A stretch of DNA of 64,000 nt from Thermus oshimai DSM 12092 (GCF_000373145.1 NZ_KB890619.1:127982-191981), one strand, 5' to 3'. Positions 1 through 64,000 are shown, counted from the first letter of the stretch. Notes: generated from the sequence alone by a model not told the origin. Numbers and translations: made by a program.

Positions 1-5
1 CGTGC

Positions 6-827
6 CGGTCCATCCCCACGGGCGTGGGGACTACTAGGGGCAGGAGCCCCACCCCCGCCACCGCCCGGTCCATCCCCACGGGCGTGGGGACTACGCACAT
101 CCGCCTCCGTTATGAGGACGCCATCTCGGTCCATCCCCACGGGCGTGGGGACTACGAACCTCCTCGCCTGGGAGAGGGGCGGGTCCAGCGGTCCATCCCC
201 ACGGGCGTGGGGACTACAAAGTCCCCGCGAACGCCCACGCTACCACCTCCGGTCCATCCCCACGGGCGTGGGGACTACAGGATGCGCTCCCGCTCCGCCT
301 CAAACGCCGCCGGTCCATCCCCACGGGCGTGGGGACTACCTCCCCGTCCGGGCCGATGGCGATGGTTTGGGCGGTCCATCCCCACGGGCGTGGGGACTAC
401 AGGATGCGCTCCCGCTCCGCCTCAAACGCCGCCGGTCCATCCCCACGGGCGTGGGGACTACCTCCCCGTCCGGGCCGATGGCGATGGTTTGGGCGGTCCA
501 TCCCCACGGGCGTGGGGACTACAGGATGCGCTCCCGCTCCGCCTCAAACGCCGCCGGTCCATCCCCACGGGCGTGGGGACTACGGCCTCCAGGAGGGCGC
601 CAAGGCCGAAGACGCCGGTCCATCCCCACGGGCGTGGGGACTACAACTCCACCATCTAGGAGGGAAACATGGCCATCGGTCCATCCCCACGGGCGTGGGG
701 ACTACCTTTGGACGCGGCAAGGGCTTTTCTGGAGGCTCGGTCCATCCCCACGGGCGTGGGGACTACATCCACGGCTGGGACATCCGGGACCTGGAGGCCG
801 GTCCATCCCCACGGGCGTGGGGACTAC
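6..827 (-). CRISPR. CRISPR array 1 (type I-E), runs off left edge
   Basis: Fourteen identical 29-base repeats start at 6, 66, 127, 189, 250, 311, 372, 433, 494, 555, 616, 677, 738 and 799. They are separated by 31-33-base spacers (mostly 32), giving 13 complete spacers and a cut one at the left edge. Read on the minus strand, a repeat is GTAGT, stem CCCCAC, loop GCCC, stem GTGGGG, then ATGGACCG, which is the 8-base 5' handle expected after Cas6e cleavage. The leader is on the right (828 onward), so transcription runs leftward, away from cas. Spacer 279-310 recurs at 401 and 523, and spacer 340-371 recurs at 462. Long open frames across this region are artefacts of the regular 61-base period. 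Confidence 0.98.
250..554 (-). repeat. Tandem amplification of a two-spacer unit in array 1
   Basis: Spacer A (279-310) and spacer B (340-371) alternate as A-B-A-B-A, ending at 554. With their repeats they form about 2.5 copies of a 122-base unit. The copies are identical by eye. Recombination or replication slippage between the identical repeats is the simplest origin; independent acquisition of the same two spacers in the same order is unlikely. Confidence 0.95.
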
Positions 828-905
828 ACTTGACCAGGACGGCAAAAAACACCCCTGGACCCCCTCTATGTGTCTTTTTAGGATCCAGGACAACTTTTCA
901 AGGTG
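828..905 (-). promoter_or_regulatory. Leader of CRISPR array 1
   Basis: The minus-strand sequence beside the first repeat holds two blocks shared with the leader of array 2. TTGCCGTCCTGGTCAAGT abuts the repeat (828-845). AAGACACATAG (866-876) lies 20 bases further out. Beyond it, a TTGAAA-like element and a TCCTAAAA stretch loosely match array 2. Leaders carry the array promoter and guide Cas1-Cas2 insertion; those roles are inferred from position. The region also has to hold the divergent promoter of the WYL regulator gene at 991. Confidence 0.88.
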
Positions 906-990
906 CCCATAGCCTCGAGGAAGGGGCGGAGAGAAGAAGGAGGCTATCCCCCATAGCTTAGCATAGCCTAGCGGTATCTTGGAGAAGAAC

Positions 991-1962
991 ATGGAGCGGA
1001 AAAACAAAACCGCCCGGCTGATGGACCTGGTGGATCGCTTAGCCCTCCGCCCTCATGGGGTTGGGGAGTTGGCCCGCCGCTATGGGGTCACGGAGCGCAC
1101 GGTGGAGCGCGACCTCGAGGCCCTCCGGGAGCAGGGCTACGCCGTGGAACGGGTGGGCCGGGGGCAGTATGCCCTTCGGGCTTCCTCTCCTCCCCTTCAC
1201 CCTGTAGAGGCGTTGGCCCTCTTCGCTGCGGGAAGGCTTCTCTACCACCAAGCCCCGACAAAGCAGTACGGGAGCGCCTTAGAAAAGCTAGCCCGTATGC
1301 TTCCAAACCCCTTACGGGAACTTCTCCTGCAAAGCACGAAAGGCCTCGAGGCCAAAGCCGGAGACTCCCGCACCTTGGAGATGGTGGCCCGGGCGCTTTT
1401 GGAAAGGCGGGTCTTGGCCTTTGAATACCGCTCGGGCGGCTCCAAAAACTGGCGGCCCAAGGAGCTTCAGGTGTATTTCCTGGAGGCCAACCGCACCAAC
1501 CTGGGCCTATACGCCATCGGGTACGAGAGAACCTATCACAAAAGCATTCTCACGTTTAAGCTCTCCCGTATGCGCAACACCCGCCTTCTGGAAGACACCT
1601 ACGAGTTCCCCCCGGACTTTGACCCAAGCGCCTATCTGCGCCAGGCCTGGGGGGTGGTGGGGGCACGGGAAGGCGCGGTGGAGGTGCGGCTTCGCTTTAG
1701 CCCTGAGGCAGCCTGGCGGGTTTTGGAAGGGGATTACCCCGGGCTCGAGGTGGAAGCCGAGCTTCCCGATGGGGGGCTTTTGGCCCGCCTTCCCGCAGTG
1801 CCCTTTAAGGGCGGGGTGCCTTGGGAGGTGTTGGCCTGGATCCAGAGCTTCGGCCCCCGGGTGGAGGTGCTGTCTCCCCCGGAGTTTCGCTCCCTTTGGC
1901 TGGAGGAGGCCCGTAAGGTGTGGGAACAGTATGGAACCCGACAGGAAATGTCGGCAGTCTAA
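991..1962 (+). CDS. WYL-domain transcriptional regulator of the cas locus
   Basis: This 323-residue protein has an N-terminal winged helix-turn-helix (about residues 10-65, with the DeoR/HTH_11-like stretch VTERTVERDLEALREQGY). A WYL domain follows from about 125 to the C terminus. WYL domains bind ligands, often nucleotides or nucleic acids, and several such regulators sit beside CRISPR loci; T. thermophilus HB8 has a similar gene ahead of its I-E cas genes. I chose ATG 991 because GGAG lies 6 bases upstream; an in-frame TTG at 979 is the alternative. The gene ends 14 bases before cas3, and its last codons overlap an inverted repeat (1938-1954) that recurs before cas8e and may be its operator. 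Whether it represses or activates cannot be read from the sequence. Confidence 0.88.
   Translation: MERKNKTARLMDLVDRLALRPHGVGELARRYGVTERTVERDLEALREQGYAVERVGRGQYALRASSPPLHPVEALALFAAGRLLYHQAPTKQYGSALEKLARMLPNPLRELLLQSTKGLEAKAGDSRTLEMVARALLERRVLAFEYRSGGSKNWRPKELQVYFLEANRTNLGLYAIGYERTYHKSILTFKLSRMRNTRLLEDTYEFPPDFDPSAYLRQAWGVVGAREGAVEVRLRFSPEAAWRVLEGDYPGLEVEAELPDGGLLARLPAVPFKGGVPWEVLAWIQSFGPRVEVLSPPEFRSLWLEEARKVWEQYGTRQEMSAV
1938..1954. promoter_or_regulatory. Inverted repeat before cas3, candidate operator
   Basis: CCGACAGGAAATGTCGG has perfect 6-base arms around a 5-base spacer. It lies 22 bases before the cas3 start, within the last codons of the WYL regulator gene. The same arms with the same spacing occur before cas8e at 4730-4746. 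It could be a regulator binding site or an RNA hairpin; no clear -35/-10 pair is visible next to it. Confidence 0.55.
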
Positions 1963-1976
1963 GGTAAGCTGGGCGC

Positions 1977-4727
1977 GTGAACGGGACCATTCCCGAAGCG
2001 GCCCTGGCCCTTTGGGCGAAAAGCGGAACCCCTTACCATCCCCTCCTGGCCCACATGCTGGACACGGCGGCGGTGGCCTGGGCGATCCTCCGCCGCGAGC
2101 CCTCACGAACCCTTTATCTATACGCCCAGGATTGGGGTCTTTCCGAGGAGGAGGCCCTATCCTGGGCCTCTTTCCTGGTGGGCCTGCACGACCTGGGCAA
2201 GGCCAGTCCCATCTTCCAGCTGGCCTGGGAAGAGGGCGCCAGGCGGGTACGGGGAGCAGGGCTTGAGTGGGACGAGGACCTGAAAGCGCATTGGGTAGCC
2301 CACGGAGTCTTTACCGATCTTTTCCTAAGAAGGCTTTTGGGGGAAAGGGGGCTTTCCAAGGTGGTGGCTGGGGATCTGGCCACGGCTTTGGGGGCCCACC
2401 ACGGTTTTCCCGCCACCGCCGAGGAGAAAAAGCAGGGAAGGCTTCACCTTCGCCTCGAGGCCGGTCCCTGGTGGGAGGTACGCGCCTGGCTTCTGGACGA
2501 GGTGGCCCGCACTTTAGGGGTGGTCTACCCCAAGGTGGAAAACGCCCGCCCAGAGGCCATCCTCAGGGTGATGGCCCTGGCCTCCTTTGCGGACTGGGTG
2601 GCCTCCGACCCGGCCCTTTTCCCCTATGGACGAGATCCCTTAACCCCCACCTACTGGCCGGAGGCGTTGGAGCTGGCCCAAAAGGGGCTGGATAGGCTTG
2701 GCTGGCGCCCCTACAGGCCCCCCGAGGCCAAGGGCTTCCAGGAGCTCTTTCCCTATATTCCCAGGCCCAACCCCTTGCAGGAGGCGGTCCCGGCCCTCCT
2801 TCAGGGGGTGGAGGAGCCGGTGCTCCTCCTGGTGGAGGCCCCCATGGGCATGGGGAAGACCGAGGCCGCCCTATACGCCCACCACCTTTTACAGCGGGCC
2901 CTAGACCACCGGGGCCTTTACGTGGCCCTGCCCACCCAGGCCACGGGCAACGGGCTTTTTCCGCGGGTGCGGGCCTTTTTGGAAAGGGCTTCGGCAGGAG
3001 CGGTGGAGCTACAGCTCCAGCACGGATCTGCCCTCCTGAACCCCGAGTATGGGGATTTACTGGAGAAGATCCATCCAGAAAGGGTAGGCGAAGGGGAAGA
3101 GGAAGGGGTGGTGGCCTCCGCCTGGTTCTCCGCCCGGAAGCGGGCCATGCTCTCCCCCCATGGGGTGGGCACCCTGGACCAGGCCCTCTTGGGGGTTCTG
3201 CGGGTGAAGCACCACTTCATCCGGCTTTGGGGCCTCATGAACCGGGTGGTGGTTTTGGATGAAGTCCACGCTTATGACGTCTACACCTCAGGCCTTCTGG
3301 AAGCCCTCCTCCGCTGGCTTCGGGCCCTGGGCTCCAGCGCCATCGTCATGACCGCCACCCTGCCCCCCTCCCGTAGGAAGGCCCTCCTTTCCGCCTGGGG
3401 GGCAAAGGAGGTGGCGGCCCTCGGTTCTTACCCCCGGGTGGCCCTTCTGGGAGCTGGGGGGCTGAGGGTGGAGGCCCTTCCCCCCGCCCGGAGGGTGGAA
3501 GTGGCCCTGGAGCGGGTTCCCGTGGAGGAAGAGGCCCTGGCGGCCCGCCTTTTGGCCTCCCTGCCGGGGGCCTTGGGGGCGGTGGTGAACACCGTGGACC
3601 GGGCCCAAAGGCTCTACCAGGCCCTAGGCCAGGGCCGGCCCCTCACCCTGGAGGGGTTGGTGGAGCGTTTGGGCTCCGGGGGGCAGGGCCCTTGGCAGGA
3701 GGTCTTGGAGGCCAAAGCGGAGAAGGCCCACTGGGTGGTAGGGAAGGAGCTCCAAGACGGCACTCTGGTCCTTCTCCTCCATGCCCGTTTCCCCGCGGAG
3801 GAAAGGGCCCTGAGGGAGAGCGTGGCCCTGGCCCTTTTCGGCAAAGGGGGTCCTAGGCCGGAGCGGGCCATCCTGGTGGCCACCCAGGTGGCCGAGCAGA
3901 GCCTAGACCTGGACTTTGACCTGCTCTACACCGACCTGGCCCCGGTGGACCTCGTCTTCCAGCGGGCAGGGAGGCTCCACCGCCATGAGCGCGGACGCCC
4001 AGAAGCCCACGCCCACCCCCGGCTCCTTTTGGGGGTGCCGGAGGGGCTTTCCTTTGGGGAACCCCTTTACTGGAGCCGGGTGTACGAAGACTTCATCCTC
4101 CTCGCCACCGGGAAGGCCCTGGAGGGCCGCGCCACCTTGCGCATCCCTGAGGACCTCGAGGCCCTTCTGGAGGCCGTGTACGAGGCAGGCCCTGAGGGCT
4201 TCCCCGAACCCCTTAGGAAACGGGCTGAGGAGGGGTTCCGTCGTCTGGAAGAACGCCGCAAGAAGGAGGAGGAAACCGCCCGCAACCTCTCCCTTTCCCA
4301 GCTGGAAAAGCTCCTGGCCTTGGGGGACAGCGCGGGGATGGCGGCGGAACTAGGATTGGAAGACGACGAGGAAAAACCCGAAACCCAGCGCCTCCTAACC
4401 CGGCTGGGCGACCCCAGCGTGGCGGTGGTGCCTCTCTTCCGGGTGGGGGAAGGGCTCTTCCTGGACCGGGAAGGGCGGCACCCTGTACGCCTTAGGGGCG
4501 AGATCGGCCGGGAAGAGGCGGAGGCCCTCTTCCGGCGGGCGGTGCGGCTTTCCCGCTTTCCCATCCCCCGGGACCTCTCCCGGGAAGAGCCCCCTTCCGC
4601 CTGGAAGAAGGTGGGCCTTCTGCGGGGCCTTCGGCCCTTGGAGGTGGGGCGGACCTTCGGGGAAGGCAAGGGCACCTTCCGGGTGGAGCTGGACCCGGAG
4701 CTGGGGGTGGTCTACCTCCGGGGTTGA
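1977..4727 (+). CDS. cas3: CRISPR-associated helicase-nuclease Cas3 (type I-E)
   Basis: This 916-residue protein is recruited by Cascade after target recognition, and it nicks, unwinds and degrades the DNA. The N-terminal HD nuclease shows His26 and the HDLGK motif at residues 71-75. The SF2 helicase core has Walker A (MGMGKTEA, about 290), the DEVH box (about 428), TATLPP (about 460) and motif VI QRAGRLHRH (about 662). A C-terminal accessory domain follows. Length and domain order are those of a normal single-chain Cas3, and no key motif is missing. The GTG start fits the short 14-base gap after the regulator gene. A 57-base gap separates it from cas8e, so cas3 may be controlled apart from Cascade. 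Confidence 0.98.
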   Translation: MNGTIPEAALALWAKSGTPYHPLLAHMLDTAAVAWAILRREPSRTLYLYAQDWGLSEEEALSWASFLVGLHDLGKASPIFQLAWEEGARRVRGAGLEWDEDLKAHWVAHGVFTDLFLRRLLGERGLSKVVAGDLATALGAHHGFPATAEEKKQGRLHLRLEAGPWWEVRAWLLDEVARTLGVVYPKVENARPEAILRVMALASFADWVASDPALFPYGRDPLTPTYWPEALELAQKGLDRLGWRPYRPPEAKGFQELFPYIPRPNPLQEAVPALLQGVEEPVLLLVEAPMGMGKTEAALYAHHLLQRALDHRGLYVALPTQATGNGLFPRVRAFLERASAGAVELQLQHGSALLNPEYGDLLEKIHPERVGEGEEEGVVASAWFSARKRAMLSPHGVGTLDQALLGVLRVKHHFIRLWGLMNRVVVLDEVHAYDVYTSGLLEALLRWLRALGSSAIVMTATLPPSRRKALLSAWGAKEVAALGSYPRVALLGAGGLRVEALPPARRVEVALERVPVEEEALAARLLASLPGALGAVVNTVDRAQRLYQALGQGRPLTLEGLVERLGSGGQGPWQEVLEAKAEKAHWVVGKELQDGTLVLLLHARFPAEERALRESVALALFGKGGPRPERAILVATQVAEQSLDLDFDLLYTDLAPVDLVFQRAGRLHRHERGRPEAHAHPRLLLGVPEGLSFGEPLYWSRVYEDFILLATGKALEGRATLRIPEDLEALLEAVYEAGPEGFPEPLRKRAEEGFRRLEERRKKEEETARNLSLSQLEKLLALGDSAGMAAELGLEDDEEKPETQRLLTRLGDPSVAVVPLFRVGEGLFLDREGRHPVRLRGEIGREEAEALFRRAVRLSRFPIPRDLSREEPPSAWKKVGLLRGLRPLEVGRTFGEGKGTFRVELDPELGVVYLRG

Positions 4728-4729
4728 AT

Positions 4730-4746
4730 CCGACAGGGGTTGTCGG
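4730..4746. promoter_or_regulatory. Inverted repeat before cas8e, candidate operator
   Basis: CCGACAGGGGTTGTCGG starts 2 bases after the cas3 stop codon and ends 38 bases before the cas8e start. The arms and the GG beginning the spacer match the element before cas3, while the other spacer bases differ. It lies in the only appreciable gap inside the cas gene run, which is where a second promoter would be expected. Confidence 0.55.
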
Positions 4747-4784
4747 GTTGGGGTGGTAACGTTCTGAACAAGGAGGAGCGCACC

Positions 4785-6263
4785 GTGGCCAAGTTCAACC
4801 TTCTGGAAGAGCCCTGGATCCCCGTCCTCCGAGGGGGGCGGGTGGAGGAGGTGGGCCTCGAGGAAGCCCTTCTAAAGGCGCCGGAGATCGCTCGCATAGA
4901 AACCCCCTCCCCCCTGGAAGAGGCTGCCCTGCACCGTCTCCTCTTGGCTGTCTTGCACCGGGCCCTTGGGGGGCCTTCCCGGGTGGAGGAGGTGGGGGCT
5001 TGGTGGCAGGAGGGCCACTTTCCCTTGGAGCCCATCCGGGAATACCTGGACCGCTACCGGGCGCGCTTTTACCTCTTCCACGAGGAGGCCCCCTTCTTCC
5101 AGGTGGCCGACCTGCCCGAGAAGGATCCCCTTCCCTGGAGCAAGCTTCTACCTGAGCTGGCCAGCGGCAACAACCCCACCCTTTTTGACCACACCACGGA
5201 GGAGAACCTTCCCCAGGTGGGCTACGCCCAGGCGGCCCGGGCCCTCCTAGTCCACCAGACCTTCACTCCCGGCGGACTCCTGCGCCGCCATGGGGTTCCC
5301 TCGGCCAACGGAGCCCCCTTGGCCGGGGCGGCGGCCTTCTTGCCCACGGGGACAAACCTATTTGAAACCCTCCTTTTCAACCTGGTCCCTTACCAAAAGG
5401 GGGAGGACGCACCCCTTTGGGAGGTCCCTCCGTTGCGCCTAGAGGACCTCGAGGGCCACAAGACCAAGTGGCCCCTTTCCGGAGTAACCCGGGTCTACAC
5501 CTGGCCCAGCCGGGGGGTGCGGCTTCTGGACGAGGGGGACGGGGTGCGCTTTATGGCCTATGGCCCTGGGGTAGAGCCGCTGGATGTGGCCTTCCGTGAC
5601 CCCATGGTGGCTTACCGGAAGGACGCCAAAGGCAACCTCCTTCCCTTGCGGCTCAGTGTGGAAAAGGCCTTCTGGCGGGATTTTGGGGCTATGCTCCCCC
5701 AAGTGGAGGGGGCTCCGCCTTCCACCGTGAACGCCGCCGACGAGCTTTTGGGCTACCTGGAGGAAGAGGGGCTAGACCCCCTTCCAACCCGAGGCCTGCG
5801 CGTCCTGGGCCAGGTTTCCGATCAGGCCAAGATCCTGGACATGCGCCGGGAGGTCTACCCCCTGCCCCCTAAGGTCCTCTCCGTCAAGGCCGAGCTGAAC
5901 CTGGGTCCAGCCCTGGAAAGGGCGGAGGCGTTGGGGCGGGGTCTAAGGGGGCTGGCCTTCCTCATGGCCCGGGAAGTTTTGGGAAGTGGCGAGCCGGGGG
6001 AACTATCGGCCTTTGCCGCCTCCCTGCCTTTGGAGCGCCTGTACTGGCATGCCCTGGACGGTAGTTTCCCTGCTCTCCTGGAGCGCCTGGGTAAGGAGGG
6101 GGATAGGGCCTTTTGGGAGGAGGCCCTTAGGCGGGCGGCCCTGGAGGCCTGGGCGGCCACGCGCGTCGCCCTGGGCACCGGGGCCCGGCACCTAAAAGCC
6201 TTGGCCAAGGGCGAAGCCTTGTTGCTTTCCCTGCTGGCGGAAAAGGAGGAGGTGAAGCGGTGA
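4785..6263 (+). CDS. cas8e: Cascade large subunit Cas8e (Cse1/CasA)
   Basis: This 492-residue large subunit of type I-E Cascade recognises the PAM and recruits Cas3. It opens with KFNLLEEPWIPVL, the usual Cse1 beginning, and it lies between cas3 and cas11. The open frame extends upstream to a TTG at 4740, but GTG 4785 is preferred: AAGGAGG at 4770-4776 is 8 bases upstream and the family normally begins at this sequence. The downstream gene overlaps it by 4 bases (GTGA), so translation is probably coupled. Confidence 0.96.
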   Translation: MAKFNLLEEPWIPVLRGGRVEEVGLEEALLKAPEIARIETPSPLEEAALHRLLLAVLHRALGGPSRVEEVGAWWQEGHFPLEPIREYLDRYRARFYLFHEEAPFFQVADLPEKDPLPWSKLLPELASGNNPTLFDHTTEENLPQVGYAQAARALLVHQTFTPGGLLRRHGVPSANGAPLAGAAAFLPTGTNLFETLLFNLVPYQKGEDAPLWEVPPLRLEDLEGHKTKWPLSGVTRVYTWPSRGVRLLDEGDGVRFMAYGPGVEPLDVAFRDPMVAYRKDAKGNLLPLRLSVEKAFWRDFGAMLPQVEGAPPSTVNAADELLGYLEEEGLDPLPTRGLRVLGQVSDQAKILDMRREVYPLPPKVLSVKAELNLGPALERAEALGRGLRGLAFLMAREVLGSGEPGELSAFAASLPLERLYWHALDGSFPALLERLGKEGDRAFWEEALRRAALEAWAATRVALGTGARHLKALAKGEALLLSLLAEKEEVKR

Positions 6264-6760
6264 AGGAAGGAGCAAGGGTTTTTCTGGCGCGGCTTGAGGA
6301 CCTTAAAGGGCGCAAGACCTGGACCCCGGCCCGGGCCGCCCTGAGGCGGAGCCTGGCCTTTGAGCCCGGGACCTATCCCCCGGCCATTGGGATGGTGGAG
6401 CCCCTTCTACCCGGGGAAGCGGAGGGATGGATCCGGGAGGCCTACTACCTGGTGGCGGCCCTCTACGCCCTCAAGGACGGGGAGCACCGGGAAGGGCGTA
6501 CCCTGGCCCAGGCCCTACGGGAAAAGGCAGGGGATTCCGCCAGTGTGGAGCATCGGTTTCTGGCCCTTTTGGATGCGGACCGGGACCAGATCGCCTTCCG
6601 GCTAAGGCAAAGCGTGGTCCTGGTAGAAGGGGGTTTGGACTTCGCGCGGCTTTTGGAAGACCTATTGGCCTGGTTTAGCCCGGACCGGAGGGTGCAGGCC
6701 CGTTGGGCGAGGGAGTTTTACGGCGTGAAGGAAGAGGAGAAGGAGGAGGTGAAGGCATGA
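6260..6760 (+). CDS. cas11: Cascade small subunit Cas11 (Cse2/CasB)
   Basis: This 166-residue, mostly helical and basic protein is in the position of Cse2 between cas8e and cas7. Two copies normally line the belly of Cascade and hold the target and displaced strands. RRSLAFEPGTYPPAIGMVEPLL and the FRLRQSVVL stretch fit Cse2. It starts at GTG overlapping the cas8e stop, and its own stop overlaps the cas7 ATG (ATGA), so the genes form one coupled unit. Confidence 0.94.
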   Translation: MKEGARVFLARLEDLKGRKTWTPARAALRRSLAFEPGTYPPAIGMVEPLLPGEAEGWIREAYYLVAALYALKDGEHREGRTLAQALREKAGDSASVEHRFLALLDADRDQIAFRLRQSVVLVEGGLDFARLLEDLLAWFSPDRRVQARWAREFYGVKEEEKEEVKA

Positions 6761-7881
6761 AGCTTTTTGAAGTGCACATCCTGCAGACGGTGGCCCCCAG
6801 CAACCTGAACCGGGACGACACGGGAAGCCCCAAGGACGCCCTCTTTGGCGGGGTGCGCCGGGCCCGCATCTCCAGCCAGGCGCAGAAGCGGGCGGTGCGG
6901 GTGGCGTTTAAAGAATATGGGCTCTTGGACGAGGTCGAACGGGCCATCCGCACCAAGCGGGTGGTGGCGGAGCTTTTGAGGCGCCTCGAGGCCCAGGGGC
7001 ACCCCCGGGAAAAGGCGGCGCTGGCGGTGGAAAACGCCCTTAACGCCGTGGGCCTTGGGGTAAAGGAAGGCCAGACGGAGTACCTTCTTTTCCTTGGAGA
7101 AATGGAACTAGACCGATTGGCGCAGGCCATCGGAGCCCACCTAGAGGCCCTGGCCGCAGGCGAGGCTAAAGGGAAGAAGAAGAGCGAGGTCAGCGCCGAG
7201 GTGAAAAAGGCCTTGGAGGGTATCTTTGACGGCGGTAGGGCTGTGGACCTGGCCCTTTTCGGTCGCATGCTGGCCGACCGGCCAGAGCTTGGGGTGGACG
7301 CCGCGGCCCAGGTGGCCCACGCTCTTTCCACCCACAAGGTGGACCGAGAGTTTGATTTCTACACCGCCGTGGACGACCTAAACCCTAAGGAAGACACCGG
7401 GGCCGGGATGATGGGAGACGTGGAGTTCTACTCCGCCACCCTTTACCGCTACGCAGTGGTGGATCTGGAAAAGCTTCTGCAAAACCTGCAAAACGATCGG
7501 GAACTGGTCCGGAAGGGGGTCTTGGCCTTCCTGGAAGCCTTTGCCCTTACCCTGCCTTCGGGCAAGCAAAACAGCTTCGCCGCCCATAACCCGCCCCTCT
7601 TTGTGGCCTTCCGGACCGGGGAGGGCCTGCCCCGGAACCTGGCTACCGCCTTTGAAAAGCCCATCCGCCCGAGGGAGGACCGGGCCCTTTCGGAGCTTTC
7701 CGTGGAGGCCCTCCTTAGGGAGTGGGCCAAGTTTGACCGGGTGTACGGGCCCCTTAGCCCCGAGTGGAAGGCCGGGGTGAACCTCACCGAGGCCAAAGTG
7801 GATGGATTCCCGGTGGTGGACTCCTTCGGCATGCTTAAGGAGAAAGCGGAAGAGGCCCTGGAAGCCTTTTTGGGAGGCTAG
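6757..7881 (+). CDS. cas7: Cascade backbone subunit Cas7 (Cse4/CasC)
   Basis: This 374-residue RAMP-fold protein polymerises along the crRNA, six copies per complex, and forms the Cascade backbone. The start MKLFEVHILQTVAPSNLNRD and the segment GGVRRARISSQAQKRAVR are characteristic of Cse4, as is DFYTAVDDLNP in the middle. The frame is open further upstream, but ATG 6757 overlaps the cas11 stop and gives the family's usual N terminus. Confidence 0.97.
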   Translation: MKLFEVHILQTVAPSNLNRDDTGSPKDALFGGVRRARISSQAQKRAVRVAFKEYGLLDEVERAIRTKRVVAELLRRLEAQGHPREKAALAVENALNAVGLGVKEGQTEYLLFLGEMELDRLAQAIGAHLEALAAGEAKGKKKSEVSAEVKKALEGIFDGGRAVDLALFGRMLADRPELGVDAAAQVAHALSTHKVDREFDFYTAVDDLNPKEDTGAGMMGDVEFYSATLYRYAVVDLEKLLQNLQNDRELVRKGVLAFLEAFALTLPSGKQNSFAAHNPPLFVAFRTGEGLPRNLATAFEKPIRPREDRALSELSVEALLREWAKFDRVYGPLSPEWKAGVNLTEAKVDGFPVVDSFGMLKEKAEEALEAFLGG

Positions 7882-7882
7882 G

Positions 7883-8569
7883 ATGCCCACCCTTCTCCTC
7901 CAGCTCCGGGGCCCCATGCAGTCTTGGGGCGTGCGGAGCCGCTTTGATTACCGGGACACCTGGCCCTACCCCACCAAAAGCGGGGTGGTGGGGCTCCTGG
8001 CCGCCGCTTTGGGCCGGGATCGGAAGGAGGACATCTCCGACCTGGCCGCTTTTCGGCTAGGGGTGCGGGTGGACCGGAAGGGGGTGCTGAAGGTGGACTA
8101 CCAGACGGCCCAAGGGGTTTTGACGGCGGACCTTGGGGGCATGAAAAATGTTCAGAGCTGGCGCTATTACCTTTCAGATGCGGCTTTTTTGGTAGGGGTG
8201 GAGGGGGAAGAGGATCTTCTTAAGGAACTCCACCAGGCGCTGAAAAACCCCTACTTTCCCCTCTACCTGGGGCGGAAGGGGTATGTCCCAAGCCCCCCTC
8301 CTTATCTTCCCGATGGCCTTCGCCAAGAAGGGCTGGAGGAGGCTCTAAAGGCCTACCCCTGTCTGGTCCCCAAAAAGCCCGAGGGTGGGTTTTTGTTGGC
8401 CCTCGAGGCCCGAACCGGTCGCCTGGTGTACGACCAGCCGGTGGGGCCCTTTTCCGAGCGCCGCTTTGCCGCCCGCTACGTGGAGGAGCGGCTCCTCCCC
8501 AAGGAAGAGGTGCCGGAGGGACCCCCTACCTGGGAGGTGGCGGATGTGGATCAGCAAGCTGGTGCTTAA
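7883..8569 (+). CDS. cas5: Cascade subunit Cas5 (Cas5e/CasD)
   Basis: This 228-residue protein caps the 5' handle of the crRNA in type I-E Cascade; Cas5e does not normally process RNA. The N terminus PTLLLQLRGPMQSWG is diagnostic, followed by RDTWPYPTKSGVVGLLAAALG with the Cas5 glycine-rich loop. ATG 7883 comes one base after the cas7 stop codon. Its 3' end overlaps cas6e by 26 bases. Confidence 0.97.
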   Translation: MPTLLLQLRGPMQSWGVRSRFDYRDTWPYPTKSGVVGLLAAALGRDRKEDISDLAAFRLGVRVDRKGVLKVDYQTAQGVLTADLGGMKNVQSWRYYLSDAAFLVGVEGEEDLLKELHQALKNPYFPLYLGRKGYVPSPPPYLPDGLRQEGLEEALKAYPCLVPKKPEGGFLLALEARTGRLVYDQPVGPFSERRFAARYVEERLLPKEEVPEGPPTWEVADVDQQAGA

Positions 8570-9161
8570 CCCCCGCTCCCGGGCCGCCCGGCGGGACCTC
8601 GCTAACCCCTACGAGATGCACCGCACCCTTTCCCGGGCGGTTTCCGAGGCCCTTAAGGAAGGCCGGGAAAGGCTTCTTTGGCGCCAGGAGCCTTCCCGGA
8701 CCACAGAGCTCCCCGTGGTCCTGGTCCAAACCCTCACCGAGCCGGACTGGAGCGTTCTGGAAGAGGATTACGCCGAGATCTTCCCTCCCAAGGCCTTTGA
8801 ACCAACCTTCCAGCCCGGGCAGGTCTTTCGCTTCCGCCTCAAGGCCAACCCCAGCAAGCGGCTTGCGGCCACGGGTAAGCGGATAGCTCTGAAAACCTGG
8901 CTGGAAAAGGTGGGCTGGCTGGAACGGCGCCTTCAGGAGGGGGGCTTCCGCCTTCTTGAGGGGGAAGAAGGCCCTGCGGTGCGCATCCTCCAGGACACCT
9001 TCTGGGAGGTACGACGGAAGGAAGGGCAGGTCCAGGTCCAGGTGGTGCTGTTTGAGGGGCGCCTGGAGGTGCAGGATCCGGAAAAGGCCAAAGCCACCCT
9101 GGCCCGGGGGATTGGTCCCGGCAAGGCCTTGGGCCTGGGCCTTCTTTCCTTGGCCCGCTAG
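8544..9161 (+). CDS. cas6e: crRNA-processing endoribonuclease Cas6e (Cse3/CasE)
   Basis: This 205-residue protein cuts the repeat RNA at the base of its hairpin and leaves the 8-base 5' handle. Tyr23 and His26 (NPYEMHRTLS) match the catalytic pair known from the T. thermophilus HB8 enzyme. Residue 31, a lysine in HB8 as I remember it, is an arginine here. The glycine-rich GPGKALGLGLLS loop is near the C terminus. It appears about 6 residues shorter than the HB8 protein, with the difference in the segment after VRRK. ATG 8544 lies inside cas5 and gives the family N terminus MW(I)xKLVLNP. It has to cut both loop versions of the repeat in this locus. Confidence 0.97.
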   Translation: MWISKLVLNPRSRAARRDLANPYEMHRTLSRAVSEALKEGRERLLWRQEPSRTTELPVVLVQTLTEPDWSVLEEDYAEIFPPKAFEPTFQPGQVFRFRLKANPSKRLAATGKRIALKTWLEKVGWLERRLQEGGFRLLEGEEGPAVRILQDTFWEVRRKEGQVQVQVVLFEGRLEVQDPEKAKATLARGIGPGKALGLGLLSLAR

Positions 9162-9164
9162 ACC

Positions 9165-10136
9165 ATGCCCCCGGTGCCCAACACCCGCAACCTGAAGGAG
9201 CTCCCCAAGTTCCGGGATGGCCTTTCCTACCTCTATGTGGAGCACGCCTTCATAGAACAGGAGGCCCAGGGCATCGGTGTCTATGACCGCGAGGGGCTCA
9301 CCCTGGTGCCGGTGGCGGCCTTGGGGGTTCTCTTCCTGGGCCCGGGCACCCGCATCACCCACGCGGCGGTGCGGGCCCTTGCCGGGAACGGGTGCACGGT
9401 GTGCTGGGTGGGAGAGGGATTGGCTCGGTTCTACGCCCAAGGCCTCGGGGATACCCGGAGCGCCCTTCGGCTCCAGCGCCAGGCCCGGGCCTGGGCCGAC
9501 CCCAGGCTGCACTTGGAGGTGGTGTACCGCCTATACGCCAAGCGCTTCTCCGATCCCCTCCCCCGGGACCTGAGCCTGGAGCAGGTGCGGGGCCTCGAGG
9601 GGGTCCGGGTCCGGAGCGCCTACACCCGCTGGAGCCAGGAAACCGGGGTGCCCTGGCACGGCCGGAGCTACGACCGCCGCAACTGGGCGGCCTCCGACCC
9701 GGTCAATCGGGCCCTTTCCGCGGGGGCCGCTTACCTTTATGGCCTAGCCCACGCGGCCATCGTCAGCGCCGGGTTTAGCCCTTCCTTGGGCTTCATCCAC
9801 ACTGGTAAGCTCCTTTCCTTCGTCTACGACCTTGCCGACCTCTACAAAACGGAGTACCTCATCCCCGCTGCCTTTCTTACCGTGGCCGAGTCCGATCTAG
9901 AGGTGGAGCGGCGGGTGCGGAGGGCCCTGAGGGAACGGATAGAGGCAGGAAAACTCCTGGAGCGCATGGTGGACGACCTCCTGGACCTCTTTTCTAGCCT
10001 TGGCTTGCCGGAGGAAGAAGACCCCATAGAGGAAGATCCCACCCGCCCCGGGGGCCTATGGGACCCCGAAGGCGAGGTGGAAGGGGGCGTGGCCTATGGT
10101 GGTGATGATCCTGGAGAAGGTACCGAAGAGTCTTAG
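9165..10136 (+). CDS. cas1: CRISPR integrase Cas1 (type I-E)
   Basis: This 323-residue integrase inserts new spacers at the leader together with Cas2. GFIHTGKLLSFVYDLADLYK carries the histidine and aspartates that bind metal in Cas1. At the position of the E. coli catalytic glutamate (YGxxEAA, from memory) this protein has YGLAHAA. Many other I-E Cas1 proteins appear to have histidine there too, so this is not evidence of inactivity. The gene follows cas6e by 3 bases and overlaps cas2 by 41 bases. The C-terminal tail is rich in Glu, Asp and Gly. Confidence 0.97.
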   Translation: MPPVPNTRNLKELPKFRDGLSYLYVEHAFIEQEAQGIGVYDREGLTLVPVAALGVLFLGPGTRITHAAVRALAGNGCTVCWVGEGLARFYAQGLGDTRSALRLQRQARAWADPRLHLEVVYRLYAKRFSDPLPRDLSLEQVRGLEGVRVRSAYTRWSQETGVPWHGRSYDRRNWAASDPVNRALSAGAAYLYGLAHAAIVSAGFSPSLGFIHTGKLLSFVYDLADLYKTEYLIPAAFLTVAESDLEVERRVRRALRERIEAGKLLERMVDDLLDLFSSLGLPEEEDPIEEDPTRPGGLWDPEGEVEGGVAYGGDDPGEGTEES

Positions 10137-10452
10137 GGGTGAACTCACCCGCTGGCTTCTGGAGCTGGATACAGGAGTGTTTGTAGGCCGCGTAAGCGCC
10201 ACCGTGCGCGACCTCCTTTGGGCCAAGGTTGTGGAGAAAGCCGGTGATGGGCGGTGCGCCATGGCCTGGCGCACCAACAACGAGCAGGGCTTTTCCCTTA
10301 GGCTTCACGGTTATCAAGACCGGGCCTTGAGGGACTTTGATGGTATAGTGTTGGTGGCGGTGCGCAACGCGGAAGCCGTCCGCAAAGCTGAAAAGCTAAA
10401 GCGGACCCAACCCAAGTTGCGCGGGGATCTTGACAAGAAAAACCTGGACTAA
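10096..10452 (+). CDS. cas2: Cas2 (type I-E, Cas2e)
   Basis: This 118-residue partner of Cas1 has the Cas2e pattern: MVVMILEKVPKSLRGELTRW, LDTGVFVGRVSATVRDLLW, and MAWRTNNEQGF. After the core it has about 20 extra, mostly charged residues (EAVRKAEKLKRTQPK and beyond). The codons of this tail overlap the upstream part of the array 2 leader, including a TTGACA at 10430-10435. The start lies inside cas1. It is the last cas gene, and the array 2 repeats begin 58 bases after its stop. Confidence 0.95.
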   Translation: MVVMILEKVPKSLRGELTRWLLELDTGVFVGRVSATVRDLLWAKVVEKAGDGRCAMAWRTNNEQGFSLRLHGYQDRALRDFDGIVLVAVRNAEAVRKAEKLKRTQPKLRGDLDKKNLD

Positions 10453-10509
10453 CTCCTCTTAAGACACATAGCAGGGGGTAAGTTCGGGCTCTTGCCGTCC
10501 TGGTCAAGT
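10430..10509 (+). promoter_or_regulatory. Leader of CRISPR array 2
   Basis: AAGACACATAG (10461-10471), exactly 20 unrelated bases, then TTGCCGTCCTGGTCAAGT (10492-10509) touching the first repeat: the same arrangement as leader 1 on the other strand. Upstream, a TTGACA at 10430 lies within the end of cas2, but no -10 box stands at the standard distance. The conserved blocks are likely the promoter and the integration anchor. Confidence 0.88.
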
Positions 10510-12490
10510 GTAGTCCCCACACGCGTGGGGATGGACCGGGCTGCTATCCGCTAACGGCGGCCTAGCCAAGGTAGTCCCCACACGCGTGGGGATGGACCGC
10601 TCTTCCAGGCGTGTTTGCGGATGAGGGCCACGTAGTCCCCACACGCGTGGGGATGGACCGATGGAACGGGACTGGGCGGCCATCCCCCCGCCGTAGTCCC
10701 CACACGCGTGGGGATGGACCGTCCCGGACCACGGTGGCCGCGGGAATCCCCTCGTAGTCCCCACACGCGTGGGGATGGACCGGCGGGGCTGAAGTAGCGG
10801 TACTCCCGGGCCTCGTAGTCCCCACACGCGTGGGGATGGACCGGGTGACCCCAGCTTCAAGCCCGCCCCCATGCCGTAGTCCCCACACGCGTGGGGATGG
10901 ACCGGTTTACCCGCCGCCCCCGGCGAAAGCCCACCAGTAGTCCCCACACGCGTGGGGATGGACCGAGCGGCCGCGGCCATGCCAAACGGGCCTACGGGTA
11001 GTCCCCACACGCGTGGGGATGGACCGGTGGACATCGGGAGCGTGGAGAGCCTGGCGAGGTAGTCCCCACACGCGTGGGGATGGACCGGCCGCCCATTCGG
11101 CGTAGGGGATACCGGCCTCGTAGTCCCCACACGCGTGGGGATGGACCGGGCCGGGTTCGCGAACCCGATGTCCACCTCGAGTAGTCCCCACACGCGTGGG
11201 GATGGACCGGCCCCGTCCGGGTCCTGGGCCCGGAGGACAAGCGTAGTCCCCACACGCGTGGGGATGGACCGCGCTCCGTGCGGTTTAGAAGGCGCTGGAA
11301 GAGGTAGTCCCCACACGCGTGGGGATGGACCGCGCTCCTCGCCCCCTGGGGGAAAAGGTTGAAAGTAGTCCCCACACGCGTGGGGATGGACCGGACCCGG
11401 AACCGGGCCGGGTTCCGGGCCACCTGTAGTCCCCACACGCGTGGGGATGGACCGAGGTTCGGGCGGCGTTCCGCCAGGAGTACGGGGTAGTCCCCACACG
11501 CGTGGGGATGGACCGGTTTTAGCGAATATTACCGATAGAGGGCCCTTGTAGTCCCCACACGCGTGGGGATGGACCGGTTAAGGCGGCTTCAGAGGCTAAG
11601 GCTAAGGCGTAGTCCCCACACGCGTGGGGATGGACCGGTACGGTTACTGGAAAACCCGCCTCGCATGGGGTAGTCCCCACACGCGTGGGGATGGACCGGT
11701 TAAGGCGGCTTCAGAGGCTAAGGCTAAGGCGTAGTCCCCACACGCGTGGGGATGGACCGGTACGGTTACTGGAAAACCCGCCTCGCATGGGGTAGTCCCC
11801 ACACGCGTGGGGATGGACCGTTTATCCTGAAACCCGAGCCCGATACCATCGGGTAGTCCCCACACGCGTGGGGATGGACCGTAGGCCAGGGCCACCCCCG
11901 TGGTGAGCCCCACGTAGTCCCCACACGCGTGGGGATGGACCGGGAGAAATCCTCTCCCCGGTAGTTTTTTCCCAGTAGTCCCCACACGCGTGGGGATGGA
12001 CCGGGATTCTAGGCGCTATTGAGGGACGGGCCGCGTAGTCCCCACACGCGTGGGGATGGACCGACAAACCAATGCTCGGCTTCCGTCAGAATCGTGTAGT
12101 CCCCACACGCGTGGGGATGGACCGGATGTAGCGCAGCTCCTCCTCTCCCCCCAGCCGTAGTCCCCCCACGCGTGGGGATGGACCGGCTATCGTACGCCTG
12201 GTCCAGGACGATATTATGTAGTCCCCACACGCGTGGGGATGGACCGGCATTGTTCCGGTTACCGGGCCTAGCCTCCGTGTAGTCCCCACACGCGTGGGGA
12301 TGGACCGTAGGGGCGTTGAGTAGCGCTTATGACCCCCACGTAGTCCCCACACGCGTGGGGATGGACCGGTCTACGAGGCTCAGGTCTACGGCAACGGTTG
12401 GTAGTCCCCACACGCGTGGGGATGGACCGCAGGTTCGCCAAAATCTGGACCTTCCCTACATGTAGTCCCCACACGCGTGGGGAAGAGTAC
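10510..12490 (+). CRISPR. CRISPR array 2 (type I-E), 33 repeats and 32 spacers
   Basis: Twenty-nine-base repeats recur every 61 bases (one step of 62 and one of 60) from 10510 to 12462. Each repeat is GTAGT, stem CCCCAC, loop ACGC, stem GTGGGG, then ATGGACCG. It differs from array 1 only in the loop. The repeat at 12157 has one A-to-C change in the last stem/loop A region. The last repeat (12462-12490) loses the ATGGACCG end, which marks the leader-distal end and fixes transcription rightward. Two spacers are duplicated as a unit at 11548-11791. The array ends 5 bases before the -35 box of tRNA-Pro. Confidence 0.99.
11548..11791 (+). repeat. Tandem duplication of a two-spacer unit in array 2
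   Basis: The 122-base segment 11548-11669 (repeat, spacer beginning GTTAAGGCGG, repeat, spacer beginning GTACGGTTAC) is repeated at 11670-11791, with no visible difference. This is the same type of two-spacer duplication seen in array 1. Confidence 0.96.
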
Positions 12491-12494
12491 CCTG

Positions 12495-12523
12495 TAGACA
12501 AACCCGCCCCTTCTCCCTATACT
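12495..12523 (+). promoter_or_regulatory. Promoter of tRNA-Pro
   Basis: TAGACA (12495-12500), a 17-base spacer and TATACT (12518-12523) make a near-consensus sigma-A promoter. The start would fall about 12530, just before the tRNA at 12535. It begins directly after the degenerate last CRISPR repeat. Confidence 0.85.
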
Positions 12524-12534
12524 GGTGGACGCTA

Positions 12535-12611
12535 CGGGGAGTAGCGCAGCCCGGTAGCGCACCTCGTTCGGGACGAGGGGGTCGCTGGTTCAAATCCAGT
12601 CTCCCCGACCA
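12535..12611 (+). tRNA. tRNA-Pro (anticodon CGG)
   Basis: A 77-base cloverleaf can be folded by hand. The acceptor stem is CGGGGAG with CTCCCCG, then A and an encoded CCA. The D arm is GCGC/GCGC. The anticodon stem CCTCG/CGAGG surrounds TTCGGGA, so the anticodon is CGG, reading proline CCG. The T arm carries TTCAAAT. It has its own promoter and terminator and marks the border between the CRISPR locus and core chromosomal genes. Confidence 0.97.
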
Positions 12612-12614
12612 AAG

Positions 12615-12636
12615 CCGGCCTCCGGGCCGGTTTTTT
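12615..12636 (+). terminator. Intrinsic terminator of tRNA-Pro
   Basis: CCGGCC, loop TCCG, GGCCGG, followed by six T. It lies 3 bases after the CCA end and is a textbook intrinsic terminator. Confidence 0.92.
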
Positions 12637-12642
12637 GTTGGG

Positions 12643-12648
12643 TATACT
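12643..12648 (+). promoter_or_regulatory. -10 box of the Na/Pi transporter gene
   Basis: TATACT lies 7 bases before ATG 12656, so the transcript would be leaderless, which is common in Thermus. No good -35 is seen; it would fall in the preceding terminator hairpin. Confidence 0.55.
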
Positions 12649-12655
12649 GCCCCCC

Positions 12656-14134
12656 ATGGGCTTTTTCCCCGGCCTTGCCCTTCTCCTTTTGGGGTTCCAC
12701 CTCCTCGCCGAGGGGCTTGCGGGGCTGAAGGGGCGCCGCCACCTCCTGGCCCAGGCCCTGGGGGGGCGGGCCCTCGGGGCGGGGGTCCTTTTAGGGGCCC
12801 TTTCGGGAAGCGGCACCGGGGTGGGCCTCCTGGCCCTGGGGCTTCTGGAAGGGGGGGTGGTGGGCCTTGGGGGGGCGGCCCTTCTCGCCTTGGGGGCCAC
12901 CGCGGGGGCGGCCTTTTGGGTGGGGCTTCTGCTCCTGCCTGGAGGGCTTGGGGGGGTGTTCCTCCTTCTCGGGCTTTTTCCCTTCCTCGTCCCCCCTTTG
13001 AGGCGCTTTGGCCTTTTCCTCCTGGGGCTTGGGCTCCTTTTCCTGGGCTTTTCCCACATGGCCCAGGCGGTGGGGGAGGCGGGGGAGGTCCTCAAGGCCT
13101 TCCCTTTGCCCCTTTGGGGGTACTACCTTTCGGGCTTCCTCTTGGCCTTCCTCTTGGGCTCCGCCAACGCGGTGGCCGCCTTGGCCCTGGCCCTGGGGGC
13201 GGCCTTAGCCCCGGAGGGGGTTTTGGCCCTCACCCTGGGGGGTGGGGTGGGGGCCACGGGGGCCCTTTTCCTGGCGGGCCTAGGGGGCCGGAAGGAGGCC
13301 TACCGCCTGGGGACGGTCCTCCTCCTCCACCGCCTGGTCCTTTCCCTTGGCCTCGTCCCCCTCCTCTTCCTCTGGCCCTATGGGGCGGTGGCCTTCCACG
13401 GGTTTAGCCATCTCCTCTACGCCCTCCTTTTCCTGCCCCTTGGGCGGCGGTATGAGGCCCTGGCGGAAGGGCTTTTTCCCAGGCCCCAGGTGGCCCCCAA
13501 GTACCTCTCCCGGGAGGCCCTGGAAACCCCCACCCTGGCCTACGCCCTGGCCCAGCGGGAGATCGCCCGCATCGCCGATGCGGTGCGGGGCATGCTCCTT
13601 TTGGCGGTGCGCATCCTGGCCCAGGAGGAGGGAGGGGAGGGGAGCCTGGAGGAGCTCGAGGCCAAGGTGGACCGCTTGACCCGGGAGGTGGTCCTCTACA
13701 CCGCGGAGCTTTCCGCCCGCACAGGGGAGGAGCGGGCGGTGCGGTTTTTGGTGATGGCCAGCGAGCTGGAGCACCTGGGGGATTTGGTGCGCCGGGTGGT
13801 GCGGCAGGTGGAAAAGCTCTGGGCCCAGGGCCTCACCTTCAGCCCCGAGGGGAAGGAGGAGCTTTTGGAGGCGGCAAGCCGGGTCCTGGGGCGGCTGGAG
13901 CGCATGGCCGCCGCCCTGGCCACGGGGGAGAAGGCCTTGGCGGAGGAGGTGGCGCGGGGGCGGGAGGAGATGGCCCTTTTCCTGGACCGCCTGCGCCGGG
14001 CCCACCTGCAACGGCTGGAAGGGGCCCGCCCCGAGACCCGGGCCTCCACCCTGGCCCACCTGGACCTCCTCATCACCCTGGACGAGCTGGATCAGGGGGT
14101 GGTGCGGCTTTGCGAACTCCTCCTTTCGGGATAA
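12656..14134 (+). CDS. Na+/phosphate cotransporter family protein with PhoU-like tail
   Basis: This 492-residue membrane protein has about eight hydrophobic segments in residues 1-270, arranged as two related halves: [18 protein letters not shown] and [17 protein letters not shown] are the counterparts of the substrate-binding repeats of the Na/Pi cotransporter (NptA/YjbB) family. From about 290 on there is a soluble helical PhoU-like domain ([39 protein letters not shown]). It should move phosphate with sodium; transport direction is not predictable. The start ATG 12656 fits the -10 box 7 bases upstream. No other phosphate gene is adjacent. Confidence 0.88.
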
Positions 14135-14144
14135 GCTAGGGGGC

Positions 14145-14660
14145 GTGGTGCGGATTCTAGGTGGGAAGGCCAAGGGCGTGCCCCTCCTGGTGCCCCCTTC
14201 TGCCCGGCCTTCGCCCGTGAGGCTCAGAAAGGCCCTCTTTGACTACCTGCGCCTCCGCTACCCCAGGCGGGGGGCCTTCCTGGACCTCTACGCGGGGAGC
14301 GGGGCGGTGGGCCTCGAGGCGGCCAGCGAGGGCTTCCAGGCCACCCTGGTGGAGAAGGACCCCGAGGCCATCCGCCTCTTAAAGGAGAACATCCGCCGCA
14401 CCGGCCTTCCCGTGCGCCTCGTTCCCCTGCCCGTGGAGGTCTTCCTCCCCGAGGCCAAAGCCCGGGGGGAGCGGTACACCGTGGCCTTCATGGCCCCGCC
14501 CTACCCCATGGACCTGGCCCAGGCCTTCGCCCTCCTCCTGGAAAGCGGCCTGGTGGAGCCGGGGGGGCTTTACATCCTCCAGCACCCCAAGGGCCTGCAC
14601 CTCCCCTTGGGGGAGCGCCGGGTCTACGGGGAGAACGCCCTTACCCTGGTGGAGGTCTAG
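14145..14660 (+). CDS. rsmD: 16S rRNA (guanine-N2) methyltransferase RsmD
   Basis: This 171-residue SAM-dependent methyltransferase is expected to modify G966 (E. coli numbering) of 16S rRNA. The N terminus VRILGGKAKG and RPSPVRLRKALFDYL are characteristic of the family, and LDLYAGSGAVGLEAASEG is the SAM-binding motif I. The catalytic motif, usually DPPY or DPPF, reads APPY (FMAPPYPMDL). I recall the T. thermophilus homologue as having the same change, so it is probably a genus trait. A second GTG at 14148 is an alternative start. Its stop codon touches the ATG of coaD; the rsmD-coaD pairing is common in bacteria. Confidence 0.93.
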   Translation: MVRILGGKAKGVPLLVPPSARPSPVRLRKALFDYLRLRYPRRGAFLDLYAGSGAVGLEAASEGFQATLVEKDPEAIRLLKENIRRTGLPVRLVPLPVEVFLPEAKARGERYTVAFMAPPYPMDLAQAFALLLESGLVEPGGLYILQHPKGLHLPLGERRVYGENALTLVEV

Positions 14661-15143
<483 letters not shown>

Positions 15144-15152
15144 AATCCCCTT

Positions 15153-16643
15153 ATGAAGGCGCTCCTTTCCGTTTCGGACAAGCGGGGCCTGGTGGACTTC
15201 GCCCGGGGGCTTTTGGAGCTCGGCTTTGGCCTTCTCGCCACGGGGGGGACTTACCGGGCCCTTAAGGAAGCCGGCCTTCCCGTCACCTACATCTCCGACT
15301 TCACCGGCTTCCCCGAGGTCCTGGAGGGCCGGGTCAAGACCCTCCACCCCAAGGTGCACGCGGGGCTTCTCGCCCGGCCCGACCAGGAGGAGGAGCTGAA
15401 GGCCCTTGGCTTTGAGCGCATCGCCCTCCTTGCGGTGAACCTCTACCCCTTCCGGGAGACCGTGGCCCGGGGGGCTTCCTTTGAGGAGGCCCTGGAGCAG
15501 ATCGACATCGGGGGCCCGGCCATGCTCCGGGCCGCGGCCAAGAACCACCGGGCGGTCCTCCCCGTCTGCGACCCCGAGGACTACCCCGCGGTGCTAGAGG
15601 CCCTAAGGGAGGGCCCCACCCCGGAGTTCCGGCGCGCGCTCGCCCGCAAGGCCTTCGCCCACACCGCGGCCTACGACGCGGCCATTGCGGAATGGCTTGC
15701 CGGGGAGAAGTTCCCTGAGGAGAAGTTTTTCGTTCTGAAAAGGGTTTCCCCCCTGCGCTACGGGGAAAACCCCCACCAGGAGGCGGCCCTTTACCGGGTG
15801 GAGGGGGAGGAGGGGCCCCTTCTCCAGGCCCAGGTCCTTCAGGGCAAGGCCATGAGCTTCAACAACTACCTGGACGCGGAGGCCGCCTGGAACCTGGTCT
15901 CGGAGTTTGAGGCCCCGGCCTGCGTGGCGGTGAAGCACCAGAACCCCTGCGGGGTGGCCCTGGGGGAAGGCCCCCTCGAGGCCTACCAAAGGGCCTACGC
16001 CGCGGACCCCGTGTCCATCTTCGGCGGGATTGTGGCCTTCAACCGGGAGGTGGACGGGGCCACGGCGAGGGCCATGGGGGAGGTCTTTTTGGAGGTGGTC
16101 CTCGCCCCTGGCTTTTCGGAAGAGGCCCTGGCCGTCTTTTCTAAGAAAAAGAACCTCCGCCTCCTTAAGGTCCCGTCCTTGGCCCAAGGGCCCTACCTGG
16201 ACCTCCGCCGCCTCCGGGGCGGGGTGCTCCTCCAGGACGCGGACACGGAAGACCCCATGGCCCCCAAGGTGGTTACAGCCAAGGCCCCTTCCGAGGCGGA
16301 GTGGCAGGACCTCCTTTTCGCCTGGAAGGTGGTGAAGCACGTGCGCTCCAACGCCATCGTGGTGGCCAAGGGGGGGGTGACCCTGGGGATCGGGGTGGGG
16401 CAGACGAACCGCCTCCAGGCGGCCCGGCACGCCCTCGAGGCCGCCGGGGAAGGGGCGAAGGGCGCGGTGCTCGCCTCCGATGCCTTCTTCCCCTTTGACG
16501 ACGTGGTGCGCCTGGCGGGCCAGTACGGGGTTTCCGCCATCATCCAGCCTGGGGGCAGCGTGCGGGACGAGGACTCCATCCGGGCCGCGGACGAGCTCGG
16601 GATCGCCATGGTCTTCACCGGGGTGCGGCATTTTAAACACTAG
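15153..16643 (+). CDS. purH: AICAR transformylase / IMP cyclohydrolase
   Basis: This 496-residue bifunctional enzyme does the last two steps of IMP synthesis. The N-terminal MGS-like cyclohydrolase domain has [32 protein letters not shown] and [15 protein letters not shown]. The transformylase half has [27 protein letters not shown] and [14 protein letters not shown]. It is slightly shorter than the E. coli enzyme, with all key blocks present. A TAAAAT at 15141-15146 lies 6 bases before ATG, suggesting a separate leaderless transcript. It overlaps the minus-strand antitoxin-like gene by 11 bases. Confidence 0.98.
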
Positions 16644-16848
16644 ACCTCTTCCAAAGAACCTTGATGACCTCAGGAGTGAGGTCAAAGGGTTCCGTTCCCC
16701 GGTAGGTGGGAAGGGGTTTCCTGGTACGCTCCTTTAGGAGCTTCTCCCTTAGGGCCTCTTCCAAAAGCTCTTCCAGGGTGCGCCCCTCTGCCTCTGCCTT
16801 GGCCTGGGCCAGGCGGTAAAGCTCTTCCCGCAGGTAGAGGGCGGGCAT
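16633..16848 (-). CDS. Small antitoxin-like protein (VapB/ribbon-helix-helix type)
   Basis: This 71-residue protein begins with PALYLREELYRLAQAKAEAEGRTLEELLEEALREKLL, the strand-helix-helix pattern of VapB-type antitoxins. A charged, proline-containing tail follows that would bind a toxin. No PIN toxin gene is adjacent: downstream is convergent purH and upstream is mnmE, so it looks orphaned. TATAGT on the minus strand (16855-16860) lies 6 bases before its ATG, implying leaderless expression. The family call rests on pattern only. Confidence 0.6.
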   Translation of the reverse strand: MPALYLREELYRLAQAKAEAEGRTLEELLEEALREKLLKERTRKPLPTYRGTEPFDLTPEVIKVLWKRSSV

Positions 16849-16869
16849 ACCCTTACTATAGCCGGGCCC

Positions 16870-18168
16870 TCACTTGCCCACGCAGAAGTTGCGGAAGACC
16901 CGGTCCACCACCTCTTCCGTCACGTCCCGCCCGAGAAGGGCGTTCAGGGCCCGCACCGCCTCCTCCAGGGCCAGGCCCATGAGGTCCTCGGGGAGGGTGA
17001 GGGCCTCCTCCAGCCGCTCCTTGGCCCGGAGGAGGGCCTCCTTCTGCCGGCCGCTGAGGAAGACCCCGCCTTCCCCCCCCTCCCCCAGGAGGGCCTCGCG
17101 GATGCGCGCCTTTAGGGCCAGAAGCCCCTCCCCCGTGAGGCTGGAAACCCGGAGGTACCGGGGGTCTTCCCAAAGGGGCGGGAGGTCGGCCTTGGTGGCC
17201 ACGTAGATCGTCCTCGGGGGAAGGGGGGGCGGGGTAGGCCTGGGGGCGCTGCTGTCCGCTAGGTACAGCACCAGGTCCGCCTCCTCCGCGATCCTCAGGG
17301 CCCTTTCCACCCCGGCCCGCTCAATGGGGTCTTCCGTCTCCCGCACCCCCGCGGTGTCCACGGCCACGAGGGGGATGCCGAAGAGCTCCAGGGGGGCCTC
17401 GAGGTAGTCCCGGGTGGTGCCGGGGATGGGGGAGACGAGGGCCCGTTCGTAGCCGAGGAGGGCGTTCAGGAGGCTGCTCTTCCCCGCGTTCGGAGCCCCG
17501 ATGAGGGCCAGGCGGGCCCCCCTTTGGGCCAGGGCCGAGGCCCGGGCCTGGGCGAGAAGGCCCTCCACCTCCCCAAGGGCCTCCCGGATGACCGTTGCCG
17601 CCTCGTGGGGCTCCACCCCCTCCTCGGGGTAGTCCAGGAGGGCCTGGACGTGGGCCAGGAGGTCCAGGAGCTTACCCTGTAGGGCCTCTATCCGCCGGGA
17701 GAGGGCCCCCTCGAGGCCCCGCAGGGCCTGCCGCCGGGCAAGCTCCCCTTCCGCCTCTATGAGGGCCAGGACGGCTTCCGCCTGGGCCAGGTCCATCTTC
17801 CCGTTGAGGTAGGCCCTCAAGGTGAACTCCCCCGGCCCCGCCATCCGGGCCCCCGCCGCGAGGAGGGCCTCCACCGCCCGGCGGAGGACCGCGGGGGAGC
17901 CGTGGAGGTGGAACTCCAGGAGGTCCTCCCCGGTGTAGGACCGGGGGGCGCGGAAGACGAGGAGGAGGGCTTGGTCTATGGCTTCCCCGGTCCTCGGGTC
18001 CACCAGGTGGCCCAGGGTGAACCGCCCCCCCTTCATCCCCCTGGGGTCTTTGCCCCGGAAGACCCGGGCCCCGATCTCCAAAGCGCCCTTCCCCGAAAGG
18101 CGCACCACCCCGATGGCCCCCTTCCCCGGGGGCGTGGCCACGGCGCAGATGGGGTCTTTGAGGTGCAT
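16870..18168 (-). CDS. mnmE: tRNA modification GTPase MnmE (TrmE)
   Basis: This 432-residue protein acts with MnmG to modify the wobble uridine (cmnm5U) of several tRNAs. The N-terminal folate-binding domain has ICAVATPPGKGAIGVVRLSG. The inserted G domain has GAPNAGKSS (G1, about 222), TTRD (G2), DTAG (G3) and TKAD (G4). The C terminus FCVGK has the catalytic cysteine of the FC[IV]GK motif. Start ATG shares its A with the hemL stop (TGATG), so translation is coupled to hemL. No mnmG is in the window. Confidence 0.97.
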   Translation of the reverse strand: MHLKDPICAVATPPGKGAIGVVRLSGKGALEIGARVFRGKDPRGMKGGRFTLGHLVDPRTGEAIDQALLLVFRAPRSYTGEDLLEFHLHGSPAVLRRAVEALLAAGARMAGPGEFTLRAYLNGKMDLAQAEAVLALIEAEGELARRQALRGLEGALSRRIEALQGKLLDLLAHVQALLDYPEEGVEPHEAATVIREALGEVEGLLAQARASALAQRGARLALIGAPNAGKSSLLNALLGYERALVSPIPGTTRDYLEAPLELFGIPLVAVDTAGVRETEDPIERAGVERALRIAEEADLVLYLADSSAPRPTPPPLPPRTIYVATKADLPPLWEDPRYLRVSSLTGEGLLALKARIREALLGEGGEGGVFLSGRQKEALLRAKERLEEALTLPEDLMGLALEEAVRALNALLGRDVTEEVVDRVFRNFCVGK

Positions 18169-19442
18169 CAGAGGGCGTGGCGTAGGGCTTCCAGGGTCTG
18201 GTCCAGGTCCTCTTCCGTGTGGGCCACAGAGAGGAAGGCCGCCTCAAAGTTGGAAGGGGGCCAGTAGACGCCCCGGTCCAGAAGCCCGTGGAAGAAGCGC
18301 TTGAAAAGCTCCGTGTCCGTCCTTTTGGCCTCGGCGAAGGTGCGCACCGGGCCTTCGGTGAAGAACACGGTGAGCATGGACCCCACCCGGTTCACCGTGT
18401 GGGGGATGCCCTTCTCCGTGAGGACCGCGCTTAAGCCCTCCTCCAGCCGCTTTCCCAGATCCTCCAGGTAGGCGTAGTGCCCCGGGTTTGCCTCCAGGAG
18501 CTCCAGGGTGGCGAGCCCCGAGGCCATGGCCAGGGGGTTCCCGGAGAGGGTCCCCGCCTGGTAGACGGGGCCTAGGGGGGCCACCTTCTCCATGACCTCC
18601 CGCCTTCCCGCGTAGGCCGCGGCGGGGAGGCCCCCGCCCAGGACCTTGCCCAGGGTGACCAGGTCGGGCTTGAGGCCAAAGAGCTCCGTGGCCCCGCCAA
18701 AGGCCAGGCGGAAGCCGGTCATGACCTCGTCGGCGATGAGGAGGACCCCGTATTCCTTGGCCTCGTGGAGCGCTTGTAGGAACGCCTCCGTGGGGACGAG
18801 GACCCCGGCGTTCCCCACCACGGGCTCAAAGATGATGGCCGCGATCTCCTCCCCGCGCGTCCTTAGGACTTCCCGGAGGCTTTCTGCGTCGTTGTACTCC
18901 AGGACCAGGGTGAGCCGGGCGTAGGCCTCGGGGACCCCGGCGCTCGTGGGCACCCCGAAGGTGAGGGCCCCGCTTCCCGCCTCCACCAGGAGGCCGTCCG
19001 CGTGGCCGTGGTAGTTCCCCCGGAACTTCACGATAAGGTCGCGCCCCGTGTAGCCCCGGGCGAGCCTCAAGGCGCTCATGGTGGCCTCAGTCCCCGAGCT
19101 CACGAAGCGCACCAGGTCCACCCAGGGGTAGGCCTGCTTCACCTTCTTGGCGAGCTCCACCTCCAAGGGGTGCGGGGCCCCGAAGGTGAGGCCCCCTTCC
19201 ATGGTCTTTTGCACCCGCCTCAGGACCTCGGGGTGGGCGTGGCCCAGGATGAGGGGCCCCCAGCTCAGGACGTAGTCCAGGTAGCGGTTCCCGTCCAGGT
19301 CGTACACGTAGGCCCCTTCCCCCCGGACCAGGTAAGGGGGGGTGCCCCCCACGGCGCGGAAGGCGCGCACGGGGCTGGATACCCCGCCCGGGATGTGCCT
19401 TTGGGCCTCTTGGAAGAGCGCTTCGGAACGCGTGCGGTCCAT
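18168..19442 (-). CDS. hemL: Glutamate-1-semialdehyde 2,1-aminomutase
   Basis: This 424-residue PLP enzyme converts glutamate-1-semialdehyde to 5-aminolevulinate for tetrapyrrole synthesis. RHIPGGVSSPVRAFRAVGGTPP is the family N terminus. FRGNYHGHADGLLVEAGSG and VTLGKVLGGGLPAAAYAG (PLP lysine, about residue 265) are diagnostic. The open frame runs 16 codons further upstream, but ATG 19442 gives the usual N terminus. The upstream strip is also needed for the divergent gene at 19492. mnmE follows with a one-base overlap. Confidence 0.97.
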   Translation of the reverse strand: MDRTRSEALFQEAQRHIPGGVSSPVRAFRAVGGTPPYLVRGEGAYVYDLDGNRYLDYVLSWGPLILGHAHPEVLRRVQKTMEGGLTFGAPHPLEVELAKKVKQAYPWVDLVRFVSSGTEATMSALRLARGYTGRDLIVKFRGNYHGHADGLLVEAGSGALTFGVPTSAGVPEAYARLTLVLEYNDAESLREVLRTRGEEIAAIIFEPVVGNAGVLVPTEAFLQALHEAKEYGVLLIADEVMTGFRLAFGGATELFGLKPDLVTLGKVLGGGLPAAAYAGRREVMEKVAPLGPVYQAGTLSGNPLAMASGLATLELLEANPGHYAYLEDLGKRLEEGLSAVLTEKGIPHTVNRVGSMLTVFFTEGPVRTFAEAKRTDTELFKRFFHGLLDRGVYWPPSNFEAAFLSVAHTEEDLDQTLEALRHAL

Positions 19443-19491
19443 CCCCTTTACTTTACCGCCCCCCGCCCTCGAGGCGTGGGCCCCGGCCACC

Positions 19492-19875
19492 TTGACGGAA
19501 GAGACGGAGGCCTTGGGGCGGGCGGTGGCCCGCTTGGAGGCGGCCTTGGCTCATCCTAAAGACGAGTTCGTTCGCGACTCCGCTATCCAGCGGTTTGAGT
19601 TCTGCTTTGAACTGGCTTGGAAGGCCCTCAAGGCTTACTTGGAGGTCCAGGGCCTCGAGGCCCGCTCGCCCCGGATGGCCCTCCGGCTGGCCTACGAGGT
19701 GGGCTTGGTGGAGGAGGGTCCGTGGCTTGGGCTTTTGGAACTCCGCAACCTAACCAGCCACACCTACGATGAGGCTTTGGCCGAGCGGGTCTACAGCGAG
19801 CTTCCCCAGGCCCTAAGCCTTCTTAAAGCCCTCCTTGAGCGCCTCGAAGCCGAGCTGGCCCGCGAGGAGCGCTGA
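19492..19875 (+). CDS. Nucleotidyltransferase substrate-binding protein (HI0074 family)
   Basis: About 127 residues. DEFVRDSAIQRFEFCFELAWKALKAYLE and LRNLTSHTYDEALAERVYSELP match HI0074-type four-helix (HEPN-related) proteins, which normally pair with a minimal nucleotidyltransferase encoded next to them. No such partner is here: a terminator-like hairpin begins 16 bases after the stop. The start is uncertain. TTG 19492 lies where homologues begin, but the frame is open upstream into the hemL 5' region. It is divergent from hemL. Confidence 0.75.
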   Translation: MTEETEALGRAVARLEAALAHPKDEFVRDSAIQRFEFCFELAWKALKAYLEVQGLEARSPRMALRLAYEVGLVEEGPWLGLLELRNLTSHTYDEALAERVYSELPQALSLLKALLERLEAELAREER

Positions 19876-19890
19876 TGGGCTGGGTCCGCC

Positions 19891-19913
19891 AAAGCCCGGG
19901 CCTGGCTTTTTTT
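19891..19913 (+). terminator. Terminator after the HI0074-like gene
   Basis: AAAGCC, 7-base loop, GGCTTT followed by further T (seven T in all) forms a short intrinsic terminator on the plus strand. Confidence 0.7.
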
Positions 19914-19916
19914 GGA

Positions 19917-19948
19917 CCCCCCGCCCAAGCTTTCGCTTGGGCGGGGGG
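19917..19948 (-). terminator. Strong hairpin after the E1 beta gene
   Basis: A perfect 14-base-pair stem (arms 19917-19930 and 19935-19948) with a 4-base loop begins one base after the E1 beta stop codon. It has no T tract in the minus-strand direction, so it may end transcription poorly or protect the mRNA 3' end. Confidence 0.65.
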
Positions 19949-19949
19949 C

Positions 19950-20945
19950 CTAGTAGCTCAGGGCCTTCCTCAGGGCGGCGAGGACCCTCCGGGCGTTCGG
20001 GCGGTAGAGGTGCTCGATGGCGCTAAAGGGGGGGTAGGGGGCATCGTACCCCGCCACCCGGAGGACGGGGGCTTGGAGGTAGTCCAGGGCCCCTTCCGCG
20101 ATCCTGGCCGCCACCTCCGCCCCGAAGCCGCCGGTGCGCATGGCCTCGTAGACCACGATGGCCCGCCCCGTGGCCCGCACGGCCTCGAGGACCGTCTCCT
20201 CGTCCAGCGGCACCAGGGTTTCCAGGTCCACCACCGTGACCTCCACCCCTTCCCGCCCTGCCACCTCCGCCGCCTCCAGCATCACCTCCACCATCCCCCC
20301 GTAGCCGATGAGGGTGGCGGCCTTCCCTTCCCTTAAGACCCTGGCCTTCCCCAGAGGGAGGGTGTAGTAGCCCTCCGGAACCTCGGCCCGCGCCCCCCGG
20401 TAGAGCTTGATGGCCTCCAGGAAGAAGACCGGGTCCTCGTCCTCAATGGCCGCGAGGAGGAGGCCCTTGGCCCTTTCGGGGCTAGAGGGGATCACCACCT
20501 TCACCCCCGGGGTGTGGCAGAGGATGGCCTCGGGGGAGTCCGCGTGCTGCTCCGGGGTGTGGACCCCGCCCCCGTAAGGGGCCCGCACCACCACGGGAAG
20601 CCCCACCCGCCCCCGGGAGCGGTGCCGCCAGCGGCCCAGGTGGGAGAGGATCTGGTCCAGGGCGGGGTACAGGAAGCCCGCGAACTGGATCTCGGCCACG
20701 GGCCGCATCCCCCCCATGGCCAGGCCGATGGCCAGCCCCAGGATGCCGCTTTCCGCCAGGGGGGTGTCAAAGACCCGCGCCTCCCCGTGCTTGGCCTGGA
20801 GCCCCTCCGTGACCCGGAAGACCCCCCCAAGCCGCCCCACGTCCTCCCCGAAGACGAGGACCCTGGGGTCCTGCGCCAGGGCCAGGTCCAGGGCCTCGTT
20901 GATGGCCTGGACCATGTTCAGGACCCGCGTCTTTTCCTTCACCAT
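19950..20945 (-). CDS. 2-oxoacid dehydrogenase E1 component, beta subunit
   Basis: This 331-residue protein forms the alpha2beta2 E1 that decarboxylates a 2-oxoacid with thiamine diphosphate. [34 protein letters not shown] and [32 protein letters not shown] are classic E1 beta sequences. It differs clearly from the T. thermophilus branched-chain E1 beta that I remember, so it is a second paralogue. Substrate could be pyruvate or branched-chain 2-oxoacids. Its start overlaps the end of the E1 alpha gene by 7 bases. No E2 or E3 gene is in the window. Confidence 0.9.
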
Positions 20946-21979
20946 ACCTCCTCCAGGTGAAGGCCCTGCCTCAAGGCCTCAAAGGCCCGCCTTTGGTCGG
21001 GGCCCATCTCCTTGTACACGTGCTCCACGATCTCCTCGGGGCGGGGCTCGGGGGCGCTGTCCGCAAGGGCGAGCTCCCGGGCGAACTCCTCTTCCAGCTC
21101 CCCTAGGAGGGCCCTTTCCTCCTCCTCCCCCCAAAGCCCCCCCTCCTCCAGGGCCTTGCGGAAGCGGAGGACGGGGTCCTTCTTCCGCCAGGCCTCCTCC
21201 TCCTCCCGGGTGCGGTAGCGGGAGGGGTCGTCGGAGGTGGTGTGGGGGGCCAGACGGTAGGTGAGGGCCTCCAGGAGGGTGGGGCCCTCCCCCTTGCGGG
21301 CCCTTTCCACGGCCTTCTTGGCCTCGAGGTACACCGCCACGGCGTCGTTCCCGTCCACCACCACCCCCGGCATCCCGTACCCCTCCGCCTTTCGGGCGAT
21401 GTAGTCCACCCGCATCTGCCTATGCCGGGGCACGCTGATGGCGTAGCCGTTGTTCTGCACCAGGAAGATCACCGGGGCCTGGAAGACCGCGGCGAAGTTG
21501 AGCCCTTCGTGGAAGTCCCCTTCGCTGGTCCCCCCGTCCCCAATGCTGGTGGCCACCACCCACCCTTCCCCCCGGTGGCGCCCGGCCAGGGCCAGGCCCA
21601 CCGCCTGGGGGATCTGGGTGGCGATGGGGATGTAGGGGTTTACCGCCCGCACCCCCTCGGGGAAGCCCCAGCCCGCGGGGTGGGCCCGCCAGTAGAGGAG
21701 GAGGACGTGGATGGGCACCCCCCGGGTGAGGAGGAGGGCCGTCTCCCGGTAGGAGGGCACCACCCAGTCCCCCTCCCCCAGGGCCAGGCCCACCCCCACC
21801 TGGGCCGCCTCCTGCCCCATGAAGGGGGCGTAGACCCCAAGCCGCCCCTGGCGCTGGAGGGTCATGGCCTTCTCATCAAAAAACCGGGCCCGCCGCATGG
21901 CCCGGTACAGCCTCAAGGCTTCCCCCTTTTCTAGGGGAAGCTCGCCTCTTTCCAGGTACCCCACTGGCTTTAGCTTCAC
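20939..21979 (-). CDS. 2-oxoacid dehydrogenase E1 component, alpha subunit
   Basis: This 346-residue partner of the E1 beta encoded just downstream has the thiamine-diphosphate motif [20 protein letters not shown]...[10 protein letters not shown]. It also has a phosphorylation-loop-like segment, [16 protein letters not shown]. The open frame is longer upstream, but GTG 21979 overlaps the stop of the aminotransferase gene (GTGA) and gives the usual N terminus. The operon order aminotransferase - E1 alpha - E1 beta suggests that the oxoacid product of transamination could feed this dehydrogenase; that is inference. Confidence 0.9.
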
Positions 21980-23097
21980 GCCTGGGAGTTTACCACAGCC
22001 CCAAGGCGCTCCAATGCGAGCTCCAGCTCCTCCTCCTTCTTGCAGAAGGCGAAGCGGAAAAGCCCTTGGGGCGGGTTTTCCCGGTAGAAGGCCTCCCCCG
22101 GGATGAGGGCCACCCGCGCCCTTTCCAAGAGGCGGAAGGCCTCCCACCCCGGAAGCTCGGCCATGAGGAAGTAGGTCCCCTGGGGGAGGAAGGCTTTGAG
22201 GCCCAGGGCCTTTAGGCCTTCGTAGAGGAGGTCCCGCCTTCTCCGGTAGCCCTCCCGCAGGGCCTCGTAAAACCCCTCCCGCCGCGCCACCCTTAAGGCC
22301 TCCGCCACCCCGGCCTGCAGGGGGCTTGGGGCGGAGAAGCTCGTCCACTGGCGCATCCCCGCCAGGGTCCCCATGTAGTCCTTCGGCCCCACGATCCAGC
22401 CCACCCGGTAGCCGGTGGCCTCGAGGCGCTTCCCCGCGCTCCCCACGGTGAAGGTCCGCTCCGGGGCGAGGTCCTTTAGGCGGGGTGGGGGCGAGGGGGT
22501 GTAGTAGAGCTCGTCGTAGACCTCGTCGGAGATGAGGAAGAGGCCCTTCCGCCGGGCAAGCTCGGCCACGGCCTTAAGCTCATCCTCCCGGAAGACCAGG
22601 CCCGTGGGGTTCATGGGGGCGTTGAGGAGGAGGGCCCGGGTCCTTTCCGAGACCGCCCCTTCCAGGGCCTTTAGGTCCAGCCGGAAGCCCTCTTCCCCGA
22701 GGTCCACCCGGACCAGCCTGGCCTCGGCCCCCGCCAGGAAGGCGTCCGGCAGGTACACGTCAAAGAAGGGCTCCAGGACCACCACCTCGTCCCCGGGGCC
22801 CACCAGGCTTTGCAGGAGGACGTAAAGGGCCTCCGTGGCCCCTGAGGTGACCACCACGCCCTCGGGCTCCACCCCGAACTCCTCGGCCAAGGCCTCCCGC
22901 AAAAGGGGCAGGCCCGCCGGGGGGGCGTACTGGTCGTAGCGGCCCAGGGCCCGCCCCACGGCCTCGAGGAGGAAGGCGGGCGGGGGGGTGGAGGGGAAGC
23001 CCTGGCCCAGGTTCACCGCCCCGAGCCTCGCGGCCAGGGCGCTCATCTTGGGGAAGATGCTCTCCTTGGCGGCTTGGGTCCGGGGGTGGAGGCGCAT
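21976..23097 (-). CDS. PLP aminotransferase, glutamine/aromatic type
   Basis: This 373-residue fold-type I aminotransferase starts RLHPRTQAAKESIFPKMSALAARLGAVNLGQGFP, nearly the sequence I remember for the T. thermophilus glutamine:phenylpyruvate (kynurenine-aminotransferase-like) enzyme. The PLP lysine is in GSAGKRLEATGYRVGW (about 228); NPTG and YDELYY motifs are present. The E. coli relative YbdL prefers methionine. TAGACT lies 7 bases before the ATG on the minus strand. It is the first gene of the operon with E1 alpha and beta. Confidence 0.9.
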   Translation of the reverse strand: MRLHPRTQAAKESIFPKMSALAARLGAVNLGQGFPSTPPPAFLLEAVGRALGRYDQYAPPAGLPLLREALAEEFGVEPEGVVVTSGATEALYVLLQSLVGPGDEVVVLEPFFDVYLPDAFLAGAEARLVRVDLGEEGFRLDLKALEGAVSERTRALLLNAPMNPTGLVFREDELKAVAELARRKGLFLISDEVYDELYYTPSPPPRLKDLAPERTFTVGSAGKRLEATGYRVGWIVGPKDYMGTLAGMRQWTSFSAPSPLQAGVAEALRVARREGFYEALREGYRRRRDLLYEGLKALGLKAFLPQGTYFLMAELPGWEAFRLLERARVALIPGEAFYRENPPQGLFRFAFCKKEEELELALERLGAVVNSQA

Positions 23098-23143
23098 GAT
23101 CTTAAGTCTAGACCTTGGGCGTGCGCATTGGGAGGGTTGGGCC

Positions 23144-23505
23144 TTAGATGGGTAACCGACGCAGGCGGATCCGCTCGTCCTCTACCACCACCAAGGCGCC
23201 TGCCTGCAGATCTTCCCGTAGGTCGTTCAGGATACTTACCAGCTTCGGGCCTACCACCCCAGGCCTTAGGTCGCTGGTGCGGAGCAACACCACGCTGGGC
23301 TGGGTGGTCTGCTTGAGCGCAAGGAGGGTTCCCATGTCCTGGTCATGGGTGAGGAGCACGTATTCTCCCCGGATTGCGGCTTCAAGTAGCTCCTCGTCTT
23401 GGCGTTGAGGGCTTCTAAAGAGGACCAATGGACAGCGATGAGGCCATGCTCCCCCAGAAACCCGACCCACCTGGGGGTAAGGTTGACATCCACCAGAATC
23501 TTCAG
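23144..23505 (-). pseudogene. DUF5615 PIN-like toxin gene, frameshifted
   Basis: The N-terminal part (ILVDVNLTPRWVGFLGEHGLIAVHWSSL) is in one frame. The remainder (DEELLEAAIRGEYVLLTHDQDMGTLLAL and PSVVLLRTSDLRP) is in another. Joined, they give a complete DUF5615 protein of about 120 residues with the aspartates of this PIN-like nuclease fold. The frame changes near 23398-23402, where GCCAAGACGAG would read correctly if one G were added (NAKDEE). It overlaps the end of the DUF433 gene, its usual partner. The start may be CTG 23505 or GTG 23493. It is either a real one-base deletion or a sequencing error. Confidence 0.82.
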
Positions 23506-23717
23506 GCCCTTACCTCCTGGTCTGCAAGGTGGGCAGCGTAGGCTAAGGCGGCGTCTATGTCCTCAGGCTCCAAATACGGGTAGTCCTGGAGGATCTCCTC
23601 CGGGGTTTGGTGCCTAAGGAGGGTCAGAAGGGTACCCACGGTGATGCGCATGCCCCGGATACAGGGTTTGCCGCCCATCACCTTAGGGTCAACGGTGATC
23701 CGTTCTTCCCAGCCCAT
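23502..23717 (-). CDS. DUF433 antitoxin-like protein
   Basis: This 71-residue protein, WEERITVDPKVMGGKPCIRGMRITVGTLLTLL...TPEEILQDYPYLEPEDIDAALAYA, is a full-length DUF433 domain with a helix-turn-helix-like N-terminal part. DUF433 genes commonly sit just upstream of DUF5615 genes and are predicted antitoxins. It is intact although its partner is frameshifted. TACAAT on the minus strand (23724-23729) lies 6 bases before its ATG, suggesting a leaderless transcript. Confidence 0.88.
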   Translation of the reverse strand: MGWEERITVDPKVMGGKPCIRGMRITVGTLLTLLRHQTPEEILQDYPYLEPEDIDAALAYAAHLADQEVRA

Positions 23718-23764
23718 GCTTTCATTGTAGGTGCTTTTCCCTAGGCTGGGGGACGGGCAAACCT

Positions 23765-24517
23765 CTACCCCGCGATGCGGAGAAGGGCCAGGAAGCTTTC
23801 CAGCTCCAGGCTCGCCCCCCCCACCAGGCCCCCGTCCACGTTGGGCTGGGAGAGGAGGTCGGCGAAGTTCTTGGGGTTCACGCTCCCCCCATAGAGGATG
23901 CGCACCCGTTCCCCAAAGCCCGCCCCGTACCGCTCGGAGAGGGCCTGGCGGAGGGCCCGGTGCATGGCCTCGGCGTCGGAGGGGGTGGCGTTTTTCCCGG
24001 TGCCGATGGCCCAGACGGGCTCGTAGGCCACCACCAGGGCCTCGGGGGCAGGGGGCTCCACGCCCCGGAGGCTTTCCAGGAGCTGGTTCAGGGTGTAGGG
24101 CACGGCCTCGCCCCGCTCCCTGACCTCCAGGGGCTCCCCCACGCAGAGGATGGGGGTGATCCCCTCCTCTAGAAGCCTTTTCGCCTTCTCCGCCACCAGG
24201 GCGTCGGTTTCCCCGTGGTAGCGGCGGCGCTCCGAGTGGCCCACGATGGCGTAGCGGCAGCCGAGGTCTTTCAGCATCCGTGCGGACACCTCCCCGGTGT
24301 AGGCCCCCTCCCGGTGGGCGGAGACGTCCTGGGCCCCGTAGGCCACCTGGCTCCCCCCCAGGACCTCCTTGGCCACGGGGAGGATGGGGAAGGCGGGGAG
24401 GACCGCCGCTTCGGAATCCAAGGGGGGGAGGAGCCGTTTCAGCTCCGCAAGCCAGACCCGGGCCTCCGAGGGTACCTTGTGCATTTTCCAGTTGCCTGCC
24501 ACCAGCACCCGGCGCAT
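23765..24517 (-). CDS. tpiA: Triose-phosphate isomerase
   Basis: This 250-residue TIM-barrel enzyme interconverts dihydroxyacetone phosphate and glyceraldehyde 3-phosphate. The catalytic residues are visible: Lys11 (GNWKMHK), His94 (IVGHSERR) and Glu166 ([11 protein letters not shown]). The phosphate-gripping YGGSV and GLVGGASL loops are near the C terminus. TAAGAT lies 6 bases before the ATG on the minus strand, so it may have its own leaderless transcript although it is only 12 bases after the desaturase stop. Confidence 0.98.
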
Positions 24518-24529
24518 GGGGCCATCTTA

Positions 24530-25558
24530 TCAGGCCCTGGCCGGCTTTTGCCTCAGGCGGCGGTGGGCTTCCTTAAACCCCACCAGCTTCCTTTTTTCCT
24601 CGTCGTGGAGGTGCAGGTCCGCGAAGGCGATCTGGAAGGCATCCTTTAGGGTCACCGTGGGGGCCACCTTCACCAGGTCCACCTCCTCCTGGACCTTGGG
24701 CAGGTGGTAGTTGGGGATCTTGGGGGCCAGGTGGTGGATGTGGTGGAAGCCGATGTTCCCCGTGAGCCACTCTAGGACCTTGGGGAGCTTCAGGTAGGTG
24801 CTCCCCTCCATGGCCGCCTTCAGGTGCTCCCAGCGGGGGTCGTGCTCCCAGTAGGCGTCCTCAAACTGGTGCTGGACATAAAAGAGAAAGATCCCCACCA
24901 TGCCCGCCAGGTACTGGATGGGGAGGTAGACGAAAAGGAGGGTCTTCACGCCGAAGAGGAGGACGATGCCCGCGAGGAGGAGGGTGAGGAAAAGGTTGGT
25001 GAGGGCCACGCTGTTCCTCACCGAGGGCTTGTCCGATCCGTACCCCAGGGGCAGGCGGTAGGAGAGCATGAAGACGTACACCGGCCCGATGAAGAACATC
25101 ACGAAAGGGTTCCGGTAGACCCGGTACTTCAGGCGCTCCCAGGGGGTGGCCTTCAGGTACTCCTCCAGGGTCATGGTGTAGATGTCCCCCACGCCCCGCT
25201 TGTCCAGGTTGCCGCTGGTGGCGTGGTGGCGGGCGTGGGAGAGCTGCCAGTGGTGGTAGGGCACCAGGGTGAGCACCCCGGTGAAGAAGCCCAGGAGGTC
25301 GTTCATCCACCTCTTGGGGAAGAAGGAGCCGTGGCCCGCGTCGTGCTGGAGGATGAAAAGCCGCACCAGGAAAAGGGCGGCCACCATATCCAGGGCCAGG
25401 GTGAGGAGAAGGGAGACGGAGAGGGCCTTGTGGGCCAGGAAGAAGAGGAGGAGGAGGGGGAGGAGGGTGTCCGCCACCTGGCGGAGGCTTCTTAGGGTGT
25501 CCGGCTTGGCGTAGGGCTTGATGAGGGGGATCCAGTCTTGGGGTTTGGGCTTGTCCAT
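24530..25558 (-). CDS. Fatty acid desaturase, membrane di-iron type
   Basis: This 342-residue integral membrane enzyme has three histidine boxes: HDAGHGS (about 93), HARHH (about 130) and HHIHH (about 277). Four or more hydrophobic segments lie between them. It should introduce double bonds (or hydroxylate) acyl chains or carotenoid-type lipids; the substrate cannot be told from the sequence. Thermus membranes are rich in branched saturated chains, so the role is open. The open frame extends upstream, but ATG 25558 is preceded by AAGGAG. That ribosome-binding site is buried in a perfect inverted repeat (25560-25579). Confidence 0.9.
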   Translation of the reverse strand: MDKPKPQDWIPLIKPYAKPDTLRSLRQVADTLLPLLLLFFLAHKALSVSLLLTLALDMVAALFLVRLFILQHDAGHGSFFPKRWMNDLLGFFTGVLTLVPYHHWQLSHARHHATSGNLDKRGVGDIYTMTLEEYLKATPWERLKYRVYRNPFVMFFIGPVYVFMLSYRLPLGYGSDKPSVRNSVALTNLFLTLLLAGIVLLFGVKTLLFVYLPIQYLAGMVGIFLFYVQHQFEDAYWEHDPRWEHLKAAMEGSTYLKLPKVLEWLTGNIGFHHIHHLAPKIPNYHLPKVQEEVDLVKVAPTVTLKDAFQIAFADLHLHDEEKRKLVGFKEAHRRLRQKPARA

Positions 25559-25559
25559 A

Positions 25560-25579
25560 GCACTCCTTCTAGGGAGTGC
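25560..25579 (-). promoter_or_regulatory. Hairpin enclosing the desaturase ribosome-binding site
   Basis: On the minus strand GCACTCC, 6-base loop CTAGAA, GGAGTGC, then T and ATG. The 7-base-pair stem includes GGAG of the AAGGAG ribosome-binding site and ends one base before the start codon. It could hide the site in RNA, or be a DNA operator. Confidence 0.6.
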
Positions 25580-25667
25580 CTTCAGTTTACTCTGTACCCT
25601 GTGAGGGGGATGAGAGGACCATCTTAAGGTTCGTCTCACCTTGCTCTGTGAAAATGAATCTAAAGAC

Positions 25668-28600
25668 ATGCCGGAGCGCCTCAGGCTCACCCTTGACCTG
25701 GCCCAAACCCTTCTCCGCCCCCTTCCTTTGGAAGAGCGCCTCCAGCTGGCCCTGGACTCCCTTCTTCGGGAACCCTGGCTGACCCTCGAGGCCAAAGGCG
25801 CCCTCTTCCTCATGAAGGGGGGGCGGCTTCAGCTGGTGGCCCAGCGCAACCTGGACGAGCCCCTCCAGCGCCTGTGCGCCCAGGTGCCTTTAGGGCAGTG
25901 CCTGTGCGGCCGGGTGGCCCAGGAAGGGGCGCCCCTGGAGCTTTCGGGGGTGACGGAGGCCCACACCACCCGCTACCCCGGTATGCCCCCCCATGGCCAC
26001 GCCATCTTCCCCATCGCCGCGGGGCAGCGGGTGCTGGGGGTTTTAAACCTCTACCTGGCCCCGGGCCAGGCGCTTTCCCCGGAGGCGCGCCTGGCCTTGG
26101 AGGAGGCGGCGGGGCTTCTGGCCCTGGCGGTGTTGCGGGAGCGGGCGGAGCGGGCCGCCCGGGTGCTCCACCGGGGGGCCCGCTTGGCCTTGGAGGCGCC
26201 AAGCCACCTGGACCAGGCGGCCTCGGCCTACCTGAAGGGGCTTTGCGCCCTCTTGGTGGAGGAGGGGTACCTCCTGGCCTGGGTGGGGGAGAAGGGGCCC
26301 GGGGGCCGGGTGGTGCCCCGGGAGGCGGCCGGGGCGGTGGGCTACCTGGAGGGGCTCGCGGTCCGCCACGACGAGACCCCCGAGGGCCAGGGCCCCACGG
26401 GCCGGGCCATCCGCGAGGGCCGGCCCCAGGTGCTCCGGGACGTGGGGGCAGACCCCCGCTACGGCCCCTGGCGCCTCCGGGCCCAGGCCTTTGGCTTCGC
26501 CTCCAGCGCGGCCTTTCCCCTTTGGGTGGAGGGTGAGGTCTGGGGGGCCCTGAACGTGTACGCCGCGGAGCCCGACGCCTTTGACGCGGAGGAGGTGGCC
26601 CTCCTGGAGGACCTGGCCGGCCTGGCGGGCCAGGCCATGGAGCGGATCCGGTCCTACGCCCGGGCCTACCAACTGGCCCAGGTGGTGGAGCAGGTGCCGG
26701 AGAGCATCCTCCTCACGGACCGCCAGGGGCGCATCTTCTACGCCAACCCCGCCCTGGAGGCCGTCACCGGCTATAGGCCGGAGGAGCTCCTAGGGGCCAC
26801 GCCCCGGGTTTTCAAGTCCGGCCTCCATCCCCCGGAGTTTTATCAGAGCCTCTGGCGGACCCTGGAAGGGGGAGGCGCCTTCCAGGCCCTTTTCCTCAAC
26901 CGCCGGAAGGACGGGCGGCTCATCGCCGAGCAAAAGATCCTGGCGCCCCTTTACGGCCCCGGAAGGAAGCTGGAAGGCTACCTGGCCACCTCCCGCCTGG
27001 TGACCCGGGAGTACGCCTTGAGCCGGGTTCAGGCCGCCCTCCTCCACTTCAACCAACGCTTCCTGCGGGAGGGGTTTTCCCCGGGCCTGGCGCTGGCCCT
27101 CCTTCAGGAGGCCCGGGAGGGTTTGCTGGGGGTGGGGGGATTGGTCCTTTTCCTAAAGGGCCTGGACGGGCGTTACTCCATGGTGGCGGCAAGCGGCCTG
27201 GACCTCGCCCCCTGGCGGGGCCGGGCCTTCCCCGCCGCGGAGCTTTACCCCCTGGCCCTCCCCGCTTCCCAGGGGCGCCTGGAGGGGGAGGCCCACCGGG
27301 CGCTTTGGGAGGGCCTGCCCCCGGAGGTCCAGGGCCTTTTACAGGGAGAGGGGCTCTACGCCCGCCTGGAGGCGGGCGGGGCGGGCGGGGAGGCCTTAGG
27401 GCTTCTCCTGGCCCGGGCCCAGGCCCCCCTGGGGCCGGAGGTGGAGGAGGCCTTCCGGCTTTTGGCTTCGGGCCTGGAGATGGTCCTGGCCACGGAGGAA
27501 GAGCGCAAGAGGACCGCCTTCTTCACCTACCACGACCCCCAGACCCACCTCCCCAACCGCCTCCTCCTGGAGGAGGAGGCCCCGGCCCTGCTCAAGGAGG
27601 GCTCCTGGGCCCTGGGGCTCATGGAGTGGCAGGGGCTCCAAGGGGAGGCTTGGCAGGCCCACTTTTCCCTGGCTCGAGCCCTCCTGGCGGCCTTAAGGTC
27701 CTGCCTGGAGTTCCCGGACCGCCTCTACCAGCTTGGCCCCGGGAGCTTCGCCCTCCTCCTCCAGGGGGGCAAGGAGGCGGCCTTGCGGGTGGAGGGCTGC
27801 TTGGAGCGGGCCCTAAAGGGGCTTCCCCTGCCCCCGGGCGGGGCCGCCTGGTTGCGGGTGGCCCTGGGGGTGGCCCTTTTCCCGGAGGACGGGGCCAGCC
27901 TAGGGGAGCTCCTCCGGCACGCCGATCTGGCCCTGGCCGAGGCCCGGAAGGAGGGGGGGCTGGCCTTCTTCAACCCGGAGCTGGCCCGGGCCCACCGGGA
28001 GCGGCAGGACACCCTGGCCCTCCTGTCGGCCGCCCTGGAGGGGGAGGGGTTTCGCATCCACGCCCAGCCCATCGCCGAGCTGGAAAGCGGGAAGCCCGTG
28101 GCCCTGGAGCTCCTCCTCCGCCTGGAGGTGGAAGGCCGCCTGGTGTCCGCCGGAACCTTTATCCCCCTGGCGGAGGAGACCGGCCTCATCGTGGAGATGG
28201 ACCTTTGGCTTCTGAACAGGCTTCGGGAGCTGGACCTTGGGCTTCCCCTCCACCTGAACCTCTCCCCCAAAACCCTCGCCGACCCCCGGCTTCTGGAGAC
28301 CGCGGCCCTTCTAAGGGGGCGCCCTCTGGAGGTGGAGGTCACGGAGTACAGCCTGGCCCAGCCGGGGGTCGGGGAGGTCCTAAAGGCCCTGAAGGGCTTG
28401 GGTTTCGGCCTGGCCCTGGACGACTTCGGCCAGGGGTACGCCTCCATGAACGCCCTGGTGGAGAACCCCTTTGATGCCCTCAAGGTGGACCGGGCCTTCA
28501 CCTGGGGCATCGGCCAGAACCCCAAGGCCGAGGCGGTGCTCCGGGCGGCGTTGGACCTCGCCCGCACCCTGGGCCTTCAGGCCGTGGCCGAGGGGGTGGA

Positions 28601-28685
28601 GACGGAGGAGCAGCGGCGCTGGCTCCTCCAGGTGGGGTACCGCCTGGGCCAGGGCTACCTCTTGGGGCGGCCTAGCGCGGTTTGA
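25668..28685 (+). CDS. GAF-GAF-PAS-GAF-(degenerate GGDEF)-EAL signalling protein
   Basis: About 1005 residues with no membrane segment. Two GAF-like sensor domains fill about 30-330. A PAS domain follows ([23 protein letters not shown], about 332-455), then another GAF-like region (about 465-600). The GGDEF-like domain (about 615-770) has lost its motif and reads [10 protein letters not shown]. The EAL domain (about 780-1003) keeps LELLLRL in place of EALLR, plus [23 protein letters not shown] and QGYLLGRP. It is therefore predicted to degrade c-di-GMP, not to make it. The start is uncertain (ATG 25668; the frame is open to TTG 25641). The 3' end overlaps convergent dtd. Confidence 0.9.
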
Positions 28686-29130
28686 GCCGGTCCTTGGAGT
28701 CCAGGATGAGGGTCACGGGGCCGTCGTTCACCAGGTGGACCCGCATGTGGGCCCCGAAGACCCCGGTTTCCACGTGCACCCCCTGCTCCAAGAAGGCCTC
28801 GAGGGCCGCCTCAAAAAGCCTCCGCCCCACCTCAGGGGGCGCGGCCTCTAGAAACGAGGGCCGGTTCCCCTTGCGGGTGTCGGCGTAGAGGGTGAACTGG
28901 CTCACCAGGAGCACCTCCCCCCCCACCTCCTTGAGGGAGAGGTTCATCTTGCCCTCGAGGTCGGGGAAGACGCGCAGGGCCACGATCTTGCGGGCCAGGT
29001 AAAGGGCGTCTTCCTTATTGTCCTCCCGCGCCACCCCGAGGAGGACGAGGAGCCCCACCCCGATGGCCCCCACCACCTCCCCCTCCACCTCCACCCGGGC
29101 CTCGGAGACCCGCTGCACCACCGCCCGCAC
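28672..29130 (-). CDS. dtd: D-aminoacyl-tRNA deacylase
   Basis: This 152-residue enzyme removes D-amino acids (and glycine from tRNA-Ala) to prevent mistranslation. [24 protein letters not shown] is the family start, [17 protein letters not shown] holds the SQFTL motif, and [12 protein letters not shown] holds the Gly-Pro motif that enforces chirality. Length is normal. It starts with GTG 3 bases after the degV-family gene upstream, so it probably shares that operon, and it converges on the EAL gene with a 14-base overlap. Confidence 0.97.
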
Positions 29131-29133
29131 CCT

Positions 29134-29985
29134 TCACCCCCTGGGCCCGGCGAAGAGGGCCACGGTGCCGGGGCCGGTGTGGACGCTCACCGCCGCCCCC
29201 GCGGGGAGCACCCCCAGGACCTCCACCCCTTCCTGGCGGATGGCCGCCCCCAAGGCCCTGGCCCCTTCCTCGTTCCCCGCGTGGGCCAGGTAGGCCTGGG
29301 CCCCTTCCGGGAAGTCCCGCCGGAAGAGCTCGGCCACCTTCCTAAGCCCCTCCCCGAAGCCCCGCACCCGGGGGCCGGGGAAGACCCCGCCCTCCCGGAT
29401 TTCCAACACGGGGAGGATGCGAAGAAGCCCCCCCACGAAGTGCTGCAGGCCGCTGATCCGCCCCGAGCGGTGGAGGTAGGTGAGGGTCTTGGGGAGGACA
29501 TACCCCCGCACCCGGGCCCGGAAAGGGGCCAGGGCCCCTTCCAGCCCCTCCCAGGCCACCCCGGCCCTGAGGAGGCGGCGGGCCTCCTCCAGGACCAGCC
29601 TGAGCCCCCCGTTGAGGGACCAGGAGTCCAGGACCAAAACCCGGCCTCCGAAAGCCCGGGCTACGCTCTCCGCGGTGGCCACCGTGCCCGAAAGCTTCCC
29701 GGAGACGTGGACGGAAAGCACCCGGTCGTGGGTCTTAAGGAGCCTCTCGTAGGTTTCCCTTAGGTCCTCCGGGGCCACCTGGCTGGTGGTGAGGCGCTCC
29801 CCCTTTTCCAGGAGGCGCAAGACCTCCTCGGGGCGGATCTCCACCAGGTCCCGGTAGGCCCGGCCCCCATGGATCACCTGCTGGGGGACCAGGTGGATGC
29901 CCTCTTTCAGGGCCTCTTCCGGGGAAAGGCCCAGGGTGCTGTCGGCCACGAAGGCCACCTTAGAGGCTGTAGGCGTAAAACCCAT
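29134..29985 (-). CDS. DegV family fatty-acid-binding protein (second of pair)
   Basis: This 283-residue DegV protein (FakB type) binds a fatty acid and presents it to a FakA kinase. VAFVADSTLGL matches the N-terminal DSTxDL motif, SVHVSGKLSGTVATAESVAR holds the phosphate-side serine/threonine motif, and SVHTGPGTVALF is the C-terminal signature. It overlaps the upstream degV gene by 26 bases if ATG 29985 is used; GTG 29958, just after that gene's stop, is an alternative. No fakA is in the window. Confidence 0.9.
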   Translation of the reverse strand: MGFTPTASKVAFVADSTLGLSPEEALKEGIHLVPQQVIHGGRAYRDLVEIRPEEVLRLLEKGERLTTSQVAPEDLRETYERLLKTHDRVLSVHVSGKLSGTVATAESVARAFGGRVLVLDSWSLNGGLRLVLEEARRLLRAGVAWEGLEGALAPFRARVRGYVLPKTLTYLHRSGRISGLQHFVGGLLRILPVLEIREGGVFPGPRVRGFGEGLRKVAELFRRDFPEGAQAYLAHAGNEEGARALGAAIRQEGVEVLGVLPAGAAVSVHTGPGTVALFAGPRG

Positions 29986-30802
29986 AGGTTCCCGGCCCCG
30001 TGTGGCTGGAGATCACCGCCCCAAGCTCCCCCGTGAGGACCTCCTCCACGGGCAGGCCGCTTTGCAGGACCATGGCCTTAAGCTCCTCCACCGCCCCTTC
30101 CTCCCCCCCGTAGAGGAAGAAGGCGCGGATCCGCTTCCGGCCCTCCCCCCAGGCCCTAAAGTCCTTGAGGATCTCCTCCTTGGCCTTCCGCTCCCCCCGG
30201 GCCCGGCCCGCGGCCTCCACCCGGCCCTCCTTGAGGGTGAGGATGGGCTTGATGCCGAGAAGGGTGCCGAGAAGGGCCTGGGCCCCCCCGATCCGCCCCC
30301 CCCGTTTTAGGAACTCCAGGGTGGCCACGCTGAAGCGCACGAAGTGGTCGGCGCGGAGGCGCTTGAGCTCTTCCAAAACGGCCTCGAGGCCCGCCCCTTC
30401 CGAGAGGAGCTCGTGGGCCCTTAGGACCATCATCCCGATCCCCAAGGAGGCTCCTTGGCTGTCAAAGACCGTGACCCGGCCTGGAAAGTTTTGCGCGGCG
30501 AGCTCCGCAGACTGCACCGTGCCGGAAAGCCGGGCGGAGATGTGGATGGAAAGCACGTGGTCCGCTCCTTCCAGGGCCTTTTCGTAGGCGCGGACGAAGT
30601 CCTCGGGGGAGGGCTGGCTGGTGGTGGGGAAGGCCTCCCCGGCCCGCACCTTCTGGAAGACCTCGTTGGGCGTGATCTCCTCCCAATCCCTATAGACCCG
30701 GCCCCCCAGGTTCACGTACAGGGGCACGGCCTGGATGCCTAGCTCGTCCCTAAGGGCTTTGGGTAGGTCGGCGGTGGAGTCGGTTACCAGGGCTACCTTC
30801 AT
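29960..30802 (-). CDS. DegV family fatty-acid-binding protein (first of pair)
   Basis: This 280-residue DegV/FakB-type protein has VALVTDSTADLP at the N terminus, TTSQPSPEDF in the lid, LSIHISARLSGTVQSAELAA, GGRIGGAQALLG and SSHTGPGTYGFYAYSL. All family motifs are present. ATG 30802 is preceded by AAAAGGAGG, a strong ribosome-binding site. It is the first gene of the degV-degV-dtd unit and divergent from serA. The two DegV proteins differ considerably, so they probably bind different fatty acids. Confidence 0.92.
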   Translation of the reverse strand: MKVALVTDSTADLPKALRDELGIQAVPLYVNLGGRVYRDWEEITPNEVFQKVRAGEAFPTTSQPSPEDFVRAYEKALEGADHVLSIHISARLSGTVQSAELAAQNFPGRVTVFDSQGASLGIGMMVLRAHELLSEGAGLEAVLEELKRLRADHFVRFSVATLEFLKRGGRIGGAQALLGTLLGIKPILTLKEGRVEAAGRARGERKAKEEILKDFRAWGEGRKRIRAFFLYGGEEGAVEELKAMVLQSGLPVEEVLTGELGAVISSHTGPGTYGFYAYSL

Positions 30803-30863
30803 ACCCCTCCTTTTGGTCCCGGCCAGGATACCATAGCCCTTATGGTGTAGTGTAGGCCCTCCC

Positions 30864-30892
30864 TTGCCGGGGGGCCTTCCGGGTGCTAGCTT
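30864..30892 (+). promoter_or_regulatory. serA promoter
   Basis: TTGCCG (30864-30869), a 17-base spacer and TAGCTT (30887-30892). The ATG of serA is 7 bases further on, so the mRNA should be leaderless. Confidence 0.6.
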
Positions 30893-30899
30893 TGGCCTT

Positions 30900-32465
30900 A
30901 TGTGGAGGGTCCTGGTCTCGGACGACATGCGCCTGGGGGAGGTGCGCTACCCCGGGGTCCTTCTGGACTACCGGCCCGGGATCGGCCGGGAGGAGCTTTT
31001 GGAGGTCATCCCCGCTTACGACGCCCTCATCACCCGAAGCCGCACCCAGGTGGATGCGGAGCTCCTACGGCGGGGCAAGCGGCTTAAGGTGGTGGGCCGG
31101 GGCGGGGTGGGGGTGGACAACGTGGATCTCGAGGCCGCAAGCCGCCTGGGCATCCTGGTGGTGAACGTCCCCGAGGCCAACACCCGCTCCGCCGCCGAGC
31201 TCGCCTTCGGCCTCCTCCTGGCCGCCGCCCGGGGCATCGCCCTTTCCGACCGCAAGATCCGCGCGGGGGAGTGGGACCGGAAGTTCTTGGGCCTGGAGCT
31301 CAAGGGCAAGACCCTGGGCATCGTGGGCCTGGGGCGGATCGGCGGCCAGGTGGCCCGCTTCGCCAAGGGGTTTGAGATGCGGGTCCTGGCCTACGACCCC
31401 TACATCCCCAAGACCCGGGCGGAAAGCCTGGGGGTGGAGCTTCTGGAAGACCTTTCGGACATGCTCCGCCAGAGCCACTTCCTCACCGTCCACACCCCCC
31501 TTACGGAGGAGACCCGGGGGATGATCGGCCGCCGGGAACTCTACCTCCTCCCCCGGGGGGCGGTGGTGGTGAACGCCGCCCGGGGCGGGATTGTGGACGA
31601 AAAGGCCCTTCTTGAGGTCCTGGAGGAGGGCCACCTCTTCGCCGCGGGCCTGGACGTGTTCGCGGAGGAGCCCCCCCCTAAGGACCACCCCCTTCTCCAG
31701 CACCCCAAGGTGGTCCTCACCGCCCACCTGGGGGCCAACACCTTGGAGGCCCAGGACCGGGTGGGGGAGGCGGTGTTGGAACGGGTGGTGCGCACCCTGG
31801 AAGGGGACCTCTCCTACGCCTTAAACACCGGCTTTGACCCCGAGGCCCTCCAGGCCCTGAAGGGGTTTTTGCCCCTGGGGGAGGCCTTGGGCAAGCTCCT
31901 CGCCCAGATCACCCGGGGGCGGCCGGAGGTCCTGGAGGTGAGCTTCCTGGGGCAGTTTGAGAAGGACCCCGAGCCCATCGCCAGCGCGGTGGCCAAGGGG
32001 TTCTTGGCCCGGGTTTTGGGAGAGGAGGCGGTGAACCTGGTCTCCGCCAGGCCCCTCCTCAAGGACCGGGGGGTGCGGCTCATAACCCGCAGGCAGGAGG
32101 AAGCGGGGGAGTACACCCGCCTCGTGGAGGTGCGCCTGGCCACGGACCAGGAGGAGCGCCGGGCCCGGGGGGTGGTCATCGCGGGGAGGCCCCGGCTGGT
32201 GGGTATAGACGACTACGCCCTGGAGGTGGTCCCCGAGGGGTACATGCTGGTCTGCGTGAACTACGACCGCCCCGGGGTGGTGGGCCAGGTGGGGACCCTC
32301 CTCGGCGAGGCCGGGGTGAACATCGCCGGGATGCAGCTTGGGCGGGACGTGCCCGGGGGGCGGGCCCTTTTCGTCCTCACCGTGGACCAGAAGCCCAGCC
32401 CCGAGGTGCTGGAGGCCCTGAGGGGCCTCCCTGTGCTGGAGCGGGTGGACCTGGTGGAGCTTTAA
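30900..32465 (+). CDS. serA: D-3-phosphoglycerate dehydrogenase
   Basis: This 521-residue enzyme oxidises 3-phosphoglycerate with NAD+ in the first step of serine synthesis. The catalytic triad is visible: Arg in VVNAARGGIVDE, Glu in DVFAEEPP, His in TAHLGANTLEA. NAD binding is at GIVGLGRIGGQVA. The long form with an allosteric substrate-binding segment and a C-terminal ACT domain (MLVCVNYDRPGVVGQVGTLLGEAGVNIAGMQLGR, split here only by family knowledge) suggests serine feedback control. ATG 30900 fits the promoter 7 bases upstream; the open frame extends further but has no other support. Confidence 0.97.
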   Translation: MWRVLVSDDMRLGEVRYPGVLLDYRPGIGREELLEVIPAYDALITRSRTQVDAELLRRGKRLKVVGRGGVGVDNVDLEAASRLGILVVNVPEANTRSAAELAFGLLLAAARGIALSDRKIRAGEWDRKFLGLELKGKTLGIVGLGRIGGQVARFAKGFEMRVLAYDPYIPKTRAESLGVELLEDLSDMLRQSHFLTVHTPLTEETRGMIGRRELYLLPRGAVVVNAARGGIVDEKALLEVLEEGHLFAAGLDVFAEEPPPKDHPLLQHPKVVLTAHLGANTLEAQDRVGEAVLERVVRTLEGDLSYALNTGFDPEALQALKGFLPLGEALGKLLAQITRGRPEVLEVSFLGQFEKDPEPIASAVAKGFLARVLGEEAVNLVSARPLLKDRGVRLITRRQEEAGEYTRLVEVRLATDQEERRARGVVIAGRPRLVGIDDYALEVVPEGYMLVCVNYDRPGVVGQVGTLLGEAGVNIAGMQLGRDVPGGRALFVLTVDQKPSPEVLEALRGLPVLERVDLVEL

Positions 32466-32468
32466 GTA

Positions 32469-32490
32469 CCCCGCCGAAGCAAAAGCGGGG
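32469..32490. terminator. Hairpin between serA and the convergent MNT gene
   Basis: CCCCGC, a 10-base loop, GCGGGG lies between the serA stop (32465) and the MNT gene stop (32493). It may serve both strands. There is no clear T tract. Confidence 0.5.
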
Positions 32491-32492
32491 CC

Positions 32493-32831
32493 CTAGAGCC
32501 TAAGGGCCCCTTCCAAAAACCATAGCCCTCCCTTGGCCCTAAGGCGGGCGAACTCCTCCGGGAGGAGGCCCCTGGGCTCTTCCCGCCCCTGGCGCAGGGC
32601 GAAGAGGAGCCGGGCCCGCTCCAGGGGGTCTTGGGGCAGGGCGGGGGAGACCACCAGGAGGTCCAGGTCGCTTTCCAGGTTGAAATCCCCCCGGGCCACG
32701 GAGCCGAAAAGGTAGACCTCCGCTTCCCCCAGGGCTTCCCGGACCCTTTTCGCGTAGGCCCGGGCTTCCTCCAGGAGGGCTTCCCGTGCCCTCTGCCGCT
32801 GGGCCAAGGCCTTGGCTAGAGGGCCCGCCAT
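32493..32831 (-). CDS. Minimal nucleotidyltransferase (MNT antitoxin-like)
   Basis: This 112-residue protein has EVYLFGSVARGDFNLESDLDLLVV, the GSxxRGD and DxD motifs of DNA polymerase beta-type minimal nucleotidyltransferases. In MNT-HEPN modules the nucleotidyltransferase blocks its HEPN partner, in some cases by adding AMP. It overlaps the HEPN gene upstream by 16 bases, and the gene order HEPN then MNT is a common arrangement. Both motif aspartates are intact. Confidence 0.9.
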   Translation of the reverse strand: MAGPLAKALAQRQRAREALLEEARAYAKRVREALGEAEVYLFGSVARGDFNLESDLDLLVVSPALPQDPLERARLLFALRQGREEPRGLLPEEFARLRAKGGLWFLEGALRL

Positions 32832-33217
32832 GCGTCCTCCACCCAGGTGAGGATCCGCCGGGCGGCCTCCAGGGCTTCCCGGGCCCTTTTGGCGTTGTAG
32901 AACTCAAAGGGGCTTCCTTCCGGGTAGGCGTCCGGGTAGCGGGCGGGCACGTAGTGGATGTCCAGCTCCTGGGCGGATTCCAGTAGCTCAGGGGGTATGG
33001 CTACCCCTGCCCCTTCTAGGACGCTCAGGAGCCGCTTGAGGCTGTGTCCATGGGCCGCTTGGCCTAGGCCTCTAAGGAGCCCTTTGAGGGCGTACTCCCC
33101 CGCCTGTTGGGCCTTGAAAGAGGCCCAGTCGTAGTCCCCTTCCTCCGCGTCCCGCTCCGCGGAGGCCAGGGTGTGCTTGGCTTGGGCTAGCCAGCGCTCG
33201 TACTCTTCCCGGTCCAC
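32816..33217 (-). CDS. HEPN domain protein (toxin-like partner of MNT)
   Basis: This 133-residue, four-helix protein has YDWASFKAQQAGEYALKGLLRGLG...HGHSLKRLL, then DIHYVPARYPDAYPEGSPFEFYNAKRAREALEAARRIL. This is the HEPN family (PF05168 type) with the conserved TRYPD-like motif. The RNase motif RX4-6H of the best-studied HEPN toxins is not evident, so ribonuclease activity is uncertain. It is the first gene of the pair and is divergent from the exporter operon. Confidence 0.87.
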   Translation of the reverse strand: MDREEYERWLAQAKHTLASAERDAEEGDYDWASFKAQQAGEYALKGLLRGLGQAAHGHSLKRLLSVLEGAGVAIPPELLESAQELDIHYVPARYPDAYPEGSPFEFYNAKRAREALEAARRILTWVEDAWRAL

Positions 33218-33257
33218 AGTCTCAGTTTAGGCCTTGCTGAGGGTCTTTGAGGTTTGA

Positions 33258-33297
33258 AAAGTTTGGGGTTGACAGAACTTTCAGACTCCAGTAGCCT
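33258..33297 (+). promoter_or_regulatory. Promoter and possible operator of the exporter operon
   Basis: TTGACA (33269-33274), a 17-base spacer and TAGCCT (33292-33297) lie 6 bases before the GTG start. AAAGTT (33258-33263) and AACTTT (33276-33281) form an inverted repeat around the -35 box, a likely site for the MarR-like protein encoded first in the operon. Confidence 0.75.
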
Positions 33298-33303
33298 AAC
33301 CCC

Positions 33304-33747
33304 GTGGAAGCCCCCCTGAAGGCCTGGGTGGAGGAGACCGCCCTCCTCTTTGAAGGGGCGGGCCTGCCCCGGATGGCGGGCCGGGTGCTGGCCTGGCTCC
33401 TGGTGGCCGACCCTCCGGAGCAGACGGCCAGGGAGATGGGGGAGGCCCTCTCGGTGAGCAAGGGGGCCTTAAGCCCCGCCCTCCACCTCCTCACCCGCCT
33501 CGGCCTGGTGGAGAAGCTCAGGCGGCCGGGGGAGCGGGCGGACCGGTACACCGTCCGGCCCGGGGCCTGGCGGAGGCTCCTTTTGGAAAAGGCCCGGGCC
33601 CTAAGCCTATACCGGGAGGCCGCGGAGCGGGGCCTGGCCCTCCTCCCTCCCGAAAAGGGGGAGCGGCTAAGGGAGATGCACCGCCTATACGCCTTTTTTG
33701 AGCGGGCCCTTCCGGAGCTCTTAAGGCGCTACGAGGAGGAGGGATGA
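33304..33747 (+). CDS. MarR/GbsR-type transcriptional regulator
   Basis: This 147-residue winged-helix protein reads VEETALLFEGAGLPRMAGRVLAWLLVADPPEQTAREMGEALSVSKGALSPALHLLTRLGLVEKL, as in GbsR-like regulators. A helical C-terminal dimerisation part follows. GTG 33304 agrees with a leaderless transcript from TTGACA-17-TAGCCT. Its stop overlaps the next gene (ATGA), so it is in the same operon as the ABC exporter and probably represses it through the inverted repeat at its promoter. Confidence 0.85.
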   Translation: MEAPLKAWVEETALLFEGAGLPRMAGRVLAWLLVADPPEQTAREMGEALSVSKGALSPALHLLTRLGLVEKLRRPGERADRYTVRPGAWRRLLLEKARALSLYREAAERGLALLPPEKGERLREMHRLYAFFERALPELLRRYEEEG

Positions 33748-34940
33748 CCCTCTTAAGGCTCGCCTGGCGCAACCTCCTGAGGCAGAAGCGGCGCACCGGC
33801 CTTCTCTCCTTGGTGGTGATCTACGTAACCGTGGCCGTCCTCTTCATGTTCGGCTTCCTGGACGGCTACGGGGAGAGCCTGGTGGAGGCCTACGGGGCCT
33901 ATGTGGAGGCCCCGGTGGAGGTGGCCCGCCGGGCCTACTGGGAGGACCCGGACCCAAACCAGGGGTTTTCGGCCCTGCCCGCCCTGGCCCACCCCCTGGT
34001 GCAGGCCGCGACCCCGAGGCTCGCCTTCTACGCCCTCCTCCGCTCCCCCTACCGCCTCGAGGGGGGCGTGGTCCTGGGGGTGGACCCGGAAGGGGAGAAG
34101 GCCCTTTCTCGGGTGCCCTATAAGGTGGCGGAGGGGCGCTGGCTTTCCGCCCCCGGGGAGGTGGTCTTGGGGGCCAAGCTCGCCGAGCGCCTGGACGTCC
34201 GCCTGGGGGAGCGGCTGGTGGTGGAGGCGAGCGCCCTAAAGGGCCCCCAGGCCCTGGGCCTCGCCGTGGTGGGGATCCTGCGGGCGGGGGTGTCCAACGT
34301 GGACTACGGCGGGGTGTACGTGCACCTGGAGGACGCCCGGGCCCTCACCGGGGCCCTGGCCACCCACCTGGCCCTGAAGGTGCCCCGGGGGAGGGAGGCC
34401 CAGGTGGCCGCGGAGCTCAACGCCCTCCTCCCGGAAGACCTCCTGGCCAAGGGGGTTTGGGACCTCATGGGGCCCATCCGGGCGGACTACGAGGGCAGCC
34501 GCCTCTTCTACATCCCCCTCCTCCTCCTTTTCATGCTCCTGGCGGCGGTGGCGGTGGTGAGCACCACCTACGTTTCCGTGCGGGAGCGGCTTAGGGAGTT
34601 TGCGGTGGTGGAAAGCCTGGGCCTCACCCCTTGGGGCCTTGCGGGGCTGGTGGCCCTGGAGGCCGCCCTGGCCAGCCTGGTGGGCCTGGCCCTAGGCCTC
34701 CTGCTGGGCTATGGCCTTCTCGCCTACACCTCCACCCACAACGTCTTCGGCCCCCTCATGCGGCTTTCCATGGAGCTTTTGCCGGAGTCCGGCCTCTCCG
34801 AAGCCCTTTACACCGCCGTGCGGCCCGTTTACGCCTTCTACGCGGGGGCGGTGGTGGTCTTCTCCGGCCTCCTGGCCCTCCTCTTCCCGGGGCGGCTTGT
34901 CCTCGGGCTTTCCCTGCCCCGGTACCTGAAAGGAGAGTGA
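33744..34940 (+). CDS. FtsX/MacB-type ABC transporter permease (first)
   Basis: This 398-residue protein starts LLRLAWRNLLRQKRRTGLL, the amphipathic entry of the LolC/MacB/FtsX permeases. One membrane helix (about 17-40) is followed by a large periplasmic domain to about 250, then three helices (about 255-280, 300-325, 362-390). The segment VSVRERLREFAVVESLGLTPWGLAGLV is the cytoplasmic coupling region. It overlaps the regulator gene and is followed by a LolA-like gene. It should form a heterodimer with the second permease (35634). Confidence 0.92.
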   Translation: MTLLRLAWRNLLRQKRRTGLLSLVVIYVTVAVLFMFGFLDGYGESLVEAYGAYVEAPVEVARRAYWEDPDPNQGFSALPALAHPLVQAATPRLAFYALLRSPYRLEGGVVLGVDPEGEKALSRVPYKVAEGRWLSAPGEVVLGAKLAERLDVRLGERLVVEASALKGPQALGLAVVGILRAGVSNVDYGGVYVHLEDARALTGALATHLALKVPRGREAQVAAELNALLPEDLLAKGVWDLMGPIRADYEGSRLFYIPLLLLFMLLAAVAVVSTTYVSVRERLREFAVVESLGLTPWGLAGLVALEAALASLVGLALGLLLGYGLLAYTSTHNVFGPLMRLSMELLPESGLSEALYTAVRPVYAFYAGAVVVFSGLLALLFPGRLVLGLSLPRYLKGE

Positions 34941-34943
34941 AGG

Positions 34944-35633
34944 ATGCGGCGCCTTTCCTGGCTCCTCCTCTTAGCCCTGGCTCTGGCCCAAAGCCCCGCG
35001 GAGAAGCTCAGGGCGGTCTTGGACCGCTTAAGGGGCCCGGAGCACCAGGCGGTCTATGTCCTCAAGGTGGTCCGGCCCCAATCCGAAAGGGTCTACCGCC
35101 TCAAGGTGTACACCGACGGCCAAAGGGCCCACCTCCGGGTGCTGGAGCCCCGCTCGGAGGCTGGGCAGGCCTTCCTTTCCCTGGGCGCGGAGCTTTACCT
35201 TTACGACCCCCGCTTAGGCCGCACCCTCCGCCTCCCCCCCACGGGCCGGAGCGAGCGCTTTCTGGGCTCCGACCTCACCTACCAGGACCTCATGGGCCGG
35301 GACCTGGAGGAGCTCTTCACCGTGAGCGAGGAGAAGGGGGTCCTGGTCCTCCTCCCCAAGCCCCAGGCCCCCACGCCCTACGGCCGGGTGGAGGTTTACC
35401 TCAAGGAGGACCTTCCCGAGCGCATCCTCTACTACGACCAGCGGGGCCAGGCGGTGCGCGAGCTTCGCCTTTCGGCCTACCAGCGCTTTTCCGGCACGGT
35501 CCTCCCTGGGCGGATGGAGCTCCTGGACCTCCTGCGCCCGGGCTACCGCACGGTGGTGGAGATCGGTGAGGTCAAGGTAGGGCCGGTGCCGCCCGCCTGC
35601 TTCAACCCCCTGGCCCTGGAAAGGGGGTGCTAG
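34944..35633 (+). CDS. LolA-like outer membrane lipoprotein-sorting protein
   Basis: This 229-residue protein has a signal peptide (RRLSWLLLLALALA, cleaved near 16-18). A LolA/LppX-type half-barrel follows: YVLKVVRPQSERVYRLKVYTDGQRAHLRVLEP, ELYLYDPRLGRTLRLP, and LGSDLTYQDLMGRDLEELF, the last typical of the 'outer membrane lipoprotein-sorting' family. It would carry a lipid or lipoprotein across the periplasm. Two cysteines near the C terminus (PPACFNPLALERGC) could form a disulfide. It lies between the two permease genes, 3 bases after the first. Confidence 0.88.
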   Translation: MRRLSWLLLLALALAQSPAEKLRAVLDRLRGPEHQAVYVLKVVRPQSERVYRLKVYTDGQRAHLRVLEPRSEAGQAFLSLGAELYLYDPRLGRTLRLPPTGRSERFLGSDLTYQDLMGRDLEELFTVSEEKGVLVLLPKPQAPTPYGRVEVYLKEDLPERILYYDQRGQAVRELRLSAYQRFSGTVLPGRMELLDLLRPGYRTVVEIGEVKVGPVPPACFNPLALERGC

Positions 35634-36830
35634 GTGTTCCGCCTGGCCTGGCGCAACCTCCTGAGGACCCCGGGCCGGAGCCTCACCACCTTGGGGGTGG
35701 TGGCCCTGGTGGTCTTCCTCTCCCTCCTTTTCCTCTCCGTCTACGCCGGGGCCTTTGACGCCTTTTTGCGTCTCATCCTGGAGCGCACGGGCCACCTGGT
35801 GGTGCGGGTGGAGGGCTACCGGGAGAAGGAGGACCTGGAGAGCCTGGCCTTCACCCCACCCCCCCTGGACCTGCCCCCTGGGGCCACCCTCGAGGGGGCC
35901 CTGGAGGGGGCGGCCCTCCTCATCGCCGGGGAGCGGAGCCGGGCGGTGAGCCTCACGGGCCTGGAGCCGGAGGCCTTCCGCCGGGAGAAGCGGGCCCTCT
36001 CCGCGGGCCGCCTGCCCGAGGCCCCCGGGGAGGCCCTTCTGGGGGAGGCTTTGGCCCGGGCCCTTAGGGTGGGCCTCGGGGACGAGGTGGTGGCCTACGC
36101 TCCCGGGGGCTTGGGCCTGGGGGTGTACCCCTTCCGGGTGGTGGGGCTTTTGGACCTGCCGGAAACCCAGCTGGAGGCCCGCACCCTCCTGGTGCCCCTG
36201 GAGGACGCCCAGCTCCTCCTGGCCCCGGGCCGGGTGACCCTCCTCAGGGTTTGGCTTCCCGGGGTGGGGCTTTACGAGATGGCCCCCCTGGAGGCCCTGA
36301 AGGGGGAGCTCAGCCCCAGGCTCCCCGGCCTCAGCGTGGAAACCTGGCTGGAGGCCAACCCCCTCTACGCGGCCCTCCTGCCCCTTTACGACGTGGTCAT
36401 GGGGGTGTACGTGGGGATCTTCTTCGCGCTGGCGGGGCTCATCCTCCTAAACGCCCTCTACCTCAGCCTGGTGGAGCGCATCCGGGAGTTCGGCCTCCTG
36501 GCCGCCTTGGGGCTTACGGGCCGGCGGGTCATGGCCCTGGTCCTTTGGGAAAGCCTCCTCCTGGTGGGGGTGGGGGCGGGGGTGGGGCTTCTTCTGGGGC
36601 TTGGGGTGCACCTTACGCTGGCGGACGGTTTCCGGCTTCCCCTCCCCCAGGCCCTTTTGGAGCAGTACCGGGAGTTCGGCCTCCCCGAGGTGCTCTACGG
36701 TAGGCTTTCGCCCAAGGACCTCCTCCTCACCCTGGGCTACGCGGTGGGGGTGGCCGTCCTGGCCGCCTTGTGGCCCGCCTACCTGGCCTCGAGGCTGGAG
36801 CCGGTGGAGGCCATGCGCTACGTGCCGTAA
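35634..36830 (+). CDS. FtsX/MacB-type ABC transporter permease (second)
   Basis: This 398-residue protein has the same plan as the first permease: FRLAWRNLLRTPGRSLTTLGVVALVVFLSLLF at the N terminus, a periplasmic domain, and three C-terminal helices (about 250-290, 300-335, 365-390). The coupling segment is LVERIREFGLLAALGLTGRRVMALVLWE. The equal lengths suggest a duplicated pair that now works as a heterodimer. GTG 35634 comes directly after the LolA-like stop. Confidence 0.92.
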   Translation: MFRLAWRNLLRTPGRSLTTLGVVALVVFLSLLFLSVYAGAFDAFLRLILERTGHLVVRVEGYREKEDLESLAFTPPPLDLPPGATLEGALEGAALLIAGERSRAVSLTGLEPEAFRREKRALSAGRLPEAPGEALLGEALARALRVGLGDEVVAYAPGGLGLGVYPFRVVGLLDLPETQLEARTLLVPLEDAQLLLAPGRVTLLRVWLPGVGLYEMAPLEALKGELSPRLPGLSVETWLEANPLYAALLPLYDVVMGVYVGIFFALAGLILLNALYLSLVERIREFGLLAALGLTGRRVMALVLWESLLLVGVGAGVGLLLGLGVHLTLADGFRLPLPQALLEQYREFGLPEVLYGRLSPKDLLLTLGYAVGVAVLAALWPAYLASRLEPVEAMRYVP

Positions 36831-36842
36831 GGAGGTGATGCG

Positions 36843-37526
36843 GTGCCCATCATAGAGGCCAAGGGCGTGACCAAGGTGTACCGGGGGGACGGGGTGGAGA
36901 CCTGGGCCCTGAGGGGGGTGGACCTCCAGGTGGAGGCGGGGGAGTTCACCGCCTTGGTGGGGCCTTCCGGTTCGGGGAAAAGCACCCTCCTCCACCTCCT
37001 CGCGGGGCTGGACCTGCCCACCGAGGGGGAGGTCTGGGTGGGGGGGGTGCGCCTGGACCGGCTCTCCCGTGCGGAAAGGGCCCGCTTCCGCCTAGGGCGG
37101 GTGGGACTCGTCTTCCAGGCCTACAACCTCCTCCCCGTCCTCACCGCGCTGGAAAACGCGGGCTTCATCCTGGAGCTCAGAGGAGTCCCGAGAAGGGTGC
37201 GGGAGGAGAAGGCCCTTTGGGCCCTGGAGGCCTTGGGCCTCAAGGACAAGGCCCACCGCCGCCCCCACCAGCTTTCCGGGGGGGAGCAGCAGCGGGTGGC
37301 CGTGGCCCGGGCCCTGGCCGCGGAGCCCCTCTTGGTCCTGGCGGACGAGCCCACGGCCAACCTGGACTCCCAGAACGGCCTGGCCCTCATTGAGCGCATG
37401 AAGGCCCTGAACCGGGAGCGGGGGGTGACCTTCCTCTTCTCCACCCACGACCCCCGGCTTCTCGCCCACGTGGGCCGGGTGGTGCGCCTCGAGGACGGGC
37501 GGATCGTGGGGGAGGAGCGCCGCTAG
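36843..37526 (+). CDS. ABC transporter ATPase, LolD/MacB type
   Basis: This 227-residue ATPase has Walker A GPSGSGKST (about 41), Q-loop VFQAYNLLPVLTALEN, signature LSGGEQQRVAVARAL (about 141), Walker B LVLADEPTANLD and H-loop STHDPRLL. This is the MacB/LolD subfamily, which powers mechanotransmission in the periplasm. GTG 36843 is preceded by GGAGGTGAT, close to perfect for ribosome binding. The ATG at 36838 is out of frame. Confidence 0.95.
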   Translation: MPIIEAKGVTKVYRGDGVETWALRGVDLQVEAGEFTALVGPSGSGKSTLLHLLAGLDLPTEGEVWVGGVRLDRLSRAERARFRLGRVGLVFQAYNLLPVLTALENAGFILELRGVPRRVREEKALWALEALGLKDKAHRRPHQLSGGEQQRVAVARALAAEPLLVLADEPTANLDSQNGLALIERMKALNRERGVTFLFSTHDPRLLAHVGRVVRLEDGRIVGEERR

Positions 37527-37536
37527 GGGCCTGGCC

Positions 37537-38310
37537 ATGGGGAGGGCTTTGGGGGTTTTGGGGCTCCTCCTGGGCCTGGCCTTGGGCCAGGGGCTGGAGG
37601 TGGGCCTGAGGGGCGGAGGGGGGGTGGGGGTGGCCTACCTGCGCCTGGAGGGGGTCTGGACCCTGGAGGGGGTGCGCCTGGGCCTTGCCCTGGCCCCCTA
37701 CCTCCTCCTGCCCGGGGGGAAAGGCGAGTTTCTCCTGGAGCGGGCCTTCTTGGAGGCCCAGGAGGGGGACTGGGCCCTCACCCTGGGCCGCCTGCCCCTC
37801 ACCCCGGGGGAGGGGCGGCTTTTCCCCTACACCTGGAACGCCCCCAACCCCTTGGGAGGAAGCACCGGGGTCTTGGGAGGCCTCCTCACCCACTACGGCC
37901 CGGAGCACCGCCTGCGCCTGGGCCTTACCGAAAAGGGCCCCTTCGCCGAGCTGGCCCTGAAGGAGGGGCGGCTTTTCCTCTTCCGGGAGGGGGCGGGGCT
38001 CCTTGGGAGCTGGCCCCTGGGGGAGGGGGTGGGGTACGGGGAGGCCTTCTGGACCCAAGATGGCCCCCGGGGGCTTCTCGGCTACACCGCGTTTTGGGGG
38101 CCCTGGCTCCTTACCCTGGAAGGGGTCTACCCTTTGGGGGCGGCCTTGGCCCTGGCCTGGGAGGGGGAGGGGCTGGCCCTCCAGGGCCTTCTTGGGGTGC
38201 GCCAGGGCCTCTTCGGGGGGCTTACCCTCCGGTGGGAGGCCTGGAGCCTGGGCCTGAGCGGGGTGGGAGGGCGCTTCCTGGGGTGGGTGAGCTATAGGGG
38301 AGACTTTTAG
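37537..38310 (+). CDS. Probable outer-membrane protein of the exporter operon, function unknown
   Basis: This 257-residue protein has a signal peptide (about 1-18, GVLGLLLGLALGQG). The rest consists of alternating hydrophobic and polar stretches rich in Gly, Leu, Trp and Tyr, such as WALTLGRLPLTPGEG and LTLRWEAWSLGLSGVGGRFLGWVSYRGDF. It ends in phenylalanine, as outer-membrane beta barrels often do. I do not recognise a named family. Its place as the last gene, 10 bases after the ATPase gene, suggests it is the outer-membrane part of the system or its cargo. Confidence 0.7.
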   Translation: MGRALGVLGLLLGLALGQGLEVGLRGGGGVGVAYLRLEGVWTLEGVRLGLALAPYLLLPGGKGEFLLERAFLEAQEGDWALTLGRLPLTPGEGRLFPYTWNAPNPLGGSTGVLGGLLTHYGPEHRLRLGLTEKGPFAELALKEGRLFLFREGAGLLGSWPLGEGVGYGEAFWTQDGPRGLLGYTAFWGPWLLTLEGVYPLGAALALAWEGEGLALQGLLGVRQGLFGGLTLRWEAWSLGLSGVGGRFLGWVSYRGDF

Positions 38311-38362
38311 CACGAGCTGGAAAAATCGTGAAGAAAAACACAAGAAGGGCCAGCCCCAGGGT

Positions 38363-39748
38363 CTACCCCGCCAGCAGGTCCCGGGCCCTAAGGGCCAGGT
38401 GCACCCGGGCCAGGGTCTCGGGGCGGGTGAGGGGCCCGAGGAGGGCTTCTATCCGCTTTAGGCGGTAGCGGAGGGTGTTGGGATGGATGTGGAGCTTTTC
38501 CGCGGCCTCCAGGAGGTGCTCCTTCCGGGAGGTGGCGGCGGTGTCCAGGTAGACCTCGAGGGTCTTGAGGAGCTTGGGGGGGAGGGGCAGGTAGCGCTCC
38601 ACCAGGGCCTTGAGGTCCTCCGGGGACTGCTGCAGGAGGACGAAGGCCACGGGGTCCAAGGCGGTGAAGGCCAGGGCCTCCCCGCTCCGGGCGGCCTTGA
38701 GGGCGATCAGGGCCTCCCGGTAGGCCTCCTCCACCTCGGCCCCCGCGTGCACCGCGGAGTAGCCCAGGCGGCTTCCGGGAAGGAGGGTCTTTAGGAGCCC
38801 CTCCGCCTCCCTCCCCGGGTGGTGCACCTGCCACAGGGCCACCACCCGGTTCCCCCGGGGGGCGAGGAGGTAGGGGACGCCCAGCCGGTCCAGGAAGGCC
38901 CCGGCCCGCCTTCTGAGCTCCAAGGTGGCCTCCCGCCGCCTTTCCTCCGCCAGGCGGTGCCGCCCGGGGACGGGCGGGGGCTCGGCCAGGGCCAGGACCC
39001 ACTCCACCCCTTCCGCGAAGCCGAAGGCGAAAAGGCGCTCCGGTTCCGCCTCCCCCAGGATGAGGCCCTCCAGAAGGGCCGCCCCCAGGCTTTCTTCCTG
39101 CATCCTTTCCAGGCTCCGCTCTAGGCCCCGGAGCCTGAGGAGCCTCGAGGCCACCTCCAAAAGCCCCCGGGCCCTTCCCAGAAGGGCCTCCTCCCCGTAG
39201 GCCACAAGGAGCCCCTCCCCCGCCTCCAGGGCCAGCCACCCCGGCCCCGCCCCCGCCTCCTGGGGGTGCCTGGGGGGCACGGGCCCCGCGAAGCCCAGCA
39301 CCTCCCCCCAGGGGGCCACCCGGGCCAGGGCCAGCCCCGTGGCCTGGTGAAGGACCTCCAGAAGGGCCCGGTCGGGAAGCTTCAGGAAGAGGTCCAAAAG
39401 CCCCGCCAGGGCCATCCCCCCCGCCTTCTGGAAAAGCCTCTGCCGGATGGCCTTCTCCAGCTCCTCCTGGGCCAGCCAGGGGGGGTAGGCCGCCACCCCT
39501 AGGCCCTCCTTTTGGGCAAAGGCCAGAAGGGCCTCCGTGGGTTCCCGCACCAGGAAACCGCTCGCCCCCCGGTAGGGGTAGAGGCTTGGGGGCGGGAAGA
39601 GGACCAAGGCCCCTTCCACGGGCACGGGCCTTGGGGCCTCCAGAAGGTGGAGCACCGGCCGGTCCGAGGGGTGGAGGAGGGGGAGGCCCAGGTCTCCCAC
39701 CAGGGCGCTGAAGGATAGGTCTGGGGGTACAAATTCTCCCGCCTTCAT
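38363..39748 (-). CDS. PucR-family transcriptional regulator, probable hpa regulator
   Basis: This 461-residue protein has a C-terminal PucR helix-turn-helix (AAEKLHIHPNTLRYRLKRIEALLGPLTRPETLARVHLALRARDLL). A GGDEF-like central region (about 245-370) and an N-terminal sensory part precede it. It is transcribed away from the 4-hydroxyphenylacetate operon, with a shared 146-base promoter region, so it most likely controls that operon and itself. The effector is unknown. ATG 39748 lies shortly after a TATGGT on the minus strand. The shadow frame of similar length on the same strand is not a gene. Confidence 0.88.
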   Translation of the reverse strand: MKAGEFVPPDLSFSALVGDLGLPLLHPSDRPVLHLLEAPRPVPVEGALVLFPPPSLYPYRGASGFLVREPTEALLAFAQKEGLGVAAYPPWLAQEELEKAIRQRLFQKAGGMALAGLLDLFLKLPDRALLEVLHQATGLALARVAPWGEVLGFAGPVPPRHPQEAGAGPGWLALEAGEGLLVAYGEEALLGRARGLLEVASRLLRLRGLERSLERMQEESLGAALLEGLILGEAEPERLFAFGFAEGVEWVLALAEPPPVPGRHRLAEERRREATLELRRRAGAFLDRLGVPYLLAPRGNRVVALWQVHHPGREAEGLLKTLLPGSRLGYSAVHAGAEVEEAYREALIALKAARSGEALAFTALDPVAFVLLQQSPEDLKALVERYLPLPPKLLKTLEVYLDTAATSRKEHLLEAAEKLHIHPNTLRYRLKRIEALLGPLTRPETLARVHLALRARDLLAG

Positions 39749-39894
39749 TGTTTATTCTCACCATACCCTTCGGGAAAGAAGAGGGAAAGCCCCCTTCTCT
39801 TGTTCGTTGAGACAAAAACTTCCCCTTTCTTCGTCTATACCTACACTTGCTCCCCCTGCTCCACGCCCCAAGACTGAGGGGCGAAAGGAGGCGC
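39749..39894. promoter_or_regulatory. Divergent promoter region between the PucR gene and the hpa operon
   Basis: 146 non-coding bases, richer in A and T than the surroundings. TATACC (39836-39841) could be a -10 box for the hpa operon. TTGAGA (39807) is too far upstream for standard spacing, which would fit an activated promoter. On the minus strand TATGGT precedes the PucR gene. No clear palindrome was found. AAAGGAGG lies just before ATG 39895. Confidence 0.55.
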
Positions 39895-40785
39895 ATGTTT
39901 CGCGGGTCCATCCCCCCTCTGGTGACCCCTTTCCGCAACGGGGAGATCGACGAGGCGGCCCTAAGGCGGCTCATCCGCCGGGTGGTGGAGGCGGGCTCCC
40001 ACGGGGTGAGCGTGGGCGGCACCACGGGCGAGCCCGGCACCCAGACCCTGGAGGAAAGGAAGCGGGTGATCCGGATCGCGGTGGAGGAGGTGGCGGGGCG
40101 GGTGCCGGTCCTGGCGGGGACCGGGGCCTTGCGGCTGGAGGAGACCCTGGAGCTCACCCGCTACGCCAAGGCGGTGGGGGCGGACGGGGCCATGGTCATC
40201 GTCCCCTACTACGTGAAGCCCAACCAGGAGGGCCTTTACCGCTACTTCGCCGAGGTGGCGCGGGCGGTGCCGGACTTCCCCCTGGTGATCTACAACATCC
40301 CGGGCCGCGCGGGGGTGGAGATCGCCCCCGCCACCGTGGCCCGCCTGCGGCGGGACTTCCCCAACATCGTGGGCCTCAAGCACTCCTCCAAGGACCTGGA
40401 GTACGTTTCCCACCTCCTCCAAGAGGCGGGGGAGGACTTCCTCGTCTTCTGCGGCCTAGAAAGCCTCACCCTCCCCATGATGAGCCTGGGGGCGGTGGGC
40501 ACCATCGCCGCCACCGCCAACTGGCTCCCCAAGGAGGTGGCCCTCCTCTGCGAGAAGGCCCTTTCCGGGGACTACGCGGGGGCAAGAAGGCTCCACTACC
40601 ACCTCCTCGAGGCCAACGAGGCCATCTTCTGGGACACGAACCCCATCCCCCTGAAGACCGTCCTGGCCTGGATGGGCCTTATTGAGAAGGAGTGGCGCCT
40701 GCCCTTGGGCCCCACCACCCCGGAGATCGAGGCCCGCCTTAGGGCCATGGCCGAGCGCTACGGGCTTTTGGAGGTGCGGGCGTGA
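39895..40785 (+). CDS. DapA-family lyase of 4-hydroxyphenylacetate catabolism
   Basis: This 296-residue class I (Schiff-base) lyase of the dihydrodipicolinate synthase family has GGTTGEPGTQTLEERKRVI, the tyrosine in IYNIPGRAG (about 135) and the lysine in VGLKHSSKDLEYV (about 162). In true DapA the substrate is pyruvate plus aspartate semialdehyde. Here it heads the hpa operon, which lacks the usual class II aldolase HpaI. I infer that it cleaves the last C7 intermediate (4-hydroxy-2-oxoheptanedioate) to pyruvate and succinate semialdehyde. Its stop overlaps hpaG. Confidence 0.85.
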   Translation: MFRGSIPPLVTPFRNGEIDEAALRRLIRRVVEAGSHGVSVGGTTGEPGTQTLEERKRVIRIAVEEVAGRVPVLAGTGALRLEETLELTRYAKAVGADGAMVIVPYYVKPNQEGLYRYFAEVARAVPDFPLVIYNIPGRAGVEIAPATVARLRRDFPNIVGLKHSSKDLEYVSHLLQEAGEDFLVFCGLESLTLPMMSLGAVGTIAATANWLPKEVALLCEKALSGDYAGARRLHYHLLEANEAIFWDTNPIPLKTVLAWMGLIEKEWRLPLGPTTPEIEARLRAMAERYGLLEVRA

Positions 40786-41522
40786 AGCTTTGCCGTTTCA
40801 TCGCCCAGGGCCGGGTGCACCACGGGGTCTACCGGGAGGGCCTCCTCCTGGACGAGGCGGGGGAGGCCCACGACCCCGAGGGGGTCACCTGGCTCCTCCC
40901 CTTCAGCCCGGGGAAGGTCATCGGGGTGGCCCTGAACTACGCGGACCACGCGGAGGAGCTGGGCTTAGGGCGCCCCGAGGAGCCCGCCCTCTTCTGGAAG
41001 CCGAATAGCAGCCTCCTCCCCCACAAGGGGGCCGTGCGCTACCCCAGGGGGGTGGGGTTCGTCCACTACGAGGTGGAGCTGGCGGTGGTGGTGGGCCGGC
41101 CTATGCGCCGCGTCCGGGCGAAGGACGCTTTGGACTACGTCCTGGGCTACACCATCGCCAACGACCTGGTGGCCCGGGACCACGTGACGAACACCTTCCG
41201 CCCCCCCATCCGGGCTAAGGGGCGGGACACCTTCGGCCCTTTGGGGCCTTTTTTGGTGGTGGGCGAGGTGGAAGACCCCCAGAACCTCTGGCTCAGGGCC
41301 TACGTGAACGGGGAGCTGAGGCAGGAGGGGCACACCTCGAGGATGCTCTTCAGCGTGGCCGAGCTTTTGGAGTACATCACGGAGTTCATGACCCTGGAGC
41401 CCTACGACGTCCTCCTTACGGGCACCCCTAAGGGGATTAGCCGGGTCCTCCCCGGCGACGTGATGCGCCTGGAGATCCAGGGGCTCGGGGCTTTGGAAAA
41501 CCCGGTGGTGGAGGGAGCATGA
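40782..41522 (+). CDS. hpaG: HpaG, fumarylacetoacetase-fold isomerase/decarboxylase
   Basis: This 246-residue single FAH domain has GVALNYADHAEELG, PALFWKPNSSLLPHKGAVRYP, VHYEVELAVVVG (metal-binding glutamates), GYTIANDLVARDHV and LTGTPKGIS. In E. coli HpaG has two such domains, one for isomerisation and one for decarboxylation of 5-oxopent-3-ene-1,2,5-tricarboxylate. Here one domain must do one or both steps. GTG overlaps the stop of the lyase gene and its stop overlaps hpaE. Confidence 0.88.
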   Translation: MKLCRFIAQGRVHHGVYREGLLLDEAGEAHDPEGVTWLLPFSPGKVIGVALNYADHAEELGLGRPEEPALFWKPNSSLLPHKGAVRYPRGVGFVHYEVELAVVVGRPMRRVRAKDALDYVLGYTIANDLVARDHVTNTFRPPIRAKGRDTFGPLGPFLVVGEVEDPQNLWLRAYVNGELRQEGHTSRMLFSVAELLEYITEFMTLEPYDVLLTGTPKGISRVLPGDVMRLEIQGLGALENPVVEGA

Positions 41523-43072
41523 GGTACGCAGACCAGGTGGCGGGCATCCCTTGGGAGACCATTGAGGCCATCCGGAAGGCCCTAAAGGAGAGGCCCGCCC
41601 TGCACTTCATCGGCGGTGCCTTCGCCCCTTCGGAGGACGGGGCCACCTTCCCCTCCTTAGACCCCGCCACGGGGGAGGTCCTGGGCCAGGCGGCCCGGGG
41701 TGGGGAAAAGGAGGTGGAGCGGGCGGCCCGGGCGGCCCACGAGGCCTTTCAGCGCTGGAGCCGCACCCCGGCCCGGGAAAGGAAGCGCTACCTCCTGAAG
41801 ATCGCCGAGCTCATAGAGAAGCGGGCGGACGAGCTTGCGGTCACGGAGTGCCTGGACGCGGGGCAGGTCTTGAGGATCGTCCGGGCCCAGGTGGCCCGGG
41901 CGGCGGAGAACTTCGCCTTCTACGCGGAGTACGCCGAGCACGCCATGGAGGACCGCACCTACCCCGTGGACCGGGACTGGCTCTACTACGCCCTTCGGGT
42001 CCCCGCGGGGCCGGTGGGCATCATCACCCCCTGGAACGCCCCCCTGATGCTCTCCACCTGGCGCATCGCCCCCGCCCTGGCCGCGGGGGACACCGTGGTC
42101 TTGAAGCCCGCGGAGTGGAGCCCCTTCACCGCCTCCAAGCTTGCGGAGATCGTCCAGGAGGCGGACCTTCCCCCGGGGGTCTTCAACGTGGTCCAGGGCT
42201 TCGGGGAGGAGGCGGGGGCCGCGCTGGTGGCCCACCCCCTCGTCCCCCTCATCACCCTCACGGGGGAGACGGAGACGGGGAAGATCGTCATGCGGGAGGC
42301 CGCCCGCCACCTCAAGCGGCTTTCCCTGGAGCTTGGGGGGAAAAGCCCGGCCCTGGTCTTTGCCGACGCGGACCTGGAACGGGCCTTGGACGCGGTGGTC
42401 TTCCAGATCTACTCCTTTAACGGCGAGCGGTGCACGGCAAGCTCCCGCCTCCTCGTGGAGGCCTCCATCTTTGAGGACTTCGTGGGGAAGGTGGCGGAGC
42501 GCGCCCGGGCCATCCGCGTGGGCCACCCCCTGGACCCGGAGACGGAGGTGGGCCCCCTCATCCACCCCGAGCACCTGGAACGGGTCTTGGGCTACGTCCG
42601 GCTGGGCCTCGAGGAGGGGGCGGAGCTCCTCGTGGGCGGGGAAAGGGCCCTCCGCTCCTTCCGGGGGGAGGACCTCTCCCGGGGCAACTACCTCCTCCCC
42701 ACCCTCTTCGTGGGGGAGAACCGCATGCGCATCGCCCAGGAGGAGATCTTCGGGCCCGTCCTCGTGGCCATCCCCTTCCGGGACGAGGAGGAGGCCTTAA
42801 GGCTTGCCAACGACACCAGGTACGGCCTTGCGGCCTACGTCTTCACCCGGGACCTGGAGCGGGCCCACCGCCTGGCCCTGGAGCTCCAGGCCGGGCTCAT
42901 CTACCTCAACAGCCACAACGTCCGCCACCTCCCCACCCCCTTCGGCGGGGTGAAGGGGAGCGGGGACCGCCGGGAAGGCGGCCACTACGCCTTTGAGTTC
43001 TACACCGACCTCAAGGCCGTGGGGCTTCCCCTAAGGCCCCCCCACGTGCCCAAGTTCGGGAAAGGAGGCTAG
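41519..43072 (+). CDS. hpaE: 5-carboxymethyl-2-hydroxymuconate semialdehyde dehydrogenase
   Basis: This 517-residue NAD-dependent aldehyde dehydrogenase oxidises the ring-cleavage product of homoprotocatechuate. Catalytic Glu is in SLELGGKSPALVF, Cys in FNGERCTASSR, and the NAD-site ITPWNAPLMLSTWRIAPALAAGDTVVLKPAEWSP is intact. The operon between hpaG and hpaB gives the substrate, and a close homologue is known in T. thermophilus. Extra N-terminal residues ahead of the usual start are normal for HpaE. Confidence 0.95.
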   Translation: MRYADQVAGIPWETIEAIRKALKERPALHFIGGAFAPSEDGATFPSLDPATGEVLGQAARGGEKEVERAARAAHEAFQRWSRTPARERKRYLLKIAELIEKRADELAVTECLDAGQVLRIVRAQVARAAENFAFYAEYAEHAMEDRTYPVDRDWLYYALRVPAGPVGIITPWNAPLMLSTWRIAPALAAGDTVVLKPAEWSPFTASKLAEIVQEADLPPGVFNVVQGFGEEAGAALVAHPLVPLITLTGETETGKIVMREAARHLKRLSLELGGKSPALVFADADLERALDAVVFQIYSFNGERCTASSRLLVEASIFEDFVGKVAERARAIRVGHPLDPETEVGPLIHPEHLERVLGYVRLGLEEGAELLVGGERALRSFRGEDLSRGNYLLPTLFVGENRMRIAQEEIFGPVLVAIPFRDEEEALRLANDTRYGLAAYVFTRDLERAHRLALELQAGLIYLNSHNVRHLPTPFGGVKGSGDRREGGHYAFEFYTDLKAVGLPLRPPHVPKFGKGG

Positions 43073-43074
43073 GC

Positions 43075-44529
43075 ATGGCCAGGACGGGACAGGAGTACCT
43101 CGAGGCCCTAAGGGAGCGCCCCCCCAACCTCTGGTACAAGGGGGAAAAGGTGGAGGACCCCACCACCCACCCGGTCTTCCGGGGCATCGTGCGCACCATG
43201 GCCGCCCTCTACGACCTCCAGCACGACCCCCGCCACCGGGAGGCCCTCACCTACGAGGAGGAGGGGCGCCGCCACGGGATGAGCTTCCTCATCCCAAAGA
43301 CGAAGGAGGACCTGAAGCGCCGGGGACGGGCCTACAAGCTCTGGGCGGACCAGAACCTGGGGATGATGGGCCGGAGCCCCGACTACCTGAACGCGGTGGT
43401 CATGGCCTACGCGGCGAGCGCCGAGTTCTTCGGGGAGTTCGCCGAGAACGTCCGGGCCTACTACCGGCTCCTCAGGGACAAGGACCTCGCCACCACCCAC
43501 GCCCTCACCAACCCCCAGGTGAACCGGGCCAGGCCCCCTTCCGCCCAGCCCGACCCCTACATCCCCGTGGGGGTGGTGCGGCAGACGGAGAAGGGCGTGG
43601 TGGTGCGGGGGGCCCGGATGACCGCCACCTTCCCCCTGGCGGACGAGGTCCTCATCTTCCCCTCCACCCTCCTCAAGGAGGGCCCCGGGGCGGAGAAGTA
43701 CGCCATCGCCTTCGCCTTGCCCACCTCCACGCCCGGCCTCCACTTCGTCTGCCGGGAGGCCCTGGTGGGGGGGGATAGCCCCTTTGACTACCCCCTTTCT
43801 AGCCGCCTGGAGGAGATGGACTGCCTGGTGGTCTTTGACGACGTCCTCGTCCCCTGGGAGCGGGTCTTCATCCTGGGGGACGTGGAGCGGTGCAACAACG
43901 CCTACGCGGCCACCGGGGCCCTCCACCACATGGCCCACCAGGTGGTGGCCCTGAAGACCGCCAAGACGGAGGCCTTCTTGGGGGTGGCGGCCCTCATGGC
44001 CGAGGGCATCGGGGCCGACGCCTACGGCCACGTGCAGGAGAAGATCGCGGAGATCATCGTCTACCTCGAGGCCATGCGGGCCTTCTGGACCCGGGCCGAG
44101 GAGGAGGCCAAGGAGAACGCCTACGGCCTCCTCTGCCCCGACCGGGGGGCTTTGGACGGGGCGCGGAACCTCTACCCGAGGCTTTACCCCAGGATCCGGG
44201 AGATCATCGAGCAGATCGGGGCCTCCGGCCTCATCACTCTGCCTTCGGAGAAGGACTTCAAGGGGCCCTTGGCGCCTTTCTTGGAAAAGTTCCTCCAGGG
44301 GGCCACCCTGGACGCCCGGGAGCGGGTGGCCCTCTTCCGCCTGGCCTGGGACATGACCCTTTCGGGCTTCGGGGCCCGGCAGGAGCTCTACGAGCGCTTC
44401 TTCTTCGGCGACCCCGTGCGCATGTACCAGACCCTCTACAGCGTCTACGACAAGGAGCCCTACAAGGCCCGCATCCGGGCCTACCTGGAAGAGGCCCTGA
44501 AGGCGGTGGGGGAGGAGGTGGAGGCGTGA
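43075..44529 (+). CDS. hpaB: 4-hydroxyphenylacetate 3-monooxygenase, oxygenase component
   Basis: This 484-residue FAD-dependent hydroxylase converts 4-hydroxyphenylacetate to homoprotocatechuate using FADH2 supplied by HpaC. ARTGQEYLEALRERPPNLWYKGEKVEDPTTHPVFRGIV is the typical beginning. ALTNPQVNRARPPS, AFALPTSTPGLHFVCRE and VFDDVLVPWERVFILGD follow, as in the T. thermophilus enzyme of known structure. AAAGGAGG precedes ATG 43075. The stop overlaps hpaC. Confidence 0.97.
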   Translation: MARTGQEYLEALRERPPNLWYKGEKVEDPTTHPVFRGIVRTMAALYDLQHDPRHREALTYEEEGRRHGMSFLIPKTKEDLKRRGRAYKLWADQNLGMMGRSPDYLNAVVMAYAASAEFFGEFAENVRAYYRLLRDKDLATTHALTNPQVNRARPPSAQPDPYIPVGVVRQTEKGVVVRGARMTATFPLADEVLIFPSTLLKEGPGAEKYAIAFALPTSTPGLHFVCREALVGGDSPFDYPLSSRLEEMDCLVVFDDVLVPWERVFILGDVERCNNAYAATGALHHMAHQVVALKTAKTEAFLGVAALMAEGIGADAYGHVQEKIAEIIVYLEAMRAFWTRAEEEAKENAYGLLCPDRGALDGARNLYPRLYPRIREIIEQIGASGLITLPSEKDFKGPLAPFLEKFLQGATLDARERVALFRLAWDMTLSGFGARQELYERFFFGDPVRMYQTLYSVYDKEPYKARIRAYLEEALKAVGEEVEA

Positions 44530-44969
44530 CGGCGGAGGCCTTCAAGGAGGCCCTAAGCCGCTTCGCCGCCGGGGTCACGGTGGTGGCCGCCCGCCTGGGG
44601 GAAGAGGAGCGGGGCATGACCGCCACCGCCTTCATGTCCCTTTCCCTGGACCCTCCCTTGGTGGCCCTGGGGATCTCCGAGAAGGCCAAGCTCCTGCCCC
44701 TTTTGGAACGGAGCGGGGCCTTCACCGTAAGCCTCCTCCGGGAGGGGCAGGAGGCCATCGCCGACCACTTCGCGGGCCGCCCGAGCCCCGGGGTGGCCCT
44801 GGTGGAGGGCCGGGTGGAGGGGGCCTTGGCCGCCTTGTGGTGCCGCCTCGAGGCCCTCCACCAGGGCGGGGACCACCGCCTGGTGGTGGGGCGGGTGGAG
44901 CGGGTGGAGCTCTTTGCCCCCGGGCCCCCCCTGGTGTACTGGGCCCGGGGGTACAGGAGGGTGGTATGA
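44526..44969 (+). CDS. hpaC: 4-hydroxyphenylacetate 3-monooxygenase, flavin reductase component
   Basis: This 147-residue flavin reductase (TAEAFKEALSRFAAGVTVVAARLGEEERGMTATAFMSLSLDPPLVALGISEKAKLLPLLE) reduces flavin with NADH for HpaB. It matches the T. thermophilus HpaC of known structure closely, from memory. GTG 44526 overlaps the hpaB stop and removes a long GC-rich upstream extension of the open frame. Its stop overlaps hpaD. Confidence 0.95.
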   Translation: MTAEAFKEALSRFAAGVTVVAARLGEEERGMTATAFMSLSLDPPLVALGISEKAKLLPLLERSGAFTVSLLREGQEAIADHFAGRPSPGVALVEGRVEGALAALWCRLEALHQGGDHRLVVGRVERVELFAPGPPLVYWARGYRRVV

Positions 44970-45925
44970 ACGTGGTGCGGGTGGGCTTCATAGAGCTTTG
45001 GGTGCGGGATCTGGAGCGGAGCCTGGCCTTCTACCAGGGGCTTTTGGGCTTCCGCCTGGAGCGCCGGGAAGGCGGGGTGGCCTACCTCCGGGGCTACGAG
45101 GAGCTGGAGTGGAGCCTCAAGCTGAAGGAGGCCCCTTTCCCCGCGGTGCGGGCCCTGGGCTTCAAGGTGGCCTCGGAGGAGGACCTTTCGGCCCTAAAGG
45201 CCTTCGCGGAGGAAAGGGGGCTTCCCCACGCGCTGGAGTCCGACTGGGGCAGGCCCCGGATCCTCCGCCTCCAGGACCCCTTCGGCTACCCCCTTGCCTT
45301 CTACTTCCAGGCGGAAAAGCTCCCTCGAGTCCTCCAGCGCTACCACGAGCACCGGGGGCCGGGGATCCTGCGCATCGACCACCTGAACGTCTTCTCCCCC
45401 GAGGTGGCGGAGGCGGTGCGCTTCTACCGGGAGGCCCTGGCCTTCCGCCTCACGGAGTACACGGAGGACGAGGAGGGGAGGCTTTGGGCCGCCTGGCTCC
45501 ACCGCAAGGGCAACGTCCACGATCTGGCCTTCACCAACGGGGAGGGCCCTAGGCTCCACCACTTCGCCTACTGGCTCCCCGATGCCCTAAGCATCCTGAG
45601 GGCCGCGGACATCCTGGCGGGGGCCATGGAAACGGACCGGATCGAACGGGGCCCCGGGCGGCACGGGATCTCCAACGCCATGTTCCTCTACCTAAGGGAC
45701 CCCGACGGCCACCGCATGGAGCTCTACACTTCGGACTACCTCACCGTGGACCCCGACCACCCCCCCTTGCGCTGGAGCCTCAACGACCCCCGCCGCCAGA
45801 CCCTCTGGGGGCACCGGACCCCTAAGAGCTGGTTTTTGGAGGGAAGCCCCTTCCTGGACCTGGAGGACCGCCCCCTTCCCACGCGGGCCTCTTCCCTGGA
45901 GGGGATGCCCCAGCACGTGATCTAG
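44966..45925 (+). CDS. hpaD: Homoprotocatechuate 2,3-dioxygenase (extradiol, VOC type)
   Basis: This 319-residue two-domain vicinal-oxygen-chelate dioxygenase cuts the ring of 3,4-dihydroxyphenylacetate. Metal ligands can be placed at His in RIDHLNVFS (about 139), His in LHHFAYWLPD (about 198) and Glu in HRMELYTSDY (about 251). This is the Brevibacterium/Arthrobacter type, unrelated to the E. coli HpaD fold. The C-terminal segment FLEGSPFLDLEDRPLP fits the lid of these enzymes. It is the last gene of the hpa operon. Confidence 0.95.
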   Translation: MNVVRVGFIELWVRDLERSLAFYQGLLGFRLERREGGVAYLRGYEELEWSLKLKEAPFPAVRALGFKVASEEDLSALKAFAEERGLPHALESDWGRPRILRLQDPFGYPLAFYFQAEKLPRVLQRYHEHRGPGILRIDHLNVFSPEVAEAVRFYREALAFRLTEYTEDEEGRLWAAWLHRKGNVHDLAFTNGEGPRLHHFAYWLPDALSILRAADILAGAMETDRIERGPGRHGISNAMFLYLRDPDGHRMELYTSDYLTVDPDHPPLRWSLNDPRRQTLWGHRTPKSWFLEGSPFLDLEDRPLPTRASSLEGMPQHVI

Positions 45926-45945
45926 CGGGTCCCACCCCCGCCCCG

Positions 45946-45993
45946 TTGACGGGACAAAGGTCCCTATCTATGCTTAGACCAAACGTTCGTTAG
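45946..45993 (+). promoter_or_regulatory. Promoter with PaaR operator, transporter-paaK operon
   Basis: TTGACG (45946-45951), 17 bases, TATGCT (45969-45974). CAAACGTTCGTTAG at 45980-45993 covers the expected start point and matches the PaaR consensus CNAACGNNCGTTNG. Between the boxes lies the palindrome GGGACAAAGGTCCC (45951-45964), whose arms recur at the paaR promoter. PaaR is a TetR-type repressor released by phenylacetyl-CoA, so the operon should be induced by phenylacetate. Confidence 0.88.
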
Positions 45994-46039
45994 CTTGGCC
46001 CAGCCGGGCTTTGGCCCGTGGGAAAAAGGAGGTTTTGGG

Positions 46040-47212
46040 ATGAAGCGCTTAATCTTGGCAGCCCTTTTCCTGGCCCTTTCGGCCCTGGCCCAGGGGACGC
46101 TCAAGGTGGGGGTGGTGGTCTCGGCCACCGGCCCCGCCGCCTCCTTGGGCATCCCCGAGCGGAACACCTTCCTCCTCATCCAGGAGATCCTGGACCGCAC
46201 CGGGGGCGTGGCGGGGCGGAAGGTGCAGTTCGTCATCCTGGACGACGCCTCCGACACCACCCAGGCGGTGCGGAACACCAGGCGGCTGGTGGAGGAGGGC
46301 GCGGTGGCCATCCTCGGCACCACCACCACCCCCGCCTCCTTGGGCATGATCCCCGTGGTGGCGGAGGCCAAGGTGCCCAAGATCTCCTTGGCGGCCAGCA
46401 AGGACATCATCCACCCGGTGGACGCCCAGCGCTTCTGGGTCTTCAAGACCCCCCAGACGGAGGAGCTCATGGCCCGGGCCATCGTGGCGGACATGGTGGC
46501 TAGGGGGATTAAGACGGTGGGCTACATCGGCTTCAACGACGCCTACGGGGAGGGCTGGGCCCGCTTCTTTGAGGCGGAGGCCAAGGCCAAGGGCCTGCAG
46601 GTGGTGGTGAGCGAGCGCTACAACCGCACGGACACCTCCGTCACCGGCCAGGCCTTAAGGATCATCGCCCGCCGGCCGGAGGCCGTCCTGGTGGGCGCAA
46701 GCGGCACGCCCGCGGTGCTTCCCCAGCGCACGCTTCGCGAGCGGGGCTACGGGGGCCTCATCTACCAGACCCACGGGGTGGCCAACCCCGACTTCCTCCG
46801 GGTGGGCGGCAAGGACGTGGAGGGCACCCTCCTCCCCGCGGGGCCCATCCTGGTGGCGGAGCAGCTCCCCTCCGCCTTCCCCAGCAAGCGGGTGGCCCTG
46901 GACTACATCCAGCGCTACGAGGCCAAGCACGGCATCGGGAGCTACTCCACCTTCGGGGCCCACGCCTGGGACGCCTGGCTCATCCTGAAGCCGGCCCTGG
47001 AGCGGGCCCTCAAGAAGGCGGACCCCGACAAGGACCTCGCGGCCTTCCGCGCCGCCCTCCGGGACGAGATCGAGGCCACCAAGGGCCTCGTGGCCACCCA
47101 CGGGGTCTTCACCTTCTCCAAGGAAGACCACCTGGGCCTCCGCTTTGAGGACGCCGCGGTGATGGTCCAGGTGGAGGGGGGCCGCTGGAAGCTCATCCGC
47201 ACCTTCCGTTAG
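46040..47212 (+). CDS. ABC transporter substrate-binding protein, probable aromatic acid uptake
   Basis: This 390-residue secreted protein has a signal peptide (RLILAALFLALSALA, cleaved about 17). Its type I periplasmic binding fold is of the branched-chain amino acid family: LKVGVVVSATGPAASLGIPERNTFLLIQEI, YIGFNDAYGEGWARFF. The PaaR site upstream and cotranscription with paaI and paaK suggest that the ligand is phenylacetate or a related aromatic acid, not leucine. ATG 46040 has AAAAAGGAGG upstream. Confidence 0.88.
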   Translation: MKRLILAALFLALSALAQGTLKVGVVVSATGPAASLGIPERNTFLLIQEILDRTGGVAGRKVQFVILDDASDTTQAVRNTRRLVEEGAVAILGTTTTPASLGMIPVVAEAKVPKISLAASKDIIHPVDAQRFWVFKTPQTEELMARAIVADMVARGIKTVGYIGFNDAYGEGWARFFEAEAKAKGLQVVVSERYNRTDTSVTGQALRIIARRPEAVLVGASGTPAVLPQRTLRERGYGGLIYQTHGVANPDFLRVGGKDVEGTLLPAGPILVAEQLPSAFPSKRVALDYIQRYEAKHGIGSYSTFGAHAWDAWLILKPALERALKKADPDKDLAAFRAALRDEIEATKGLVATHGVFTFSKEDHLGLRFEDAAVMVQVEGGRWKLIRTFR

Positions 47213-47215
47213 GCC

Positions 47216-48184
47216 ATGGACGCCACCATCCTCGGCCTTCTCCTCCTGGACGGGGTGCAAAGCGGGGTGGTCTACGGCCTCCTGGCCCTGGCCATGGTCC
47301 TGGTCTTCGCCGTGACCCGGGTCATCCTGGTGCCCATCGGGGAGCTCATGATGTTCGCCCCCCTTTCCCTGGTCTGGCTCATGGCGGGAAAGCTCCCGGG
47401 CACCCTGGCCCTGGCCCTGGCCTTGGGCCTCCTTTGGAGCCTCTTGGACCGTAGGCCCTGGCCCCTTCTCCTCGCCGGGGGGCTTTTCCTCCTGGCCCTG
47501 CCCGCCCGGGGCCTCCTTCCCCTCGCCTACCCCTTGGCCCTCCTCCTGGTGGTCTACTTAAGCCTCGCCACCTACCGGGTCTTCTTCCAGCCCCTCAAGG
47601 AGGCCACGGTCCTCGCCCTCCTGATCCTCGCGGTGGGGCTGCACGTGGCCTACCAGGGGTTGGGCCTGGTCTTCTTCGGCCCCGAGCAGCACCGGCCCGA
47701 GCCCCTCCTTAGGGGGGAGGTCCTGGTGGGGCTTTCCTGGCAGGGGGTCTTGGTCCTCCTCTACGCCCTTCTGGCGGTGCTCGCCCTTTACCTCTTCTTC
47801 CGCCTTTCCCTCTACGGGAAGGCCCTTCTCGCGGCGGCGGAGAACCGGCTTGGGGCCAGGCTCTACGGCATCCGGCCGGAGGAGGCGGGGATGGTGGCCT
47901 TCGCCATCGCGGGGCTCATGGCGGGCCTTTCCGGGCTTCTCCTTGCCCCCATCACCAACGCCGCCTACTTCATGGGCTTCATGCTGGGCCTTAAAGGGTT
48001 CGTGGCCGCCATCCTGGGGGGCTTGGTGAGCTACCCGGTGGCCTTTCTAGGGGCCCTCCTGGTGGGGCTTTTTGAGAGCTTCACCAGCTTTTTTGCCAGC
48101 GCCTACAAGGAGGCTCTGGTCTTCCTCCTCCTTCTGCCCGCCCTCTTCTACCAGAGCCTGAGGGCCCACGCGGTGGAGGAATGA
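47216..48184 (+). CDS. Branched-chain amino acid-type ABC permease (LivH-like)
   Basis: This 322-residue membrane protein with about eight helices has the LivH signatures GVVYGLLALAMVLVFAVTRVILVPIGELMMF and LGARLYGIRPEEAGMVAFAIAGLMAGLSGLLLAPI. It starts 3 bases after the binding-protein gene and ends in an ATGA overlap with the next gene. Partner of the LivM-type permease encoded there. Confidence 0.92.
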   Translation: MDATILGLLLLDGVQSGVVYGLLALAMVLVFAVTRVILVPIGELMMFAPLSLVWLMAGKLPGTLALALALGLLWSLLDRRPWPLLLAGGLFLLALPARGLLPLAYPLALLLVVYLSLATYRVFFQPLKEATVLALLILAVGLHVAYQGLGLVFFGPEQHRPEPLLRGEVLVGLSWQGVLVLLYALLAVLALYLFFRLSLYGKALLAAAENRLGARLYGIRPEEAGMVAFAIAGLMAGLSGLLLAPITNAAYFMGFMLGLKGFVAAILGGLVSYPVAFLGALLVGLFESFTSFFASAYKEALVFLLLLPALFYQSLRAHAVEE

Positions 48185-49926
48185 TGCGCTACGCCTGGCT
48201 TCTCCTACTCCCCTTCCTTTTCCTGCCCTTCCCCTACTACCTCACCCTCCTCACCTTCTTCGCCCTTTCGGCCATGGTGGCCCTGTCCCTCCACGTCCTC
48301 ACGGGCCTTGCGGGGATGACCAGCTTCGCCCAGGCGGCCTTCATGGGGGTTTCCGCCTACGCCACCGCCCTCCTCACCCTGCGGCTTGGGGCCTCCCCTT
48401 GGCTTGGGCTCCTTGCGGGTCTGGGGCTCTCCCTCCTCTTCGCCCTCCTCATCGGGGCCCTCACCGTGCGGCTTAAGGGGCACTTCCTCCCCCTCGCCAC
48501 CATCGCCTGGCAGGTGGCCCTTTACATCCTGGCGGGGAACCTGGTGGGCCTCACCGGGGGGCACACGGGCCTCACGGATCTCCCCCCCCTAAGGCTCTTG
48601 GGCCTTCCCCTCGAGGGCTTCGCCTACGCCCTTTTCAGCCTCTTCCTCCTCTTCCTCCTCATCGGGGCCCTGGGGAACCTCAGGCCAAGCCGCCTGGGCC
48701 GGGCCCTCCTGGCCCTAAGGGGGGACGCTTTGGCCGCGGCCAGCTTCGGGGTGGACCCCGCCCGCCTGCGCCTTAAGGCCTTCCTCCTCTCGGGGGTCAT
48801 CGCGGGGCTTGCGGGGTTCCTCTACGCCCACTTCCTCCGCTTCGTGAACCCCACCCCCTTCTCCCTGGAGGCCTCCATCAAGTACCTGGTCATGGCCGTG
48901 GCCGGGGGGGTGGGGTCCATCCCCGGGGTGCTGCTGGGGGCCGGGCTTTTCACGGGTCTCGAGGACTGGCTGAAAGACCTCCTCCCCCTCCTCCTCGGGC
49001 GGGAGGGGAACTACGAGACCATCGCCTACGGCTTCATCCTGGCGGCCATCCTCCTCTTCGCCCCCAAGGGGCTCTGGGCCTTTTTGGAAAGGGCCCTCCC
49101 GGCCCGCAAAGGGGCCCTGCCCAAGGCGGAGCCCCTCCCCCTCAAGCCTCCCTCGGGGGTGCGGGGGGAGGAGGTCCTAAGGGTGGAGGGCCTCAGGAAG
49201 GCCTTTGGGGGGCTCCTTGCGGTGGCGGGGGTGTCCTTCGCCTTGCGGCGGGGGGAGATCCTGGCCTTGATCGGCCCCAACGGGGCGGGGAAGAGCACCA
49301 CCTTCAACCTGGTCACCGGGGCCATCCCCCCCGATGGGGGCCGGGTCTTCCTCTTCGGCCGGGAGGTCACGGGCCTCCCCCCCTACCGCATCCACCCCTT
49401 GGGCCTGGGGCGCACCTTCCAGCACCCCCACCTTTTCCCCGAGCTTTCGGTGCTGGAAAACGCCGCCCTCGGCACCTACGCCCGCACCCGGGCTGGCTTC
49501 CTCCAGGTCCTCCTCGGCCTTTACCGGAAGGAGGAGGAAAGGGCCCTTTCCACCGCCTACCACGCCCTGAAGCGGGTGGGCCTGGAGGGCCTCGCCCTGG
49601 AGCGGGCGGACCGGCTCACCGCGGGGCAGCAGCGCCTATTGGAGATCGCCCGCCTTCTCGCCTCTGGGGCGGAGATCCTCCTCCTGGACGAGCCGGGGGC
49701 GGGGCTTAGGGCGGGGGAGAAGCGGGAGCTCGCCCACCTCCTAAAGGGCCTTGCCCGGGAGGGGTACACCCTCCTCCTGGTGGACCACGACATGGACCTG
49801 GTCATGGGCCTGGCGGACCGGGTGGTGGTGATGAACTACGGGGAGAAGATCGCCGAGGGCACGCCCAAGGAGGTCCAGAAAAACCCCTTGGTGCGGGCGG
49901 CCTACCTGGGGGAGGAGGTGGCCTAG
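48181..49926 (+). CDS. Fused LivM permease - LivG ATPase
   Basis: This 581-residue protein joins two subunits usually encoded apart. Residues 1-310 are a LivM-type permease (LTGLAGMTSFAQAAFMGVSAYATALL, GVDPARLRLKAFLLSGVIAGLAGFLYAH). After a proline-rich linker (about 310-330), residues 330-580 are a LivG-type ATPase. The ATPase has Walker A GPNGAGKST (about 366), the signature LTAGQQRLLEIARLLA (about 478) and Walker B LLLDEPGAGL. The frame is continuous and unambiguous. Confidence 0.94.
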   Translation: MMRYAWLLLLPFLFLPFPYYLTLLTFFALSAMVALSLHVLTGLAGMTSFAQAAFMGVSAYATALLTLRLGASPWLGLLAGLGLSLLFALLIGALTVRLKGHFLPLATIAWQVALYILAGNLVGLTGGHTGLTDLPPLRLLGLPLEGFAYALFSLFLLFLLIGALGNLRPSRLGRALLALRGDALAAASFGVDPARLRLKAFLLSGVIAGLAGFLYAHFLRFVNPTPFSLEASIKYLVMAVAGGVGSIPGVLLGAGLFTGLEDWLKDLLPLLLGREGNYETIAYGFILAAILLFAPKGLWAFLERALPARKGALPKAEPLPLKPPSGVRGEEVLRVEGLRKAFGGLLAVAGVSFALRRGEILALIGPNGAGKSTTFNLVTGAIPPDGGRVFLFGREVTGLPPYRIHPLGLGRTFQHPHLFPELSVLENAALGTYARTRAGFLQVLLGLYRKEEERALSTAYHALKRVGLEGLALERADRLTAGQQRLLEIARLLASGAEILLLDEPGAGLRAGEKRELAHLLKGLAREGYTLLLVDHDMDLVMGLADRVVVMNYGEKIAEGTPKEVQKNPLVRAAYLGEEVA

Positions 49927-50645
<719 letters not shown>

Positions 50646-50649
<4 letters not shown>

Positions 50650-51050
50650 AGGACCCCTTCATGACCACCCTCGGTTTCCAGGTGCTCCGCCAGGGCCCGG
50701 GAGAGGCGGCGGTGGGGGGCGTGGTGGGGGAGGGGCACCTGAACCTCCACGGCACCGCCCACGGGGGCTTCCTCTACGCCCTGGCGGACGCGGCCTTCGC
50801 CCTAGCCTCCAACAGCCGGGGCCCGGCGGTGGCCCTTTCCTGCCGCATGGACTACTTCCGCCCCGTCCCCCTGGGGGCCAGGGTGGAGGCGGTGGCGGAG
50901 GAGGTCCACCTCTCCCGGCGCACGGCCACCTACCGGGTGGAGGTGCGCGCTTTGGGCAAGCTGGTGGCCCTCTTCACGGGCACCGTGTTTCGCTTAGGAG
51001 GTGAGGATGTACCAGCCGGAACTGGAAACCCTACCCAGGGAGAAGCTTAG
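50646..51050 (+). CDS. paaI: Acyl-CoA thioesterase PaaI
   Basis: This 134-residue hotdog thioesterase hydrolyses aromatic or stalled CoA thioesters of the phenylacetate pathway. HLNLHGTAHGGFLYALADAAFALASNSRGPAVALSCRMDYFRP contains the HGG motif with the catalytic aspartate in LADAAF. It closely matches the T. thermophilus PaaI of known structure, from memory. It overlaps the LivF-like gene (GTGA) and the first bases of the paaK region. Confidence 0.95.
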
Positions 51051-52341
51051 GGCCTTGCAGGACGAACGGCTTAAGCGGGTGGTGGCCTACCTTTACGAAA
51101 GGGTCCCCTTCTACCGGAAGGCCCTGGACGAGGCGGGGGTGGACCCCAAGGCCTTCCGGGGCCTGGAGGACCTCCACCGCCTCCCCTTTACCCGAAAGAC
51201 CGACCTCCGGGACCACTACCCCTTCGGCCTCTTCGCCGTGCCCCGGGAGGAGGTGGCCCGGATCCACGCCTCTAGCGGCACCACGGGGAAGCCCACGGTG
51301 GTGGGCTACACCAAGAGGGACCTCCAGATCTTCGCCGAGGTGGTGGCCCGCTCCCTGGCCGCGGCCGGGGCCAGGCCGGGGATGATGCTCCACAACGCCT
51401 ACGGCTACGGCCTCTTCACCGGGGGCCTGGGCCTCCACGGGGGGGCGGAGGCCTTGGGCATGACCGTGGTGCCCGTTTCCGGGGGCATGACCGAGCGCCA
51501 GGTGATGCTCATCCAGGACTTCCGCCCCGAGGTCATCTCCTGCACCCCCTCGTACGCCCAGACCCTGGCGGAGGAGTTCCGGAAGCGGGGGGTGAGCCCG
51601 GAAGACCTTTCCCTGGAGTACGCCGTCCTGGGGGCCGAGCCCTGGACGGAGGCCATCCGCAAGCAGGTGGACGAGGGGCTGGGGGTGCGGAGCACCAACA
51701 TCTACGGCCTTTCCGAGATCATCGGCCCCGGGGTGGCCAACGAGTGCGTGGAGGAGCGAAGGGGGAGCCACATCTGGGAGGACCACTTCCTCCCCGAGGT
51801 AGTGGACCCGGACACGGGGGAGCCTCTCCCTGAGGGGCAGGTGGGGGTTTTGGTCTTCACCACCCTCACCAAGGAGGCCATGCCCCTCCTCCGCTACTGG
51901 ACGGGGGATCTCACCTTCCTCACCTACGAGCCCTGCACCTGCGGCCGCACCCATGTGCGCATGGGGCCCATCCTGGGCCGCACGGACGACATGCTCATCA
52001 TCCGCGGGGTGAACGTCTACCCCACCCAGGTGGAGGCGGTCCTCCTGGGCATCCCCGAGGTGGAGCCCTACTACCAGATCGTCCTCCGGCGGGAGGGTAC
52101 CCTGGACGAGGCCGAGCTCAAGGTGGAGGTCTCCGAGGCCTTCTTCCAGGAGATCGGCAAAAAGGCCCTGTCCGACGAGGTCATAGAGGCGGACCACCGC
52201 CTCCACGCCCTAAGGGAGAAGGTGGCCCACAAGATCAAGGACACCATCGGGGTGACCATGCGGGTCACCCTTCTCGCCCCCGGGGAGGCCCCGAGGAGCG
52301 AGGGGGGGAAGCTTAAGCGGGTCCTGGACCTCAGAAAATAG
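51007..52341 (+). CDS. paaK: Phenylacetate-CoA ligase
   Basis: This 444-residue adenylate-forming enzyme activates phenylacetate to phenylacetyl-CoA. [37 protein letters not shown] is the family start. The ATP loop is [19 protein letters not shown], followed by [14 protein letters not shown], and [20 protein letters not shown] with the C-terminal lysine in [19 protein letters not shown] at 50996-51004 points to ATG 51007; an in-frame GTG at 51001 is an alternative. Overlaps paaI. Confidence 0.97.
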
Positions 52342-52345
52342 CCCC

Positions 52346-52768
52346 ATGCGCCCCATCCCGGAAGGCTACCAGGCGGTCTTTGAGACCGTGGTCACCGAGG
52401 AGATGACGGTGAACTTTGAGGAGCTGGGCCCCGTCCACCCCGTCTACGCCACCTACTGGATGGCCAAGCACATGGAGCTGGCCGGGCGGAAGATCATCCT
52501 CCCCTTCCTGGAGGAGGGGGAGGAGGGGATCGGGAGCTACGTGGAGGTGCGCCACCTGGCCTCCGCCCTCCCGGGGATGCGGGTTAGGGTGGTGGCCCGG
52601 CACGAGAAGACGGTGGGCAACCGGGTCTACGCCACCATGCAGGCCTTCAACGAGCTGGGGGACCTCATCGGGGAGGGGCGGACGGAGCAGGTCATCCTCC
52701 CCAAGGCCAAGGTGGAGGCCCTCTTCGCCCGGCTTAAGGCGCGCTGGCAGGCGGCGCGGGAAGGCTAG
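52346..52768 (+). CDS. Hotdog-fold thioesterase (FlK-like)
   Basis: This 140-residue protein, with [75 protein letters not shown], resembles the fluoroacetyl-CoA thioesterase family of hotdog proteins. It could hydrolyse an acyl-CoA arising in phenylacetate breakdown; the substrate is unknown. It is the last gene of the transporter-paaI-paaK operon, 4 bases after paaK. Confidence 0.82.
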
Positions 52769-52812
52769 GCGCCCGAAGGGACCTGCTGGTCCTTTGGTGG
52801 GTTGCTTTACAG

Positions 52813-52839
52813 TCAAAAGGTTTCTTTTGAAAGTATAAT
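52813..52839 (+). promoter_or_regulatory. Promoter and palindromic operator of the MarR gene
   Basis: TCAAAAG (52813-52819), GTTT, CTTTTGA (52824-52830) is a perfect inverted repeat. TATAAT (52834-52839) follows after 3 bases and ATG 52846 is 6 bases further. The palindrome covers the place of the -35 box, so a bound regulator would block RNA polymerase. Confidence 0.8.
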
Positions 52840-52845
52840 CCCCCC

Positions 52846-53250
52846 ATGGTCTGGGAGCTCCTGGCCCGCATCTGGCGCCTCCAGCGCCTCCTTAAGGAGG
52901 AGGCGGAGGCGGGCCTGAAGGCGAGGGGGATCTCGGGCCTCGAGGCCTGGCTCCTCCGGGTCCTGAAGCACCACCCCCACCCCACGGAGGCCGCCCGGCG
53001 CATGGGCCTGCCCCTGCCCACGGTGAGCCACATGGTGCGCCGCCTCGAGGCCCAAGGCCTCCTCCTCCGCGCCCGGGAGGAGGGGGACCTCCGCCGCTAT
53101 CGCCTCCTCCTAACCCCCAAGGGGGAGGCGGCGCTGGAGGAGGCGGAGCGGCTTTTCGCCGAGGCCTTAAGGCGGCGCCTGAAGCGCCTGGATGGGGAAG
53201 AGGAAGCCCTTTTGCTGAAGCTCTTAGACCGCCTGCTGGAGGACGCATGA
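52846..53250 (+). CDS. MarR family regulator of the adjacent exporter
   Basis: This 134-residue winged helix (GISGLEAWLLRVLKHHPHPTEAARRMGLPLPTVSHMVRRLEAQGLLLRAREEGDLRRYRLLLTPKGEAAL) has the beta wing REEGDLRRYRL. Its stop overlaps the MFS gene (ATGA). MarR genes paired with EmrB-like exporters typically repress both genes until a phenolic or drug ligand binds, and the palindrome over its own promoter agrees. The mRNA should be leaderless. Confidence 0.9.
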   Translation: MVWELLARIWRLQRLLKEEAEAGLKARGISGLEAWLLRVLKHHPHPTEAARRMGLPLPTVSHMVRRLEAQGLLLRAREEGDLRRYRLLLTPKGEAALEEAERLFAEALRRRLKRLDGEEEALLLKLLDRLLEDA

Positions 53251-55097
53251 ACGCCACCCCCAAGGAAGTCCGCCTGACCATGATCGGCATTTTCCTGGGC
53301 CTTTTCCTGGCCGCCTTGGACCAGACCATCGTCTCCACCGCCATGCCCCGCATCGTGGGGGAGCTTAGGGGGGCCGGGTACTACGCCTGGGTCACCACCA
53401 GCTACCTCCTCACCTCCACCGTCTTCTCCGTCATCTTCGGGCGGCTTACGGAGCTTTTCAGCCGCAAGGCCGTCCTCCTTTGGGCGGTGGCCCTTTTCCT
53501 CCTGGGCTCGGCCCTCTCCGGCCAGGCCCGGAATATGCCTGAGCTCATCCTCTTCCGCGGGCTCCAGGGGGTGGGGGGTGGGGCCCTTTTTGCCCTGGCC
53601 CTCACCACCATCGCCGTCTTCTTCCCCCCCCGGGAACGGGGCCGGCTGGCGGGGGCCTTCGGGGCCATCTTCGGCCTCTCCTCCGCGGTGGGGCCCTGGC
53701 TTGGGGGCCTCCTCACCGACCACCTCTCCTGGCGCTGGGTCTTCTACATCAACATGCCCGTGGGGGCGGTGGCCCTTTGGTTCATCCTGCGCTACATGCC
53801 CCGCCTAAGCCCGGAACGGCGGGAGCCCTTTGACTTCCTGGGGGCCTTCCTCCTCGTCCTCTGGACCGTGCCCCTCATGCTGGCCTTCTCCTTTGGGGGG
53901 AGCACCTACCCCTGGGGGAGCCCGGAGATCCTGGGCCTTTTCCTCCTGGCCTTTTTGGCCCTGGGGCTATGGATCTGGGCGGAACAGCGGATGCCCCACC
54001 CCCTCTTTGACCTCTCCGTCTTCGCCCTTCCCACCTTCCGCCTCTCCTCGGTGGCGGCCTTCTTCTACGGCCCCGCCTTCCTGGGGGCGGTGGCCTTCCT
54101 GCCCCTTTACCTTCAGGTGGTGAAGGGGGTTTCCGCCAGCCAAAGCGGGGTGACCGTCCTCCCCCTTACCCTGGGGGTGGTCTTGGGGAGCGTGGGGGGT
54201 GGACAGGTTCTGGCCCGCACCGGCCGGTACAAGCCCTTGCTTTTGGGAAGCACCCTTTTCCTCCTTGGCCTTTTCCTCGCCCTCCACTTCCTCCTCCAGG
54301 TGGGCACCCCCTTGTGGGCCGCGGTCCTCCTCTTCTTCCTCTTGGGCCTGGGTCTTGGGCCCGCGCAGAGCGCCCTCAACGTGGTGGCCCAGACGGACCT
54401 CCCCCCAAACCGCATCGGGAGCGGCACCAGCATGGTCCAGTTCGTGCGCCAGATCGGCTCCACCATGGGCGTTGCCCTCCTGGGCACGGTGCTCTCCTCC
54501 CACCTCAGCCAAAGCTTCGCCCAGGCCTTCCCCCAAGGGGCTTCGGTGGGCCGGCCGGCCCAGGTGGGGGAGGGGATGGCCCTGGACCTCAAGGGGGAGT
54601 TCGCCCGCCTCGAGGCCCTCTACCTGAGGGCCCTGGAGGGGGACGAGGAGGCCCGGAAAGCCCTCCTCGCCGACCCCTTCCTCCCCGAGGAGGCCAAAAA
54701 GGCCCTCCCCGAGGGGGGCATCCCCGGCCAGTTCCGGGCCCTGGAGGCCCTGGCCGGGCGGGCCCTAGCCGGGGACGAGGGGGCCAAGGCCGCCCTTCTC
54801 CGAAGCCCCATCCTCCCCCCGGCCCTGAAGGCCCTCCTCCAGACGGGGAACGCCGCCCTCTTCCTCCAGGCCCTAGAGGACCTGAGGACCGGGGCCCTGG
54901 CCCAGGCCAAGGCCCAGGTCCAGGCGGAACTCCGGGCCCAGGCGGCCAAGGTGGAGGGGGCGGTGAAGGAGGGGATCACGGAGGCCCTAAAGGCCATCTT
55001 CCTCTACGCCGCCTTCTTCATCCTCCTGGCCCTTCTCCCCATCCTCCTCCTGCCGGACCGCCTCCTCCAGGGGGCCATGGCCCCCAGGGGCGCGTAA
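53247..55097 (+). CDS. MFS drug/organic-anion exporter, EmrB/QacA (DHA2) type
   Basis: This 616-residue protein has about 14 membrane helices. LGLFLAALDQTIVSTAMPRIVGEL (motif D1 region), GRLTELFSRKAVLL (motif A) and GLSSAVGPWLGGLLTDHLSWRWVFYINMPVG (motif C) are typical of DHA2 exporters. Between helices 13 and 14 there is an unusual insert of about 140 residues, predicted outside the membrane, with two copies of a 30-residue unit (RALEGDEEARKALL... at about 461 and RALAGDEGAKAALL... at about 505). Lying between two aromatic catabolic operons, it may expel toxic phenolics; that is inference. Confidence 0.9.
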   Translation: MNATPKEVRLTMIGIFLGLFLAALDQTIVSTAMPRIVGELRGAGYYAWVTTSYLLTSTVFSVIFGRLTELFSRKAVLLWAVALFLLGSALSGQARNMPELILFRGLQGVGGGALFALALTTIAVFFPPRERGRLAGAFGAIFGLSSAVGPWLGGLLTDHLSWRWVFYINMPVGAVALWFILRYMPRLSPERREPFDFLGAFLLVLWTVPLMLAFSFGGSTYPWGSPEILGLFLLAFLALGLWIWAEQRMPHPLFDLSVFALPTFRLSSVAAFFYGPAFLGAVAFLPLYLQVVKGVSASQSGVTVLPLTLGVVLGSVGGGQVLARTGRYKPLLLGSTLFLLGLFLALHFLLQVGTPLWAAVLLFFLLGLGLGPAQSALNVVAQTDLPPNRIGSGTSMVQFVRQIGSTMGVALLGTVLSSHLSQSFAQAFPQGASVGRPAQVGEGMALDLKGEFARLEALYLRALEGDEEARKALLADPFLPEEAKKALPEGGIPGQFRALEALAGRALAGDEGAKAALLRSPILPPALKALLQTGNAALFLQALEDLRTGALAQAKAQVQAELRAQAAKVEGAVKEGITEALKAIFLYAAFFILLALLPILLLPDRLLQGAMAPRGA

Positions 55098-55106
55098 AGT
55101 GGAGGG

Positions 55107-56621
55107 GTGGAAGGGCTCTACCTGCGCCTGGGGGAAGGGCTTTCCGAGGCGGCGAACCGGAGGGCCTTGGCCTTAGCGGAAGCCCTTCTTAAAGACCCTC
55201 CCCCGGGGCTTTGGGACGCGGTGCCCGCCTACGCCACCCTTTTCCTGGCCTACGACCCCCGCCTCCTCCCCCGCGCCCGCCTGCTCCACCTCCTCCGCCG
55301 GCTTGCGCCCTCCCTGGAGGCGGAAGGCCGGGTGGTGGAGATCCCCGTGCGCTACGACGGGGAGGACTTGGAAGAGGTGGCGCGGCTTACCGGCCTTTCC
55401 CTGGAGGAGGTGAAGCGCCGCCACCAGGCCCCCCTTTACCGGGTCTACGCCCTGGGCTTCACCCCGGGCTTCCCCTTCCTGGCCCCGGTGGACGAGGCCC
55501 TGCGCCTGCCCCGCCGCCCCCACCCGAGGCCCCGGGTCCCGGCCCACAGCGTGGCCCTGGCCGGGGTCCAGACGGGGATCTACCCCCTCCCTTCCCCCGG
55601 GGGCTGGCGCCTTTTGGGCACCGCCCTGGTCCCGGTCTACGACCCCCACCGCGCCTCCCCCTTCCTCCTCCGCCCCGGGGACCGGGTGCGCTTTCGGGAG
55701 GCGGAGGGCCCCACGCCCCCCGAGCCCCTTCCCCTGGACCTCCTGCCCCCCTCCCCCCGCCTCCCCGCCTTGCGGGTGGAGGAGCCGGGCCTTCTGGACC
55801 TCCTCCTGGACGGGGGGCGGCCTTTCGGGGGGCGGTTCGGCCTGGCCCTTTCCGGCCCCCTGGACCCCCGCTCCGCCGCCCTCGCCAACCGCCTGGTGGG
55901 GAACCCCCCCTTCGCTCCCCTCCTGGAGATCGCCTACAAGGGCCCCGCCCTCACCGCTCTAAGGCCCCTGGTGGCGGCCCTTTCGGGCTACGGGCTGGAG
56001 GGGGTCTTGGAGGGGGAGGCCATCCCTCCGGGGGTGAGCTTCTTCTGGCCCCCTGGGAAGACCCTCCGCTTCCGGCCCCGGGGGCCGGGGGCGAGGGTCT
56101 ACCTGGCGGTGGCGGGGGGCCTCGAGGCCGGGCGCTTCTTCGGCTCCGCCTCCCCCGACCTCCGGGGGCGGATCGGCAGGCCCCTCAAGGCGGGGGACGT
56201 GCTGGGCTTAGAGGCGGAGCGCCCCGCGCGCCCCGGCCGGTCCTTTCCCCAGGAGCCCCTCACGAGCCCCTTCCGCCTCCGCCTCCTCCCTGGGCCCCAG
56301 TACACGCGGGAGGCCTTCTCCGCCCTCCTTTCCGGCCCCTTTCGGGTGGAGCGGGCGGACCGCATGGGGGTGGAGCTCTCCGGGCCCCCGGTGCCGGGAG
56401 GGGAGGGGCTTTCCGAACCCACCCCCTTGGGCGGGGTCCAGGTGCCCCCCTCGGGCCGGCCCCTGGTCCTCCTCAGGGACAAGGGGAGCCTCGGGGGGTA
56501 CACCAAGCCGGCCCTGGTGGACCCCAAGGACCTCTGGCGCCTGGGCCAGGTCTGGCCCGGAGTAGAGGTGGCGTTCCTGCCGGGAGGGCGCCCTAGCCCC
56601 TGGGTGCTCCTCTGGGATTAA
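55107..56621 (+). CDS. Fused 5-oxoprolinase subunits B and C (PxpB-PxpC / KipI-KipA)
   Basis: This 504-residue protein joins a PxpB domain (1-205: YRVYALGFTPGFPFL, RVPAHSVALAGVQTGIYPLPSPGGWRLLG) to a PxpC biotin-dependent-carboxylase-like domain (about 210-500: GLALSGPLDPRSAALANRLVGN, YLAVAGGL, SFPQEPLTSPFRLRLLPGPQ, RADRMGVELSGP). Together with PxpA they open 5-oxoproline to glutamate with ATP. No pxpA is in the window. The GTG start has GGAGG just before it, and the gene follows the MFS gene by 9 bases. Confidence 0.9.
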   Translation: MEGLYLRLGEGLSEAANRRALALAEALLKDPPPGLWDAVPAYATLFLAYDPRLLPRARLLHLLRRLAPSLEAEGRVVEIPVRYDGEDLEEVARLTGLSLEEVKRRHQAPLYRVYALGFTPGFPFLAPVDEALRLPRRPHPRPRVPAHSVALAGVQTGIYPLPSPGGWRLLGTALVPVYDPHRASPFLLRPGDRVRFREAEGPTPPEPLPLDLLPPSPRLPALRVEEPGLLDLLLDGGRPFGGRFGLALSGPLDPRSAALANRLVGNPPFAPLLEIAYKGPALTALRPLVAALSGYGLEGVLEGEAIPPGVSFFWPPGKTLRFRPRGPGARVYLAVAGGLEAGRFFGSASPDLRGRIGRPLKAGDVLGLEAERPARPGRSFPQEPLTSPFRLRLLPGPQYTREAFSALLSGPFRVERADRMGVELSGPPVPGGEGLSEPTPLGGVQVPPSGRPLVLLRDKGSLGGYTKPALVDPKDLWRLGQVWPGVEVAFLPGGRPSPWVLLWD

Positions 56622-56641
56622 GCGGGGGCAAAAGGTGGTGC

Positions 56642-56693
56642 GGGACACTTGTCCCTTCCCTTTGGCCGTGCTAACCTAACAAACGATCGTTAG
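56642..56693 (+). promoter_or_regulatory. paaR promoter with PaaR operator
   Basis: TTGTCC (56649-56654), 17 bases, TAACCT (56672-56677). CAAACGATCGTTAG (56680-56693) matches the PaaR consensus and lies at the start point, 2 bases before ATG 56696, so paaR should repress itself and the paa operon. GGGACACTTGTCCC (56642-56655) overlaps the -35 box and shares its GGGAC/GTCCC arms with the element at 45951. Confidence 0.88.
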
Positions 56694-56695
56694 CC

Positions 56696-57274
56696 ATGGA
56701 CCGCCGCAGCCAGATCCTCACCGTGGCCGGGCACCTCTTCAGCCAGCGGGGCTACCACGCCACCAGCATCCGCGACCTGGCCCGGGCCCTGAACCTCCAG
56801 GGGGGAAGCCTCTACGCCCACATCGCCTCCAAGGAGGAGCTCCTTTTGGAGGTGGTGCGGCAGGCGGCCCAGAAGTTCCAGGAGGTCCTGGAGGGCCTAA
56901 CGGGGGACCCCGTGGCCAAGCTCAAGGCCCTGGTCCGGGGCCACCTCCGGGTCATCGCCGAGGAGCTCCCCCGGGCCACGGTCTTCTTCCACGAGTGGAA
57001 GCACCTCTCCCCCCCCTACCTGGAGGAGGCCAAGGCCCTGAGGCGCCGCTACGAGGAGGGGGTGCAGAGGGTGGTGGAGGAAGGGGTTAGGGCAGGGGTC
57101 TTCCGGGTGGAGGACGTGCGCCTGGCCACCCTCTTCCTCCTTTCCGCCCTCAACTGGACCTACCAGTGGTACCGGCCGGATGGGCCCCTTTCTTTGGAAG
57201 AGCTTTCGGAAGCGTACGCCGGGATGCTCCTACGGGCGCTCGGTGCGGAAGGAGGGCAGGATGGTGAAGCTTAG
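56696..57274 (+). CDS. paaR: TetR-family repressor PaaR
   Basis: This 192-residue TetR protein has the N-terminal helix-turn-helix [52 protein letters not shown] and an all-helical ligand-binding domain. Two PaaR-type operators in the window, one at its own promoter, and its place as first gene before paaA support the call. T. thermophilus PaaR is known to release DNA on binding phenylacetyl-CoA. Its 3' end overlaps paaA by 14 bases, so repressor and enzymes are translated from one mRNA. Confidence 0.93.
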
Positions 57275-58232
57275 GATCGGCTACCCGGAAGACCCGGACT
57301 ACCAGGAGAGGTTGGAGGAGTTCGAGGCCCGCATCGCCCGGGGGGAGAAGATTGAGCCCGGGGACTGGATGCCCGCGGAGTACCGCCGCCAGCTCATCCG
57401 CATGATCTCCCAGCACGCCCACAGCGAGTGGGTGGGGATGCTCCCCGAAGGGGCCTGGATCCCCCGCGCCCCCTCCTTGAGGCGGAAGCTCATCCTCCTG
57501 GCCAAGGTCCAGGACGAGGCGGGCCACGGCCAGTACCTCTACCACGCGGCCGAGACCCTGGGGGTGACGCGGGAGGAGATGGTGGAGGCCCTCCTTTCCG
57601 GGAAGGCCAAGTACTCCAACATCTTCAACTACCCCACCCTCACCTGGGCGGACGTGGGCATCATCGGCTGGCTGGTGGACGGGATGGCCATCAAGAACCA
57701 GACCATGCTGGCCCAGTGCTCCTACGGGCCCTACTCCCGGGCCATGGTGCGCATCTGCGCGGAGGAGACCTTCCACCACAAGCAGGGGAAGGAGGCGGTC
57801 CTCCTCTACGCCAAGGGCTCCCCCAAGCAGCGGCGGATGGTCCAGGACGCCCTGAACCGCTGGTGGTGGCCCACCCTGATGATGGCCGGGCCCCACGACA
57901 CCGACTCCCCCCACACCCCCCTCCTCCTCCGCTGGGGCATCAAGACCAAGACCAACGACCAGATCCGCCAGGAGTTTTTGGACGAGCACGTGCCCGAGCT
58001 TTTGGAGGCGGGGCTCGTCCCGCCCGACCCCGAGCTCCGCTACAACGAGAAGACGGGGCACTGGGTCCACGGCCCCATCCCCTGGGACGAGTTCTGGAAG
58101 GTCATCAATGGGGAGGGCCCCATGAACCGGCACCGCCTCCTGGCGCGCCAGCGGGCCCACGAGGAGGGGCGCTGGGTGCGGGAGGCCCTCGAGGCCTACA
58201 GCAAGCGCCGCCTGGCCCAGGCCGCGGATTAG
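57261..58232 (+). CDS. paaA: Phenylacetyl-CoA epoxidase, catalytic subunit PaaA
   Basis: This 323-residue di-iron ferritin-like oxygenase makes the 1,2-epoxide of phenylacetyl-CoA. The iron-binding ExxH motifs are in [17 protein letters not shown] and [36 protein letters not shown] is a typical PaaA C-terminal segment. ATG 57261 has GGAGGGCAGG upstream and starts within the paaR end; the longer open frame upstream is not used. The paaA, B, C, D order follows the usual operon. Confidence 0.97.
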
Positions 58233-58241
58233 GAGGGCGCC

Positions 58242-58754
58242 ATGTGGGGAACGGAATGGCCCCGGTTTGAGGTGATCAAGCAGGACGTGAAGAGCGCCCC
58301 ACCCCAGATGGTGGGCTCGGTGCACGCCGTAGACCCCGAGCACGCCTTGGTGGTGGCCCGGCACGTCTTCGTGCGCCGCCCCGCGGCCCATGCCCTTTGG
58401 GTGGCCCCGGCGGAGGCCTTCTACGCGGTCACCCGGGAGGGCCTGAAAGACCCCCCGCCCCCCGAGGGCCCCCCTGGGGTCTACTGGGTCTTCGCCCGGC
58501 GGAGCCAGCGCCGGAGCATGGTCTACGGGGACCTGGTGGGCCGCTACCAGGCGGAAAACCCCCTGGAGGCCATCCGCCAGGCCCTCCTCGAGGTCCAGGG
58601 CTACGCCTTCTACGCGGTGCCCGAGGCCCTGCTCCACGGCACCGAGCCCAAGGAGGAGGTCTTGGAGAGCTGGTTCGCCCCGGCCAAGGAGAAGACCTAC
58701 CGGCTCCAGTCCTACTACGGCCTGGTCACGGCCAAGGAGGAGAAGGATGCTTGA
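58242..58754 (+). CDS. paaB: Phenylacetyl-CoA epoxidase subunit PaaB
   Basis: This 170-residue protein is longer than the E. coli subunit (about 95). It contains [53 protein letters not shown], the PaaB fold. A second half ([29 protein letters not shown]) looks like a divergent repeat of the same fold. PaaB bridges PaaAC heterodimers and is needed for activity. Overlaps paaC by 8 bases. Confidence 0.9.
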
Positions 58755-59502
58755 GGCCCTTAAACCCCAGCTCATCGCCCGCCTCCAGGCCCTGGCGGAC
58801 GACGAGGTGGTGCTTGCCCAGCGCCTTTCCGAATGGGTGGCCCACGCCCCCATCCTGGAGGAGGACATCGCCATCGCCAACCTGGCCCAGGACGAGCTGG
58901 GCCACGCCAAGCTCTACCTGGAGCTGAGGCGGGAGCTGGACGGTTCGGACCCCGACCGGCTCGTCTTCTTCCGCGACCCTCTGGAGTACAAAAACGCGGT
59001 GATGGTGGAGCTCCCCAGGGGGGACTGGGCCTTCACCATGGTGCGCCAGTACCTCTTTGACCTCTACGAGAAGACCCTTCTGGAGGCCCTGAGGGGAAGC
59101 GCCTACCCCCCCCTGGCGGAGGTGGCGGAAAGGATCCTCAGGGAGGAGCGCTTCCACCTCCACCACTCCGCCCTCTGGGTGGAGCGCCTGGCCCTGGGTA
59201 CGGAGGAGTCCTACGCCCGCACCCAGAAGGCCCTGGACCTCCTCTTCCCCTACGCCCGCCAGCTCTTCCAGCCCCTTCCCGGGGAGGAGGCCCTGGTGGA
59301 GGCGGGGGTGTTCCCCGACCTCCAAGCCCTCCTCCCCCACTACCTGGAGGAGGCCACGGGCCGCCTGAAGCGCTTAGGCCTAACCCCGCCGGAAGGGGGG
59401 TACGTGCCCAAGAACCGTACGGAGCACACGGAGTACCTCTGGTCCCTCCTTGCCGAGATGCAGTCCGTGGCCCGCTGGGACCCGGAGGCCAAGGCATGGT
59501 AG
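58747..59502 (+). CDS. paaC: Phenylacetyl-CoA epoxidase subunit PaaC
   Basis: This 251-residue ferritin-like partner of PaaA has [26 protein letters not shown] and [19 protein letters not shown]. Two ExxH-like motifs remain, although the family's role is mainly structural. [28 protein letters not shown] is the usual C terminus. The gene overlaps both paaB and paaD. Confidence 0.95.
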
Positions 59503-59951
59503 CGCGCTACTGGGAGGCCCTAAAGGAGGTCAAGGACCCCGAGCTCCCCTTCCTGGACGTGGTGGAGATGGGGATGGTGGTGGGCCTCGAGGCGGAAGGG
59601 GAGGGGGTTAGGGTCCGCTTCCGCCCCACCTTCTCGGGCTGCCCCGCCCTGGCCCTTATCCGGGAGGAGATAGCGAGGGCCCTCCGCCGGGCGGGGGCGG
59701 CTTGGGTGGAGGTGGAGGAGGTGCGCACCCCCTGGAGCACGGAGGCCATGGCCCCTTCCGCGCGGGAAAAGCTTCGTTCCCAGGGCATCGCCCCGCCCCT
59801 TCCCCTTCCCATGGCCGAGGCCTACCCTCCCTGCCCCCGGTGCGGGAGCGCGGAGGTGGAGCTCAAAAACCCCTTCGGGGCTACGCTTTGCAAGCGGCTT
59901 TTCCAGTGCCGCGCCTGCGGCGAGGTCTTTGAGGCCTTCAAGACGGTGTGA
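59496..59951 (+). CDS. paaD: PaaD, Fe-S maturation factor of the epoxidase
   Basis: This 151-residue protein has a DUF59/MIP18 domain ([40 protein letters not shown]) and a C-terminal zinc ribbon ([37 protein letters not shown]). PaaD is thought to help assemble the Fe-S cluster of the PaaE reductase, although no paaE is present here. The stop overlaps the possible GTG start of paaZ. Confidence 0.94.
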
Positions 59952-59953
59952 CC

Positions 59954-61945
59954 ATGATCCTGGAAAGCTACCTCCTGGGCGAATGGCGGCGGGGTGGGGG
60001 AGAGGGGGTTCCCATCCGGGACCCGGCCACGGGGGAGGTCCTGGCCCGGGCCTCCACGGAAGGGCTGCCCCTGAAGGAAGCGGTGGCCTACGGGCGGGAG
60101 GTGGGGGGGAAGGCCCTCCTGGCCTTGGGCTTCCAGGAGCGGGGGCGGCGGCTTAGGGCCCTGGCCCAGTTCCTTTCCGAAAGGAAAGAGGAGCTTTACC
60201 GCCTCTACCTCACCACGGGCGGCACCCGGCGGGACGCCTGGTACGACGTGGATGGGGGCATCGGGGTCCTCTTCACCTACGCCAGCCTGGCCCGCAACCT
60301 TCCCGAGGGGAACGTTCTCCCCGAGGAGGAGGCCCTCCTCCTCTCCAAGGACGGGGCCTTCCAGGGCCGGCACGTCCTCGTGCCCAAGGGGGGGGTTACC
60401 CTCCAGATCAACGCCTTCAACTTCCCCGTCTGGGGCCTTTTGGAGAAGTTCGCCCCCGCCTTCCTGGCCGGGGTCCCCACCCTGGCCAAGCCCGCCACCC
60501 CCACGGCCCACGTGGCCCAGGCCCTGGTCCGGCTCATGCTGGACTCCGGCCTCCTCCCCGAGGGGAGCCTGCAGCTTTTGGTGGGCGGGGTGGGGGACCT
60601 CTTTGAGGCCCTGGACCACCGGGACAGCGTCTTCTTCACCGGCTCCCGGGCCACCGCGGAGCGCCTGGCCCGCCACGAGGCCTTCCTGAAGCGGGGGGCC
60701 CTTTTCAACGCCGAGGCGGACTCCATCAACCCCGCCGTCCTGGGCCTCCGTGCGGGGGAGGAGGAGCTAAAGCGCCTCGCCCAGGAGATCGCCCAGGAAC
60801 TCACCATCAAGGTGGGGCAGCGGTGCACGGCCATCCGCCGGGTCTTCGCCCCCAAGGAGCGGTTAGGGGCGCTCCTCGAGGCCACCCGGGCCCACCTTGA
60901 AGCCCTCCGCCTGGGGGACCCCCGGGGGGAGGGGGTGGACCTAGGGCCCCTCGCCTCCTTGGAGCAGAAGGAGGAGGTCCTGCGGGCGGTGGAGGGCCTC
61001 CTCGCCGCGGGGGCCCAGGTCTACTGGCGCCACGGGGGCCGGGAGGACGGGGCCTTCTTCCCGCCCCTCCTCCTCCTGGCGGAGGACCCCGCCCCGGAGG
61101 CCCTCCACACCCTGGAGGCCTTCGGCCCCGTGGCCACCTTCATGCCCTACGGGACCCCGGAGGAGGCCGCGGAGCTGGCCCGAAGGGGCGGGGGGAGCCT
61201 GGTGGCCACCGTGGCCACCCCGGACCCCGAGGAGGCCCGCTTCTACCTCCTGGCCCTGGGGCCCCACGTGGGCCGCCTCCACTTCCTGAACCATCGGAAC
61301 GCCCACGCCTCCACCGGCCACGGCTCGCCCTTACCCCGCCTCCTCCACGGGGGGCCGGGCCGGGCGGGCGGGGGGGAGGAGCTTGGGGGGGTGCTCTCCC
61401 TTAAGCGCCACCTCCGCCGCCTGGCCCTGCAGGCGGACCCCCACCTCCTCCAGGCCCTCACCGGGGAGTACGCCAAGGGGGCGGAGCGGCCTGCCCAGGT
61501 GCACCCTTTCCGCAAGCCCTACGAGGAGCTGGAGATCGGGGAGACCCTCACCACCCACCGGCGCACGGTCACCGAGGCGGACATCGCCCTTTTCTCCGCC
61601 CTCTCCTGGGACCACTTCTACGCCCACACGGACGAGATCGCCGCCCGGGAGAGCCTCTTCGGCAAGCGGGTGGCCCACGGGTACTTCGTCCTCTCCGCGG
61701 CCGCGGGGCTCTTCGTGGACCCCGCGCCGGGGCCCGTCCTCGCCAACTACGGCCTCGAGGGCCTCCGCTTCCTGGAGCCCGTGGCCGCAGGGGACACCCT
61801 CCAGGCCCACCTTACGGTGAAGGCCAAGCGCCCCCGGGACGAGAAGACGGGGGTGGTGGAGTGGGCGGTGGAGGTGAAAAACGGGGAGGGGAAGACGGTG
61901 GCCACCTACACCCTCCTCACCCTGGTGGCCCGCAAAGTACCCTAA
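59954..61945 (+). CDS. paaZ: PaaZ, aldehyde dehydrogenase - MaoC hydratase fusion
   Basis: This 663-residue bifunctional enzyme opens the oxepin-CoA ring and oxidises the resulting semialdehyde. Residues 1-515 are an aldehyde dehydrogenase (INAFNFPVWGLLEKFAPAFLAG, FTGSRATAERLA, catalytic Cys in KVGQRCTAIRRVF). Residues 525-663 are a MaoC-like hydratase with ALSWDHFYAHTDEIAARESLFGKRVAHGYFVLS. ATG 59954 is chosen; GTG 59948, overlapping the paaD stop, is in the same frame. The downstream thiolase and beta-oxidation genes are not in the window. Confidence 0.95.
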   Translation: MILESYLLGEWRRGGGEGVPIRDPATGEVLARASTEGLPLKEAVAYGREVGGKALLALGFQERGRRLRALAQFLSERKEELYRLYLTTGGTRRDAWYDVDGGIGVLFTYASLARNLPEGNVLPEEEALLLSKDGAFQGRHVLVPKGGVTLQINAFNFPVWGLLEKFAPAFLAGVPTLAKPATPTAHVAQALVRLMLDSGLLPEGSLQLLVGGVGDLFEALDHRDSVFFTGSRATAERLARHEAFLKRGALFNAEADSINPAVLGLRAGEEELKRLAQEIAQELTIKVGQRCTAIRRVFAPKERLGALLEATRAHLEALRLGDPRGEGVDLGPLASLEQKEEVLRAVEGLLAAGAQVYWRHGGREDGAFFPPLLLLAEDPAPEALHTLEAFGPVATFMPYGTPEEAAELARRGGGSLVATVATPDPEEARFYLLALGPHVGRLHFLNHRNAHASTGHGSPLPRLLHGGPGRAGGGEELGGVLSLKRHLRRLALQADPHLLQALTGEYAKGAERPAQVHPFRKPYEELEIGETLTTHRRTVTEADIALFSALSWDHFYAHTDEIAARESLFGKRVAHGYFVLSAAAGLFVDPAPGPVLANYGLEGLRFLEPVAAGDTLQAHLTVKAKRPRDEKTGVVEWAVEVKNGEGKTVATYTLLTLVARKVP

Positions 61946-61949
61946 GGCC

Positions 61950-62820
61950 ATGCCCGACGCCATCGTGGTGGGGGCGGGGATCGTGGGGGCGGCCTCCGCC
62001 TACCGCCTGGCCGAGGCCGGGCTTCGGGTCCTCCTCCTGGAGAAGGAGGCCGCCTTCGCCCAGGGCTCCACGGGCCGGAGCGCGGCCGGGGTGCGGGTGC
62101 AGTTCTCCGAGCCCGTGAACGTCCTCCTCTCCTACCGCTCCATCCTGGAGTACCGCGCCCTTCCCGAGGCCCGCTACCGGCCCATCGGCTACCTCTTCCT
62201 GGTCCCTGAGGCCCTGGCCGGGGCCCAGGAGGAGGCCCTAAGGACGCAAACGGCCCTGGGGGTCCCCGTGCGCCGGCTTTCCCTGGAGGAGGCGGAGGGC
62301 CTCGTCCCCTTCCGCAAGGAGGGCCTGGCCTTCGCTACCTTCGGCCCCCTAGACGGGGTCATAGACCCCCACGGGGCCACGGCCTTCTACCTGCAAAGGG
62401 CCCGGGCCCTGGGGGCGGAGGTGCGCTTCGCCGAACCGGTGGTGGGGGCGGAGCGCGTAGGGAGAGGCTTCCGGGTCTATACCCCTAAGGGCGCCCACGA
62501 GGCCCCTCTTGTCCTCTTGGCCACGGGGGCCTGGACGGGGGCGGTGGGGCGGCTCTTTGGGGTGGACCTCCCGGTGTGGCCCCTAAGGCGCATGGTCTTC
62601 GCCACCGCCCCCACCCCTTTCCCCCACGCCTTTCCCCTCACCGTGGACCTGGGGACGGGCTTCTACCTGCGCTCGGAAGGCCCCCGCCTCCTCCTCGGCC
62701 GCTCCAACCCCGAGGAGCGGCCGGGCTTTCTGGAGGGCATGGACTGGGGGTGGCTCGGGCCCACCCTCGAGGCCGGATTGGCCCGCTTCCCCTTCCTGGA
62801 GGAGGCGGCCTTGGACCCTA
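61950..62820 (+). pseudogene. FAD-dependent amino acid/amine oxidase-like gene, 3' end missing
   Basis: The first 290 residues are a normal DAO-family flavoprotein: DAIVVGAGIVGAASAYRLAEAGLRVLLLEKEAAFAQGSTGRSAAGVRVQFS at the N terminus, VIDPHGATAFYLQRARALG, LLATGAWTGAVGRLFG, GFYLRSEGPRLLLGRSNPEERPGF. Homology ends abruptly at about 62820. The expected C-terminal third with its GHGF-type FAD motif is absent, and low-complexity translation of unrelated DNA follows in the same open frame. The first 26 codons of another gene lie on the opposite strand from the same point. The start is 4 bases after the paaZ stop, so it was the end of the paa operon. Confidence 0.85.
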
Positions 62821-62898
62821 AGCCGTCACCTTGTATCCGGCCCGCAGGAGGCCAAGGGATAGCCCCCCACACCCGGCAAAAAGATCTACCGCCCTCAC
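62821..62898 (-). pseudogene. 5' fragment of a DNA cytosine-5 methyltransferase gene
   Basis: From GTG 62898 the minus strand reads RAVDLFAGCGGLSLGLLRAG, then YKVTA, and then meets a stop made by the adjoining sequence. DLFAGCGGLSLGL is motif I, the SAM-binding start of C5 DNA methyltransferases, and normally stands at the very N terminus as here. Only 26 codons remain; the rest has been lost at the junction with the oxidoreductase gene. TATGGT about 11 bases upstream may be its -10 box. It may have belonged to a restriction-modification system. Confidence 0.82.
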
Positions 62899-63006
62899 CA
62901 GATCGAACCTCTACCATACCGCCCATTTCCTGGGGCGAATCTCGCTTCTTTAGAACTCCAAAGGGGGGTCTTGCGGCTCCCCGTTGCTTGGCCAACAAAA
63001 CACCAA

Positions 63007-63025
63007 CGGAGGGTGGGTCCCTCCG
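63007..63025 (-). terminator. Terminator of the rightmost gene
   Basis: CGGAGGG, 5-base loop, CCCTCCG. On the minus strand it is followed by TTGGTGTTTTGTT. It lies 17 bases beyond the stop of the minus-strand gene at 63042. Confidence 0.75.
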
Positions 63026-63041
63026 CTGGCGCGCCCCGCCT

Positions 63042-64000
63042 CTACGGGAGGCTTACGGTTCCGCTCCCCACCGTGTACGTCCCACAGGCCACGGACTCCC
63101 TTATCTCCGTGTTCACGGTGAAGCCGGAGGGGTCGTTCGGGTCCAGGGCCAGCACGTTCTGGGAGGAGAGCGTGGCTGTGGCGGAAAGCTGAACCGTGTC
63201 CCCATTCCCGTAAGGCGTGTAGCCCAGGAGGCCGGTGAGGTCCGGGAAGGTGTACGAGGTGGCGCTTCCCAACCAACCCTTGGAGAGAAGGGCTTCGTAG
63301 ATGAGGTTGGGGCTCTCCAGGCTGACGCGGTAGCTCTTGAGGTCGGGGGCCGTATAGCTCAGCCCGGACACCTGGGGGTGGGCGTTGCCGTCCACGGCGA
63401 GGCTACCCGTGGGCCAGGGGTTGGGAAGGGTTACCGCGGGGTTCCCCGAGGCGAAGCCCTTGTAGGCGTAAAGACCCCGGGTTCCCCCTTCCCAGGCCAC
63501 AGCCCAGGCGACGTACCGGTCGCCCGCGGCGAAGCCCTTCACGGGACGGTAGGGGATGGGGGAAGCGTTGCCTCCGCCCAAGAACCCCCATCCCTTGTTG
63601 TCCCCGCTCAGGTAGCCCACGAAGTAGCTTTGGCTCGTGGGGGCAAACCCTGAGGGCAGGTTGAAGGTCGCGCTTCCGGGAGGGAGCACGTCGCCGTCCG
63701 CCACGGTAACCGTGGCGTTTCCGCTCGCCGTGACGTTTACCCCCCGCACCACCTTGGCCACCCGCCAGGTGTAGCTAGAATCCACCACGGCCACCACCAG
63801 ATCCTGCACCCCCGCGGGCCAGCTATTGAGGGCCACGGGCACGGGCGTGGAGGGGTTGACCACCGTGCCCGTCGCGCTTCCGCTCATCCCCCCGCTCACA
63901 AAGACAACGTCCCCTGCCTGGGCGGTGGAAAGGCCGGAGAGGTCCACGTTCACGGTGAAGCTTACCCCGCTCGCCGTGGCTGCGGAGCAGGCCACCTTGG
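63042..64000 (-). CDS. Probable extracellular protein, 5' part beyond the window
   Basis: At least 319 residues; the start is outside the window. The sequence is rich in Gly, Ser, Thr, Val and Ala with repeated beta-strand-like stretches (SFTVNVDLSGLSTAQAGDVVFVSGG, NATVTVADGDVLPPGSATFNLPSG, TVQLSATATLSSQNVLALDPND). It has two cysteines, in VACSAAT near the left limit of what is visible and in SVACGTYTVGSG near the end. These features suggest a secreted or surface protein; no family is recognised. A terminator follows, then the methyltransferase fragment on the same strand. Confidence 0.8.
   Translation of the reverse strand, partial: KVACSAATASGVSFTVNVDLSGLSTAQAGDVVFVSGGMSGSATGTVVNPSTPVPVALNSWPAGVQDLVVAVVDSSYTWRVAKVVRGVNVTASGNATVTVADGDVLPPGSATFNLPSGFAPTSQSYFVGYLSGDNKGWGFLGGGNASPIPYRPVKGFAAGDRYVAWAVAWEGGTRGLYAYKGFASGNPAVTLPNPWPTGSLAVDGNAHPQVSGLSYTAPDLKSYRVSLESPNLIYEALLSKGWLGSATSYTFPDLTGLLGYTPYGNGDTVQLSATATLSSQNVLALDPNDPSGFTVNTEIRESVACGTYTVGSGTVSLP

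Follow-up and report, generated by a model that had tools for sequence, protein, structure and literature searches.

Two identical palindromes in the type I-E locus

In Thermus oshimai DSM 12092, a gene for a WYL-domain regulator directly precedes cas3 of the type I-E CRISPR-Cas system, raising the question of whether this protein controls Cas3 and Cascade, through which DNA sites, and whether by activation or repression. That WYL proteins accompany CRISPR systems is an old observation, but little is known about their sites and mode of action. The window analyzed here is a 64,000-nucleotide stretch of the genome (NZ_KB890619.1:127982-191981), in which the locus is arranged as a CRISPR array, the WYL gene, cas3, cas8e, cse2, cas7, cas5, cas6, cas1, cas2, and a second array. 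Inside both arrays, repeat-spacer units are duplicated (window positions 250-615 and 11548-11791; families D2 and D3). An earlier sequence-only reading had reported two copies of the inverted repeat CCGACA-N5-TGTCGG, and both are present exactly at 1938-1954 and 4730-4746. The relevant features, in window coordinates, are as follows:

991-1962, plus strand: WYL regulator gene, 323 amino acids, with an N-terminal winged helix-turn-helix and WYL and WCX domains (Pfam HTH_11, WYL, and WCX above the cut-off)
1938-1954, plus strand: site 1 (J1), a copy of CCGACA-N5-TGTCGG within the 3' end of the WYL coding sequence; predicted operator for the WYL protein at the cas3 promoter
1965-1970, plus strand: predicted -10 box TAAGCT, 11 nt past the right arm; 6 nt separate it from the cas3 GTG, as in leaderless genes
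1977-4727, plus strand: cas3, HD nuclease-helicase (Pfam Cas3_HD and Cas3_C), with a predicted leaderless transcript
4730-4746, plus strand: site 2 (J2), a copy of CCGACA-N5-TGTCGG; predicted operator for the WYL protein at the cas8e (Cascade) promoter
4757-4762, plus strand: predicted -10 box TAACGT, 11 nt past the right arm, based on the offset counts over J2 sites
4770-4776, plus strand: Shine-Dalgarno sequence AAGGAGG of cas8e, read from the sequence
4785-6263, plus strand: cas8e/cse1 (Pfam CRISPR_Cse1, E 1.8e-106), heading the Cascade run cse2-cas7-cas5-cas6-cas1-cas2

The most likely start of cas8e, judged from its position behind AAGGAGG, is the GTG at 4785. Both copies had been placed in gaps before translation starts. 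This is true for site 2, which lies in the 57-nt gap between cas3 and cas8e, 3 nt past the cas3 stop, but not for site 1, which is located within the WYL coding sequence; the WYL stop codon (TAA, 1960-1962) and the 14-nt gap before cas3 are downstream of it. The WYL gene itself is upstream of site 1, and no copy of the palindrome was found upstream of this gene. In the whole 2.26-Mb genome the palindrome has exactly two exact matches, versus none for the reversed control pattern. With two mismatches allowed, 6 further matches appeared versus 3 in the control, none of them exact.

Conservation of the sites and geometry of the predicted promoters

Of 61 related genomes, 48 encode relatives of the WYL protein, and the closest of these proteins are mostly encoded at the head of a type I-E operon. 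A scan of genome contigs with the single WYL protein returned six Thermus loci and nothing further. In almost every Thermus locus with a neighboring WYL gene, including those of T. thermophilus HB8, JL-18, and other strains, the pattern CGWCA-N5-TGWCG occurs before cas3 (J1) and before cas8e (J2), which is the kind of conservation that the sequence-only reading had proposed to look for. The co-occurrence of the motif with the WYL gene extends to several I-E loci of neighboring families, and the pattern is also present in remoter members of the order (e.g., genomes G043, G032, G062, and G065). In genome G039, about 1.4 kb separate cas3 and cas8e, yet the site is located 53 nt before the cas8e start. 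Several Meiothermus-like loci have the cas3 site only. Three loci with an adjacent WYL gene (L051, L052, and L056) showed no clear site, which counts against the reading of the palindrome as a WYL operator.

The right, promoter-proximal arm is better conserved than the left one. All five spacer bases vary among relatives, and the GG shared by the two T. oshimai spacers, to which attention had been drawn, is thus incidental. The reading frame of the palindrome and its position relative to the stop codon differ between loci: some copies overlap WYL stop codons, and others lie within or beyond the end of cas3. Since the site occurs in different phases, across and beyond stop codons, conservation imposed by WYL or cas3 coding was ruled out.

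The earlier reading had not included a -10 box, which follows the palindrome at constant distance. When every offset from 0 to 25 nt past the right arm was scanned for TANNNT, the count at exactly 11 nt was 16 among 27 distinct J1 sites and 23 among 26 distinct J2 sites; no other offset had more than one. In the information profile of J2, the columns without any variation belong to the arms and to the TA of the -10 box. The spacing between site and box is constant, while the reading frame, stop position, and neighboring genes vary. Coding accounts for part of the J1 signal, because in roughly half of the J1 sites the TA of the box doubles as the WYL stop codon; at others (L037, L044, and L146), however, TAAGGT stands at the box position out of frame, and the box is therefore kept independently of coding. 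No -35 hexamer stood out above shuffled sequences at these sites. At J1, the -10 box is followed after 6 (rarely 7) nt by the cas3 start codon in almost all relatives, which matches the pattern of leaderless genes described for Deinococcus-Thermus (PMC12340547).

The composite pattern of palindrome and -10 box gave 35 matches in 27 Thermus genomes versus 1 for the reversed control, and in T. oshimai itself it hit exactly the two cas sites. Across 111 genomes of the order, 66 matches were tallied from the result table versus 11 in the control; because the control is nonzero, some of the scattered matches must be due to chance.

Natural variants of the locus were also observed. In genome G028 (L104, contig C36), the WYL gene is a fused remnant produced by an internal deletion; the cas3 site is kept and the cas8e site is degenerate. 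A promoter-like sequence, TTGACA-N17-TAGCTT, and a small open reading frame are found between cas3 and cas8e of this genome. T. thermophilus SNM7-6 carries an IS5 element at the WYL gene, the N-terminal part of which is absent. At locus L037 (G017, contig C106), a spacer of a Thermus I-E array (12200-12231) contains the full palindrome with flanks, GCAACCCGACAACGCCTGTCGGGAACCCGGGC, and resembles the cas3 site of the same genome; a search for its source among phages gave no meaningful match.

The WYL protein and its probable mode of action

The domain order of the protein, winged helix-turn-helix, WYL, and WCX (Pfam matches above cut-off), is that of the DriD type. By profile comparison the closest solved relative is DriD (E 8.5e-13), followed by PafBC. 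Foldseek also ranked DriD best (E 2e-15), but with a TM-score of only 0.45 and with an AlphaFold model of low pTM as the query (pTM 0.53, pLDDT 81); BrxR and CapW came below DriD and PafBC in the fold comparison. R36 and R40, four residues apart in the recognition helix, are invariant, and the same spacing is reported for the recognition-helix arginines of PafB and SiwR. K190 and R193, two basic residues of the WYL domain, are invariant as well, which is suggestive only with regard to binding of single-stranded DNA. The PADLOC model Cas3c matches the protein (window 991-1959) through the N-terminal 320 residues of the model, which corresponds to known WYL-Cas3 fusions.

DriD of Caulobacter is a homodimeric WYL activator triggered by single-stranded DNA, with the consensus ATACGAC(X)7GTCGTAT; its site overlaps a weak -35 and keeps a constant distance to the -10 (PMC12340889). 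The DriD test oligonucleotide contains an exact CGACA-N5-TGTCG, and in our reading of the printed didA and driD promoters the arrangement is TGKCG-N11-CAAGGT or CAATCT (PMC12340889). Only these two promoters were used for the spacing comparison because a simple scan of the bapE promoter gave no convincing site. DriD and the Thermus system thus share the core CGAC-N7-GTCG, a fixed -10 distance with a poor -35, and, in didA and driD, the 11 nt between half-site and -10. They differ in that the two proteins have about 20% identity, the Thermus half-sites have A or T as the middle base, and DriD acts on DNA-damage genes rather than cas3 and Cascade.

The mycobacterial PafBC (RecA-NDp) motif is tTGTCRgtg-8nt-TannnT (PMC5656591), and PafBC is activated by single-stranded DNA (PMC11804915). 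It has in common with the Thermus sites the TGTCR-N11-TAnnnT spacing, promoters without a -35, and an activator of the WYL/WCX type, but it is a PafB/PafC heterodimer on a non-palindromic site, whereas the Thermus site is palindromic and is accompanied by one WYL gene. SiwR of Mycobacterium smegmatis is a WYL activator encoded beside its own targets, with a 19-bp imperfect palindrome between -35 and -10. Its targets are DinB-superfamily genes, a family also found downstream of the composite element in relatives; the sequence of the SiwR site is different, and there is no CRISPR link. Sll7009 (CRISPR I-D), BrxR, and CapW are WYL proteins adjoining a defense operon, as here; Sll7009 differs in being described as a negative regulator, and BrxR and CapW are remoter in fold than DriD and PafBC.

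Probably the WYL protein acts like DriD and activates two separate promoters, one for cas3 and one for Cascade. A WYL dimer would bind CGWCA-N5-TGWCG at about -38 to -24, replace the absent -35, and recruit the housekeeping RNA polymerase to the TANNNT 11 nt downstream, like DriD and PafBC. The promoter at site 1 would yield a leaderless cas3 mRNA, and that at site 2 would drive cas8e and the remaining Cascade run. The WYL domain may respond to single-stranded DNA, or to a comparable nucleic acid, produced during infection or DNA damage. The proposal that the palindrome is the operator of the cas-linked regulator, with separate control of Cas3 and Cascade, has gained support from the conservation of the sites, their identity with the DriD site, and three WYL loci outside type I-E systems, and the sites are best described as the predicted activator-binding parts of two WYL-dependent promoters. 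We found no published description of these WYL-dependent cas3 and Cascade promoters in a literature search.

The direction of control appears to be activation rather than repression. A repressor that sits on the palindromes and blocks both promoters until release by a ligand, like Sll7009, BrxR, and CapW, seems unlikely to us. The sites overlap the region occupied by RNA polymerase, and known defense-linked WYL proteins include negative regulators (Sll7009, as cited in PMC4012209; papers on BrxR and CapW also exist). However, the fixed 11-nt distance to the -10 suggests an activator. This rigid spacing and the missing -35 are what one would expect of an activator and count against a repressor, and the protein resembles the activators DriD and PafBC more closely than CapW and BrxR. 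Expression data from T. thermophilus HB8 are also relevant. A TTHB099 mutant showed on microarrays an increase of 3.4 log2 for the WYL gene, 2.0 for cas3, and 1.2-1.7 for the Cascade genes, and TTHB188 was treated as the start of a separate operon (PMC7662524). The joint rise of the WYL gene, cas3, and Cascade agrees better with activation than with repression; the rise of cas3 could also result from read-through from the WYL promoter.

Another regulator could bind the sites, the WYL gene being merely linked to them. Such a protein might explain the sites close to integrase genes in genomes that have no I-E WYL gene and the persistence of the cas3 site in G028 after the WYL deletion, but WYL homologues at non-cas loci have the exact element directly downstream, and the site is identical to the target DNA of a WYL protein, DriD. 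In addition, three I-E loci without an adjacent WYL gene were tested, and no cas3 site was found in G033 and G070, with only a weak match in G037. We consider this explanation rather improbable. The sequence-only reading had also suggested that the palindromes act as RNA hairpins controlling translation of cas3 and cas8e, given two perfect inverted repeats shortly before start codons, and the outermost pair does co-vary modestly. The middle arm bases, however, are A or T independently of each other (AT 22, AA 13, TT 12, TA 4), and in 18 of 36 distinct sites the two bases at the variable middle position of the stem do not pair. This position shows no co-variation, which speaks against a hairpin with compensatory stem changes and fits two DNA half-sites TGWCG rather than an RNA stem. 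Moreover, a transcript begun past the -10 box would exclude the hairpin, and the -10 spacing would be left without a reason. As the variable arm base does not co-vary, control by RNA hairpins has very little probability.

Occurrence beyond type I-E loci and biological meaning

Activation by WYL proteins through this operator may extend beyond cas genes. At 15 further loci with WYL relatives, only three composite matches were found with up to two mismatches allowed (L065, L067, and L072); all were exact, and each was just downstream of a WYL gene in a non-I-E context. At L067 the gene after the element is sbcD, with an SbcC-type AAA-domain gene behind it, and at L065 a YbjN-family gene and a PD-(D/E)XK nuclease gene are downstream. 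Elsewhere in the order, composite matches precede cas3-like genes (L224 and L238), cse1 (L242), DinB-family genes (L228, L244, and L245), and a helicase gene (L229). Other Meiothermus WYL loci, including those with long open frames, did not contain the composite element; the Meiothermus WYL matches with open frames of about 1,100 amino acids may be WYL-Cas3 fusions.

The composite element was also observed in other, mostly integrase-linked Thermus regions (L134, L138-L142, and L145; G026:C8:322 and G006:C21:36827). These integrase-linked elements include ones from Thermus genomes without the I-E WYL gene, and therefore another protein may also bind the composite element.

Across Thermaceae and neighboring families, WYL activators responding to single-stranded DNA or genotoxic stress could use one type of operator to control cas3 and Cascade together with repair and damage genes (sbcD, the DinB family, and helicases), a generalization to which we give somewhat less than an even chance. 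If it is true, invading or broken DNA would directly turn on type I-E transcription, and single-stranded DNA made by Cas3 could amplify the response.

With the operator and the promoter geometry defined exactly and a direction of control proposed, the model is open to testing in T. thermophilus HB8 (TTHB186-TTHB188). Should the proposed activation be correct, Cas3 and Cascade would have separate promoters under one regulator within one gene cluster, and CRISPR immunity would be tied to the class of nucleic-acid-sensing activators that run SOS-independent DNA-damage responses.
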